Shown here piece after piece: positions 1-39,954 of a DNA stretch of 39,954 nt. Both the position numbers and the translations under genes were made by a program. Within the stretch, counting starts at the first letter, position 1; each line of letters starts with the position of its first letter. The notes under the pieces were generated by a model. It ran no database searches. It saw nothing but the letters and a program-made list of their open reading frames with translations, and was not told the origin of the DNA. Source of the stretch: a virus; the IMG/VR virus record IMGVR_UViG_3300024262_000090, positions 1-39,954 of that record; one strand, 5' to 3'.

Positions 1-34
1 GGCGGGCGATATTATCAGGTTGCGGATTTGCCAT
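1..34 (-). CDS. Start of a further phage gene, runs off the left edge
   Basis: An ATG at 34 reads MANPQPDNIAR and continues off the window. A GGGAG Shine-Dalgarno-like sequence lies about 7 bases upstream, and the start overlaps the end of the preceding gene by 20 bases, in the style of this operon. Too little is present to suggest a function. The direction shows that the late operon continues to the left. Confidence 0.45.
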   Translation of the reverse strand, partial: MANPQPDNIAR

Positions 35-392
35 TAGTTCGCTCCCATCGACCTAACCGGCATCTCTCACCGGCGACCCGTGCTTTTGCGGGTACGTAAC
101 ACTTGCACAGGCGGCAGAATAGATTATTCCGGCCTCTGCCACGTTCAAACTTTGGCAAGGGCGGTGTCTTCTCGAAGTCGAGTGCGTTTTTGATAAGGTC
201 GATTCCGTTGCGCTTATACCAGCCAACGTACTCCGCCATAGTCAGCCATGTATTTTCAGGACAATTCCAACATGCCCGTATCTTTGCGTCCGTACCGGTT
301 GGCTTTCTGCCTATAGCCAGATTAGCATAGCCAGTGCCGATATTGACGCCCGTATTGAGGATCCTCGAAATGTTTTTACCGCAGCAGCCCAT
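15..392 (-). CDS. Cys-rich hypothetical protein, end of tail region
   Basis: 125 aa starting MGCCGKN. I chose the ATG at 392 because it overlaps the previous stop as TAATG and lies about 10 bases after GAGGGGG; a TTG at 401 is too close to that site. Cysteines occur as CC at residues 3-4, CWNC near 40, and CRLCKC plus a later C near 93-109, which suggests metal binding. The N-terminal glycine-rich Cys pair is not a lipobox. I do not recognise the family. Its place after the fibre genes suggests a late, virion-associated or lysis-proximal role. Confidence 0.7.
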   Translation of the reverse strand: MGCCGKNISRILNTGVNIGTGYANLAIGRKPTGTDAKIRACWNCPENTWLTMAEYVGWYKRNGIDLIKNALDFEKTPPLPKFERGRGRNNLFCRLCKCYVPAKARVAGERCRLGRWERTNGKSAT

Positions 393-901
393 TAAGGACA
401 AGCCCCCTCACTAATTGTAACAGTTCCACCATAACCATCAATTACATAAGTTCTACCGAAGTAAGCAGTATCCCCACAATCACCAATAACAAGGCCGTTG
501 GCGTTTTCACCAAATCCAACTTTTTCACCGTAAGGATTATAACCAACTACAAACTCTGTATAATAATTGGGATAACCACTTGTAGATATAATTTCTACGA
601 CAAAACCTGAACCGTCCTTATAGCAAAAAGTCGAAAGATAATATCCTCCACCATAACCAATCATTTTGTCAACTTGGTATCCCCAGTGTGTGCCCATATC
701 TTCGGTTCTATCAAGCTCAACAGTATAACCGTCAAGCGCAGCGATAATCGAATCATCAGAACAATTCCTTATGCCATTGAACGTAATACATATCGTTTCG
801 GGGCATCCAGTTAAAATTTCTTGCAGCATTTGCAGCTTTTTATTTGCCAGGTCGTACGACAAGGTCAGCGTGCTCGGATTGAAGTGCAGTTTGTAGCTCA
901 T
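392..901 (-). CDS. Hypothetical virion-associated protein
   Basis: 169 aa, coupled to its neighbours by TAATG overlaps at both ends. The N-terminus (about residues 1-50) contains a segment with conserved-looking 'CPETICITFNGI'. The rest is rich in Gly, Tyr and Thr with short beta-strand-like stretches, such as GYGGGYYLSTF and GYGGTVTISEG, which fits a beta-rich tail-tip or fibre component. There is no signal peptide or membrane segment. Family not recognised; the structural role is inferred from position and composition. Confidence 0.7.
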   Translation of the reverse strand: MSYKLHFNPSTLTLSYDLANKKLQMLQEILTGCPETICITFNGIRNCSDDSIIAALDGYTVELDRTEDMGTHWGYQVDKMIGYGGGYYLSTFCYKDGSGFVVEIISTSGYPNYYTEFVVGYNPYGEKVGFGENANGLVIGDCGDTAYFGRTYVIDGYGGTVTISEGACP

Positions 902-1128
902 TATCTTCTCTCGTCTTTTACCAACTGGCCTTTAATATCCTTAATGCCCTGCTTGATGTATTTAGTATCCGTTCGTTGTTCAATCATATAGACTTCCAGC
1001 GTTCGGATGCGGGTCTCATGGTCATCCATACGGGGCCGGACATAGCCAAAAACTATACTTGCAAAGACAAGCAAAACTCCAACCAAAGTTGCCGCCCACT
1101 TCAAGGTAATGTTATTTCCGGCTGTCAT
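901..1128 (-). CDS. Small single-span membrane protein with coiled coil (holin-accessory-like)
   Basis: 75 aa. Residues about 9-29 form one hydrophobic segment (WAATLVGVLLVFASIVFGYV), followed by a charged helical tail with heptad character (DDHETRIRTLEVYMIEQ). The AGGAG site is well placed upstream of the ATG at 1128. One membrane span plus coiled coil, near the end of a tail operon, resembles XhlA-type haemolysin or holin-accessory proteins, although those usually carry the span at the C-terminus. It is the only lysis-related candidate seen in this part of the window, and that assignment is weak. Confidence 0.7.
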   Translation of the reverse strand: MTAGNNITLKWAATLVGVLLVFASIVFGYVRPRMDDHETRIRTLEVYMIEQRTDTKYIKQGIKDIKGQLVKDERR

Positions 1129-1137
1129 ATTATACTC

Positions 1138-1302
1138 CTAATTAGGTTCAACTGTAGATGTCTGGTTTTCAACTGGCGGCTGAATTGCTTGTTTCAATAT
1201 ACCAACGCCGTCGTAATTTGACAAACCGCCCGACTTTAAGAGTACGTCAAAAACGGCGTTCAGTAATTTTGTATCATCCTGATTTTCAATAATAATCTTC
1301 AT
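1138..1302 (-). CDS. Small hypothetical protein (54 aa)
   Basis: Reads MKIIIENQDDTKLLNAVFDV and ends ENQTSTVEPN. GAAAGG lies 6-7 bases before the ATG at 1302; another ATG at 1308 directly abuts that site and is a poorer start. It fills the gap between the fibre gene and the small membrane gene. The acidic, helical composition and tight spacing support a real gene. Function unknown. Confidence 0.6.
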   Translation of the reverse strand: MKIIIENQDDTKLLNAVFDVLLKSGGLSNYDGVGILKQAIQPPVENQTSTVEPN

Positions 1303-1318
1303 CTTCATCCTTTCTAAG

Positions 1319-2476
1319 TTATGCTGCGGTTATCAAGCCTAAATTTACAAGTGCTGTCTGGAGAGCTTCGGCGGTAGCGGCGACTCCCGTCTGTTGTGCG
1401 GTTACTGCATGACCATAAAATCCTAATCCGTCGGCGGAAGAATCAACCCTTATTATATTGCTGACAGTATTGCCATGGACATAAAAGTCTACCGTACCCA
1501 ACAGTTGCGGATTAACAGTAAAAGAGCCGAGGCTGAGAAACTCTTTGGCCTGACAGATAGCAATACCACCCGCAATAAACGAGAATGCGTCACCGGACAT
1601 GGACATATAGGTATCGGCGTCGCCATAGCCCTGAAATCTATTTGCTATAAGGTATCCACCAGTGCTTGTGATGTCGCCGGTAACGTCTAACGAGCCAAAT
1701 GTTGCTGCCGCCGATTCCTGCAAATCCTGGTCAATTACGCAGGTCTCTGAGATAGTAAGGGTCTTTGGTGTAGTGCCACCTGCTATAGTAAAACCAACTG
1801 CTTCTGCGGTTTGAGTTAAGCCGTTAATCGTACCACAAGTCAACGCGCCTGTGGTCGCAAGAATTTCATTGCTAAAGTCAATCGTCCCGCCGGCAGCAGT
1901 AAAATACATATTGCCAACATCTGCATGAAAATAAATATGGCCGCTTGCATCGGGATATATATTCAACCATTCGGTAGCACCGTTGTTAATATAGAAATCT
2001 GCGTCAGTTCCGCCCGTCATTATAATGTCTTTGGGACACGTTAAATCAGCACTCCCTGTAAGATAAACAGAATTTACTGCAACATTCAAATATGCCGTAC
2101 CCGCCACTTCCAACGAGAGTGTGCCAGTTGTCCGATTGATAGAGCCGCAGGTAAGTTCGCCCGTACCAAGATTCGCACTGGCAGCAGTTATCGCTCCTGC
2201 AACCGCTAAAGAAGTAAGTGTTCCAACCGATGTGATGTTTGGCTGTGCGGCCTGTGTCGTAGCTGTATTAGGGGCAAGGCCCGCGATAGTAGCTACTGTA
2301 GCGGCTTGACCGCTACACGCACCTGCCGTTGTAGCTGTTGCCGCGTTGCCCGTACATGAGCCGGAACTGCCACTTGCATCGCCTGTTATATCAGCGGTAA
2401 TACCGTTGGCGACAATCAATGAGAGGCTGTTCAACGTAAGCGTGCCGTCGCTTCTATCTACTACAATACTTGACAT
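1319..2476 (-). CDS. Tail fibre-like, low-complexity Ala/Thr/Gly-rich protein
   Basis: 385 aa. The start is the ATG at 2476, which overlaps the upstream stop as TAATG. Residues about 25-60 carry repeated small-residue turns (GNAATATTAGACSGQAAT). They are followed by an 'NITSVGTLTSLAVAG' motif that I know from many phage tail-fibre and metagenomic fibre proteins. The middle is made of Gly/Thr beta-strand repeats. The C-terminus (TGVAATAEALQTALVNLGL) is predicted helical and may be a trimerisation or tip-attachment element. The likely role is receptor binding at the virion tail tip. No catalytic motif seen. Confidence 0.75.
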   Translation of the reverse strand: MSSIVVDRSDGTLTLNSLSLIVANGITADITGDASGSSGSCTGNAATATTAGACSGQAATVATIAGLAPNTATTQAAQPNITSVGTLTSLAVAGAITAASANLGTGELTCGSINRTTGTLSLEVAGTAYLNVAVNSVYLTGSADLTCPKDIIMTGGTDADFYINNGATEWLNIYPDASGHIYFHADVGNMYFTAAGGTIDFSNEILATTGALTCGTINGLTQTAEAVGFTIAGGTTPKTLTISETCVIDQDLQESAAATFGSLDVTGDITSTGGYLIANRFQGYGDADTYMSMSGDAFSFIAGGIAICQAKEFLSLGSFTVNPQLLGTVDFYVHGNTVSNIIRVDSSADGLGFYGHAVTAQQTGVAATAEALQTALVNLGLITAA

Positions 2477-2922
2477 TAGGGAGTATCCTCTACACAAACA
2501 CAATCGTCAGTCGGCATGAACATTGTTGTACACCACCAGTCCCCTCCAATTTGCGTAACTATCATCGGGTCGGTATCTATCAATCTTGGCGAAGCTTCAT
2601 CCAAAGCAGTCCCGCCTTGTGCTATAGCACAATATACAGTAATCGCATCGCCGTCAATCTCGTCTAATTCGGCGGCAATGGTATTATCAGACGGAGCATC
2701 CTCTGAACAATAGGCCAAGTGCAATGTACTGCCACCGCCACCTACTTTCGGCATTTTTGGTCTTAATACGTTCAGAGCTATGCCAATTACTTTGCCGTGT
2801 CTACTGGACTTAACAACGACCATACCGTCGCCGGTTATATTGTCGGCGGCATTAACGGCATCAACCAACTCATTTATTTTATTAACCGCAACCGTAGGGC
2901 CGTGTTGTAATTTACTTATCAT
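2476..2922 (-). CDS. Hypothetical tail-tip/fibre-associated protein
   Basis: 148 aa, coupled by TAATG to genes on both sides. The N-terminus (MISKLQHGPTVAVNKINELV) is an amphipathic helix. It leads into a small glycine-rich linker (PKVGGGGSTLHLAYC) and a beta-rich acidic C-terminal half with six cysteines, including WWC and CVC. I do not recognise a family. Its position between a tail protein and the fibre suggests a connector or fibre-attachment role. Confidence 0.7.
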   Translation of the reverse strand: MISKLQHGPTVAVNKINELVDAVNAADNITGDGMVVVKSSRHGKVIGIALNVLRPKMPKVGGGGSTLHLAYCSEDAPSDNTIAAELDEIDGDAITVYCAIAQGGTALDEASPRLIDTDPMIVTQIGGDWWCTTMFMPTDDCVCVEDTP

Positions 2923-3701
2923 TACAGCCCCAATAAATTGAAATTGGCGATAGGATATAATGTGATATTTTTGTAACCGACATTCTTAACTAAATCTGCG
3001 GGCGGCTCACCTCTTCGCGGATCGATATAATATACCTGCTCCATCCATGTATCCGGTCGGTATTGAAATGTATAATTCACATCCCATCCCACCCGCCCAA
3101 TACTGCTCGTGCCGGTTAATCCAGTGCACATCCACTGGCCCATAATTGATGTCGGCGCCAATGACCACGGCCCACTATTTACATAACCAACATAATCCAG
3201 TGCTTTTGCAGAAGGGTTTACAAGTTCCAGTTTATGCACGGATATGCGATGGTCGGGCAGATATTTAGCCAGGGCCTTGCCGGTAACATCGGTAGTTCCA
3301 GCTATATTCAACCTGTCATCCGAACCCTCTTTGCCGTAAGTTGCAGGATAGGTATAACTCACACTAATCAACGCACCATAAACATCCATATTGGTTTCAA
3401 CTTGTGATAGCGTGGCTCCAACCTCAACTATATCATAGTCGAATATCATCTTATATAATAAGCTGAACTTGATAATATCAGATGCGTCCGGTATGGGTCG
3501 TATTTCATATAAATAACAACCTTTTAGTCCTGGATAAGAATCACCCATCCGCGGCATCCCCGATGTTTCTGCTGCCTCAATAATTCTGCTATGACCACTG
3601 CCGGTCACACCACTAACTTTGGCAATGCGCTCAATTTCTTCCCAGCCCCATGACGTTTTACGTCCTGTGTGGCCATCAATTATATCAAGTACTACCGCCA
3701 T
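2922..3701 (-). CDS. Minor tail protein (tail-tip, immediately after tape measure)
   Basis: 259 aa. It overlaps the end of the tape-measure gene by 10 bases. The place directly downstream of the tape measure is where distal-tail (Dit-like) or minor tail proteins are encoded in siphoviruses. The sequence is beta-rich with many Tyr and Trp (SVSYTYPATYGKEG, MEQVYYIDPRRGEPP), and no enzyme motif is visible. Assignment as a minor tail protein rests on position; family not recognised. Confidence 0.7.
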   Translation of the reverse strand: MAVVLDIIDGHTGRKTSWGWEEIERIAKVSGVTGSGHSRIIEAAETSGMPRMGDSYPGLKGCYLYEIRPIPDASDIIKFSLLYKMIFDYDIVEVGATLSQVETNMDVYGALISVSYTYPATYGKEGSDDRLNIAGTTDVTGKALAKYLPDHRISVHKLELVNPSAKALDYVGYVNSGPWSLAPTSIMGQWMCTGLTGTSSIGRVGWDVNYTFQYRPDTWMEQVYYIDPRRGEPPADLVKNVGYKNITLYPIANFNLLGL

Positions 3702-5656
3702 TCATGCCTCGCTGTCTGTCGTGTGCTATTCCTAATATCCTGAATATCACGTGATTGATTTTCCAATTCCATGAGCTGCCTCTGCTCAATCTGCATCGGA
3801 GCACCGCCACCTATTGCCATAAGGCCCGGCCGCTCCAAAACCCCCACAACACCTTTTTCTCTTGTAAATGCTTCCGTAGATACTTTAGGTACTTTCGTTC
3901 GCTCTTTCAATTGAACCAACATATCATATAGATTTTGCTTTTCACCTTCAGCAACCCCCTTCAACTGCCCAACCCGATACTTCAGCTTGTCCACCCAATC
4001 CATGCCGACAGTTTTCAATTGTTCTATTACGTCCTGCATTATGCCCTTAAATTCCAATGCGCCCTCCTCTGTCTTTTTCAATAAGTCCAAATCTTTCATA
4101 TCATTCAGTACGCTATTGATATAAACCTGTGTTTTATGACCGTATCCCATTACGCGGGTAATGCTCTCCGCCATTAACTGGCCTGCACTTTTACCGAAGT
4201 CACGAAGCTGCTGGCGTATGGCTTCTATCCTGCCTTGCACACTATTATAATCCTTTATCTGTGCCGCAACATTCTCATCAATTAGTTTATTGTATCTATC
4301 AAGTGTCTTATTATATTCCTCAAGTGCCTTTGCACTATTATCGATTGCAATAGTTTGATTGCGTGCCCGCATTTTAGCAGACGCAGCGGCCAGCCTCTCG
4401 CTTTGGTCTTCCGGTAGCTGGCCTGAAACTTTAGCGGCAATACCACCTAAACGAGAATAACCGCCGCCCCGAAGGGGATGCTCAACCGGCGGCAAGGCCC
4501 AAGGATACATATTACGCGCCCGCATTTTAGCGGATGCAGCAGCCAGCCTCTCGCTTTGGTCTTCCGGTAGCTGGCCTGTGGCTGCAGCAGCAAGGTGGCC
4601 TAAATGCGAATAACTGCCGCCCCGAAGGGGGTGCTTAACAGGTTTCAAAGCCTTGGCAGTTTTATCAATAGCTTTTGCCGCACCTTCCGCATCTGTTTTT
4701 ATATCCTTGAATAATTCATCAATAACAGCAAGTGATGCACCCGCTACCATTAAGCCCGTGCCCAAAATAATCCATCCACCAGGCCCAGCCAATCCTAAGA
4801 CAGTTGCTTGGGCCTCCGCCATTCCTTGCAGTGCTTTAATAATAAGCCCTATCGCTTTTACGATACGAGGAGCAAGATAAATTGCAGAAGTTATTACGGC
4901 AACCCATTTCAATGTTTTAGCTACGACATCTACAAAAGTCATGTTGAAATTGTCAAGTACGCTGACAATCCGCAAAACGGCAGGCAACAATTTTCCTCCA
5001 ATTTGTTCGCGCACGTCACCTATCTTGTTTTTAAGTTGTTCCATTCTGCCATTAAACGTATGCACTTCACCCTCAGCCAAAGCAAAACCTCTGATTCCTT
5101 CCTTTAGTACCTCGTTAAATTTCTCTTGTTTGTTTAGTGCAGCATCTACTTTTATTCCATATCTGGTAAGCGTAGACACGTCACCCATGCGCGCACGAGC
5201 CACTAATCGCATGGCTGCAACTACATCAAGTTTATATGCCGCCGCAAGCCCTATCGCCGCCTTAGTTGCGTTCTTTAACTCCGTCCCGCTTAATTTGGCC
5301 ATTGATGAACCCATCGCCATCAATCGCAAAACAGCCTCATCGCCATATACTGTAATCTTTTGTATGCCTGCTGCAAATTTCTTCATATCAGTCATTGCAG
5401 CATCGCTGTTTTTGCCAATCAGACCTAAAGCATCGGACAAAGATTTAATGGAAGCTTCCTGTTCGCCGTACAATTTTAACGATTGTGAGAAAAATCGAAT
5501 AGCGGCAAGACCACTAAACGCCGTAATTGCAGTCTTGGCCATAGTCTTGAGTTCTCGTGAGAATCGGCTGGCGTGCTTCCGGCTCTTATTCATATTCTTC
5601 TCGAATGCGCCGGTTCTGGCTACAAGATTGACCGCTAATGTACTGATTACTGCCAT
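3692..5656 (-). CDS. Tail tape measure protein
   Basis: 654 aa. This is the longest tail gene and lies directly after the G/T chaperone pair. The N-terminus (LVARTGAFEKNMNKSRKHAS) matches the usual tape-measure opening, where an amphipathic helix is followed by Lys/Arg-rich coiled coil. Hydrophobic segments at about residues 251-272 and 284-312 could form the membrane-inserting part. The remainder is long alpha-helix. Residues 340-382 and 391-433 are an in-frame tandem duplication (see the repeat entry). The protein sets tail length and is ejected with DNA. For a siphovirus it is rather short, which suggests a tail of roughly 100 nm (inference from about 1.5 Angstrom per residue). Confidence 0.9.
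   Translation of the reverse strand: MAVISTLAVNLVARTGAFEKNMNKSRKHASRFSRELKTMAKTAITAFSGLAAIRFFSQSLKLYGEQEASIKSLSDALGLIGKNSDAAMTDMKKFAAGIQKITVYGDEAVLRLMAMGSSMAKLSGTELKNATKAAIGLAAAYKLDVVAAMRLVARARMGDVSTLTRYGIKVDAALNKQEKFNEVLKEGIRGFALAEGEVHTFNGRMEQLKNKIGDVREQIGGKLLPAVLRIVSVLDNFNMTFVDVVAKTLKWVAVITSAIYLAPRIVKAIGLIIKALQGMAEAQATVLGLAGPGGWIILGTGLMVAGASLAVIDELFKDIKTDAEGAAKAIDKTAKALKPVKHPLRGGSYSHLGHLAAAATGQLPEDQSERLAAASAKMRARNMYPWALPPVEHPLRGGGYSRLGGIAAKVSGQLPEDQSERLAAASAKMRARNQTIAIDNSAKALEEYNKTLDRYNKLIDENVAAQIKDYNSVQGRIEAIRQQLRDFGKSAGQLMAESITRVMGYGHKTQVYINSVLNDMKDLDLLKKTEEGALEFKGIMQDVIEQLKTVGMDWVDKLKYRVGQLKGVAEGEKQNLYDMLVQLKERTKVPKVSTEAFTREKGVVGVLERPGLMAIGGGAPMQIEQRQLMELENQSRDIQDIRNSTRQTARHEWR
4358..4639 (-). 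repeat. 153-bp in-frame tandem duplication inside the tape measure gene
   Basis: Two copies of a 43-residue segment, with period 51 codons (153 bp), cover residues 340-382 and 391-433. Both carry HPLRGG near the start and an identical QLPEDQSERLAAASAKMRAR block near the end. The DNA is also highly similar, which points to a recent duplication. Confidence 0.9.
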
Positions 5657-5896
5657 TTATAATCGCCTTAAAACGCCTTTGATTTCATCTGCCGACATTT
5701 GTTTAGGTGGATCAAAATTGAGCATAAAATCTTCCAGCTTAACATCCTTTGCTCCTGCACTGGCAGCTACATAACAGGCAATCATTGCCGCACGCCTATC
5801 TGCCCGTACTTCACCAAAGGGTTCAATCGAATAAAAAGCCATCCACTCGGACAATTCATAGCTTGTTATATTCGCTAATAACTGTCCGGCTGTCAT
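5657..5896 (-). CDS. Tail assembly protein T (C-terminal part of G-T frameshift product)
   Basis: 79 codons downstream of an ATG at 5896. The segment SYELSEWMAFYSIEPFGEVR and the following RAAMIACYVA match the lambda-T/DUF4035 family of tail assembly proteins. The -1 frame is open from the slippery site at 5956-5950. It encodes 18 more residues before this ATG, including RLAAHLGMTAGQLLA, which is itself typical of the family. No ribosome binding site precedes the ATG, so expression is most likely only as the G-T fusion (about 210 aa). T is a morphogenesis factor, believed to bring tape measure and tube subunits together, and is absent from mature virions. Confidence 0.85.
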   Translation of the reverse strand: MTAGQLLANITSYELSEWMAFYSIEPFGEVRADRRAAMIACYVAASAGAKDVKLEDFMLNFDPPKQMSADEIKGVLRRL

Positions 5897-5910
5897 TCCA
5901 AGGTGAGCCG

Positions 5911-6288
5911 CTAATCGGAAGTAGAATCGGCGGCTATGGCTTTCCCTGAGTTTTTTACTATCTCCTCGATGTCATCCACGCCCATACCATTAAGTTCCTG
6001 CGCAGCGGAGAAGACCCTATCTAATGCCTTCGCGGATTTCAGCCCTAATGCTACTGAATCCATATCGCCGAATAACCGCTTGCCTTTTTCGTCAACAATA
6101 CATAATGCACAGAGCTTGGCACGCATATTATTCATGTCAACTTTTTTGCCCTTGAGTAGTGACTGCTCAAAATTGTCACGTTCCACCCCTGTAAGTGTGC
6201 GAACAGTTACCTGCCCGCCCCACTCTGGAACATCCACAACCTGGCTCGACAGGTCTTTCGCATCCATGATTGACTTTTTGTCTAACAT
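5911..6288 (-). CDS. Tail assembly chaperone G
   Basis: 125 aa with a good AAAGGAT-type ribosome site. It sits between tail-tube and tape-measure genes, the fixed position of the G chaperone. The N-terminal half contains a beta-type segment (VPEWGGQVTVRTLTGVERD) typical of gp24/G-like tail chaperones. The C-terminal half is helical (LKSAKALDRVFSAAQELNGM), and a slippery heptamer lies 12 codons before its stop. Zero-frame translation gives G; -1 slippage gives G-T. The protein chaperones the tape measure during tail assembly. Confidence 0.85.
   Translation of the reverse strand: MLDKKSIMDAKDLSSQVVDVPEWGGQVTVRTLTGVERDNFEQSLLKGKKVDMNNMRAKLCALCIVDEKGKRLFGDMDSVALGLKSAKALDRVFSAAQELNGMGVDDIEEIVKNSGKAIAADSTSD
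5950..5956 (-). other. Programmed -1 ribosomal frameshift site (A AAA AAC)
   Basis: On the minus strand the heptamer A AAA AAC is in phase with the G frame (GTA AAA AAC), as the X XXY YYZ rule requires. Slipping back one base opens a frame with no stop through 18 codons into the T reading frame at 5896. A nearby GGGAAAG, the lambda G-T sequence, is not in the correct phase here. Confidence 0.9.
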
Positions 6289-6312
6289 AATTTTATCCTT
6301 TCAAAAGTGATA

Positions 6313-6756
6313 TTAAGCTCGTGCCGTCCACACAGGAACGCCACTAAATTTAACTGTTACAGATTGCGTTACCTTCCCGTCGAACGGTATTGCATGGCCC
6401 AAAGCAGTAATAAAACCCTTACAATAAACATCAGACTTGCTTGCTTCCGTGGTGTGGTCATTGAATGTTATATGATAGTATTGTGCATCATTTGTTTTCA
6501 GCGCATCCAACTCCGCCGCTGTACCTGCCGCCGTACCGTCGTAGTTGCATTCAAATGTCACCTCGCCCGCATCCAACATTCCAGGGATAAACTCTCTGAA
6601 TTTGGTAGTTGAATCCATTGTAGATATATCAATAGAATCTCTTGTCCCGTTAGGGCCGCTGATACTGATGATATTACCTATAGTAGTTACTGTGGTAACT
6701 GCTGTATTAGCAGACACTTTCAACGATGTTCCGTGTCCAAGTATGCCGTCACTCAT
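6313..6756 (-). CDS. Major tail (tube) protein, second paralog
   Basis: 147 aa. Together with the gene just upstream it forms a tandem pair that share MSDGI.GHG at the start, GNIISISGPN, DISTMDSTTKFREFIPGML and GFITALGHAIPFDGKVTQS. The SIDISTMDST-type motif is typical of siphovirus tail tube proteins. The two genes differ in the loops at residues about 12-28 and 85-110. It may be a minor tube variant, a tube terminator or a functional backup. It lies directly before the chaperone G, as expected for the tube gene. Confidence 0.85.
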   Translation of the reverse strand: MSDGILGHGTSLKVSANTAVTTVTTIGNIISISGPNGTRDSIDISTMDSTTKFREFIPGMLDAGEVTFECNYDGTAAGTAAELDALKTNDAQYYHITFNDHTTEASKSDVYCKGFITALGHAIPFDGKVTQSVTVKFSGVPVWTARA

Positions 6757-6766
6757 AATAAACTCC

Positions 6767-7183
6767 TTACGCCGTCTCGTCGGTATATGTTGGTGAACCT
6801 GTGAATTTGAGGCCGAGCGATTGTGTTACCTTGCCGTCAAATGGTATCGCATGACCTAACGCTGTAATAAAACCGGATGAAGAAAAGCTCGATGTAACTG
6901 TTCCGTTATACAAAGTAATCAATACGGTAGCGGCGGTGTTGGTTTTCCATGTGTTTAGATAATTAGCAGTACCCGCCGCCGTACCATCGTAATTTAATTC
7001 CACCGTCACTTCTCCGGTGTCCAACATTCCAGGGATAAACTCTCTGAATTTGGTAGTTGAATCCATTGTAGATATATCTACTGAATCTCTTGCTTCATTA
7101 GGCCCGCTGATACTGATGATATTGCCTACTGCTGTCTCACCAATAGTCAAAATAGCTCCGTGCCCGTGTATTCCGTCACTCAT
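6767..7183 (-). CDS. Major tail (tube) protein, first paralog
   Basis: 138 aa, paralogous to the next gene (6313-6756), with a 59-bp stretch of identical DNA (7020-7078 versus 6572-6630). AAGGAG lies at a good distance before the ATG at 7183. A strong hairpin with a U-tract ends only 13 bases upstream of the start, so this reading frame begins directly after a terminator-like element. Tube subunits polymerise around the tape measure to form the tail. Confidence 0.85.
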   Translation of the reverse strand: MSDGIHGHGAILTIGETAVGNIISISGPNEARDSVDISTMDSTTKFREFIPGMLDTGEVTVELNYDGTAAGTANYLNTWKTNTAATVLITLYNGTVTSSFSSSGFITALGHAIPFDGKVTQSLGLKFTGSPTYTDETA

Positions 7184-7196
7184 AATAATACTCCTT

Positions 7197-7226
7197 AAAA
7201 GAAAAAGGCCCGCACAATTGCGAGCC
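7197..7226 (-). terminator. Intrinsic terminator or 5' hairpin before the tail tube genes
   Basis: On the minus strand, GGCTCGCA pairs with TGCGGGCC (8 bp with one T-G wobble) around an ATTG tetraloop, followed by TTTTTCTTTT. The ribosome site AAGGAG of the tube gene follows at once, leaving no room for a promoter after the hairpin. Confidence 0.8.
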
Positions 7227-7253
7227 TCATTGTAAAATTAGTTTTTCCGGTTC

Positions 7254-7826
7254 TTAGTTTAGAATTTCGTTAAAAAAAATCTTGTAATCCTGCTGGCATT
7301 CGTAACGCCGTAAACCTCGCACGTCGGAAGGCTGAATAACCGTATCCGTTTCGTTAAGCAAAAACATTATCTGTACAGTAATATCACCTTCCGTACCACT
7401 GGCCGTATTCAGTGCAGTCCTTATCGCATTGGCCAATGCTCTACAACCGCTGTAAGTCGTTGCCGATGCCGTTATCCTGAATACCGGCGAAGCCATTGTA
7501 ATTCTGTTTGTCATCGTATGCTCACGCCAGCCACTTATCTGTTCGTAAATTATTGCAGGGACTGCGGTTGATTGTGGTATACGTAAGGGATATACCTTAG
7601 TATCGACTATGCTATTTACAGTTGGGTCGGCGATAATCGTCGCATATAAAGCCTCCTCAATTGTACTGGCTGTCGGCGGTGTTGGGGCTGCTCGTGCGCT
7701 GCGCCATACACCTGATACCGCACGTCTATCTGCTGCGGATATAGTGCCATCCGGCGTGAGAATCCCCACACCGATAGGACTAAGACTGGCTGCACTCATA
7801 CGTTTTGCTGCTGTATCTATAGCCAT
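7254..7826 (-). CDS. DUF3168-type tail completion protein with extra N-terminal domain
   Basis: 190 aa, TAATG-coupled to the preceding beta-helix gene. Residues about 60-190 match the DUF3168 tail-completion fold: 'IEEALYATIIADPTVNSIVD', VYPLRIPQSTAVPAIIYEQI, and a later SGCRALANAIRTAL helix. It is a paralog of 12270-12689, with shared YPL..PQ....PA..Y..I and a common RxYECQQDYKI-like end. The first 50 residues (TAAKRMSAASLSPIGVGILTP) are a separate element that I have seen as a stand-alone small phage protein, so this looks like a fusion. The likely role is the head-tail interface or tube completion. Confidence 0.8.
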   Translation of the reverse strand: MAIDTAAKRMSAASLSPIGVGILTPDGTISAADRRAVSGVWRSARAAPTPPTASTIEEALYATIIADPTVNSIVDTKVYPLRIPQSTAVPAIIYEQISGWREHTMTNRITMASPVFRITASATTYSGCRALANAIRTALNTASGTEGDITVQIMFLLNETDTVIQPSDVRGLRRYECQQDYKIFFNEILN

Positions 7827-10090
7827 TAGTCAGCCGCCCCATATTCGCTTTTCGTGAAGGTCGTACCATCATCGGAAATATCCGACTCCATCAATTTCGT
7901 ACTGGCATCATTTTTATAAATTGCAATTTCCGTACTACTGGTAGTCATCTTATTGCGCCATGCCTCATACAGATAATTGATTGCAGTAAATACACTCGCA
8001 TCATAATCTGGCGCTCCGGCAACAAGATCAGTCATACTCTTGGCCCACACCTCGTCAACCGTAGGTATTGCGGCAACTGAGATTATCAAAGCCGCCACAT
8101 TGGAATCAGTCTCCGCCTGTTCGGATATGATGGTAGCTATTTCGGTATCGATGTAATTGTCGATAGTTGTCAAAGATGCAGGTATTGTTGTTCCAGTATC
8201 TTCAAGAATCGAGTCAATGATGGTATCTAACCGGCCCGCGTTAGCCCAATCCTCTTGCAGTTCGTTAGTATCTGCAACAATCGCCGCAAGCGTCACACTG
8301 TTGGCCTCCATGTCCGTAACGACCGCCTCGGCAATGGATGCTATGTTTGCTGCCGATACTGTCGCCGACGCATTCGGGTCTTCCCAGACTTCTTCTGGGA
8401 GTAAAGCAATGGTCGCCGGTATCGTCGTCCCTGTGTCAACCAGTATATTATCAACGATACCGTCTATTGTTGCGAGTGTTGCCGGTAGCGTGGTTCCCGT
8501 ATCGGCAAGTATTAGTGCGATATTCGGGTCTGCTGCAACCGCAGTTGCCGTGGCCGTGGTAACATCAGCAGAAGCCATCGCCCTGCCTGGAGTAGTACCA
8601 TCGGTTGCGAACTCCACCATCGCAGAGATATAACCTGTCCTGTTCGGGTCTGCATCAACACCGCCAACCTTAGCAACGTCAGCCTGTACAACCGTTGTAA
8701 GTGCGGCGGCATTGGCCCAAACCGCGTCAGCTATGGACGTAATATCAGCAGACTTAATTGAGCCTGCCGGAGTTAAAGTACCTGTGTATTCGTCACCACC
8801 AGAACCATAGGTTACGCCAAGATTTACATCTGCAACAGCAGGCAGGGTTGACGTTCCTGTAAACTCTGCCGCAGCACCATACTCCACGCTGTAATTTACA
8901 TCGGCTACGGCTGGTACGACAAATGCCCCTGTATTACTATCTCCATACGCCACACCATACTCTACATCAGCCTCGGCAGGATAATCACATCCACCGGCAG
9001 CGTTATCATCTTGGTCTGCACCAATATTTACTTTGAAATCTGCTCCCGCAACACCTTCATTTGCCGTTATTCCTAATCCTGTACTCAAACAGACACTTGC
9101 CGCTTGCAGCGAGAAGTCGGCATTAAGAGTAATATCGCTATCAATACTATGCGGGCCTACTGTTACGTTAGTATTCCCACTGGCGTCTCCGTCGTATGAA
9201 TTGTAGTCAAACCAGTTGTTTTTATTCTCAGTATCCCAAGTAGCGGGTGCGGCACATTCATTAAATATGTTATTTATGCACAAAGTCGAATACGCTGTAG
9301 TTGCCGTAAGAGCAGATGCACAAGTGTCGAAAGTGTTGTTTATTATGGAAGTGTGGCTCACATTGCCAAAATTAAAACCAACAGTGCAGTTCTCGATAAC
9401 GCTGGATATTAAATTTACATTGGAAGAAGTGGTATTGATACCAACGGCAGAATCGTGAATATAGCAGTTAATTATTGAATTTACAGATGTACTATTTACA
9501 CCTGCCCCTGCTGCGGAACCTGTGGCTTCGCATGAAATCAACATTGATCCAATGCTACCGAGAGTAAACGCTTCATAAGTGGTTGCCGTGTTTTTATTGT
9601 TAGCTGAATAACAGTTTTCAAAAGTAGAACCGATGTCCGCTTGTATTCCGTTTCCACTATTTGTCAAAAATCTGAGATTCTTTATCATCCAATAATCGTC
9701 AAATGTAAGCTCTTCTGTGTTAGCCGCGGCATCAAAAAGCGGCCTGTCAGTATCATAAGCGTAGTCAGCAAGAACAACTGCTGCATCTTCGTGAGTAGTA
9801 GCTGCCAGAACCCCTATGATGTAAATTGGTGCAACAGCAGTGCCATCATTATCCGCCACAATGGGAGTATCCGCCGGAAGGGTAAAAGTCGTCCCCCCTT
9901 TTATATAATAGACATCTCCAGGTTCGGCATTGGTGTTTACATCAGTTATAAAATCAGTCATACTAAAGGCGTTGGCCCATGTCTGACCATCGTTGTTACC
10001 TGCTCCGGCAACGGTGACGTGCAGATAATCAGCAGCGGCAAACAACTGTGTCGCAAAGAACAATATCAAAATAAGCATTAGTTTTTTCAT
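7826..10090 (-). CDS. Secreted-type beta-helix protein with phage fibre C-terminus
   Basis: 754 aa. Start at the ATG at 10090, TAATG-coupled to the upstream gene. Residues 1-18 (MKKLMLILILFFATQLFA) are a Sec signal peptide ending in Ala. Residues about 20-330 have the repeated short Asn/Ile-rich strands of a right-handed parallel beta-helix. From about 340 there are three 'PAVADVNxGVxYG...TGTL' repeats. Then come three 'DTGTTIPAxLxTID' repeats with Ala/Asp-rich helix. The C-terminus (DYDASVFTAINYLYEAWRNK, then SDDGTTFTKSEYGAAD) matches a domain I associate with phage structural proteins. It is therefore a chimera of a host-like secreted helix and a phage fibre tail. Role inferred: adhesion or a receptor-binding appendage. 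Confidence 0.75.
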   Translation of the reverse strand: MKKLMLILILFFATQLFAAADYLHVTVAGAGNNDGQTWANAFSMTDFITDVNTNAEPGDVYYIKGGTTFTLPADTPIVADNDGTAVAPIYIIGVLAATTHEDAAVVLADYAYDTDRPLFDAAANTEELTFDDYWMIKNLRFLTNSGNGIQADIGSTFENCYSANNKNTATTYEAFTLGSIGSMLISCEATGSAAGAGVNSTSVNSIINCYIHDSAVGINTTSSNVNLISSVIENCTVGFNFGNVSHTSIINNTFDTCASALTATTAYSTLCINNIFNECAAPATWDTENKNNWFDYNSYDGDASGNTNVTVGPHSIDSDITLNADFSLQAASVCLSTGLGITANEGVAGADFKVNIGADQDDNAAGGCDYPAEADVEYGVAYGDSNTGAFVVPAVADVNYSVEYGAAAEFTGTSTLPAVADVNLGVTYGSGGDEYTGTLTPAGSIKSADITSIADAVWANAAALTTVVQADVAKVGGVDADPNRTGYISAMVEFATDGTTPGRAMASADVTTATATAVAADPNIALILADTGTTLPATLATIDGIVDNILVDTGTTIPATIALLPEEVWEDPNASATVSAANIASIAEAVVTDMEANSVTLAAIVADTNELQEDWANAGRLDTIIDSILEDTGTTIPASLTTIDNYIDTEIATIISEQAETDSNVAALIISVAAIPTVDEVWAKSMTDLVAGAPDYDASVFTAINYLYEAWRNKMTTSSTEIAIYKNDASTKLMESDISDDGTTFTKSEYGAAD

Positions 10091-12273
10091 TATTGCCTTC
10101 CTATAAAATAGTGTATAACCGAATCGGCTGGGTCGGAAAGAGTAGTAAAGTTCCATGCATCGCCAGTCGTAATTCCGTTAGCATCGTTGGCGTCTATACG
10201 CCAGTAGTACACTGTTTCATACTCCATCGTTCCGGTATCGTAGGCAGTTGCATCTTGATTAGTCCCATTTACTATATTCGTCGGTGGAGTATTCGTTCCG
10301 AAGTAAACATTGTAATTCTCAGCCCCACCGCCATTTACCCAGCCTAAATCGTTAGTTCGAGATACATCCGTTTCATCATCGGCGGGGTCGGGCGTCGTTG
10401 CTTTGGACGGGCCGCCAGTAACATACTCATAAGCACCAACGTCAGGGTTTGCGCCACGATTGACGCCAAGAATATCCGTTTCAGCAGCATAAACAGCGCT
10501 GCCAAAATCAACGGCACAAGCGTCTGATTTCAGTGTATAATCATCGTTTTCGTAATCTGTAAACAACGCCGCCATCTCTCCGGCAGTTAAGGGATATGTG
10601 CCTTTGTGATATACATGATCAGTTTCGGAAATAACTAAAGGGTCTATCCCTGTAAAACCATAATCAGACATAATGTTATAAGATTCATTTACATCAAGAG
10701 TCATCCAGCCATAAGTAACGTAAGCATCGCTGCACACGCCGGTATTTGGACTTGTTGCCAAAGCCAATTCACTGTTGCTGGTTTTGCCCGTAATTGTATA
10801 ATAACCAACAGTGGCATTTGTGCCAGAATTGACGTGCAACTGGTCGCCCTCTGCATATACATAATTATTAAACCCATTGGTCTTTGTAACCGTATAGCCC
10901 GAATCGCTACTCAATGTACAACCGGAAGTGTTGCCTCCATACGTTACAGAAAAATATCTGCAATATAAATTATTGTGGATCTCATACACAGAACCAGGGG
11001 CAGTGCTGTGAAGGATAGTGTCTGAAATTATATTATCGGCATCTTGGGCATAAGTATTATTCCTAATCGTAACGGAATGCGTTTTCCCAATTATAGAACA
11101 AACAGCTTGATTGAATTTCCCATACCATAGATTGTTTTCAACCAAAAGGCCATCGTTTGTAGTGGTTCCCTCCCATAACAGCCCCTGATTGCCAGAACTG
11201 AAAATGTTTTTGCGTATGGTTATGTTATCAATGGTTCCCTGCCCCTCTAAAGCTGCGGTAGAATAAATCTGCAAGTCATCACTATGATAGACTTCGTTGT
11301 TGGCGGCTACAGAAGAAGGAGTAAAGGTAGCGCCGCTGGTTACGCCAGATATTTCATAACCGGCAAGAAAGCCGCCAACGGGGATAGTAACGTCACCTAC
11401 TTCATAAAAGTAGTATTCGTCATTGATTACTTTCAATACAGCCGTAACGGTATCATAAGTAGGATTTGTTTGACTTATCGTTTCCCCTATTTGAAATGGG
11501 CCGTCAGCCAGGGTACTATTCCCATCTACAGAAAACCCATTTCCAACAACGCCCATATCGTGAATATAATTACCGCTTATTACGGTATCCGATATGTCGC
11601 TGGCAACAATCGCGTCATTTCCCAATCCATATATATTATTGTTTTCAAACAAACTGTCACTTAGCATATACGCAGCTATTCCATCCTGGGAATTAGTCAT
11701 TACACAATCAGAAAGTTCAATGTGGGCGGCCGGGGGGCCACCTGGCTTTCCTCTTAAATAAGCACAAGCCCCTACAATAGTATGGTCGAGGGTGCGCCAA
11801 TTCAACCCTGCCTCAAAACGACAATTTGTTATTTTAATGTAGCTTAGGCTCCAGCAAGCAAAAGACCTCGGACTAAGTAATTCGGCCTGTTCGACTCCTG
11901 ACATTTCAAAATGTAAACCATCAAAAATAAGGTAGGCATCGTAAAGTGTTTGAGACGATTCATTCAGATAAATCTTCGCAAAAACTGGCGGATTATTAGT
12001 GTCCGCCGCTGCGTATGTAATCCATTGGCCCGAAGTATTATTTACAGTAGACCACTTCCATAGCCCATAATTACCGTCTGCAATATAAACGGTATCTCCA
12101 CCCACAACATTAGGGTCGTCCGCTGAACCCAGTTGTGCCCTCGCCATTGTTTTCCACGGATGAGTAATATCGCCAGTATTGGCGTCGTTGCCATCGGTGG
12201 CGTCCACATAATACGTAGCCCCCAGGCACGGTAGACAAAAGAACATCAACAATAGGATAGCCAGTTTTTTCAT
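10090..12273 (-). CDS. Secreted right-handed beta-helix protein with Fn3-like C-terminus
   Basis: 727 aa; the start overlaps the DUF3168 stop as ATGA. Residues 1-18 (MKKLAILLLMFFCLPCLG) form a signal peptide. The mature N-terminus YYVDATDGNDANTG, then HPWKTMARAQ, is the signature of DUF1565/pectate-lyase-like parallel beta-helix proteins. The region to about 620 is filled with N-rich coils (YIKITNCRFEAG, VENNLWYGKF). Residues about 630-720 form a beta-sandwich with DLGWVNGGGAENYNVYFGT and YYWRIDANDANGITTGDAWN, as in planctomycete extracellular proteins. There is no phage-specific domain. It may be a captured host gene serving as a depolymerase, adhesin or lysogenic-conversion factor; no catalytic residues could be identified. 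Confidence 0.8.
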   Translation of the reverse strand: MKKLAILLLMFFCLPCLGATYYVDATDGNDANTGDITHPWKTMARAQLGSADDPNVVGGDTVYIADGNYGLWKWSTVNNTSGQWITYAAADTNNPPVFAKIYLNESSQTLYDAYLIFDGLHFEMSGVEQAELLSPRSFACWSLSYIKITNCRFEAGLNWRTLDHTIVGACAYLRGKPGGPPAAHIELSDCVMTNSQDGIAAYMLSDSLFENNNIYGLGNDAIVASDISDTVISGNYIHDMGVVGNGFSVDGNSTLADGPFQIGETISQTNPTYDTVTAVLKVINDEYYFYEVGDVTIPVGGFLAGYEISGVTSGATFTPSSVAANNEVYHSDDLQIYSTAALEGQGTIDNITIRKNIFSSGNQGLLWEGTTTNDGLLVENNLWYGKFNQAVCSIIGKTHSVTIRNNTYAQDADNIISDTILHSTAPGSVYEIHNNLYCRYFSVTYGGNTSGCTLSSDSGYTVTKTNGFNNYVYAEGDQLHVNSGTNATVGYYTITGKTSNSELALATSPNTGVCSDAYVTYGWMTLDVNESYNIMSDYGFTGIDPLVISETDHVYHKGTYPLTAGEMAALFTDYENDDYTLKSDACAVDFGSAVYAAETDILGVNRGANPDVGAYEYVTGGPSKATTPDPADDETDVSRTNDLGWVNGGGAENYNVYFGTNTPPTNIVNGTNQDATAYDTGTMEYETVYYWRIDANDANGITTGDAWNFTTLSDPADSVIHYFIGRQ

Positions 12274-12689
12274 GTGAGAATCTTATACCAAATACGATAA
12301 TCCTGTCGTTTGCCGCATCTTTTCAATACCGCCAACTCGTTACTCATATCAATCATATCCCCCTCGTCCTCAAGATGTATGCAATGTATCTGTACATAAC
12401 CCGTTGTATCATCATAATTATCTAATACTTTGCGTACTGTATCCGCTAATTGCCTTGCGCCCTTATAGCTTGTAGCCCAACAATTCACCTGGAACATTTC
12501 CTCGGCGTAATTGTTCGCGCCGTCCATCGTAATATCCCAATCGCCCGCAATTCTTTGATATGTAACCGCTGGTAAAGTTGCAGGCTGCGGTAGCATCAAA
12601 GGATATATTCTCGTTGCTACAAGTTCAGCCACATCGCCACCGGCGGCAAGCAGCGAATATATAGCCTTTTCAATCGTATCAACTGCCAT
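12270..12689 (-). CDS. DUF3168-type tail completion protein
   Basis: 139 aa. I chose the ATG at 12689, which has a GAGG site upstream and overlaps the gp10-like gene by 11 bases. The sequence has IEKAIYSLLAAGGDVAELV, then RIYPLMLPQPATLPAVTYQR, then YKGARQLADTVRKVL and a DYRIWY end, which is the DUF3168 pattern of HK97/lambda-type tail completion proteins. Its place directly after the gp10-like gene is the normal one. The second copy at 7254-7826 is displaced by the two beta-helix genes. Confidence 0.85.
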   Translation of the reverse strand: MAVDTIEKAIYSLLAAGGDVAELVATRIYPLMLPQPATLPAVTYQRIAGDWDITMDGANNYAEEMFQVNCWATSYKGARQLADTVRKVLDNYDDTTGYVQIHCIHLEDEGDMIDMSNELAVLKRCGKRQDYRIWYKILT

Positions 12690-13131
12690 GTGCTGCTGCC
12701 TCGATACCACGCCTTAATTCGCCGGCTGCTATCTGCAATCCAACGCTTTTCCACGCCTCCGCCGCCTGCCGCATAAACGGCATCGCCGCCACCTGCCCAC
12801 CGCCGCGCGAAACATGACCATACTCAATAGCAGCGGGTATAAAACTGCGTTTGCCGTCCTTGCTGTTATAGACAAACTCCTCCACGTCCGGTTTGATTTT
12901 CACGCTCATACCATAACTGCCCTTGCGTTGTTTTTTGAATGCACGAAGTTGTATATTTTTGGCAATCAATGAACCCATACCACCGCCAATCATTGACCTT
13001 GCATTCGCCTTCGAGCCGGTCAACATAGGTTTCAAGGCAGCCCGTACAGCTTTTTTGACAACTCTTTTGCCCACTTTTCTTTCAAGTAATAACAGTTTTC
13101 TTTCTAATTCCACGCCACCTTCGAGAATCAT
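12679..13131 (-). CDS. HK97 gp10-like tail completion protein
   Basis: 150 aa, very basic in the N-terminal helix (GGVELERKLLLLERKVGKRV, KKAVRAALKPML). It then has YGMSVKIKP, a conserved-type IEYGHVSRGG motif, and AAMPFMRQAAEAW near the C-terminus. The order basic helix, 'EYGT/H', 'P.MRPA' is diagnostic of the HK97-gp10-like family. TGATG overlap with the head-closure gene. It acts at the head-tail joint or tail terminus. Confidence 0.9.
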   Translation of the reverse strand: MILEGGVELERKLLLLERKVGKRVVKKAVRAALKPMLTGSKANARSMIGGGMGSLIAKNIQLRAFKKQRKGSYGMSVKIKPDVEEFVYNSKDGKRSFIPAAIEYGHVSRGGGQVAAMPFMRQAAEAWKSVGLQIAAGELRRGIEAAAHGS

Positions 13132-13451
13132 CAGACAATCTCCTTCGCCATCATGTCCATCCAGATATTACGCTCGTCATAATCGAGGATATAAACTATC
13201 TCAAAAGTGCGGTCATCGAATGTAAATCTATTAGTTATAGCTACACTACTGTTGTATCTGATTCGTACCATGTGAGTAAGCTCACCGCTTATCTGTTGTG
13301 CATTCTCAAGTTCCCGACCAGTCATCGGACGGATTGAACCCCATAACGTCGCATAAGTTGTAAACATATCAATAGTGCCGCCAAACTCGTCCCGTCCCCG
13401 CGATAAGGAATTGAACGCCAGTCTATGTCTAAGTTTTCCAGCCCTTACCAT
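13131..13451 (-). CDS. Phage head closure protein (SPP1 gp16/HK97 gp7-type)
   Basis: 106 aa. The sequence opens AGKLRHRLAF and contains DEFGGTIDMFTTYATLWGSI, RPMTGRELENAQQISGELTH, VRIRYNSSV and an FEIVYILDYDERN segment. These are the usual elements of the small beta-barrel head-tail joining family (Phage_H_T_join). It closes the connector below the portal and gp6 ring. It overlaps the connector gene by 7 bases. Confidence 0.92.
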   Translation of the reverse strand: MVRAGKLRHRLAFNSLSRGRDEFGGTIDMFTTYATLWGSIRPMTGRELENAQQISGELTHMVRIRYNSSVAITNRFTFDDRTFEIVYILDYDERNIWMDMMAKEIV

Positions 13452-14242
13452 TGCACTCTATCCTGCATCAAAAATGATTTTGCACCCATAGGTATCTCAA
13501 TCAAATTAGCATCCATTGAGTTTTCTCTGTTTTCATACAGGTGGTTGATTATCAGTTTCATCGCTACCTTAATAGTTTCCGGTACTTCACCGATGTAATG
13601 CGTACCGCCGTCTTCATCAGCAGTAACCTCAACGGCATCGCCACCCGATGTAAGTGATAACTGGAATGTATTATCCGATACCTCGATAACGTAATAATCG
13701 AGATTCGCCGACAATCCGGCAGGTAGTGTACCGCCTGAATTATACAATCTAACTTTATCACCAACGGTATATGTCCGGCCCAATACCGTCAAAATATCAG
13801 TTTCAGTATCAACTGTAAATTCAGCGGCATAGCCAGCTACATAATTGACCGTTACCGTATTCCTGACCCACCGCACGCTCGAAGGCCACATTTGATTATA
13901 TGCCTCATAAACAAGGCCAGGTTCACTCTTTGTGTCGACAGTGTAAAGTGAAGATGTAACTGTTTGTGACTCACCATCCTGATCTAAATATGTAATCGAA
14001 TCCACATAGCACAACGGAGGATTAGCCAGATACATTATGCTCGGAAATGTATCATCATACGTCCGCTCATAGGTACGCACAATATAAGCGCGGCCCTGAA
14101 ACAATTCGCAAAACGTGCGAGCCACTTTTATTAACTGTGTTATCAATGCATCGTCGTCAGTTCCGTCAACGCGCAGGTGCAACTTAGCTTCCGTCAAACT
14201 GAACGGTTCGACCAATGGCTCTTTTGATATTCTAATCGCCAT
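13445..14242 (-). CDS. gp6-like head-tail connector with an inserted beta domain
   Basis: 265 aa. The N-terminus (EPLVEPFSLTEAKLHLRVDG, DDALITQLIKVAR) and C-terminus (VPETIKVAMKLIINHLYENR) are the two halves of the HK97 gp6/Phage_connect family, usually 90-200 aa in total. Between 'VNYVAGY' (about residue 138) and 'VPETIK' (about 216) lies an extra domain of about 75 residues with GDKVRLYNSGGTLPAGLSAN and YYVIEVSDNTFQLSLT. It resembles a small beta domain found in other phage structural proteins. The insertion sits in a loop that could project from the connector surface. Confidence 0.85.
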   Translation of the reverse strand: MAIRISKEPLVEPFSLTEAKLHLRVDGTDDDALITQLIKVARTFCELFQGRAYIVRTYERTYDDTFPSIMYLANPPLCYVDSITYLDQDGESQTVTSSLYTVDTKSEPGLVYEAYNQMWPSSVRWVRNTVTVNYVAGYAAEFTVDTETDILTVLGRTYTVGDKVRLYNSGGTLPAGLSANLDYYVIEVSDNTFQLSLTSGGDAVEVTADEDGGTHYIGEVPETIKVAMKLIINHLYENRENSMDANLIEIPMGAKSFLMQDRVQW

Positions 14243-14251
14243 GATAGCTCC

Positions 14252-14752
14252 TTATGCCGGGTCCTCGTCAATCACTAATTCACAATATAAACCCAACGCC
14301 AGTGTGCCGGTTCCAACGGTAGCATCAATTGATACCTCCAGAACGTCACCGGCCACAACAGCCGCCGTATCTATCGTCCCTGCCTCTGGGGTGTAAGCCA
14401 CGTTATCTGAATCCAGTGTTATCACCGCCGTTAGAACCGATGCGCCGTCTTTCAGCAAATCAACCGTTACAGTAGAGTCGCCGATATTAGCCACGACGGA
14501 ACCGGCCTTAAAACTGATAATCGTACCAGTGGCCCCATATACCACGAACAGCGGCCTGGCCTCGTCCGCTGACGTTGTCGCCGACTCCTGCGAATACATC
14601 GCATGGTGACGATGGTCTTGCTTTGATGCAGCAATGGCAGCAGAAGGGTTAATCATCGCATCCGTTATCGTTAATGCCGGAATGGTCATCGTACCTGCTG
14701 ATAAATTTCCGGCAACGTGAACATCGTTTTCGAATCTTGCTCCTGCAGCCAT
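14252..14752 (-). CDS. Beta-rich virion protein, possible capsid decoration
   Basis: 166 aa with a good AAGGATTATATT spacing to the ATG. The N-terminus (RFENDVHVAGNLSAGTM) resembles fibre-type beta repeats. Residues about 85-165 contain VTVDLLKDGASVLTAVITLD and AGDVLEVSIDATVGTGTLAL, an immunoglobulin- or jelly-roll-like pattern seen in small proteins beside capsid genes. No enzyme motif. It is probably exposed on the head or a head fibre; this is inference from composition and position. Confidence 0.7.
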   Translation of the reverse strand: MAAGARFENDVHVAGNLSAGTMTIPALTITDAMINPSAAIAASKQDHRHHAMYSQESATTSADEARPLFVVYGATGTIISFKAGSVVANIGDSTVTVDLLKDGASVLTAVITLDSDNVAYTPEAGTIDTAAVVAGDVLEVSIDATVGTGTLALGLYCELVIDEDPA

Positions 14753-14762
14753 AATATAATCC

Positions 14763-15968
14763 TTAACTAATTAGCGTTACTTCCGGTCTACAATGGGCAG
14801 GCGCCCCTTTGGATTCCAAATCGCCCATGTGTAAATGAATGGGCTTAAAGCCATTTTCGGCCGTGTCTGGAAACGTACACATCATTTGCATGTGGCCGAT
14901 GACAACATGGTTCGCCTGCACAGCCTTAAAACCCTGATGAAAAAACTGATTCCAAAAATATATATCATCATCCTGCCTGCCATCGCCCCAGTCACCGCGC
15001 TCATTAGGTACAGCTAAAAACCACGGCTTTTTTAATCGTTTCAAACTACTCGCACGAAACAGTGTCAAACCAAAATGGCCCGAAGCGACAGGTGTTAATT
15101 CGCCTGCAAAATCTGAACACTTTGCTCTTTGAACTATCTTGCCTTCTTTGTCCCGCACACCAAATAGTGGCTCACTACTTTGCCGTTTACTCTGCACCGG
15201 CATCATCGCATCAATATCAGGATTCACTCTCATAAGCTGGCATAACTTTATGATATGGTCAGGTGTAAACCATGTATCGTAATCGAGTGTAAATATCCAT
15301 TCCGCACCGTTGTTAATCTGTTCCTCAATCATCCGCGTGAGGACCTGGCCCCAAAATACTCCAGTGCCCCGCGTCAATGTTATGCCTAATCCCAAAAACG
15401 CACAGGCTGCCGTGTGCATATTGTCCGCGAAACACAACCGCGGCATACTCATTACCGCGGCAATTTTAGTCATTTCATCGGCGGTAATAGTCGGTGTCGC
15501 TTCTTTTTTTGTACCCTGCAAATTCAAACTAATCGGCAGCGCCGCGCAATCGTTCAAAATCGAATCCCACGGCTTTATATCAATAAGACCAGCCGCATCC
15601 ATCATGGCTGATAGAGATTCCTTATCGAATAGTGACTTGTGATAATCATTCTCGTCGTCTTGGCCGCCGCAAATATAGCTAACTGTATTTATCTTTTCGC
15701 CAGCCAGATACTTCTCACTTATCAGGCGATAATCAGGCACGGCAATCTTTATTACACCGCCAACCTTGAGCTTCGATACCCAATTTTCTAATACCTTAAG
15801 CGATTGTCTCCAATCAAAATGCTCCAGAATATGTGAAGCATATATCTCATCAACTGATTCATTTTCGACCGCCAAGGGATATGCTTCTGTCCCATACTTG
15901 CGGTCATAATTAGTGTAGCCAGGCATTACAATATCGCCGGAGCCAAGATTCAATTTGATTTTTTCCAT
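14763..15968 (-). CDS. Methyltransferase-glycosyltransferase fusion
   Basis: 401 aa from the ATG at 15968 (a TTG at 15986 is weaker). Residues 1-130 form a SAM-dependent methyltransferase: LNLGSGD at 6-12 is motif I, HILEH at 46-50 and VPDY at 77-80. Residues about 180-380 form a GT-A glycosyltransferase: a GAEWIFTLDYDTWFT strand with the DYD metal-binding triad at 229-231, and an acidic GDWGDGRQDDDIYFW segment at 325-339. The linkage inside the capsid-connector operon suggests modification of virion proteins or of a decoration protein by a methylated sugar, but the acceptor is unknown. Cytoplasmic; no signal peptide. Confidence 0.8.
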   Translation of the reverse strand: MEKIKLNLGSGDIVMPGYTNYDRKYGTEAYPLAVENESVDEIYASHILEHFDWRQSLKVLENWVSKLKVGGVIKIAVPDYRLISEKYLAGEKINTVSYICGGQDDENDYHKSLFDKESLSAMMDAAGLIDIKPWDSILNDCAALPISLNLQGTKKEATPTITADEMTKIAAVMSMPRLCFADNMHTAACAFLGLGITLTRGTGVFWGQVLTRMIEEQINNGAEWIFTLDYDTWFTPDHIIKLCQLMRVNPDIDAMMPVQSKRQSSEPLFGVRDKEGKIVQRAKCSDFAGELTPVASGHFGLTLFRASSLKRLKKPWFLAVPNERGDWGDGRQDDDIYFWNQFFHQGFKAVQANHVVIGHMQMMCTFPDTAENGFKPIHLHMGDLESKGAPAHCRPEVTLIS

Positions 15969-15993
15969 TCTTAACCATCCTTTCAATCCATGA

Positions 15994-16038
15994 TTTCACC
16001 TGAAGCCGGTCACAATATGCAACCGGCCCCAAGTGAAA
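15994..16038 (-). other. Two-tier stem-loop between capsid-associated gene and glycosyltransferase
   Basis: Inverted repeat TTTCAC/GTGAAA (15994-15999 and 16033-16038) encloses GCCGGT/ACCGGC (16005-16010 and 16022-16027), with a symmetric 5x5 internal loop and an 11-base terminal loop. No U-tract follows on the minus strand, so it is better read as an RNA processing or stability element than as an intrinsic terminator. Confidence 0.6.
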
Positions 16039-16045
16039 GGATGGA

Positions 16046-16540
16046 CTAACCTGTAACAACTAAAGCGCAGTTTGTTGCGTTAGTGTTGTTGTTGTTAATA
16101 ACGGATTTGTTGGCCGCCGAGTCTGCCGATTTTTCGCCGCGTGACAAGAATGTCAAAATACTAAGGGCGTTCGTTGTTGTCCCAGGTGTAACTTCTACGC
16201 CCATGTACAACTTACGCGCTTTCAAATCAATCTGGAAAGCAAGCGCTGCACCATAAGCTAAAGCTGCTATGGCTGGCATCGTATTGGGCACGCTCGTCGA
16301 AGTGGTTGTCCCGACTGCAAAGGCGGTAATATCGGTCATGCTCGAAGGCGATGTAACCGTATCACTTTCTGATATTGCAATCGTCCGCAACGTTTCACCA
16401 TCGGTTGCCATAGTGCCAGGCAAAACGAAAACGTTCGCCTGGTCATAACCAATGGTACTAAAACTCTGGCTCGTTGAAGCAGTCGTAGCGGCAGAAACCG
16501 CCGGAGTAAAAACGATAGCCGCATCATCTATATGTTTCAT
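16046..16540 (-). CDS. Small structural protein next to the major capsid gene
   Basis: 164 aa, with AAGGAATAACCAG before the ATG. Its segment SFSTIGYDQANVFVLPGTMA, then IAISESDTVTSPSSMTDITA, follows a pattern I know from beta-sandwich proteins directly downstream of phage capsid genes (S-x-T-x-GYD..., then '.ESD...T.I'). The likely role is a capsid decoration or stabilisation protein. The C-terminus is Asn-rich (NKSVINNNNTNATN). Confidence 0.7.
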   Translation of the reverse strand: MKHIDDAAIVFTPAVSAATTASTSQSFSTIGYDQANVFVLPGTMATDGETLRTIAISESDTVTSPSSMTDITAFAVGTTTSTSVPNTMPAIAALAYGAALAFQIDLKARKLYMGVEVTPGTTTNALSILTFLSRGEKSADSAANKSVINNNNTNATNCALVVTG

Positions 16541-16578
16541 CTGGTTATTCCTTAAAAGAATGTTTTACGTTTTGTTTG

Positions 16579-18006
16579 TTAGGTGGCTGCCGTCATCAGT
16601 GCGACCATCGGGCCTGCGGCTGTTGCAGTTCCAACGTCGTGGACATTGATATCGAAACGCTCAATGCCACGAATGGCAAAAGAGTCAGTTTCAAACATGG
16701 ACGTGCTGCCAACGTAGGCATCGGTGCTTACCGCCAGGGCAAGGCCAGCCCTGTCACCAAAATCAGCCGCCATACGCATGTCACCAAAGAGGCAACAAAT
16801 CTCACTAACGCCCGTTACAACCGGCATAATGGCTGTGCCGCTCGTTAGGTTGACGGGATAACCCGCAAACAACGGCCTCGGCTGTACTTCTGTACGCTCG
16901 AACATCGTAGTGCCTCCGGCCGCGCGTGAGAGCTTTGTCATAACGCCAGCCCAGAAGGGCTTAGAGCAATACCATTCGGGTTGCATCCCTGGGTAGTTCG
17001 GGAGGCGGCCGATTGTCGCCATAAAATCACCGTCTACCATTTCGCCCCACGTATCGCCGCCGGTGCTAACTACCATGCCACCGCCGTCGTCAACACCATT
17101 GAGGTCGTACAGTTTATTCTCAATACCGTACATGCCACCGTAGGTACTCGTGCCGTCGCCCTGGAAGCCACACAAATCTTCTTTGGTTGCGAATGCCAGT
17201 GCGATTTCCATTGTCGCCTGGTCTGCAATGCTGATAATCGCATCGCTCATTAACTCATTCGAGGCCGTTGTAATAGCCGCGAGTTTCTTAGCGACCAAAT
17301 TGACCCAGTCCCAGCTTCCGGTTGACTCTGTAATCGCCGAGCCTTCGCCCACAAAGTAGGCATCAAGCCCGCCAGTTCTGCGCGGTCTGCCTTTGGTATC
17401 GCCAATCATCGGCACTGTTCGCATCTTCCTGCGAACAAGCCCGTATTCCTCGACGAGCCTGATGATGCTGTTCTCGTACTCAGGGAATACCAGATAGCCA
17501 CCCGACACATTTACATTTTCCTGGTGAAGGTTCTCGAACTGAGCCGACTGGATAGGTATGCCATTTTCAGCGCAATACTTCTTCGCCGTTGGACTACCCA
17601 CCAAAGATGCCGCCAGCCACATGCCCGCACGGTAAGCATCCATCTCAGCATTCGGCCCCTTGAAAGACTGAAGATTGCCAGCCCACCGACGCGCTCTTGC
17701 GGGCACGGTCGTAACCGAGCTTCGCATCGGCCCAGCGGCGGGGTCATCCATAATCACGCTGTCCGGTTTTACCTGCCTGCCGATAGACGGAGCAGGGCGA
17801 TTAGCAACTGCCTCCGTCTTTGCCTGAAGAACGGCCATCTTCTCATGGTTATCGATTTCTTTCTGTATGCCTTCGGCCTTAACAAGAAACGCATCAAACT
17901 GTGTCTGCTGCTCTTCTGTCAGATTACCGTTGGCACTATCCAGAATCGCCTGAGCATCGTCCCTGCACTGTTGCAGCGACGCCTTTAACTCTTTTATTTG
18001 TTTCAT
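16579..18006 (-). CDS. Major capsid protein, HK97 fold
   Basis: 475 aa. Residues 1-65 form a charged coiled coil (KELKASLQQCRDDAQAILDS), the delta/scaffold domain of HK97-type precursors. The mature fold starts after about residue 110, with SGGYLVFPEYENSIIRLVEE (E-loop and P-domain region), VGEGSAITESTGSWDWVNL, KLAAITTASNELMSDA and GFQGDGTSTYGGMYGI, all characteristic of Phage_capsid family proteins. The S49 protease next door would remove the delta domain. A strong terminator lies in the 129-base gap upstream, so its transcription is probably uncoupled from the packaging genes. Confidence 0.95.
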   Translation of the reverse strand: MKQIKELKASLQQCRDDAQAILDSANGNLTEEQQTQFDAFLVKAEGIQKEIDNHEKMAVLQAKTEAVANRPAPSIGRQVKPDSVIMDDPAAGPMRSSVTTVPARARRWAGNLQSFKGPNAEMDAYRAGMWLAASLVGSPTAKKYCAENGIPIQSAQFENLHQENVNVSGGYLVFPEYENSIIRLVEEYGLVRRKMRTVPMIGDTKGRPRRTGGLDAYFVGEGSAITESTGSWDWVNLVAKKLAAITTASNELMSDAIISIADQATMEIALAFATKEDLCGFQGDGTSTYGGMYGIENKLYDLNGVDDGGGMVVSTGGDTWGEMVDGDFMATIGRLPNYPGMQPEWYCSKPFWAGVMTKLSRAAGGTTMFERTEVQPRPLFAGYPVNLTSGTAIMPVVTGVSEICCLFGDMRMAADFGDRAGLALAVSTDAYVGSTSMFETDSFAIRGIERFDINVHDVGTATAAGPMVALMTAAT

Positions 18007-18087
18007 TATAGTGTTCCTTAAAACAATTTTAGATTCACACGTTATTTAGCACCGCCCGCCGTCATCGGACTGACAGGTCAGCGCAAT

Positions 18088-18115
18088 AAAAAAGACGGCG
18101 TAAAACACACCGTCT
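18088..18115 (-). terminator. Intrinsic terminator between protease and capsid genes
   Basis: On the minus strand, AGACGGTG pairs with CGCCGTCT (8 bp, one wobble) around a 7-base loop, followed by TTTTTATT. The capsid start lies about 80 bases further on. It separates packaging and portal transcription from the capsid gene. Confidence 0.85.
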
Positions 18116-18135
18116 AATACAATCAATTCGTTAAA

Positions 18136-19002
18136 TTACTTTATCATCAGCAAGTCCAACTTCGCCTGCGAAAAGGATTTGTTATTGCCCTTCGGCAGTA
18201 AATCAGATATTACCTGCTCCAGTGTGGCTTTCCTGTCAACCATGCCAGCACTTATAGCTTTATCCGCCCTGAACACCCGACCCTGTCCGAAGTCTGTTTT
18301 GACCTTCGATGCAGTAATACCTCTGTTGCGAGCCACCGCCGACACAAAAGTATCGTAGTAATCATTAACCATATTCTGATAATCTTCTTTCGCCTCATCG
18401 GTTAGCGGCTGATACGGATGCCCCTCGTCCTTGTACTTACCTGCCTTGATGATAGTGGCCTTTACGCCCGCCTGCTCAAGCAAACCCGACCAATCAAGAT
18501 GCACAGCAATAGTACCAATTGAGCCTGTGATTGAATCTGGGTCGGCAACTATCTCATCGGCAGCAGAACCAATAAAGTACGCAGCCGATGCCATCATATC
18601 ACTCGAAACAGCAATGATAGGCTTTGTCCCTCGTAAGGCAAAAATCTTATCCGTCACCGAAGACAGGCCAGCGCATGTTCCACCGGGCGAATCCACGTCG
18701 ATAACAATAGCACCAACGTCGCGGTTTGCAACCAAGTCACTCATCCACCCGCCGAACGTTTGCGAGGAAGTCTCTAACCCCATAGCAGAATAAAACGTAG
18801 GCTCGCGTGATATATAACCGTGCAAGGGTACAACGACAACCTTGCCTTTAACATTCTTGAACTGCGTAGCTCTCCGATTCGATATTTCTACCATGTCGGC
18901 ATTCTTGATAGTTATCTGTTGTCGTGCAGTGATAACCTCATTTAACTTTTCCGGCATAATAGCTAATATGTCGCTCTCGAATTGTAAATCTTCTGTTTTC
19001 AT
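18136..19002 (-). CDS. Prohead protease, S49 (SppA/lambda gpC) family
   Basis: 288 aa. The core has VIDVDSPGGTCAGLSSVTD (oxyanion region), the nucleophile Ser139 in SSDMMASAAYFIGSAADEI, and the general-base Lys191 in AGKYKDEGHP. SITGSIGTIAVHLD between them is typical of S49 peptidases. It cleaves scaffold or delta domains during prohead maturation. ATGA overlap with the portal gene. No separate scaffold gene follows, which fits a capsid with its own delta domain. Confidence 0.92.
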   Translation of the reverse strand: MKTEDLQFESDILAIMPEKLNEVITARQQITIKNADMVEISNRRATQFKNVKGKVVVVPLHGYISREPTFYSAMGLETSSQTFGGWMSDLVANRDVGAIVIDVDSPGGTCAGLSSVTDKIFALRGTKPIIAVSSDMMASAAYFIGSAADEIVADPDSITGSIGTIAVHLDWSGLLEQAGVKATIIKAGKYKDEGHPYQPLTDEAKEDYQNMVNDYYDTFVSAVARNRGITASKVKTDFGQGRVFRADKAISAGMVDRKATLEQVISDLLPKGNNKSFSQAKLDLLMIK

Positions 19003-20540
19003 ATCAAATAGCCTTTTAGATTATTAGCAATATAATTAACGTGTCCGCTTTTCATCTGCTCCAAAATAAATACAGGGACATTCGTCATAAGCATATACGG
19101 CTTAAGAGACAGCATATCGATGCTTACTGATTTGCTTAGTGATTCAGCCAATGGTATTATGGCATCGCTGATATATTTATCATGCCGCTCGTAAAATTCC
19201 TTAATGCGCTCGTGAAATTTTCCCATATCCTCCGCTGCGTGCTTGGTATATTTTGCAAGCTCCTTAGTCTCTCTCGACGCTAATCTTTTGGCTATATCAT
19301 TTGCTATTGAATTAACAGCGGTATCGCTCGATGAACTTCCCAGCGGTGCAAAGTTAAGTGGAACATAATGCACATCGCCCCCGTCAACCGGATTCATATT
19401 TTCTTTGGCCCGAATCTCGTTTATAGTTATAACGCCTCTATCCCATAATTGGGAGTATGCTTCGTAGCGAGCCTTAACATTTCCTCTTAGTAATCCCTCA
19501 ACAACATGCTCAAAATAATATCCTGCATTCTTTTCTGCAGGAGTTAATAGCTTCCACCACAACGCCTGCTCCCACCGTTCACACCAGCCAAGTAAGCCAT
19601 CCTGAACATAATCTATATTCTGTTCTTCAATGTTACTAAACGTTGCTCTGCTCAAATCCGCTACTTTGTGCGGCGGTACTCGCATCCACCGACAGAATTC
19701 GGATACTGTAAACTGCCGAGTCTCAATCATCTGAGATGCTTTGGGGTCAACAGACGTCGGCACGAAACTCATACCCTCCTCAAGCACTAATGTTTTATTT
19801 GCATTATCTCCGCCACCATATTCTGCGCTAAGCTGATTCTTTAATCTCTTTTGTGCTTCAGCAGATAGATTCTCTGGATGTATTAGAATCCCCGACTGAT
19901 GCAAACCGTTTGGGAAAAACGAACCGGCAAACTTGTCCGTGCCAATTGCAGCGCCAATCAACTGACTGGCATATTGAATAATGTTATAGCCCTTAATACC
20001 ATCAAAGCCCAACCCGTGTAAGTGCAGGACGTTTTCCGCCCACAAATCTACCGCCCCACCTCCGTCATTAAGTATGCGATAAAATACATGGTTAGTACCA
20101 TCCTCTCGATACATAGTAATCCTGTCCGGTCTCAAAGGCCACAGACTTTGTGGTTTGCCATCTAAGTCGAATTGAATCTCGGCATAAGCATTCCCCCAAC
20201 CCATCATCTGTGCATTCTGAGCCTCTCTAAATGATATAGCAGTCATCTCTGGATTAGGCTGATATTGCAGAATCCGTGCAGCAGGATGGTTTGCTTCTTC
20301 ATGTCTATATTCACCTTCCTTGCGGTATACCTTCAATGGCATTTTCCCAATATCTTCCGACACGTTTCGCACGCACGCAAATAATGTCGAAACAGTTAAT
20401 GCAGTTTCATTGGTAACCTTTTCCTTGGCGGCATTACCGAAGCCATTCGTTACCATGCCGTGCCACCCAATATCGCCATGCGCCACCGCGTTTATTTTAA
20501 CGTAGCCGAACAAGCCGGCCACTTTATCAAAAAGTTTCAA
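18999..20540 (-). CDS. Portal protein, HK97 gp3 family
   Basis: 513 aa. It begins at a TTG (20540) with an AAGGGA site about 9 bases upstream and no in-frame ATG nearby. Core motifs are MMGWGNAYAEIQFD, LWPLRPDRITMYRED, NVLHLHGLGFDGIKGYNI and ADLSRATFSNIEEQNIDYVQ, followed by PWE-type helices (CERWEQALWWKLL). It forms the dodecameric DNA channel at the capsid vertex and binds the terminase. The C-terminal 100 residues are a charged helical tail. Confidence 0.95.
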   Translation of the reverse strand: MKLFDKVAGLFGYVKINAVAHGDIGWHGMVTNGFGNAAKEKVTNETALTVSTLFACVRNVSEDIGKMPLKVYRKEGEYRHEEANHPAARILQYQPNPEMTAISFREAQNAQMMGWGNAYAEIQFDLDGKPQSLWPLRPDRITMYREDGTNHVFYRILNDGGGAVDLWAENVLHLHGLGFDGIKGYNIIQYASQLIGAAIGTDKFAGSFFPNGLHQSGILIHPENLSAEAQKRLKNQLSAEYGGGDNANKTLVLEEGMSFVPTSVDPKASQMIETRQFTVSEFCRWMRVPPHKVADLSRATFSNIEEQNIDYVQDGLLGWCERWEQALWWKLLTPAEKNAGYYFEHVVEGLLRGNVKARYEAYSQLWDRGVITINEIRAKENMNPVDGGDVHYVPLNFAPLGSSSSDTAVNSIANDIAKRLASRETKELAKYTKHAAEDMGKFHERIKEFYERHDKYISDAIIPLAESLSKSVSIDMLSLKPYMLMTNVPVFILEQMKSGHVNYIANNLKGYLI

Positions 20541-20551
20541 AAGAGTGTCCC

Positions 20552-22318
20552 TTAAAAACTCAGCACGTCCTGCGTCTCATACTTCGATACTTTTTTCTCA
20601 GGTTTGGCAATCATAACCCCTATCGCCATTATCAAGGCCACGATGCCATCGATGCGCTCGGTACTCTTCTTCTTCGACGGTTTGATATTACCGGCGGCAT
20701 CAATCTCGGCAGCCACATTCGAAGCCATCCACCGCAAGGCCGCATTGCCACCATGCACAAGATTCCGTGACAACACCAAAGCCTCAAACTCTTTGCTTGG
20801 TGAAGACATTGAGGCGAACCCCTGCCCAAACGGAACCACCTCAAAGCCATCGCCAGTCAACTCAGTTGATAACTGTGTCGCGTTCCAGCGGTCAATCGCA
20901 ATTTCGCGGATGTTGTAAATCTTGCCAAGCTCATTTACTTTGGCTCTGATAACGCCATAGTCAACAACGTCACCGTCTGTGAAAGTGACCAGCCCTTCAC
21001 GTTGCCACACAGAATATGGCGCACGGTCCCGCTTCTCTCTAATCCGGGCACTCTCGCCAGGAACCCAAAAGAATGGTAAAACAAATACCTGACCATACCG
21101 TTCTTTCCTGAACGCTAAAACCAATGCCGAAATATCTATAGTGCTCGATAAATCCAAGCCGGCAAAACATTCACACCCTACTAAGTCATCAAGTATCAGC
21201 GGCGTATCGCAGGCGTCCCACTTGTCCATCGACAGCCAGCGAACGTCTTGCTCTGTTCGGATATTCAAGTGCAGCCTCTTGAATGCGTTCTCGTGCCGCG
21301 GGCTTTCCTGTGCAAGTTTACATGCCCGCTCAATATATTCACGCGACACGCTGATGCCGAAGTTTGGGTTTGCTTTCAGCCACGTTTCTTCCAGCGTCCA
21401 GTCATCGTCCTTGTCCGCCTGATACACCACGGGCAAAAAAGTCGGGTCTTCAACTACGCCCGACCGAACCTTAATAGCATAATCTTCTTTCTCATTGCAT
21501 ATCGAACTTTCCCGCTCAAAGTCACTCGTCGTGATATAGATAATCAATGGTTGACGTCGTGCCCCAGTCGAGGTCATTAGAGCCTCTACCAGTTCGCTGT
21601 CCGGCTGAGTATGCAACTCATCAATTACCGCAATATGCGTATTAAACCCGTGAGCGGTCAAAGCATCCGAGCAAATGACGCGGTAAATCCCATAGTCAGG
21701 GTCGCCCGGTTGTCCCAACTCTATCGCTTTTACCTGACCTTTGAAAATCTTCACCCGGTCGGCAAGCGAATCTTCCTGTCTGACCATCCCCCACGCGTGC
21801 GTAAAAACCAGCGACGCCTGCTTGTATTCGGACGCCGCACCATAAACCTCTGCGCCCGGCTCACCATCTTCAAACAACGCATATAGTATTATGCCAGCCG
21901 CCAACGGAGTTTTGCCGTTCTTGCGGCCTATCTCAACAAATGCTTCCCGGTATCGCCGGTATCCTGTCTCTTTACTGAGCCAGCCGAATAGGTTGGCGAC
22001 TATTGCCTGCTCCCAAAGTTCAAGTTTGAACGCCTTGCCAGCCAGTTCACCCTTGACGTGTGCGAGTTTCCGCTGAAAGAAGTTAACTGCATCGGCGGCA
22101 ATATACTCGTCAAACCTATAAGCATCGGCCCCAGCATACGGGTCGTACTCAGGAACCAGCTTGATAACCTCAAGCATTGATTCAGGCTTAACCTTCGGCG
22201 GTAACTTGCGCGCCGGTCGAACCGGAGCGGCGGCGGATTTCTCAGCCTTGCGTTTAACCTTTGCGCGCCAACTGCCACGCTTTTCTAACGTTTCGACATC
22301 CGTTTTTTTCCGGCCCAT
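20552..22318 (-). CDS. Terminase large subunit
   Basis: 588 aa, HK97 gp2/Terminase_1 type. A Walker A-like GRKNGKT is at 131-137, Walker B VIDELH at 231-236, and a coupling-type YITTSDFE at about 261-268. The nuclease domain has acidic residues in FAGLDLSSTIDI (385-396) and AIDRWNA (474-480). The N-terminal 45 residues are Lys/Arg-rich. It packages DNA through the portal and cuts concatemers. No certain small subunit adjoins it; the HTH protein at 24273-24536 is a possible candidate. Confidence 0.95.
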   Translation of the reverse strand: MGRKKTDVETLEKRGSWRAKVKRKAEKSAAAPVRPARKLPPKVKPESMLEVIKLVPEYDPYAGADAYRFDEYIAADAVNFFQRKLAHVKGELAGKAFKLELWEQAIVANLFGWLSKETGYRRYREAFVEIGRKNGKTPLAAGIILYALFEDGEPGAEVYGAASEYKQASLVFTHAWGMVRQEDSLADRVKIFKGQVKAIELGQPGDPDYGIYRVICSDALTAHGFNTHIAVIDELHTQPDSELVEALMTSTGARRQPLIIYITTSDFERESSICNEKEDYAIKVRSGVVEDPTFLPVVYQADKDDDWTLEETWLKANPNFGISVSREYIERACKLAQESPRHENAFKRLHLNIRTEQDVRWLSMDKWDACDTPLILDDLVGCECFAGLDLSSTIDISALVLAFRKERYGQVFVLPFFWVPGESARIREKRDRAPYSVWQREGLVTFTDGDVVDYGVIRAKVNELGKIYNIREIAIDRWNATQLSTELTGDGFEVVPFGQGFASMSSPSKEFEALVLSRNLVHGGNAALRWMASNVAAEIDAAGNIKPSKKKSTERIDGIVALIMAIGVMIAKPEKKVSKYETQDVLSF

Positions 22319-22427
22319 CCCTTATTCTAATGCACCTCCAAGATAAAGTGAAAAAAACAGCGATGGGGGCGAACGGTGTCCTATTATGGACATCATAGAG
22401 ATACAATGCCCCCCCCCGTATTATCCT

Positions 22428-22643
22428 TTACATCAACAAAGCTATCTCCTCGTCGTTCATTGCCCGCTTTTCACAACACTTTACGCAAACATAAAAGAGC
22501 GTCACATGCCAATCGCCCGGTTTGTATGCCTTCCACCTATCGTTAGTGTGATGCGGAATCGCTTCGCGGGAGATATCCATTACCCCATTGTTGAGTTTCC
22601 ACTTATGCTCGCACTTTTTCCATGTTTTTTCATCTTTACACAT
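22428..22643 (-). CDS. Small putative zinc-binding protein
   Basis: 71 aa, MCKDEKTWKKCEHKWKLNNG, with C11-x-H and CVKCCEK near residues 53-59. AAGGAAGGAT lies upstream of the ATG. Its end (NDEEIALLM) resembles the end of the next gene upstream (SDAEIATLL), so the two may be distant paralogs with a C-terminal CxxC and short helix. Function unknown. Confidence 0.6.
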   Translation of the reverse strand: MCKDEKTWKKCEHKWKLNNGVMDISREAIPHHTNDRWKAYKPGDWHVTLFYVCVKCCEKRAMNDEEIALLM

Positions 22644-22654
22644 ACTATCCTTCC

Positions 22655-23116
22655 TTACAACAATGTTGCTATCTCTGCATCGCTTATCGGTAATAGATTT
22701 GCCACTGCCCCAGCATCTATCACTTGGTATTCACCACACAAATCGCATTTATAGTTTAGCTTTATAGGCATTCCAAATGCGTGTATCCCAGCAAATACCC
22801 ATTTATGCCCACACTGTCCAGTTGTCGGCTTGGTCTGTACTGTTATGGGCCTCACTGGAGGGCAAGATATGTCTTGTGTATAATACGACTGAGTACCACC
22901 TAAGTCTTGTATATAATACGAATGAGTACCACCGGGGAAGCCTACCCTCCTGTGCCCCTTTGGGTATCCCTTGCTCTCGTAATCACAAATGGGGCAATCG
23001 TGCCCTAACTCTGGTGCGCCTTCTTCTCTTTCGCCGCAATTCAGACATCGCCGACAACCGTAGCACGCGCCCCTATCAGACCCGCACTTTTTGCATTTTG
23101 ATTCTTCTGCACTCAT
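22655..23116 (-). CDS. Multi-zinc-ribbon hypothetical protein
   Basis: 153 aa from the ATG at 23116 (the site AAGG lies 9 bases upstream; an earlier ATG abuts it). It has at least five CxxC pairs: CKKC, CYGC with CRRC, CLNC, CPIC, and CDLC near the C-terminus. A tandem 11-residue repeat (GGTHSYYIQDL, GGTQSYYTQDI) occupies about residues 62-83, with a 33-bp DNA period. It shares its leader with the neighbouring gene (see junction repeats). Likely metal-binding; no known function. Confidence 0.65.
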   Translation of the reverse strand: MSAEESKCKKCGSDRGACYGCRRCLNCGEREEGAPELGHDCPICDYESKGYPKGHRRVGFPGGTHSYYIQDLGGTQSYYTQDISCPPVRPITVQTKPTTGQCGHKWVFAGIHAFGMPIKLNYKCDLCGEYQVIDAGAVANLLPISDAEIATLL

Positions 23117-23141
23117 GTTATCCATCCTTCCTAATTTGTAC

Positions 23142-23387
23142 TCACTCTTTAGCCTTAGCAGAATCAAGATTCCAATCAAACGCTATACGCTCAAACATAG
23201 GCGTAATCTGGGGTATTAGCCCGCCAACTTCCACGTCTGGTAAATCTTCATGTTCCACAATGAGCAGAACGCCGCCATTTATTGTCGGTGAACCACCGAG
23301 GCAGTTTCTAAATACGGTTCCTTCGGGGAAATGCAACGCCTGTGCAAGCAAATCACTGCTGATTTCTATCCGTGCAACCTTGCTCAT
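23142..23387 (-). CDS. Small hypothetical protein
   Basis: 81 aa beginning MSKVARIEISSDLLAQALHF. The start at 23387 has the same 21-bp leader (including AGGAAGGATGGATAACATGAG on the minus strand) as the next gene. The sequence has a conserved-looking FPEGTVFRNCLGG segment and then a beta-rich LLIVEHEDLPDVEVGG. Family not recognised. It belongs to the early-to-late border operon with the HNH gene. Confidence 0.6.
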   Translation of the reverse strand: MSKVARIEISSDLLAQALHFPEGTVFRNCLGGSPTINGGVLLIVEHEDLPDVEVGGLIPQITPMFERIAFDWNLDSAKAKE

Positions 23388-23402
23388 GTTATCCATCCTT
23401 CC

Positions 23403-23687
23403 TTACAATCCTTGTCCAGTTTTTCTATCATGGCACACCTTACACAGCGACATCCAGTTATCCCTGTCCCAAAACAGCTTAACATCGCCTCTGTGCGGCA
23501 CTATATGGTCAACTACAGTCGCCTGCTCTATACGATGCGCCTCATAACACAACTTGCATAGCGGGTGCTTTTTTAGATACCTTAATCGTGCCTGACGCCA
23601 TTTCTTGCCGTACATGCCCCGTGAAGCCAAATCTCTATGCTCTGGCTGTGGGTGCTTCTGGCTGAATGATGGTAGTCTATTCGGCAT
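23403..23687 (-). CDS. HNH endonuclease, terminase-adjacent
   Basis: 94 aa. The HNH core is CKLCYEAHRIEQATVVDHIV PHRG in two blocks: CxxC at about 52-55, DHIVPH, then NWMSLCKVCHDRKTG with a second CxxC. An N-terminal YGKKWRQARLRYLKKHPLC is typical of phage HNH proteins that lie beside terminase genes in HK97-like phages and assist DNA cutting at packaging. The start at 23687 is preceded by the end of a 36-aa membrane gene only four bases away. Confidence 0.9.
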   Translation of the reverse strand: MPNRLPSFSQKHPQPEHRDLASRGMYGKKWRQARLRYLKKHPLCKLCYEAHRIEQATVVDHIVPHRGDVKLFWDRDNWMSLCKVCHDRKTGQGL

Positions 23688-23691
23688 ATTG

Positions 23692-23802
23692 CTATTGGCC
23701 GTGTCGCAAGACAACCCATATAACTACCAACGACGGCAGAATAATGCTAAACAGCGTTTCCGTCCAAAGCCACATCCGAAATTTGCTTTTCTGGTTTACC
23801 AT
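23692..23802 (-). CDS. 36-aa single-span membrane protein
   Basis: Reads MVNQKSKFRMWLWTETLFS and then a hydrophobic span (IILPSLVVIWVVL), ending RHGQ. A GGAG site lies 7 bases before the ATG and the upstream stop is TGAATG-coupled. The basic N-terminus and single span suggest an inner-membrane protein. Possible roles are exclusion or regulation; function unknown. Confidence 0.5.
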   Translation of the reverse strand: MVNQKSKFRMWLWTETLFSIILPSLVVIWVVLRHGQ

Positions 23803-23979
23803 TCAAAAACTCCATTCTTCACATGCTTCACATCTTGCGGCAATTATCCTATTACGTTTATCTGTAAGTGTATCAAGCTTTGGTATGCTGCTTTCTCTCG
23901 CCCCACATCGAGGACATTGCCTATCTAACCTGACAATCACAATGTCCAGTGGATTAGCTTGTGGCGAACGGCTTCTAAT
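23803..23979 (-). CDS. Small zinc-ribbon protein, probable non-ATG start
   Basis: The open frame carries RLDRQCPRCGARESSIPKLD and RIIAARCEACEEWSF, with CPRC and CEAC pairs. A strong GGGAGG lies 6 bases before an ATT at 23979, which would give 58 aa; the alternative is a GTG at 23940 (45 aa), which lacks a good site. The codon pattern and CxxC pairs support coding. If the ATT is real, the rare start would limit expression. Confidence 0.5.
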   Translation of the reverse strand: MRSRSPQANPLDIVIVRLDRQCPRCGARESSIPKLDTLTDKRNRIIAARCEACEEWSF

Positions 23980-24008
23980 AGCCAGCCTCCCAGACTATGA
24001 TTTTTGAC

Positions 24009-24215
24009 TTATTGGTCATCCCTGTACCCGTCTTCGTAGGCATACTCAAATTCAGCAGAAGCATTTTTGCCCATAGAACAAATAGCCCTCTCTTTGCCAT
24101 TAAAGCACCCAACGCTTCCCCACAATTCATCATGTATACACCGAGGACACTGCCACTCCGTCCACTCCGCTGGTTTTTTTTTGTCTTCTCTACCACAAAT
24201 TTTGCATTCGGCCAT
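24009..24215 (-). CDS. Small zinc-ribbon protein
   Basis: 68 aa from the ATG at 24215 (AAGGGA upstream). MAECKICG opens a CxxC; the second pair is CPRC followed by IHDELWGSVGCFNGKERAIC. The acidic C-terminus ends EYAYEDGYRDDQ. Likely a metal-binding regulator or DNA-associated protein; family not known to me. Confidence 0.65.
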   Translation of the reverse strand: MAECKICGREDKKKPAEWTEWQCPRCIHDELWGSVGCFNGKERAICSMGKNASAEFEYAYEDGYRDDQ

Positions 24216-24272
24216 ACTTTTGCGTCCCTTAATATATATTACCCCCCTACAATAGGACACGCAGATTGAATG

Positions 24273-24536
24273 TCAAAATTGGTATTTTGGTTGCGAATGC
24301 TGCCCCTCTTTGAACCGAAACGGCTTTTTTCGCTTAATATGGACACTTTTCTCGTTAAACAAATCGGGACGCAATGTCTTTAGGCGTTCAATTAAATAAT
24401 AAACCGCTCGTGGCGTTATCCCCATAATCACCCCCGCCTGCTCTTGTGTGCATTGAAAAATATGCACCAATCGGTATGCTTCCTGCTGCCTAATCGTTGG
24501 CATTGGTACGATGTAACTACAGTTTGGACACTTCAT
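24273..24536 (-). CDS. Zinc-ribbon plus HTH DNA-binding protein (late regulator or TerS candidate)
   Basis: 87 aa. MKCPNCSYIVP gives an N-terminal CxxC. Residues about 16-52 (RQQEAYRLVHIFQCTQEQAG, then MGITPRAVYYLIERLK) form a sigma-70-region-4-like helix-turn-helix. The C-terminus is Lys/Arg-rich. It lies first in the run of genes leading to the terminase and capsid genes. It could be a late-gene activator (RinA/ArpU-like role) or a small terminase subunit. A GGAAGCGAAA site precedes the ATG. Confidence 0.75.
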   Translation of the reverse strand: MKCPNCSYIVPMPTIRQQEAYRLVHIFQCTQEQAGVIMGITPRAVYYLIERLKTLRPDLFNEKSVHIKRKKPFRFKEGQHSQPKYQF

Positions 24537-24582
24537 TTTCGCTTCCTTACTAAATATCGCATATTTGCCATGTTGCCACTAC

Positions 24583-24623
24583 ATATAGTAGTCTTGTCTT
24601 GTATATTACGCAATATATAGTAG
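24583..24623. repeat. Paired ATATAGTAG sites
   Basis: ATATAGTAG occurs at 24583-24591 and 24615-24623, starting 32 bp apart (about three helical turns) in the gap between the zinc-ribbon gene and the HTH gene. The first copy is part of a CTAC-ATATA-GTAG dyad. It could be an operator for the HTH protein; evidence is limited to spacing and repetition. Confidence 0.3.
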
Positions 24624-24646
24624 GTTGTGCAAGTCTTTATTAACTG

Positions 24647-24817
24647 TCAGTGCGTGATTAACTCTTTTTTGCAATAAAGTGCTCTTTGTGCTTTACTTTT
24701 CACCTTTTTCGGCTTTCTCAATCTATCATAACATCTGCGGCAAAGACACCGACCGCCTACGCGTACGAACGGCGCCCCACCGCAAACAGCACAAGGAAAA
24801 TGACCTGTATATTTCAT
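24647..24817 (-). CDS. 56-aa zinc-ribbon protein, first gene of the leftward operon
   Basis: Reads MKYTGHFPCAVCGGAPFVRV and then GGRCLCRRCYDRLRKPKKVK, ending ELITH. Two CxxC pairs (CAVC, CRRC) plus a basic tail suggest a nucleic-acid-binding zinc ribbon. AGAAAGGTAAGGT directly precedes the ATG at 24817. It is the rightmost minus-strand gene before the plus-strand pair, so the leftward promoter should lie to its right. Confidence 0.65.
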   Translation of the reverse strand: MKYTGHFPCAVCGGAPFVRVGGRCLCRRCYDRLRKPKKVKSKAQRALYCKKELITH

Positions 24818-24941
24818 ACCTTACCTTTCTTAATGAGGTTGGAAAAAAGTGGAAAATAATGTCGGGTTCAGGCTGCATGGTATTTTCCCTTAAAAATTTT
24901 TAGCCTGAAAAGCCGCCTCACGGGCTGTAAACGGTGATTTC

Positions 24942-25001
24942 AAAAAAATATCGCAAAATCTCAAAAAAAGTGCTTGACTTGTGCAGGAAAAGTTGTAGAA
25001 T
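24942..25001 (+). promoter_or_regulatory. Strong sigma-70 promoter with phased A-tracts
   Basis: TTGACT (24974-24979), a 16-base spacer and TAGAAT (24996-25001). Two A7 tracts start at 24942 and 24963, 21 bp apart, directly upstream of the -35, as in an UP element. It drives the two plus-strand genes. Confidence 0.75.
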
Positions 25002-25050
25002 AATACTTAGGTAAGACGATAAGTTAATAAGAACAGAAAGGGGCAGCGAA

Positions 25051-25353
25051 ATGAAGACGATGACGGAAATTGTTGAAGAAGCCGAAAATCACATCAAAAC
25101 CGTCCTGGCTGACGGCAGGCTCGACCTCCGACAGAAAAGAGACATCCTGAAAAACGACAGTTACAGCGATGCACATCCCGCCTCTGCCGAATCCATCCAG
25201 GCACATACCGTCTGGAAAGCACTCGTCAAATTCGATGCCGAGCACCCCGAAATCGTGGAGGCAATCAAGGCTGAGGAGGTCGCGAAACGGGCGGAAAAAG
25301 CCGCCGAACTCAAAAACAGTATTGCCGGGCGCCACGGCGGCTGGTTCGATTGA
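25051..25353 (+). CDS. Hypothetical helical protein, first gene of plus-strand pair
   Basis: 100 aa starting MKTMTEIVEEAENHIKTVLA with an AAGGGG site upstream. It is strongly helical and charged, with Glu/Lys/Ala-rich stretches (AIKAEEVAKRAEKAAELKNS). No signal peptide or span is seen. The opposite strand and higher GC content than its neighbours suggest a moron. Function unknown; linkage to the HTH gene suggests a partner protein. Confidence 0.7.
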   Translation: MKTMTEIVEEAENHIKTVLADGRLDLRQKRDILKNDSYSDAHPASAESIQAHTVWKALVKFDAEHPEIVEAIKAEEVAKRAEKAAELKNSIAGRHGGWFD

Positions 25354-25392
25354 AAAATTATCAACGCTTGTGTCGAGTCGAAAGGATGAATC

Positions 25393-25875
25393 ATGTATAC
25401 GGTTAAAATTAAAAAACACACGATGAACATCGATGGCGGAATCGTACGGCAGGGGCAAAGGTATTACACGGTAACAATCACGGACCTGGACAACGGCGAC
25501 GGGGACGTTAAGTATTATCCGACTGCCGATATGATCCCCGTCGTGGACCTGCTCCGCAGGGCCGGCAGCGATATATCGAATATCAGTTGGCCGAACAAGC
25601 GGCGGGATTTGCGGGGCACGGGCGCTATCACTATCATCGGCCGGATGTTCGAGGAGACGGCCGCCCATGCGGCGGACCAGGCTAAGATCGATTTTCGAGA
25701 ATTGATTCGAATGCGAATGGGTGAACTCGGTATTCCGAGCGGTTACGCACTGGCCAAAAAACTCGACCACGCAATTACGGTTACGGCAATCGACAATTTT
25801 TTAGCGGGCCGCTCACAGATGACGGCGGCCAATTTGGCGCTCGTACTCGATTCGCTGGACGTCAAAGTCGGCTAA
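25393..25875 (+). CDS. XRE-type HTH protein, candidate repressor or moron regulator
   Basis: 160 aa with an AAAGGATGAATC leader. Residues about 100-158 form an XRE-like helix-turn-helix: FRELIRMRMGELGIPSGYAL, then AKKLDHAITVTAIDNFLAGR and LALVLDSLDVKV. The N-terminal 90 residues (YTVTITDLDNGDGDVKYYPT) form a beta-rich domain not recognised. The gene is noticeably GC-richer than flanking phage genes and reads against the operon. It may be the lysogeny repressor or a lysogenic-conversion regulator. Confidence 0.75.
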   Translation: MYTVKIKKHTMNIDGGIVRQGQRYYTVTITDLDNGDGDVKYYPTADMIPVVDLLRRAGSDISNISWPNKRRDLRGTGAITIIGRMFEETAAHAADQAKIDFRELIRMRMGELGIPSGYALAKKLDHAITVTAIDNFLAGRSQMTAANLALVLDSLDVKVG

Positions 25876-25903
25876 ACCCTATTAACTTGTCAAAGAACAC
25901 ACC

Positions 25904-26095
25904 TTACCGCATGAGCATTTGATTATTGACGCGTTGGTTGCATCCTTCTGCCTGCCTTTGTTGAGGCAGTTGATATGTACAATTGCCTTCATAACTGCAA
26001 TTGATATATACGCCACTGCCAATCGAGTATGCACAGCACTGCCAACCAGAACAGCTACAACATTTAAGTTTATCAACTTCTTTCTTTTTACCCAT
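25904..26095 (-). CDS. Small Cys-rich protein
   Basis: 63 aa, start 26095 after AAGAAAGGCAGGTGAAAA. Reads MGKKKEVDKLKCCSCSGWQC, with further CxxY and C...C pairs and a polar Gln-rich tail. Eight cysteines in the first 50 residues suggest metal binding. An overlapping frame beginning at 26124 is also open but lacks the ribosome site, so I prefer this frame. Confidence 0.55.
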   Translation of the reverse strand: MGKKKEVDKLKCCSCSGWQCCAYSIGSGVYINCSYEGNCTYQLPQQRQAEGCNQRVNNQMLMR

Positions 26096-26111
26096 TTTTC
26101 ACCTGCCTTTC

Positions 26112-27011
26112 TTAATATGGGCATTCACCTATTCTGATAACCGGTACTTTAGTATGCTTTATCCTGCGGCCTAATACTGGGAGTCTTATCGAATGGAATG
26201 GCTTTATGCTTATTTCCAAAGACGTTAGTGGTCTTGGCGGATAATTGGCTCTTGAATCATAGGTTGACGGCCCCGCCGCCAGGCTCTTGAGCCAGCAGCC
26301 GCCGTTGGCCTTATAGACAGTTTTCTCCATGCATTCGTCGGGTAGTACGCCACTGCGTGGGATGAACAGCCTTGGCTCCGGTGGAGCGATGAAAAAGCTA
26401 TGGGCGTGGCCTCTTAGAATAATATCAGCGTCTACCCACCGTGCTATCCTCCCAAGATGATTAGGCTCTGCCCCGTCCGTTCTACCCCCACCCATACCGT
26501 GCACCGCGAATAAGGTCAAAACCCTTACCTTGCGGCCTACCTTAAACCTCAACCTCAAAAAGCAACAATCTGTTAGATTGTCCACACCCAATTCGTTGCA
26601 CATAACGTAATGGTGGGCATTGTGTGCGTGCTGCATGAGTCTGTATTCGTGATTGCCCTCAATTAGGCCCAAACATTTATCTTTAATGGGGTCAACTATC
26701 TCGCAGAAGCGGTCTCGTTCCTGCTTGGCAATATCCGTCAATGCCTCTTTAATATCTACGGGGTCGCCCTTAAAGAGCCAGTTGGGAAGGCCCTGAAAGT
26801 CAAACCTTTTCAAGTCGCTGGGCAGAATACAATTACAATAATCGCCACCCCCCAGCCAGTAGGCCCGCTTCTTCTTTGCAACATAATTCACAAACGCCCT
26901 GAAATGACCTTCAGCGCAGTTTGCCGCTCCCAAGTGAACGTCGCCTATCCAGTACAGGTATACTACATCTTCCTGGGATTTTAATTCAATGTCTATGTTT
27001 TTTGTTCGCAT
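26112..27011 (-). CDS. Calcineurin-like metallophosphoesterase
   Basis: 299 aa with the complete motif set: GDVHLGA (23-29), GGGDYCN (54-60), GNHE (119-122), H171 in VHGMGGG, and GHAH (201-204). The family binds two metals and hydrolyses phosphomono- or diesters; phage members include nucleases and phosphatases. The Cys-rich segment between motifs (ELGVDNLTDCCFLRLRF) is an unusual detail. There is no partner SbcC-like ATPase nearby, so it is not an obvious SbcD. The ribosome site is GGTGAGCAAGG. Confidence 0.92.
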   Translation of the reverse strand: MRTKNIDIELKSQEDVVYLYWIGDVHLGAANCAEGHFRAFVNYVAKKKRAYWLGGGDYCNCILPSDLKRFDFQGLPNWLFKGDPVDIKEALTDIAKQERDRFCEIVDPIKDKCLGLIEGNHEYRLMQHAHNAHHYVMCNELGVDNLTDCCFLRLRFKVGRKVRVLTLFAVHGMGGGRTDGAEPNHLGRIARWVDADIILRGHAHSFFIAPPEPRLFIPRSGVLPDECMEKTVYKANGGCWLKSLAAGPSTYDSRANYPPRPLTSLEISIKPFHSIRLPVLGRRIKHTKVPVIRIGECPY

Positions 27012-27084
27012 CCTTGCTCACCTGCTTTTCAAATATGCGGCTTTTTGTCGTGGAAGCCGCAAAGAAACCACTAACATTAGGAGT

Positions 27085-27534
27085 CTATGTTATTGCTGGG
27101 AGGCCACGCAGAGCACGAATGACATTGACAGCTTCCGGCCCAAGTTTATCCTTGAATATAACCTCTACCTTTGCCCAGTCTGCTGGAGACAACTCCTTGA
27201 AGTCTTCAATGGCCTGTACAATACTTGCTGTTGTGTTATAATACAAACTTGCTCGTGTCTGCTCTGCAACCAACTTGGGCTTGATTATTCGCCACGTTGC
27301 CAGTATAGAAGCAAGTATCGTTATAATACCTGTCCCTATCAGTTGCGGGAAGATACTGCCTAACATGGTCAGTACGCTAATCGTGGCTGTAGCCCCCGAT
27401 TCCACCTTTGCAATAGCGTTCGGGTCGGCGGTGTAATGTTTTACGCCCTTTTCATCTTTCGTGATTACGCATCCCGCCACAGTCAACACCGCCGCAAGAC
27501 ACACAGTCAATACTGCTAATTTTACTCGTCTCAT
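27085..27534 (-). CDS. Membrane lipoprotein with helical domain
   Basis: 149 aa. The N-terminus has a type II signal peptide: MRRVKLAVLTVCLAAVLTVA followed by Gly-Cys22 (lipobox LTVAGC). A hydrophobic stretch at about residues 51-82 (VLTMLGSIFPQLIGTGIITI) could be a second membrane span or helical pair. The C-terminal third is amphipathic. Phage lipoproteins of this type act in lysis (spanin-like) or superinfection exclusion; the early-region position favours exclusion or lysogenic conversion. AAAGGACAGTAAA precedes the ATG. Confidence 0.8.
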   Translation of the reverse strand: MRRVKLAVLTVCLAAVLTVAGCVITKDEKGVKHYTADPNAIAKVESGATATISVLTMLGSIFPQLIGTGIITILASILATWRIIKPKLVAEQTRASLYYNTTASIVQAIEDFKELSPADWAKVEVIFKDKLGPEAVNVIRALRGLPAIT

Positions 27535-27546
27535 TTTACTGTCCTT

Positions 27547-27741
27547 TCAAAAAAGATTAGTATTGTGTTTCTTCAAATAACGGTACAGAATCTCAATGTC
27601 ATCATCACTCAAGAAATATTCCACGGCGGTAACAAAATTCCATAAAATCATAATCGCGTAATACTGATATAATTTAGGATTTGTCTTAAACTCTCCTTTT
27701 AATGAGATTCTTTGGTCTAAAGTTAAATCTTTATAAATCAT
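27547..27741 (-). CDS. Small hypothetical protein
   Basis: 64 aa, TAATG-coupled to the upstream gene. Begins MIYKDLTLDQRISLKGEFKT and has an aromatic helical middle (YYAIMILWNFVTAVEYFLSD) and a Lys-rich end. The hydrophobic patch is short; one amphipathic helix is likelier than a membrane span. Function unknown. Confidence 0.65.
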   Translation of the reverse strand: MIYKDLTLDQRISLKGEFKTNPKLYQYYAIMILWNFVTAVEYFLSDDDIEILYRYLKKHNTNLF

Positions 27742-28253
27742 TATTCACCTGCCTTTAACACATTGTCAGCAATGTCTATTAAATGGTTTCGGCACGTGCA
27801 AGCATAAGTCCTACAATCAATGCCACATCCTTTTTCTAAATCATAATTGCTTATTTCATTCAAGGCGTTTTTCAATCGCTCAATAGCCTCCCGTCTTTCT
27901 TGTGCTATTACTTGCCACCTAAAATTCACCTTCCTCGCCTCAGCAAGCTCGGCTTGGAGTTGCTCGATTTTCAATTCAGATTGTTTCACATAATCGATAC
28001 TATCGTTTACGCCTTTTTCAATCTTCTTTACTTCTTCCTTTGGAGCATATCTACGAGCCAAATTGTACCATTGACAATTCATGCCTGATAAAATCTTCCA
28101 GGATACCTCTTTTATCTCAATCTCAGCTTCAAGTTGCTTAACCTTGGCCCACTCTGCTTGACGGTACATCTCACAATCTTCTCCCTCATTAGGAAGTGGC
28201 GAAGGGCAAAAATCATTTAAGCCTCTACGTCTTGTGCAAGTATCACAAATCAT
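27741..28253 (-). CDS. Coiled-coil protein with terminal Cys clusters
   Basis: 170 aa, TAATG at both ends. N-terminal MICDTCTRRRGLNDFCPSPL has CxxC plus two more cysteines. Residues about 35-130 are coiled coil (VKQLEAEIEIKEVSWKIL, KIEQLQAELAEARK). The C-terminus has CGIDCRTYACTCRNHL. Resembles other Cys/coiled-coil proteins of this phage (29481-29945). Function unknown; possibly a DNA- or metal-binding scaffold. Confidence 0.7.
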   Translation of the reverse strand: MICDTCTRRRGLNDFCPSPLPNEGEDCEMYRQAEWAKVKQLEAEIEIKEVSWKILSGMNCQWYNLARRYAPKEEVKKIEKGVNDSIDYVKQSELKIEQLQAELAEARKVNFRWQVIAQERREAIERLKNALNEISNYDLEKGCGIDCRTYACTCRNHLIDIADNVLKAGE

Positions 28254-28489
28254 TATTCACCTGCCTTTTCTTCATCCGCTAATACTATTTTCAAAGACCG
28301 AGACTCAAGGACATACTTAGCAGCATCTTTTGGTTTCCAACCCCTCTTTGTCGCAAGATTAACAGCCAAAGAAGAGCCATCCTCTACATAAACTCTCATA
28401 CACAAATAACCATTGGCCCAAAACATATCACCCACAAACATCCCTTTCCATGCAGTACCTTTTTCTTGTTTTTCTACTTCAACTATCAT
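28253..28489 (-). CDS. Small hypothetical protein
   Basis: 78 aa from the ATG at 28489 (MIVEVEKQEKGTAWKG), about 10 bases after AAAGGA; an in-frame GTG at 28498 is too near the site. Contains FWANGYLCMRVYVEDGSSLA and a Lys-rich C-terminal half, which ends ADEEKAGE. Probably a small beta/alpha fold. Function unknown. Confidence 0.65.
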   Translation of the reverse strand: MIVEVEKQEKGTAWKGMFVGDMFWANGYLCMRVYVEDGSSLAVNLATKRGWKPKDAAKYVLESRSLKIVLADEEKAGE

Positions 28490-28545
28490 CTTACTCACTT
28501 CCTTTCTTTTTCAGTCACCGCAAATTATCTGATTGATAGGCAACA

Positions 28546-29481
28546 TTACGACTTCCCTCGGCTGCACTCCAATAGCTTCTGCACTTGCTCCTGTGCAGAC
28601 GATTTTTTTAATTTCTTTATCTGCCCAACACCGGCTACACGCTGGCGTATTTCTTTTTTCTGTTCGAGGCTCAAGGTCTCAAAGTTGGATTCGGGTTCTT
28701 CACGACGTTTATAGGCAACCTGTCGATGCCTGGCAGAATCTTTCAGGTAATCGTCAGAATGAAAATTATTCGGCAGCCATCGGTAAAGCTGCAATTCCTG
28801 TCGCTGGCTTGGGTTGTGGCGGGTCAAAAACTGATAGAGAGTCCAGGCGTAACTCCACTTGTACCGAGAATCGAGTAAAACGAGAGCATAGTTGTCTATC
28901 GCAGCCTTGATGTCTGCGACGGAGTAACCCTTCAGCCGGAGCCTCACAGCGTCAACGATTTCAGACGACAGTTCGACATGCGATTTCCAGCCTTTTCTTT
29001 TTTTTGAGTTCCAGTGGTCAAAAACAATCTCGGCCGATGACTTATTATCTTTATCTTTACTTAAGCTTACTTTTACTTTACTTATACGGGAGTCCTCTGG
29101 AGTAGGTCGGGAGTCCTCTGGAGTAGGTCGGGAGTTCTCCGGAGTAGGTGGTAAAATCTTCGTTCCTGCCTCTTTATCGGGGTATAACTTCTGAAAATCA
29201 CGAAATCGGGTGTATTCGAGGAATTGGTCGCCGTTTTCGTGGTACAAGATGAGTAAGCCAACGTCGTGCAGGGCTTCCAACGCGGACTGAATTGACTTTA
29301 ATGTGTAGGGTAGGTAGGTTGCTATTCGACCCTTAATCTCGGTTGGTTCAGCCTTCAAACGCCCCTCAATATCCAAGTGTGGCAACATCATAAAGTATAA
29401 GACTCTTGGCCGGTCAGACAGCAGCCTGCCCAGTTTTCGGCTGTCGCTAATCTCTTTCTTAATCATTCTGCCTTCGGCCAT
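28546..29481 (-). CDS. Phage replication initiator-like protein with internal iterons
   Basis: 311 aa; the ATG at 29481 is TAATG-coupled. Residues about 20-95 are winged-helix-like: LLSDRPRVLYFMMLPHLDIEGR and LKSIQSALEALHDVGLLILY, as in phage replisome organisers and DnaD/O-type initiators. Residues about 115-135 carry three repeats of TPEDSRP type, encoded by 21-bp iterons. They are followed by a Lys-rich, AT-rich-coded linker. The C-terminal half has SAEIVFDHWNSKKRKGWKSH and a helical domain, then a basic tail. No helicase or polymerase is seen nearby, so it is likely an initiator/loader that recruits the host machinery. Confidence 0.7.
   Translation of the reverse strand: MAEGRMIKKEISDSRKLGRLLSDRPRVLYFMMLPHLDIEGRLKAEPTEIKGRIATYLPYTLKSIQSALEALHDVGLLILYHENGDQFLEYTRFRDFQKLYPDKEAGTKILPPTPENSRPTPEDSRPTPEDSRISKVKVSLSKDKDNKSSAEIVFDHWNSKKRKGWKSHVELSSEIVDAVRLRLKGYSVADIKAAIDNYALVLLDSRYKWSYAWTLYQFLTRHNPSQRQELQLYRWLPNNFHSDDYLKDSARHRQVAYKRREEPESNFETLSLEQKKEIRQRVAGVGQIKKLKKSSAQEQVQKLLECSRGKS
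29041..29149 (-). other. Probable replication origin: three iterons plus AT-rich block
   Basis: Three 21-bp direct repeats (29087-29107, 29108-29128, 29129-29149); two are identical and the third differs at two positions. They abut 29041-29086, which is about 80% A+T by my count. In the gene's reading direction the iterons come first and the AT-rich block second, as in lambda O. Confidence 0.6.
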
Positions 29482-29945
29482 TACCTGTGCACTCCTTTGT
29501 GGTCGCAAATACGGTACTTTTCCAGTTCGGCTACTATTTTTTGAATTGGGGCCACTAAGTCACAAAGGCTTGCCTGTTTGGCCGCCCCACTCTCGCCGCT
29601 GATAATTATATCTATCTCTCGCGCCAGCCGCTTTTTGTCTTCATTGACTTCTTTATAATCAGCAAGTTCGGCTTGGAGTTCTTCGTAATCAGCCACTGCA
29701 TTTGCCGCTTCTGTTGTCCGCAATTTCCATAGCTTTGCGTCTGCCTTTGCCTCGGCGAGCATCTCTTTTAGCTGTTCGTTCTCGCCTTTGAGCCACCCGA
29801 CTTCACCAGCCTGCTCCAGTATTCGTCGCTCATAGCCTGCAAGTTTGGCTTGAAGTTGCTCAACTTTGGCTTCGAGTTCATATACCTGCGGACACTTCTT
29901 CGTAACTTTTTCTCCGTCCTGTGACCACGCTACACAATTACCCAT
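29481..29945 (-). CDS. Coiled-coil protein with Cys at both ends
   Basis: 154 aa; I use the second ATG (29945), 6 bases after GAAAGG. Starts MGNCVAWSQDGEKVTKKCPQ, followed by a long coiled coil (YELEAKVEQLQAKLAGYERR, ELQAELADYKEVNEDKKRLA). Cysteines return at the C-terminus (LCDLVAPI, YRICDHKG). Analogous to 27741-28253. Function unknown. Confidence 0.65.
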   Translation of the reverse strand: MGNCVAWSQDGEKVTKKCPQVYELEAKVEQLQAKLAGYERRILEQAGEVGWLKGENEQLKEMLAEAKADAKLWKLRTTEAANAVADYEELQAELADYKEVNEDKKRLAREIDIIISGESGAAKQASLCDLVAPIQKIVAELEKYRICDHKGVHR

Positions 29946-29958
29946 CATTTTCCTTTCT

Positions 29959-30162
29959 CTAAAAACAGGGCATCGCTCTCCTATTCCAAGCATCAACGAG
30001 TGACAACAAATCGCTCTCCCTACTATAAGATGGGCCTAACCCCTTGTCGCAACAACCCCATTCCTCGCAGCTAATTACCCATCCAGCAATTTCCTCAAGC
30101 GGCTTACAAATTATGGCTTTACCTCCACAAAACGGACAGGGTTTCAACTTTACTTTACTCAT
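29959..30162 (-). CDS. Lar-like restriction alleviation zinc protein
   Basis: 67 aa from the ATG at 30162. The pattern MSKVKLKPCPFCGGKAIICK, then GWVISCEEWGCC and an AWNRRAM end, matches the Lar_restr_allev family: CPFCGG, W.SCE..C, ...AWNRR. Family members are said to modulate type I restriction. It sits next to a DNA methyltransferase gene, which fits defence against restriction. AAAGGAAGTGCAGA precedes the start. Confidence 0.85.
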   Translation of the reverse strand: MSKVKLKPCPFCGGKAIICKPLEEIAGWVISCEEWGCCDKGLGPSYSRESDLLSLVDAWNRRAMPCF

Positions 30163-30264
30163 TCTGCACTTCCTTTCTCTAATAACAGGGCATTGGGCGT
30201 CCGTGCCCTGTCGTTCAATCACGGTTATTCTGTTCCACGTCCATGTACAATGCCCTGCTTACTT

Positions 30265-31662
30265 TCAAATCTTACTTTCAAATAATGCCAGTTGACCGGT
30301 TTCTTGTTCGGCCCTTGTAACGCCTGTTTCAACTTCGGCCACAAAAGGCTTGGCTATTTTCTCGATGTATTCGGGATTGAGTTCTATCCCGATGTAGTTT
30401 CTATCCAGTTTTGCCGCCACCCTTGCAACAGTGCCCGAACCCATAAACTCATCCAAAACTATTCCTGGCCTGAATCCTGCACCACAACCACAGTCGGAGT
30501 AGCCTTTGGAATATCGGTCTGCTATCAAATTATTTCCTTGCCATCCACTTGTCTTGTTAGCTTGTGCAAATTTATCTTCAGCCCGACTACGCGGGTCGTT
30601 ACCTGCTGATGGTCTATTTTTGTGATAGCTCGTTTTATATATTTTCACTCTCGGCTTGCCGCACTTCTTGCAGATATATCGTGGGCAGCCTGCCTTAATC
30701 ATCGGCTCGATTAGCTTCTGTGGGAAGGTTGCGAAGTGGGCTTCACTCCTGGCCTCTGTGGGTATCGTCCAGACACAGCGTTTGTTGCGGCCAAGAGGAT
30801 TGCCTATTGGTGTGCCATCAGCTTTTTGATTTCCACTGTGGCCCTGGAAGCTGGTCCCGCCACCGCCGTAGCCCCGCTTCTGATTATATTTCGTCTGATT
30901 GCCTTGTCCCATCCTTGGCCGTTCCGCGTTGCTCTTCGTCAGGCACGGCTCATACAGCGGCTCGAACCAATACTTCTTAGACTTTACGAAGAAATAGACG
31001 TACTCAAAATCGACCGTGAACCTGTCTTTTGCGCTACTCGGCATCGGGTTCGGCTTGTGCCAGATTAAAGTGTTACGGAGTATCCAGCCCCTATTGACCA
31101 TCTCAATTGCAAACTGCTGGGGGATTAGGCAGAGAGACTTGACAGGAAGCTGGGCCTTTGTGGGTAAACAGCCATGTATTATGCCAGTCTGAAAAGATGC
31201 GTCATTCTTGTGATGCGCTTTATGGTCGCCGCCACTTCCATTGTAGGTATCCCCCAAGTTCACAAAGCACGTCCCGTCCTTGCGCAGTACCCGCTTAACT
31301 TCATCATAGATTCCGCACAACTTCTCGATATACTCGACGATAGTAGGCTCTAAACCAAGCTGGCGGTCAACTTTTTTAGCGCCACATGCAGGGCAAATAT
31401 CTTTCCATTTCGGAGCATCTGTCCCTGTCCGTGATCCATCCTGTATTTTGCTCGTCGCCAATGAGTAATCATAACGGCTTTTCTGTTTAGCTGCATCGTG
31501 GGCACATTTAAGGTCTCCACCTTCCCATGTGGCCGTACCGTAATCTCTAAGTGCCCAATACGGCGGTGAGCTTATGCAGCAATTCACAGACTCCGAAGGC
31601 AGCGTTTTTAAGACCGCCAAACAGTCGCCGCAAATTATCTCGTTTTCAGGCAATACGTTCAT
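30265..31662 (-). CDS. DNA methyltransferase, beta class (N6-adenine or N4-cytosine)
   Basis: 465 aa. The catalytic motif SSPPYW is at 31-36, before the SAM motif FMGSGT at 406-411, which is the beta-class order. An NLGDTYNGSGG segment and the LIWHKPNPMPSSAKDRFT region are typical of the family. Cys pairs (CPACGAKK, CKKCGKP, CGCG) suggest inserted zinc elements in the target-recognition region. Motif IV SPPY fits N4-cytosine or N6-adenine modification, with N4 slightly favoured by Ser. No cognate restriction enzyme is visible, so it is likely orphan, for protection or regulation. Confidence 0.93.
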   Translation of the reverse strand: MNVLPENEIICGDCLAVLKTLPSESVNCCISSPPYWALRDYGTATWEGGDLKCAHDAAKQKSRYDYSLATSKIQDGSRTGTDAPKWKDICPACGAKKVDRQLGLEPTIVEYIEKLCGIYDEVKRVLRKDGTCFVNLGDTYNGSGGDHKAHHKNDASFQTGIIHGCLPTKAQLPVKSLCLIPQQFAIEMVNRGWILRNTLIWHKPNPMPSSAKDRFTVDFEYVYFFVKSKKYWFEPLYEPCLTKSNAERPRMGQGNQTKYNQKRGYGGGGTSFQGHSGNQKADGTPIGNPLGRNKRCVWTIPTEARSEAHFATFPQKLIEPMIKAGCPRYICKKCGKPRVKIYKTSYHKNRPSAGNDPRSRAEDKFAQANKTSGWQGNNLIADRYSKGYSDCGCGAGFRPGIVLDEFMGSGTVARVAAKLDRNYIGIELNPEYIEKIAKPFVAEVETGVTRAEQETGQLALFESKI

Positions 31663-31682
31663 TGCTTATCCATTTTGAACTG

Positions 31683-32144
31683 TTAAGTTTTCTTTAAGAG
31701 TTGCTCCATGCCCCGCTTGAATATCTTTTCGTACCGGCTGCCGATTTGGTACGGCTCTATCTCTAAGTCTACAGCCTTACTCAGTAGCTTCTTTTCAACT
31801 GCACGAAAATCATCTTCCTTCCAAGGGTGCTTTGGTATCTGTCTTAGGCGAATTAGTTCCATTTCCCATGCGGGGTATTTCAAATTGAACCAGACTTGAA
31901 ACCCGTTCTGGTCAGTATGAGCCTTGCCATGACAGCTTGCACACAGACACAAAGCATTAAATAGGCTCCATCGTGTCTGATTGGATGTGCGACTTATGAT
32001 ATGACACCATTGGGCATCCAAACCACTTACAGCCTTACCACAATTAGGGCCTTGACACGTCCAGTCGTCTCTCTCCTTTACGACTACACGAGCCAGAGCG
32101 TCAAGCCAGTCTCGGAACGGTTTTTTCTTGAATTGCTTCTTCAT
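31683..32144 (-). CDS. HNH/NinG-like nuclease
   Basis: 153 aa. DDWTCQGPNCGKAVSGLDAQ, WCHIISRTS, then LFNALCLCASCHGKAH, is a zinc-finger HNH arrangement (CxxxxC...H...CxxC..H), similar to the NinG/Rap Holliday-junction family and to HNH proteins of early regions. The N-terminal basic stretch (KKQFKKKPFRDWLDALAR) may bind DNA. It lies next to the methyltransferase in the early region. It may act in recombination. Confidence 0.8.
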   Translation of the reverse strand: MKKQFKKKPFRDWLDALARVVVKERDDWTCQGPNCGKAVSGLDAQWCHIISRTSNQTRWSLFNALCLCASCHGKAHTDQNGFQVWFNLKYPAWEMELIRLRQIPKHPWKEDDFRAVEKKLLSKAVDLEIEPYQIGSRYEKIFKRGMEQLLKKT

Positions 32145-32147
32145 GGG

Positions 32148-32336
32148 TTACTCCGGTAAGTCTTTTACCATGCTATCGAAATTGTCTTCATCATCATCGC
32201 CATCCCAAACTACCCAAGTGAAAGAGAGAAGCCAGAACCCAAGCCCTATCCGAACATCTACCTTGCTTATACTCAAGCCTATACCAAAATATACTCTTGA
32301 TTCTGTACAGCCAGGCCCCATTATTTCAATCTTCAT
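32148..32336 (-). CDS. Small hydrophobic protein
   Basis: 62 aa, MKIEIMGPGCTESRVYFGIG, with a central hydrophobic stretch (VDVRIGLGFWLLSFTWVVW) and an acidic tail (DGDDDEDNFDSM). The hydrophobic stretch is about 18 residues and could be one membrane segment, but it could also be a buried strand pair. Function unknown. Confidence 0.55.
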   Translation of the reverse strand: MKIEIMGPGCTESRVYFGIGLSISKVDVRIGLGFWLLSFTWVVWDGDDDEDNFDSMVKDLPE

Positions 32337-32337
32337 A

Positions 32338-32685
32338 TCAACCCTTCCTTCTTTTCTTATTTAGCTCAACTATCTTCTTATAGAAAGCAGCGGGTTTCCG
32401 CTGGAAGTTATAATCTTTGTGGGCACAGTCGAAACTCCGGTCCACTTTTATACCAGGGCAGTTCCTGCAGCCGTGCTTCGTGTTTTCGTAGCCTGCCCCG
32501 CCGCGATGATGTTTCGCATATTCACAAAAGAAACAATTATTGAAGATAGAGTTTGCGTTAAAACCATGTCTGTGCAACCATCTGGCTTTTAACATAAACA
32601 CGCTGGCTTTATTCGCGTTCTTAGCTATCCACTTCCACATAGCCAAACAATTTTCCCATGTGTCATTCAGGTTCATCTTTTTCAT
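32338..32685 (-). CDS. Putative zinc-binding early protein
   Basis: 115 aa. Contains SIFNNCFFCEYAKHHRGG and HGCRNCPG, with a later DCAHKDYNF: a CxxC...CxxC.. arrangement. The N-terminal helix (NDTWENCLAMWKWIAKNANK) is aromatic. AAAGGAATAAGACA precedes the ATG. A Cys-rich hydrolase-independent role is possible; function unknown. Confidence 0.7.
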   Translation of the reverse strand: MKKMNLNDTWENCLAMWKWIAKNANKASVFMLKARWLHRHGFNANSIFNNCFFCEYAKHHRGGAGYENTKHGCRNCPGIKVDRSFDCAHKDYNFQRKPAAFYKKIVELNKKRRKG

Positions 32686-32689
32686 TGTC

Positions 32690-33124
32690 TTATTCCTTTC
32701 TACGCAGCCAGCACACAGGCACTTCGTCGCATTTAGGCCACCTGGGATTCAATGAAATTGTGCCATCTTCCCACTTATAGCCAGAAAAACCCTTCATGGC
32801 AGGAGCAAAAATATATTCCCGCGACGTATCATCCAAGTCGTCAAAAGCATACAAGGAAAAGGCTTCTAATTTTACTCTCAAATATATCTTCACTTCCTCG
32901 TACTCGTCCTCCACTTCGGGCTTCCAGTCAGGGTCTGGGCGGAAAATGTAGTTGGGGCATGGTGCACCATAATAAGAAATCCATACGTTGTAAGATGTTA
33001 ATTTCTTTAGGTGATCGCCAATCTTCCGAAGCAATTCCTGCTCATCTGGGGTCAGAAACATAAACCCCTTTTCATTGTTTCGCAGTTTTTCCAACGTCTT
33101 CATTTCTGCTTTTGTCAGCTTCAT
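32690..33124 (-). CDS. Hypothetical early protein
   Basis: 144 aa starting MKLTKAEMKTLEKLRNNEKG with a GAGAAGGAGTAAGCT leader. Mixed alpha/beta; a WISYYGAPCPNYIFRPDPDW segment and a C-terminal NPRWPKCDEVPVCWLRRKE are notable. Its leader matches that of 33156-33587. No known family. Confidence 0.65.
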   Translation of the reverse strand: MKLTKAEMKTLEKLRNNEKGFMFLTPDEQELLRKIGDHLKKLTSYNVWISYYGAPCPNYIFRPDPDWKPEVEDEYEEVKIYLRVKLEAFSLYAFDDLDDTSREYIFAPAMKGFSGYKWEDGTISLNPRWPKCDEVPVCWLRRKE

Positions 33125-33155
33125 AGCTTACTCCTTCTCAAATTAGTACCAAATA

Positions 33156-33587
33156 TCACTCATAGCATGATTGCTCTTCCGCTTCCCTACGAGACTCATT
33201 GAACTTTGCCCACATTTCATCACATTCATTTTTGAAATTAAAATCCTTTATTGCTGGGACAGGGATGCCGGCTTGCCGCAGTGCTGCCATGATGCAAGCG
33301 GGGCAATTTTCAGCAGCCTCTCGCAAAGCAGGCAATGCCTCCTGAACCCTCTCTATGTTCTTATTGCTTAACCATCCTTCCGACTGTATCTCTGCCGCAA
33401 TATCCTTTGGCAGTATTGCAACGAGCAAATTCATATCCGGTTGTTTTTCGTCCATTATCGCACACATTCCGCATTTTCTGTTGGGATTAAGAGTACATCG
33501 TTCTTCGTGTTTTTTTATTGAAGAGGCGGAGCAATTGGCTTTTTTGCAGAAATCACAGTAATATCGATTTACTTTTCTAATTCGCAT
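33156..33587 (-). CDS. C2H2-like zinc-finger protein
   Basis: 143 aa. Residues 9-45 (YYCDFCKKANCSASSIKKHE, then RCTLNPNRKCGMC) form a compact C2H2/CCHC-type finger followed by a CxxC. A second CPAC lies at about residue 94. The middle is helical (LPALREAAENC). C2H2-like fingers are uncommon in phages and suggest nucleic-acid binding. It overlaps the next gene upstream by 19 bases. Confidence 0.7.
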   Translation of the reverse strand: MRIRKVNRYYCDFCKKANCSASSIKKHEERCTLNPNRKCGMCAIMDEKQPDMNLLVAILPKDIAAEIQSEGWLSNKNIERVQEALPALREAAENCPACIMAALRQAGIPVPAIKDFNFKNECDEMWAKFNESRREAEEQSCYE

Positions 33588-33919
33588 AGATTGCTCCTTC
33601 TCAAATTATTACCATAGTCGTAATCTGTTACCTGCCAGTATCTTGTATCAAAGGTGTGATTATCAGTGAGCACATACCGGCTCTTCACTCCGGTTACGAT
33701 AACAGGGCAGTCCCTGTGCAACTTACCTGTTACCCTGTTGTAACAATATAGAAAGCGTCCAATCGGCGGCACAAAAGGCATAAGGCATTTAACCGGAGCG
33801 TACGGCCTTACTGCCCCTATCGCATGTTGGTATTTGTGCTGGCAATCACGGCAATAGCCTTGATGCAGGTTGAAGGCTGCTTTTCCTTTTGTTATCTTGC
33901 ATTTTGGGCAGAATTTCAT
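33569..33919 (-). CDS. Zinc-ribbon protein
   Basis: 116 aa. MKFCPKCKITKGKAAFNLHQ followed by CRDCQHKY is the classic CPxCK..K....F......CR.CQ zinc element found in phage and HNH-associated proteins. The remaining 85 residues have beta strands and Tyr/Arg-rich segments without a nuclease motif. AGGAACCACT precedes the ATG. Confidence 0.7.
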   Translation of the reverse strand: MKFCPKCKITKGKAAFNLHQGYCRDCQHKYQHAIGAVRPYAPVKCLMPFVPPIGRFLYCYNRVTGKLHRDCPVIVTGVKSRYVLTDNHTFDTRYWQVTDYDYGNNLRRSNLCELEK

Positions 33920-33927
33920 AGTGGTTC

Positions 33928-34083
33928 CTACAAAACGTCAAAGTGCTTGTGTATACTCTGCCAGCCGTTCAGGCACGACTTGATAGTCTCAAGCCTCGTG
34001 ATAGTATCGGCTTTTCGTTCCTTTTCTGTAACATGGTTAATTCCCAAAAACACCAAATCAGTATCAAAGTACCCCCTGGGCAC
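33928..34083 (-). CDS. Possible small protein or remnant, GTG start
   Basis: An open frame of 51 codons from a GTG at 34083: RGYFDTDLVFLGINHVTEKE and LETIKSCLNGWQSIHKHFDV. It looks coding in composition. A weak start and a G5 run just after it, where one extra G would join it to an upstream frame (DLRQIEQVCPGG), leave it uncertain. It may be a degraded or frameshifted gene. Confidence 0.4.
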   Translation of the reverse strand: MPRGYFDTDLVFLGINHVTEKERKADTITRLETIKSCLNGWQSIHKHFDVL

Positions 34084-34143
34084 ACTTGCTCAATCTGACG
34101 CAAGTCAGGGGCCTTAAATCACATCCTGTGGGCAATTTTCATT

Positions 34144-34527
34144 TTAAGTCGTCTCTTTCGTCCGGCCAGAAACGCGTTGTTTTGCCTTGTTTTGGTATCG
34201 GGCCGCTCTTGCACGTTTTCGTTTGCACTTTTCGCAATATCTTTTGCCAGGTAAAAGTGGCTCGCCGCATTCACAATTTCGCAGCTTGACTTGTTTGCTA
34301 AGGTATGAGCCATTGATTGCTGAATAGGCGTCAAAAAGTCCTCCCCAATCGTAGCCAGGTTGGTGAAACTTGTAATCTACCGGCCCTAAAACAGCCTTCT
34401 CGAAGTATAAGCAGGGTTTACCCTTCAAAACAAGGCATTGCCCAATCATACAGCACTGACCGCCAACGCAATTAGCGCATTCTTTTTTGACAAAAACAGC
34501 TAAAGACTTGGTTTGCTTTGTCTTCAT
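34144..34527 (-). CDS. Zinc-ribbon early protein
   Basis: 127 aa. N-terminal CANCVGGQCCMIGQCLVLKG with PCLYFEKAVL, then RNCECGEPLLPGKRYCEKCK and a basic tail (RKRARAARYQNK). Two metal sites are likely. The C-terminal CxC...CxxC followed by Arg-rich residues is frequent in small phage proteins. It overlaps the next gene upstream by 56 bases. Confidence 0.75.
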   Translation of the reverse strand: MKTKQTKSLAVFVKKECANCVGGQCCMIGQCLVLKGKPCLYFEKAVLGPVDYKFHQPGYDWGGLFDAYSAINGSYLSKQVKLRNCECGEPLLPGKRYCEKCKRKRARAARYQNKAKQRVSGRTKETT

Positions 34528-34669
34528 CTTCCGTGACCCCTAATTCCTGTAACTGTTGCGCAATAGCCCTATGCCTTAGCGCTTCATGCCTGACAATGCG
34601 GTTGGCACTCTCGTAGAATCGTTCTCTTTCGGCTTGTGATAATCGGTTTATTTCTTTTTGGGTGCACAT
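34472..34669 (-). CDS. Small helical protein
   Basis: 65 aa, start at the ATG 34669, two bases after the previous stop (TGA A ATG). MCTQKEINRLSQAERERFYE leads into a long charged helix (RHEALRHRAIAQQLQELGVT). No recognised family. Overlaps the zinc-ribbon gene downstream. Confidence 0.6.
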   Translation of the reverse strand: MCTQKEINRLSQAERERFYESANRIVRHEALRHRAIAQQLQELGVTEDEDKANQVFSCFCQKRMR

Positions 34670-34670
34670 T

Positions 34671-34835
34671 TCAATTCTTGCTTTCTGGTTCGTCATAAGG
34701 TTTCAAAATCAGATGCTCCGACCACTTTTCAGGTTCTCCCTCTTGGTCATCAAACAGAATACGTAAAGCATAATTTTCGAGCCAACTTTCAGGTGTGATT
34801 GCCAACGTTGCACCTTTCTGCATTTCAATCTTCAC
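34671..34835 (-). CDS. Small hypothetical protein, GTG start
   Basis: 54 aa starting at GTG (34835) with GGAAGGAAACC upstream. KIEMQKGATLAITPESWLEN, then RILFDDQEGEPEKWSEHLIL. The start overlaps the upstream stop as GTGA, in the operon's style. Function unknown. Confidence 0.6.
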   Translation of the reverse strand: MKIEMQKGATLAITPESWLENYALRILFDDQEGEPEKWSEHLILKPYDEPESKN

Positions 34836-35056
34836 TTTGGTTTCCTTCCTATCTCAAGTTCAACGATTGCTTGTGGGCCGCCCTTCCAATGACGGCTTGG
34901 GGGGTAGATAATATGGGCAGTCCTTGAACGTAAAAAAGATACATCTCTGCCATACCAATATTTACTATACATACATGTTATCGCAACGTGAGGTTTCTGA
35001 CTAAATACATGATGATAACCATCCGTATCTTTCGTCAGCCAGATTGTTTTCTTCAT
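34832..35056 (-). CDS. Small hypothetical protein
   Basis: 74 aa from the ATG at 35056 (GAGGTTTGAA upstream). MKKTIWLTKDTDGYHHVFSQ, then YSKYWYGRDVSFLRSRTA and a basic end. Aromatic and His-rich; no Cys pairs except one C. Family unknown. Confidence 0.6.
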   Translation of the reverse strand: MKKTIWLTKDTDGYHHVFSQKPHVAITCMYSKYWYGRDVSFLRSRTAHIIYPPSRHWKGGPQAIVELEIGRKPK

Positions 35057-35057
35057 T

Positions 35058-35381
35058 TCAAACCTCATTTTCTGCTTCGGTAATAGCATCAATTATTCCC
35101 ATCAGGGCAATAGACTGTCCTTCATCTAAATTGCCCGTATTTCTGCACTCTCCAGCCATAGCCTTGCACGCTGCCAGTAAATCAGGTGCGGCCGCTATCA
35201 GGCAAGCGTTGGCTTTGCCTTCCGGGCTATTAGACACGATTAAATCGGCAACAAAATCGTTATGATGCTTTGGCCCACAAATATAGAAACAAGATTGCAT
35301 CATCGTGTGGTAATCATCGGGAATTTCGTAATATCGATTACGACCTCTTAAGAGTTTCCATTTTCCTTTTGTATGTCCCAT
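35058..35381 (-). CDS. HTKGKW-type phage protein, copy 1
   Basis: 107 aa from the ATG at 35381 (7 bases after GAGG). Begins MGHTKGKWKLLRGRNRYYEI and has ANACLIAAAPDLLAACKAMA, then IDAITEAENEV at the end. The 'HTKGKW' start and 'EANARLIAAAPDLL.A.K' segment occur in many phage early proteins of unknown function. It is a tandem paralog of the next gene upstream. Confidence 0.7.
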   Translation of the reverse strand: MGHTKGKWKLLRGRNRYYEIPDDYHTMMQSCFYICGPKHHNDFVADLIVSNSPEGKANACLIAAAPDLLAACKAMAGECRNTGNLDEGQSIALMGIIDAITEAENEV

Positions 35382-35383
35382 CT

Positions 35384-35680
35384 TCATGCCTCACTTTCTG
35401 CTTTGGCAATAGCATCTGTTATTTCTTCATAGACTCTGCCAGCCCAACTGGTTGGGTCAACGCAAGCCAACACATAACCAGCAGCTTTCTTGCAAGCATC
35501 CAGCAAATCCGGAGCGGCCGCTATCAGGCGAGCGTTGGCTTCCCATTCTTGCAGGTCACAATTTAAGGGCGGGTTTAGTTTGCTGCTGAATAGAGAGAGC
35601 TGCATTTCGCCACTTAGTGTTACAATTGCCGTCAAATTGTTTTCATACCGAATTGTCCACTTTCCTTTTGTATGTTCCAT
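35384..35680 (-). CDS. HTKGKW-type phage protein, copy 2
   Basis: 98 aa. MEHTKGKWTIRYENNLTAIV, then EANARLIAAAPDLLDACKKA and EEITDAIAKAESEA. It shares the start, the LIAAAPDLL core and the helical end with the adjacent 35058-35381, so the two arose by duplication; the middle regions differ. Function unknown. Confidence 0.7.
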   Translation of the reverse strand: MEHTKGKWTIRYENNLTAIVTLSGEMQLSLFSSKLNPPLNCDLQEWEANARLIAAAPDLLDACKKAAGYVLACVDPTSWAGRVYEEITDAIAKAESEA

Positions 35681-35725
35681 TGTTACGTCTCACTTTCTAC
35701 TGCATGCTCACGCCCATCCCATGCC

Positions 35726-35809
35726 TCACTTTCTATTCCAGATATCCTTCGTTTCGTCAGGCATCCATAATGTCACGAACATTGCCCATAATGCCTTTAG
35801 TATTTTCAT
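35726..35809 (-). CDS. 27-aa leader or small membrane-associated peptide
   Basis: Reads MKILKALWAMFVTLWMPDET followed by KDIWNRK. The start overlaps the YopX-like stop as ATGA, with GGAG five bases upstream. A Trp-rich hydrophobic N-half suggests membrane association. Small but well supported by the coupling. Confidence 0.45.
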   Translation of the reverse strand: MKILKALWAMFVTLWMPDETKDIWNRK

Positions 35810-36216
35810 GGTTTCTCCAATAATTCAGGATTCTCAAACTTATTGCCGATGACTTCAAAGTCTTCACGGCAGAAATAAAACAATGGATGTTCCGACCGTT
35901 TACTCCAACAGCCAAAGGCACAAAAATTTTGCTCGAAAACTATTACGCCAATCTCCTGATTAGATTTCCTATGCCCAAATTTGCATATATCACCTTCCCA
36001 TTCCTCCGCATCATTCTTGTCATTCTGGCCGGTGTATTGCATAATCTCAATATCGTTCAATAGTTCCAAAATAGTTGCTTCGGGATTCCGCTCTTTTAGT
36101 TGCGTGCCTATCAAATCAAAACAAGTTGTTTCACCTAAAACATGGAAGCCTTCGGGCCACGGCCACAAAAACTTCTTTGCGATTTTATCCCACGCCCTAA
36201 ACTTTATTTCTCTCAT
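35806..36216 (-). CDS. YopX-like phage protein
   Basis: 136 aa. REIKFRAWDKIAKKFLWPWP at the start, IMQYTGQNDKNDAEEWEGDI in the middle and FEVIGNKFENPELLE at the end are the three conserved elements of the YopX family (R.IKFRAWD; MQYTG..D..G.EIYEGDI; EVIGN..ENPELL). Widespread in phages; function not established. Confidence 0.92.
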   Translation of the reverse strand: MREIKFRAWDKIAKKFLWPWPEGFHVLGETTCFDLIGTQLKERNPEATILELLNDIEIMQYTGQNDKNDAEEWEGDICKFGHRKSNQEIGVIVFEQNFCAFGCWSKRSEHPLFYFCREDFEVIGNKFENPELLEKP

Positions 36217-36641
36217 GGTTCAATCCCCCTTTTTACAGCATTGTCGGCCCGATAGCGGTTTGTCGCTAATCTGTTCCTTAATTCATCTTCTCTCTCCGCC
36301 TTTTCATCGTCATGCCATGTATCGTGCCGCTCCGGTACATTTTCCTTATGGCAGGCATCCAAAAGCTCCTCAAAGGACAGCTTTTCTACTTCATCGAGGA
36401 ATTCGTGGGGCGCACCATAGATCTCTGGATAGAATCGCCTTTTGGACTCACAAAGGTCGGCAGACAATACCTCCATGTCCTGATGAAACTTAGCTTCTTC
36501 TTCGGCAGTTGGCTCTCCTGCCGTGCCTGCGCGGATATTAGTCTCGCGGCCAAATTCGTCTATGTAGACGCCAAGCTCTTGCATCCTCCTTAAATCACCC
36601 CAAGAATGATTGACACTTGTTGGCCTGCCGCATAAATCCAT
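36213..36641 (-). CDS. Hypothetical acidic early protein
   Basis: 142 aa from the ATG at 36641, which overlaps the upstream stop as TAATG with GGGAGCAAACAT ahead. MDLCGRPTSVNHSWGDLRRM, then a strongly charged helical region (AEEEAKFHQDMEVLSADLCE, HDDEKAEREDELRNRL). No Cys pairs or known domain. Confidence 0.65.
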   Translation of the reverse strand: MDLCGRPTSVNHSWGDLRRMQELGVYIDEFGRETNIRAGTAGEPTAEEEAKFHQDMEVLSADLCESKRRFYPEIYGAPHEFLDEVEKLSFEELLDACHKENVPERHDTWHDDEKAEREDELRNRLATNRYRADNAVKRGIEP

Positions 36642-36835
36642 TATGTTTGCTCCCTTTTTACAGTTATGCCACACTTGACACAGATGTCGTAAACGTATAT
36701 CTCTTCTTTGAGATATTTATCATTACAAAAAGACTCTATCTTTAAGGAGTATTTCACCAAGGATGCCATATCGCTCATTGCTGTTGACCATCGCCTGTCA
36801 TATCTTGGCTCAAACTTGTGCTTGCAGGGATTCAT
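36641..36835 (-). CDS. Small zinc-binding protein
   Basis: 64 aa. MNPCKHKFEPRYDRRWSTAM with CKHK, then a CVKCG near the C-terminus (IYVYDICVKCGITVKREQT). Typical two-half metal site. It shares the GGAGCAAACAT junction with the next gene, and both preceding genes end in EQT. Confidence 0.65.
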   Translation of the reverse strand: MNPCKHKFEPRYDRRWSTAMSDMASLVKYSLKIESFCNDKYLKEEIYVYDICVKCGITVKREQT

Positions 36836-37038
36836 GTTTGCTCCACCGGACTATTCGCTGAACTATCCACATAGTTGACACAGTTTCCGCCGAGAATCTC
36901 GTAAAGTGACAACTCAAAATCTCTTTTATAATCCTTACCTTTGCCGAAGATTTCTTCCCGATAGATACTCAATTGGTCTACCTGGGGCCGAACTCGACAG
37001 ACGGGCCTGTGAATACAGTTGTTACATGATGATTCCAT
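36832..37038 (-). CDS. Small Cys-rich protein
   Basis: 68 aa. MESSCNNCIHRPVCRVRPQV opens with a C..C....C element common in phage zinc-binding proteins. A charged middle is followed by LSLYEILGGNCVNYVDSSAN. ATGA overlap with 36641-36835. AGAAAGTGAGGTGACTT lies upstream. Confidence 0.65.
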   Translation of the reverse strand: MESSCNNCIHRPVCRVRPQVDQLSIYREEIFGKGKDYKRDFELSLYEILGGNCVNYVDSSANSPVEQT

Positions 37039-37062
37039 AAGTCACCTCACTTTCTATTTTAG

Positions 37063-37119
37063 AAAAATGCGGGCCGGACTGAAAAAGATGGAAAGAGGAG
37101 GGAGGAGAATCCGACCCGC
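37063..37119 (-). terminator. Terminator with pyrimidine-rich loop
   Basis: GCGGGTCGGA (37119-37110) pairs with TCCGGCCCGC (37078-37069), 10 bp with one T-G wobble, followed on the minus strand by ATTTTTCT. The 31-base loop is rich in TCC and CTCC runs and could pair with Shine-Dalgarno sequences. Confidence 0.6.
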
Positions 37120-37130
37120 GGAATTATTGC

Positions 37131-37206
37131 ACCGCCGATACGGGCACGATTAACCCTTATAGCCCGTTGAGAATGGGTAACGTCACGGCCTTAGCCGCTC
37201 GGCGGT
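37131..37206 (-). other. Structured RNA segment before the terminator
   Basis: ACCGCCGA/TCGGCGGT (37131-37138 and 37199-37206) is a perfect 8-bp pairing that encloses ACGGGC/GCCCGT (37140-37145 and 37162-37167). It lies between the tRNA-like element and the terminator, so both may belong to one transcript. No reading frame here. Confidence 0.5.
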
Positions 37207-37212
37207 AAAGAT

Positions 37213-37390
37213 TATTGCTGGCAGGCAGGATTCTAACCTGCTTCTGACTTTCTTCTAACGTTTATTTCAACGATGGCAAAGCTATGACCGATTTTGGTGT
37301 ATCAATCTTAGACGTCAAGTATTGATGTCCGTTCAGTACGAGGCCCCTTTGCCGAGGCCCAGCGTTTCACACACGCCGCTGCCAGCAATA
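37213..37390 (-). ncRNA. tRNA-like structured RNA (class unknown)
   Basis: The ends TATTGCTGGCAG (37390-37379 on the minus strand) and CTGCCAGCAATA (37224-37213) pair perfectly over 12 bp. After the 5' strand come a 2-base linker and a 4-bp hairpin GCGT/ACGC with a 7-base loop, as in a D-arm. Directly before the 3' strand lies GCAGG-TTAGAAT-CCTGC, a 5-bp stem and 7-base loop like a T-arm (the usual TTCGAAT has A for C). About 120 bases replace the anticodon arm, with ATCAAT/ATTGAT and CGTT/AACG hairpins. No CCA is encoded. The geometry recalls tmRNA, but no -LAA type tag frame or tmRNA D-loop is seen. Other explanations are a degraded tRNA or an attP with a tRNA 3' end. Confidence 0.55.
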
Positions 37391-37419
37391 GTTTACAAAG
37401 GGTTTGGGACAGGGGTAAA
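37390..37419 (-). promoter_or_regulatory. Possible promoter of the structured RNA
   Basis: On the minus strand, TTTACC (37419-37414), an 18-base spacer and TAAACT (37395-37390). Each box matches consensus at 4 of 6 positions, and predicted initiation lies near the 5' end of the structured RNA. Weak. Confidence 0.3.
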
Positions 37420-37450
37420 CCCTACATGACTTTATTCGCCACCCAAACCC
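37400..37450. repeat. 9-bp inverted repeat in the integrase-adjacent region
   Basis: GGGTTTGGG at 37400-37408 and CCCAAACCC at 37442-37450, 33 bases apart. A short T run follows on the plus strand. May be a protein-binding or recombination site. Confidence 0.4.
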
Positions 37451-37466
37451 ATTTTTCAAAGCTTGC

Positions 37467-37478
37467 AGGCTGACCTGT
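37467..37478. repeat. 12-bp inverted-repeat partner flanking the integrase (left copy)
   Basis: AGGCTGACCTGT here matches the inverse complement ACAGGTCAGCCT at 38502-38513, just upstream of the integrase ribosome site. A related ACAGGTCAGC is at 18073-18082 before the capsid gene. Candidate Int/Xis arm or operator sites. Confidence 0.4.
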
Positions 37479-37494
37479 AAGTAAGTCTCATACA

Positions 37495-37533
37495 CGTCCC
37501 ATAACCTGATGCCATAGCATATATTATGGGACG
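37495..37533. repeat. 39-bp nested palindrome at the integrase stop codon
   Basis: CGTCCCATAA (37495-37504) and TTATGGGACG (37524-37533) form a perfect 10-bp inverted repeat, with inner ATGC/GCAT. The integrase stop codon lies inside the right arm. A candidate recombination core or RNA hairpin; no U-tract follows. Confidence 0.45.
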
Positions 37534-38486
37534 CATGGCGCATAAAATTTTTCTATTGTGTTGTTCGACTTTACCGCTAATTCTGCCTGGTCGTATCGCA
37601 GATAAAACTGGTGTGTAGTGCTAATGCTTTTGTGTCTCATCAATCGTGACACCTCATCAAGCCCCATGCCAGACTTTCTCAGAACCGTCGCATAAGTCCC
37701 GCGCAAGTCCTGAAAGCGCCTTTTCTTAACACCAGCGTTGTCCTGAAGTTGTCGCCATGCGCGGGTAAAATTTCCGGTTGGGCAATTCCTCAGTTCCCAG
37801 GTCAACGAGTTTTCGGCTTGTAAGTGCATCATTTTGCGATACTGCCTTGGCGAAACTAACAGGTACGGTTGCGATGTCGGGCGGTCTAATCCTAATTCAA
37901 CAAACCATGCTCCAACATCAATCTCTAAGTCATCCAGGCGGAATTTCGGCAGCTTTATAAGGGCCTCAGCGTGATTCTTTATACTCCAGGGCCATGTTTG
38001 GGCGGTCTGCTTCTTACCCCTGATATGCAGCCAGCCGTCTTTGATGTCATCGCGAATGATGTTCAAACATTCGCTGCGGCGGAGAGAGCAACAGGCTGAT
38101 AAGGCAATCAGAGTTTCCCATTCCAGCCCCCCTACCGTTATAAGCCGATAAAGTTCACTGCTATCATAGATTGTTCTAACTTTTTGTTCAGGCGTATATC
38201 GCCGCCATCCGGCAAACGGGTTGGTATCGATGTAGTTGTTGTCGCGTAGCCATCCGAAGAACGGCGCAAGGTTCGTCAAATATATATTGGCTGAACTCTT
38301 ACTCCTGCCCTGCCGGACAAGCATACTCTTATAAGTGTCAATGTGCTGCCGTTTAACCGCATCTACTGCCAGATCGCCGCAGGTTTGGACGAAAAACTTG
38401 ACCGCCCTGCCCTTCAACGCCCTGCTGCTGTCTGCAAAATCCGCTTTACTTAAATACAAATCGTGTGCTTGACTAACCGTCATCAT
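37524..38486 (-). CDS. int: Tyrosine recombinase / integrase
   Basis: 320 aa from the ATG at 38486, 6 bases after a perfect AAAGGAGG. The N-terminal SAM-like core-binding domain (about 1-95) is followed by the catalytic domain: Arg136 in CSLRRSE, Lys158 or 159 in HIRGKK, Arg262 in FQDLRGTYATVLR, His285 in LMRHKSIS, and Tyr295 in THQFYLRYD. The first His of the usual HxxR box is Gln259. It catalyses integration and excision and marks this phage as temperate. The flanking 37039-37523 region probably holds attP. Confidence 0.92.
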   Translation of the reverse strand: MMTVSQAHDLYLSKADFADSSRALKGRAVKFFVQTCGDLAVDAVKRQHIDTYKSMLVRQGRSKSSANIYLTNLAPFFGWLRDNNYIDTNPFAGWRRYTPEQKVRTIYDSSELYRLITVGGLEWETLIALSACCSLRRSECLNIIRDDIKDGWLHIRGKKQTAQTWPWSIKNHAEALIKLPKFRLDDLEIDVGAWFVELGLDRPTSQPYLLVSPRQYRKMMHLQAENSLTWELRNCPTGNFTRAWRQLQDNAGVKKRRFQDLRGTYATVLRKSGMGLDEVSRLMRHKSISTTHQFYLRYDQAELAVKSNNTIEKFYAPCVP

Positions 38487-38501
38487 TATCAACCTCCTTT
38501 C

Positions 38502-38513
38502 ACAGGTCAGCCT
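38502..38513. repeat. 12-bp inverted-repeat partner flanking the integrase (right copy)
   Basis: ACAGGTCAGCCT lies in the integrase 5' leader, between a possible -10 and the ribosome site. It is the exact inverse complement of 37467-37478. If a regulator binds there, it would control integrase expression. Confidence 0.4.
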
Positions 38514-38528
38514 ATAGCAAGCTGGCCT

Positions 38529-38556
38529 ATTTTACAGAGGCGTCAAGCGTCTGCAA
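38529..38556 (-). promoter_or_regulatory. Possible integrase promoter
   Basis: On the minus strand, TTGCAG (38556-38551), a 16-base spacer and TAAAAT (38534-38529), about 45 bases before the integrase start. The -35 is a poor match; the -10 is good. Confidence 0.35.
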
Positions 38557-38593
38557 ACTTTATTCCCGTATGAACTTGTAAAAGAACTTGTGT

Positions 38594-38827
38594 TTATTTT
38601 TTCTTCGGAGGCATTGAGTCTTCTACACCATTTAGCAAAGCCTTAGTGTCCTCAATCCGAAGCTCACATAATTGCTGCTGTAGCTTCTGCATTTTCTTGA
38701 GTCGGCGAAGGCGATTGCGAAACCATTCCAGTCTCTCTTTTTCTCTCTGGGCAATCTCTTCTGGCGTTGTATAATAAGTCTTACAAGCCCAAGTCTTCGT
38801 TTTGTCTTCTATTTTCTTTTTAGTCAT
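38594..38827 (-). CDS. Small basic coiled-coil protein
   Basis: 77 aa, second ATG (38827) after AAAGGAC. MTKKKIEDKTKTWACKTYYT, then a charged helix (EREKERLEWFRNRLRRLKKM). Arg/Lys-rich with a C-terminal PPKKK. It lies just upstream of the integrase, the place of Xis-like genes, but no winged-helix motif is evident. Confidence 0.6.
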   Translation of the reverse strand: MTKKKIEDKTKTWACKTYYTTPEEIAQREKERLEWFRNRLRRLKKMQKLQQQLCELRIEDTKALLNGVEDSMPPKKK

Positions 38828-38845
38828 CATGTCCTTTCTTCCCGT

Positions 38846-39022
38846 TTATTGCGGGGTTGTCTGCGATGCCCGCAGTCGGTCATTGTCGGCTTTGATGAAG
38901 TCTATATCCTTCCGAAGGGCGTCATTGTCGGCTTTTAGCTGCACTATATCGGCTTGGAGTTGCTTATAATTACACTTCATGGTATCGTCGCCAAAAATGC
39001 CACATATTGCTTTAATTGTCAT
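38846..39022 (-). CDS. Leucine-zipper-like coiled-coil protein
   Basis: 58 aa from the second ATG at 39022 (an ATG at 39028 is also in frame). The C-terminal half has a regular heptad: YKQLQADIVQLKADNDALRK then DIDFIKADNDRLRAS. A dimeric coiled coil is likely. Function unknown. Confidence 0.6.
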   Translation of the reverse strand: MTIKAICGIFGDDTMKCNYKQLQADIVQLKADNDALRKDIDFIKADNDRLRASQTTPQ

Positions 39023-39239
39023 CTTCATTCTTCTTCAATGCTTGCTCAATTCTTGCAATAGAATCCATACACTTTTTTGATGTATTACTCCGCATGTATC
39101 GTGGTCTTGTGTGGTCTTCGCATATGAGTTCAAAGATAACTTTGTCAGTTTCCAATGCTTCCCGCAGCCGCGTGTTTTCGTCTCGGAGTTGTGTAAACGA
39201 ATCTAACCACTGCTGAATTTGCACTTCAACTATCACCAT
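39012..39239 (-). CDS. Small coiled-coil protein, first after the leader terminator
   Basis: 75 aa from the ATG at 39239 (7 bases after GGAG). MVIVEVQIQQWLDSFTQLRD, RLREALETDKVIFELICEDH, then a basic end. It follows the leader terminator at 39261-39294 directly, so its expression depends on read-through. Function unknown. Confidence 0.6.
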   Translation of the reverse strand: MVIVEVQIQQWLDSFTQLRDENTRLREALETDKVIFELICEDHTRPRYMRSNTSKKCMDSIARIEQALKKNEDDN

Positions 39240-39241
39240 CT

Positions 39242-39514
39242 TCATTCTCCTTCAATCCTTAAAAAAGCCCCGGCGGATTCCATAACCGGGGCTTGGGAGG
39301 AGGGTGATAAAAAACTTCTTTTCGCCAAGATTTTACTTGACAGCCGCCCCGCTACCCTGTTAAGATAGGCAATTGTGTTGCGGGGCAGAACAGTTGCCGC
39401 TACGGACGGCGAAATTAACGGAAAAAAGGCAGAACGGTTTTCGGTGTTGCGACACACTAAAAGATATGTACCGCCTGCCTTCCATTTTGCACCATTGAGT
39501 TTAGTGTGTCGCAT
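39242..39514 (-). CDS. Possible leader ORF spanning hairpin and terminator (doubtful)
   Basis: 90 codons from the ATG at 39514, with GGAG five bases upstream. MRHTKLNGAKWKAGGTYLLV; the first codons and the LLVCR codons form the arms of a 14-bp inverted repeat. The C-terminal codons lie on the terminator hairpin, so a terminated transcript would lack the stop. It is either a regulatory leader peptide or not a real gene. Confidence 0.35.
   Translation of the reverse strand: MRHTKLNGAKWKAGGTYLLVCRNTENRSAFFPLISPSVAATVLPRNTIAYLNRVAGRLSSKILAKRSFLSPSSQAPVMESAGAFLRIEGE
39261..39294 (-). terminator. Strong intrinsic terminator in the leader of the leftward operon
   Basis: On the minus strand, AAGCCCCGG, a 12-base loop, then CCGGGGCTT followed by TTTT in a 6-T tract: a 9-bp GC-rich stem. 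It lies between the leftward promoter (39556-39584) and the first clear operon genes. Confidence 0.85.
39448..39513. repeat. 14-bp perfect inverted repeat at the leftward leader
   Basis: TGCGACACACTAAA (39448-39461) and TTTAGTGTGTCGCA (39500-39513), separated by 38 bases. In RNA it forms a long stem at the 5' end of the leftward transcript. In DNA it could be an operator pair. Confidence 0.6.
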
Positions 39515-39555
39515 TTGAACTCCGTTTCTTGAATTATCAATATCCTTATGGGTGT

Positions 39556-39584
39556 AATATCGGCGTTCCGGGCGCAGAAGTCAA
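39556..39584 (-). promoter_or_regulatory. Leftward promoter
   Basis: On the minus strand, TTGACT (39584-39579), a 17-base spacer and GATATT (39561-39556). It would start transcription near 39549, in front of the 14-bp inverted repeat, and feed the integrase operon. Confidence 0.55.
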
Positions 39585-39638
39585 GTAAAAAATGTACGGA
39601 TAAGTAATAAAAGTTATAAAAGTAGTTATGGTAAGGAC

Positions 39639-39666
39639 TTGTGAGCGAAGTTTTTTTCTGTAAATT
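39639..39666 (+). promoter_or_regulatory. Rightward promoter giving a leaderless transcript
   Basis: TTGTGA (39639-39644), a 16-base spacer and TAAATT (39661-39666). Expected initiation is about 7 bases after the -10, at or next to the ATG at 39673. No Shine-Dalgarno is seen, which fits a leaderless mRNA. Confidence 0.4.
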
Positions 39667-39672
39667 AACATT

Positions 39673-39954
39673 ATGGCTTCACGAGCAGAAACGTTTTTGA
39701 CAGAATATGCTAAAGACATAGCGAAAGACCTTCAGAAAAAGGTCGGCTCTTTCAAGATTATGATCTCGGCTGGGGTTATAGCCCTGTCAAAACTATCTGC
39801 CGATGAACGTGAGAAACTGAACGTGTTGGCTCAAAGCCCCTCTGCTCAAAAAGACGTGCGAAAGGAACCCACTGAGGCTATCGAGAAGCTGCGACAAACG
39901 GTGGCTTACTTTGAAGGTGAACGGGTGAAGATACTTGGCCCCAAAGAACAAGAG
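39673..39954 (+). CDS. Partial plus-strand gene, runs off the right edge
   Basis: 94 codons without a stop: MASRAETFLTEYAKDIAKDL, QKKVGSFKIMISAGVIALSK, DEREKLNVLAQSPSAQ and IEKLRQTVAYFEGERVKIL. Helical and charged; no domain recognised. It is divergent from the integrase-side operon, the place where a lysogeny regulator often lies, but it could also be a host or accessory gene. Read from the first ATG, because no ribosome site is visible. Confidence 0.6.
   Translation, partial: MASRAETFLTEYAKDIAKDLQKKVGSFKIMISAGVIALSKLSADEREKLNVLAQSPSAQKDVRKEPTEAIEKLRQTVAYFEGERVKILGPKEQE

Follow-up and report, generated by a model that had tools for sequence, protein, structure and literature searches.

Why two adjacent genes in the virion operon of a tailed phage should encode proteins that open with Sec signal peptides (SPs) is the question raised by this locus; in the textbook view, tailed-phage assembly is entirely cytoplasmic. 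The window, that is the whole stretch of 39,954 bases analysed in this study, is a siphophage-type genome with its genes on the minus strand, and the integrase that it encodes indicates a temperate phage. The structural genes follow the usual order (portal-region, S49 protease, HK97-type capsid, connector, head-closure, tail-completion, tail-tube and tape-measure-like genes). The two genes, A and B, lie inside this operon between two DUF3168 genes, and capsid, head-closure, connector and tail-tube genes surround the block:

12270..12710, minus strand: DUF3168 (tail completion gp17) gene, copy a, with Pfam and PHROG matches
10090..12273, minus strand: gene A, 727 aa, with an SP, a right-handed beta-helix, a choice-of-anchor-Q-like region and an Ig/Fn3-like tail (the tail read by eye)
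7826..10090, minus strand: gene B, 754 aa (ATG at 10090), with an SP, a beta-helix-like N-terminal half, fibre repeats and a phage C-terminal module
7254..7826, minus strand: DUF3168 gene, copy b, with the N-terminal extension 'AIDT..AKRMS..DGTISAADRR..GV' and Pfam and PHROG matches
6313..7183, minus strand: two tandem major tail protein genes, downstream of the A/B slot

Both flanking genes matched PF11367 (Tail_completion_gp17; E 3.8e-11 and 3e-9) as well as PHROG tail terminators. The stop of DUF3168 copy a overlaps the start of A in an ATGA at 12273, and a TAATG joins the A stop to the B start at 10090 and the B stop to the start of DUF3168 copy b at 7826. The coordinates, strand, translational coupling and position between two DUF3168 genes given in the initial annotation were thus correct. 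While the earliest in-frame start of B is at 10156, a good Shine-Dalgarno sequence (AGGAAGG) and the in-frame SP belong to the start at 10090, and a wrong start codon was therefore rejected for B, as it was for A because of its translationally coupled ATG. The identical arrangement of the A/B region was found in a contig from another sample, L002 (99.84% identity over 9.5 kb), which rules out an assembly accident; host contamination was likewise rejected given the structural operon context and this separate sample. L002 also supplied the only close relatives of full-length A or B (99.8% identical). Two further features of the operon were recorded. The major tail protein genes (6313-6756 and 6767-7183, minus strand) are also paired in L003, L005, L028, L068 and L072, and a mixed tail tube may be formed. 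A methyltransferase-glycosyltransferase fusion (14763-15986, minus strand; PF13489 + PF00535, sub-threshold) lies in the head-neck operon and at the equivalent position in L003, L005 and L070, possibly for virion-protein modification.

The signals themselves are as follows:

12217..12273, minus strand: predicted SP of A, MKKLAILLLMFFCLPCLGA followed by TYYVD, heuristic score 4.67, calibrated
10031..10090, minus strand: predicted SP of B, MKKLMLILILFFATQLFA(AA) followed by DYLHV, heuristic score 5.41

All SP calls in this study come from a single purpose-written heuristic score that combines the charge of the n-region, the hydrophobicity of the h-region and the -3/-1 rule. In its calibration on E. 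coli, eight known SPs scored 2.95-4.91, and none of 33 cytosolic proteins exceeded 2.59. A and B score within or above the known range, and their N-termini have the features expected of Sec type-I signals (a basic n-region, a hydrophobic h-region and small -3/-1 residues in an AXA-type site), in agreement with the clear Sec signals initially reported for both. A chance origin was rejected, since a score of at least 4.6 was reached by 1 of 2525 shuffled phage N-termini. Within the window, scores of at least 4.0 were confined to A, B and a lipoprotein at 27085-27534 (minus strand; 149 aa, type-II signal); a short lipoprotein is also encoded in L028 (13624-14004).

The domains of the two proteins point in different directions:

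11512..11727, minus strand: beta-helix match PF13229 in A, profile E 5.5e-8
10423..10539, minus strand: choice-of-anchor-Q-like stretch in A, sub-threshold, E 4.1e-5
7829..8110, minus strand: 94-aa C-terminal module of B, conserved in about 20 phage contigs, mostly without an SP

Profile matches place A among beta-helix proteins of the kind found on bacterial surfaces: PF13229 reached 33 bits against a curated cut-off of 25.9, and the choice-of-anchor-Q model NF041518 gave 23.7 bits against a cut-off of 25 (the same model scored 40.6 bits, E 2.3e-10, above cut-off, on an SP-less beta-helix protein of L054). B had no match in Pfam, PF13229 included, its best being a sub-threshold NosD match (E 0.02), so that its beta-helix assignment rests on the repeats as read; the beta-helix repeats originally ascribed to both proteins are thus borne out by profile for A. 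For the planctomycete-type Fn3-like domain initially read at the end of one of the proteins, a Pfam search of the C-terminus of A gave no match even at E<=5, and a PDB sequence search with A and B returned no match. An enzyme family was found for neither protein in Pfam, PHROGs or NCBIfam, nor was homology to a characterised polysaccharide lyase or hydrolase of the depolymerase or tailspike type in these collections or PDB. AlphaFold models made without an alignment were unusable (mean pLDDT 31.5 for A and 34.2 for B). The nearest database matches to the start of A are Bacteroidetes-type proteins. One match in the phage database, MT835907.1 (L023), was rejected as phage evidence because it looks like Bacteroidetes chromosomal DNA; the record is filed as 'Bacteriophage sp.' and apparently represents a Bacteroidetes chromosome with SusC/SusD-like genes. 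Secreted surface proteins of bacteria with a beta-helix (PF13229, choice-of-anchor Q) share with A the SP, the beta-helix and, at a sub-threshold score, the anchor-Q-like stretch. They differ in that A and B lie in a phage structural operon and have no recognisable C-terminal sorting signal, and B runs on into a phage fibre.

The phage-type C-terminus initially noted in B was confirmed by homology. Over its last 79 aa, B shares 77% identity with a 357-aa protein that lies in the same slot of L003 and has no SP, and the 94-aa module recurs in fibre-type proteins of about 20 IMG/VR contigs from varied phage types, suggesting that B may dock to the virion through it. A small gene with the motif AIDT..KR..DGTI..DR..GxY nearly always stands directly 3' of the module-bearing gene; it is separate in other phages and forms the N-terminal extension of DUF3168 in the window's siphophage group. 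A LamG gene often precedes the module-bearing gene. At the search sensitivity used, the cultured-phage collection yielded no copy of the module. In the host scan of genome contigs the single match was a siphophage lacking an SP, in an Anaerolinea MAG, with one further weak match among 400 genomes from the phylum of that MAG.

In related siphophages the site is variously occupied. L005, the closest phage by portal (65%), has an empty slot, with one DUF3168 gene followed by the tail tube. L003 has a metallophosphoesterase-LamG protein, the 357-aa protein, a second DUF3168 (66%) and the tail-tube pair, with an SP on neither of the first two. A tail-tube scan found DUF3168 with an extra N-terminal domain in L070, L074 and L072 (CBM-like but sub-threshold in the first two, CBM_4_9 in L074, and of another type in L072); in L069 a pair of DUF3168-type genes is accompanied by a beta-helix protein (PF13229) that has no SP. 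From these varied contents, the A/B site is, by comparison of gene order, a variable appendage slot tied to the tail-terminator protein, filled in relatives by LamG, phosphoesterase, beta-helix or CBM-like proteins that mostly carry no SP. Compared with tailed-phage neck or tail appendages and fibres (L003-type LamG and module proteins), the operon slot, the C-terminal module of B and the DUF3168 partner are held in common, whereas A and B, unlike their SP-less counterparts in L003, L028 and L069, bear Sec SPs and bacterial-surface beta-helices. Scores of at least 4.0 were reached by 18 of 478 ORFs from related phage loci: nine belonged to the cassette or post-capsid genes in three podophage contigs, four were post-capsid genes of the siphophages L010 and L054, where the SPs are on fibre-like genes 3' of the capsid gene, and five were others, including a lipoprotein.

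The podophage contigs (L025, L027 and L050, all module-bearing) belong to a lineage with an HTVC010P-like connector, unrelated to the window's phage, which a connector scan extended to L079, L081, L082 and L083. In the L050 cassette, SPs were found on proteins of 132, 234, 306 (LamG) and 692 aa, and a weaker one on a 209-aa protein. BLASTP placed the SP as an exact N-terminal addition: residues 38-132 of the 132-aa protein correspond to residues 1-96 of its L028 homologue (57% identity), residues 38-234 of the 234-aa protein to L028 residues 2-197, and podophage LamG proteins begin to align at residue 22-25, opposite residue 3-8 in L033 (L027 residues 25-267 with L033 residues 8-261). The SPs of the first two L050 genes share 50% identity over 40 aa and look as if copied, while the B-type proteins of L027 and L050 have different SPs and share LQKNVASQKW as the start of the mature part. 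In each of the six podophage contigs that show the gene following the capsid cluster, its product has an SP, and L079 has one on a fibre-like protein.

The same holds for the tail nozzle, which is absent from the window. SPs were found on it in three of three lineage contigs reaching the gene (L079, L098 and L086/L091). The L079, L098 and L086 proteins align over the full profile of the T7 gp12-like nozzle, or tail tubular protein B (PHROG 376; HTVC010P, BPP-1 bbp13, Carin1 gp36), the L079 match to PHROG 376 (tail protein) beginning at residue 25 (E 5e-182), and differ from the cultured nozzles checked by an extra SP of 16-18 aa. The nozzles of HTVC010P, BPP-1, Carin1 (annotated as structurally validated), vir555, ct8d5349 and L032/L033 are SP-less, with 4-12 residues between start and conserved block in the first five. 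As side observations, nozzles are enlarged to 1035-1286 aa (L079 16277-19384, L098 648-4466), that of L079 with an inserted LamG domain (PF13385, E 5e-17); small podophage proteins have Tat-like twin-arginine N-termini (L082 4072-4440, SRRQMLK; L097 1760-2158, NRRNFLK); and vir555, a recorded virus of Methanomicrobiales, encodes an SP-like protein between its capsid and adaptor genes (L104 2381-2896).

None of 50 other gene products of the lineage (from portal, terminase, capsid, scaffold, adaptor, internal-virion and neighbouring genes) had an SP. The signals of A and B are unusual, as initially remarked. Outer proteins had an SP in 18 of 18 cases, a class drawn up post hoc, after the SPs had been seen. 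Contrasts within families are fairer, albeit with few genomes per lineage: 3/3 in the lineage against 0/7 outside for the nozzle, 2/2 against none of about nine for LamG, and 3/3 in the lineage plus the window against none of about 18 others for B-type proteins.

Given the established gene order, SPs by sequence criteria, homology of the B module and slot, SP-less homologues and gain of SPs on orthologous tail parts of other phages, we propose, with a rough probability of 0.4, that A and B are appendage proteins that are exported by Sec and then attached at the virion neck. Both would be virion-type proteins of the beta-helix adhesin or glycan-binding type, made from a slot beside the tail-terminator genes. 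During late expression in the infected cell, their Sec type-I SPs, presumably cleaved, would carry them over the inner membrane. We infer that B, with A as a probable partner, would join the neck or tail region of particles only once lysis breaches the membrane, B attaching via its conserved C-terminal module and the second DUF3168 protein. A is less certain as a virion part than B, since it lacks the phage module and resembles a bacterial surface protein. A nozzle has no plausible role outside the virion, so SP-bearing proteins can be virion parts; this argument is drawn by analogy from a phage lineage other than the window's. The nozzle SP thus leaves a choice: either such N-termini do not serve in export, or outer tail parts leave the cytoplasm and are joined to heads later. 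We know of no precedent for an exported nozzle that later finds DNA-filled heads. Some surface-type cassette proteins of L027 (a collagen-like one of 195 aa and one of 193 aa) are SP-less, which also counts against the proposal.

Alternatively, A and B might be exported and remain with the infected cell or lysogen, acting outside the virion as surface adhesins, as masks that bind glycans or as blockers of receptors (superinfection exclusion, cell clumping), a reading that we regard as rather unlikely. It would suit the bacterial-surface architecture of A and a temperate phage. The LamG proteins of L027 (6043-6918) and L050 (4718-5638) combine the SP with a C-terminal hydrophobic segment and a K/R tail that their SP-less homologues do not have. 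Such an end is more in keeping with a membrane anchor than with attachment to the virion, and favours cell display for those at least. However, A and B are placed among late structural genes, the module of B is common to SP-less fibres, and the SP-bearing nozzle has no surface role. It is still less likely that the hydrophobic N-termini are retained, targeting assembly to the inner membrane or acting on membranes from the virion. Retention would account for an SP-like N-terminus on a nozzle that stays cytoplasmic, but nozzle, LamG, fibre and beta-helix proteins, whose folds are unrelated, all show this n/h/c architecture with AXA-type sites, and it is kept despite sequence divergence, as in the L027 and L050 B-type proteins with their constant mature start, which favours export. 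Gene capture, by which host surface genes supplied A and the front half of B together with SPs that are now neutral, is improbable: it would explain the likeness to bacterial secreted proteins and the Bacteroidetes-type matches of A, but same-slot beta-helix proteins without SPs in L069 and L054 suggest that an SP is easily lost, SPs lie precisely ahead of LamG, fibre, post-capsid and nozzle proteins, typical phage folds of other lineages, and are thus more than leftovers of host genes, and the only change in the A SP between two near-identical contigs is synonymous (weak evidence, with 15 base differences in 9.5 kb).

The export or extracytoplasmic assembly system first suggested for this locus gains support from other phages, in which orthologous appendages, fibres and nozzles carry SPs; for the suggested depolymerases, no enzyme family was found. 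SP-bearing, membrane-assembled structural proteins are familiar from the coat proteins of filamentous phages, to which A and B have no homology, the window being a tailed dsDNA phage. A literature search, with most subscription papers and preprints outside its scope, found no report of Sec signals on tail or fibre proteins of tailed phages. It is possible, though we hold it doubtful, that tailed phages of at least two unrelated morphotypes build outer tail parts beyond the host inner membrane, Sec-exported and later meeting DNA-filled, adaptor-closed heads; with similar reserve, the parts so built might be fibres and appendages of a lectin-like kind, as well as the tail nozzle in one lineage.

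Export signals ahead of virion folds, down to the nozzle, would mean either that assembly is split across the membrane or that phages make surface proteins derived from tail parts. Both outcomes could be probed by proteomics and with reporter fusions, and the mature N-termini predicted here (TYYVDATDGNDANTGD..., QQEKPYR and QDKPYR) could be sought in metaproteomes that already exist. A Sec-type label on the tail parts of unrelated phages hints that some phages may complete their outer parts outside the cytoplasm.
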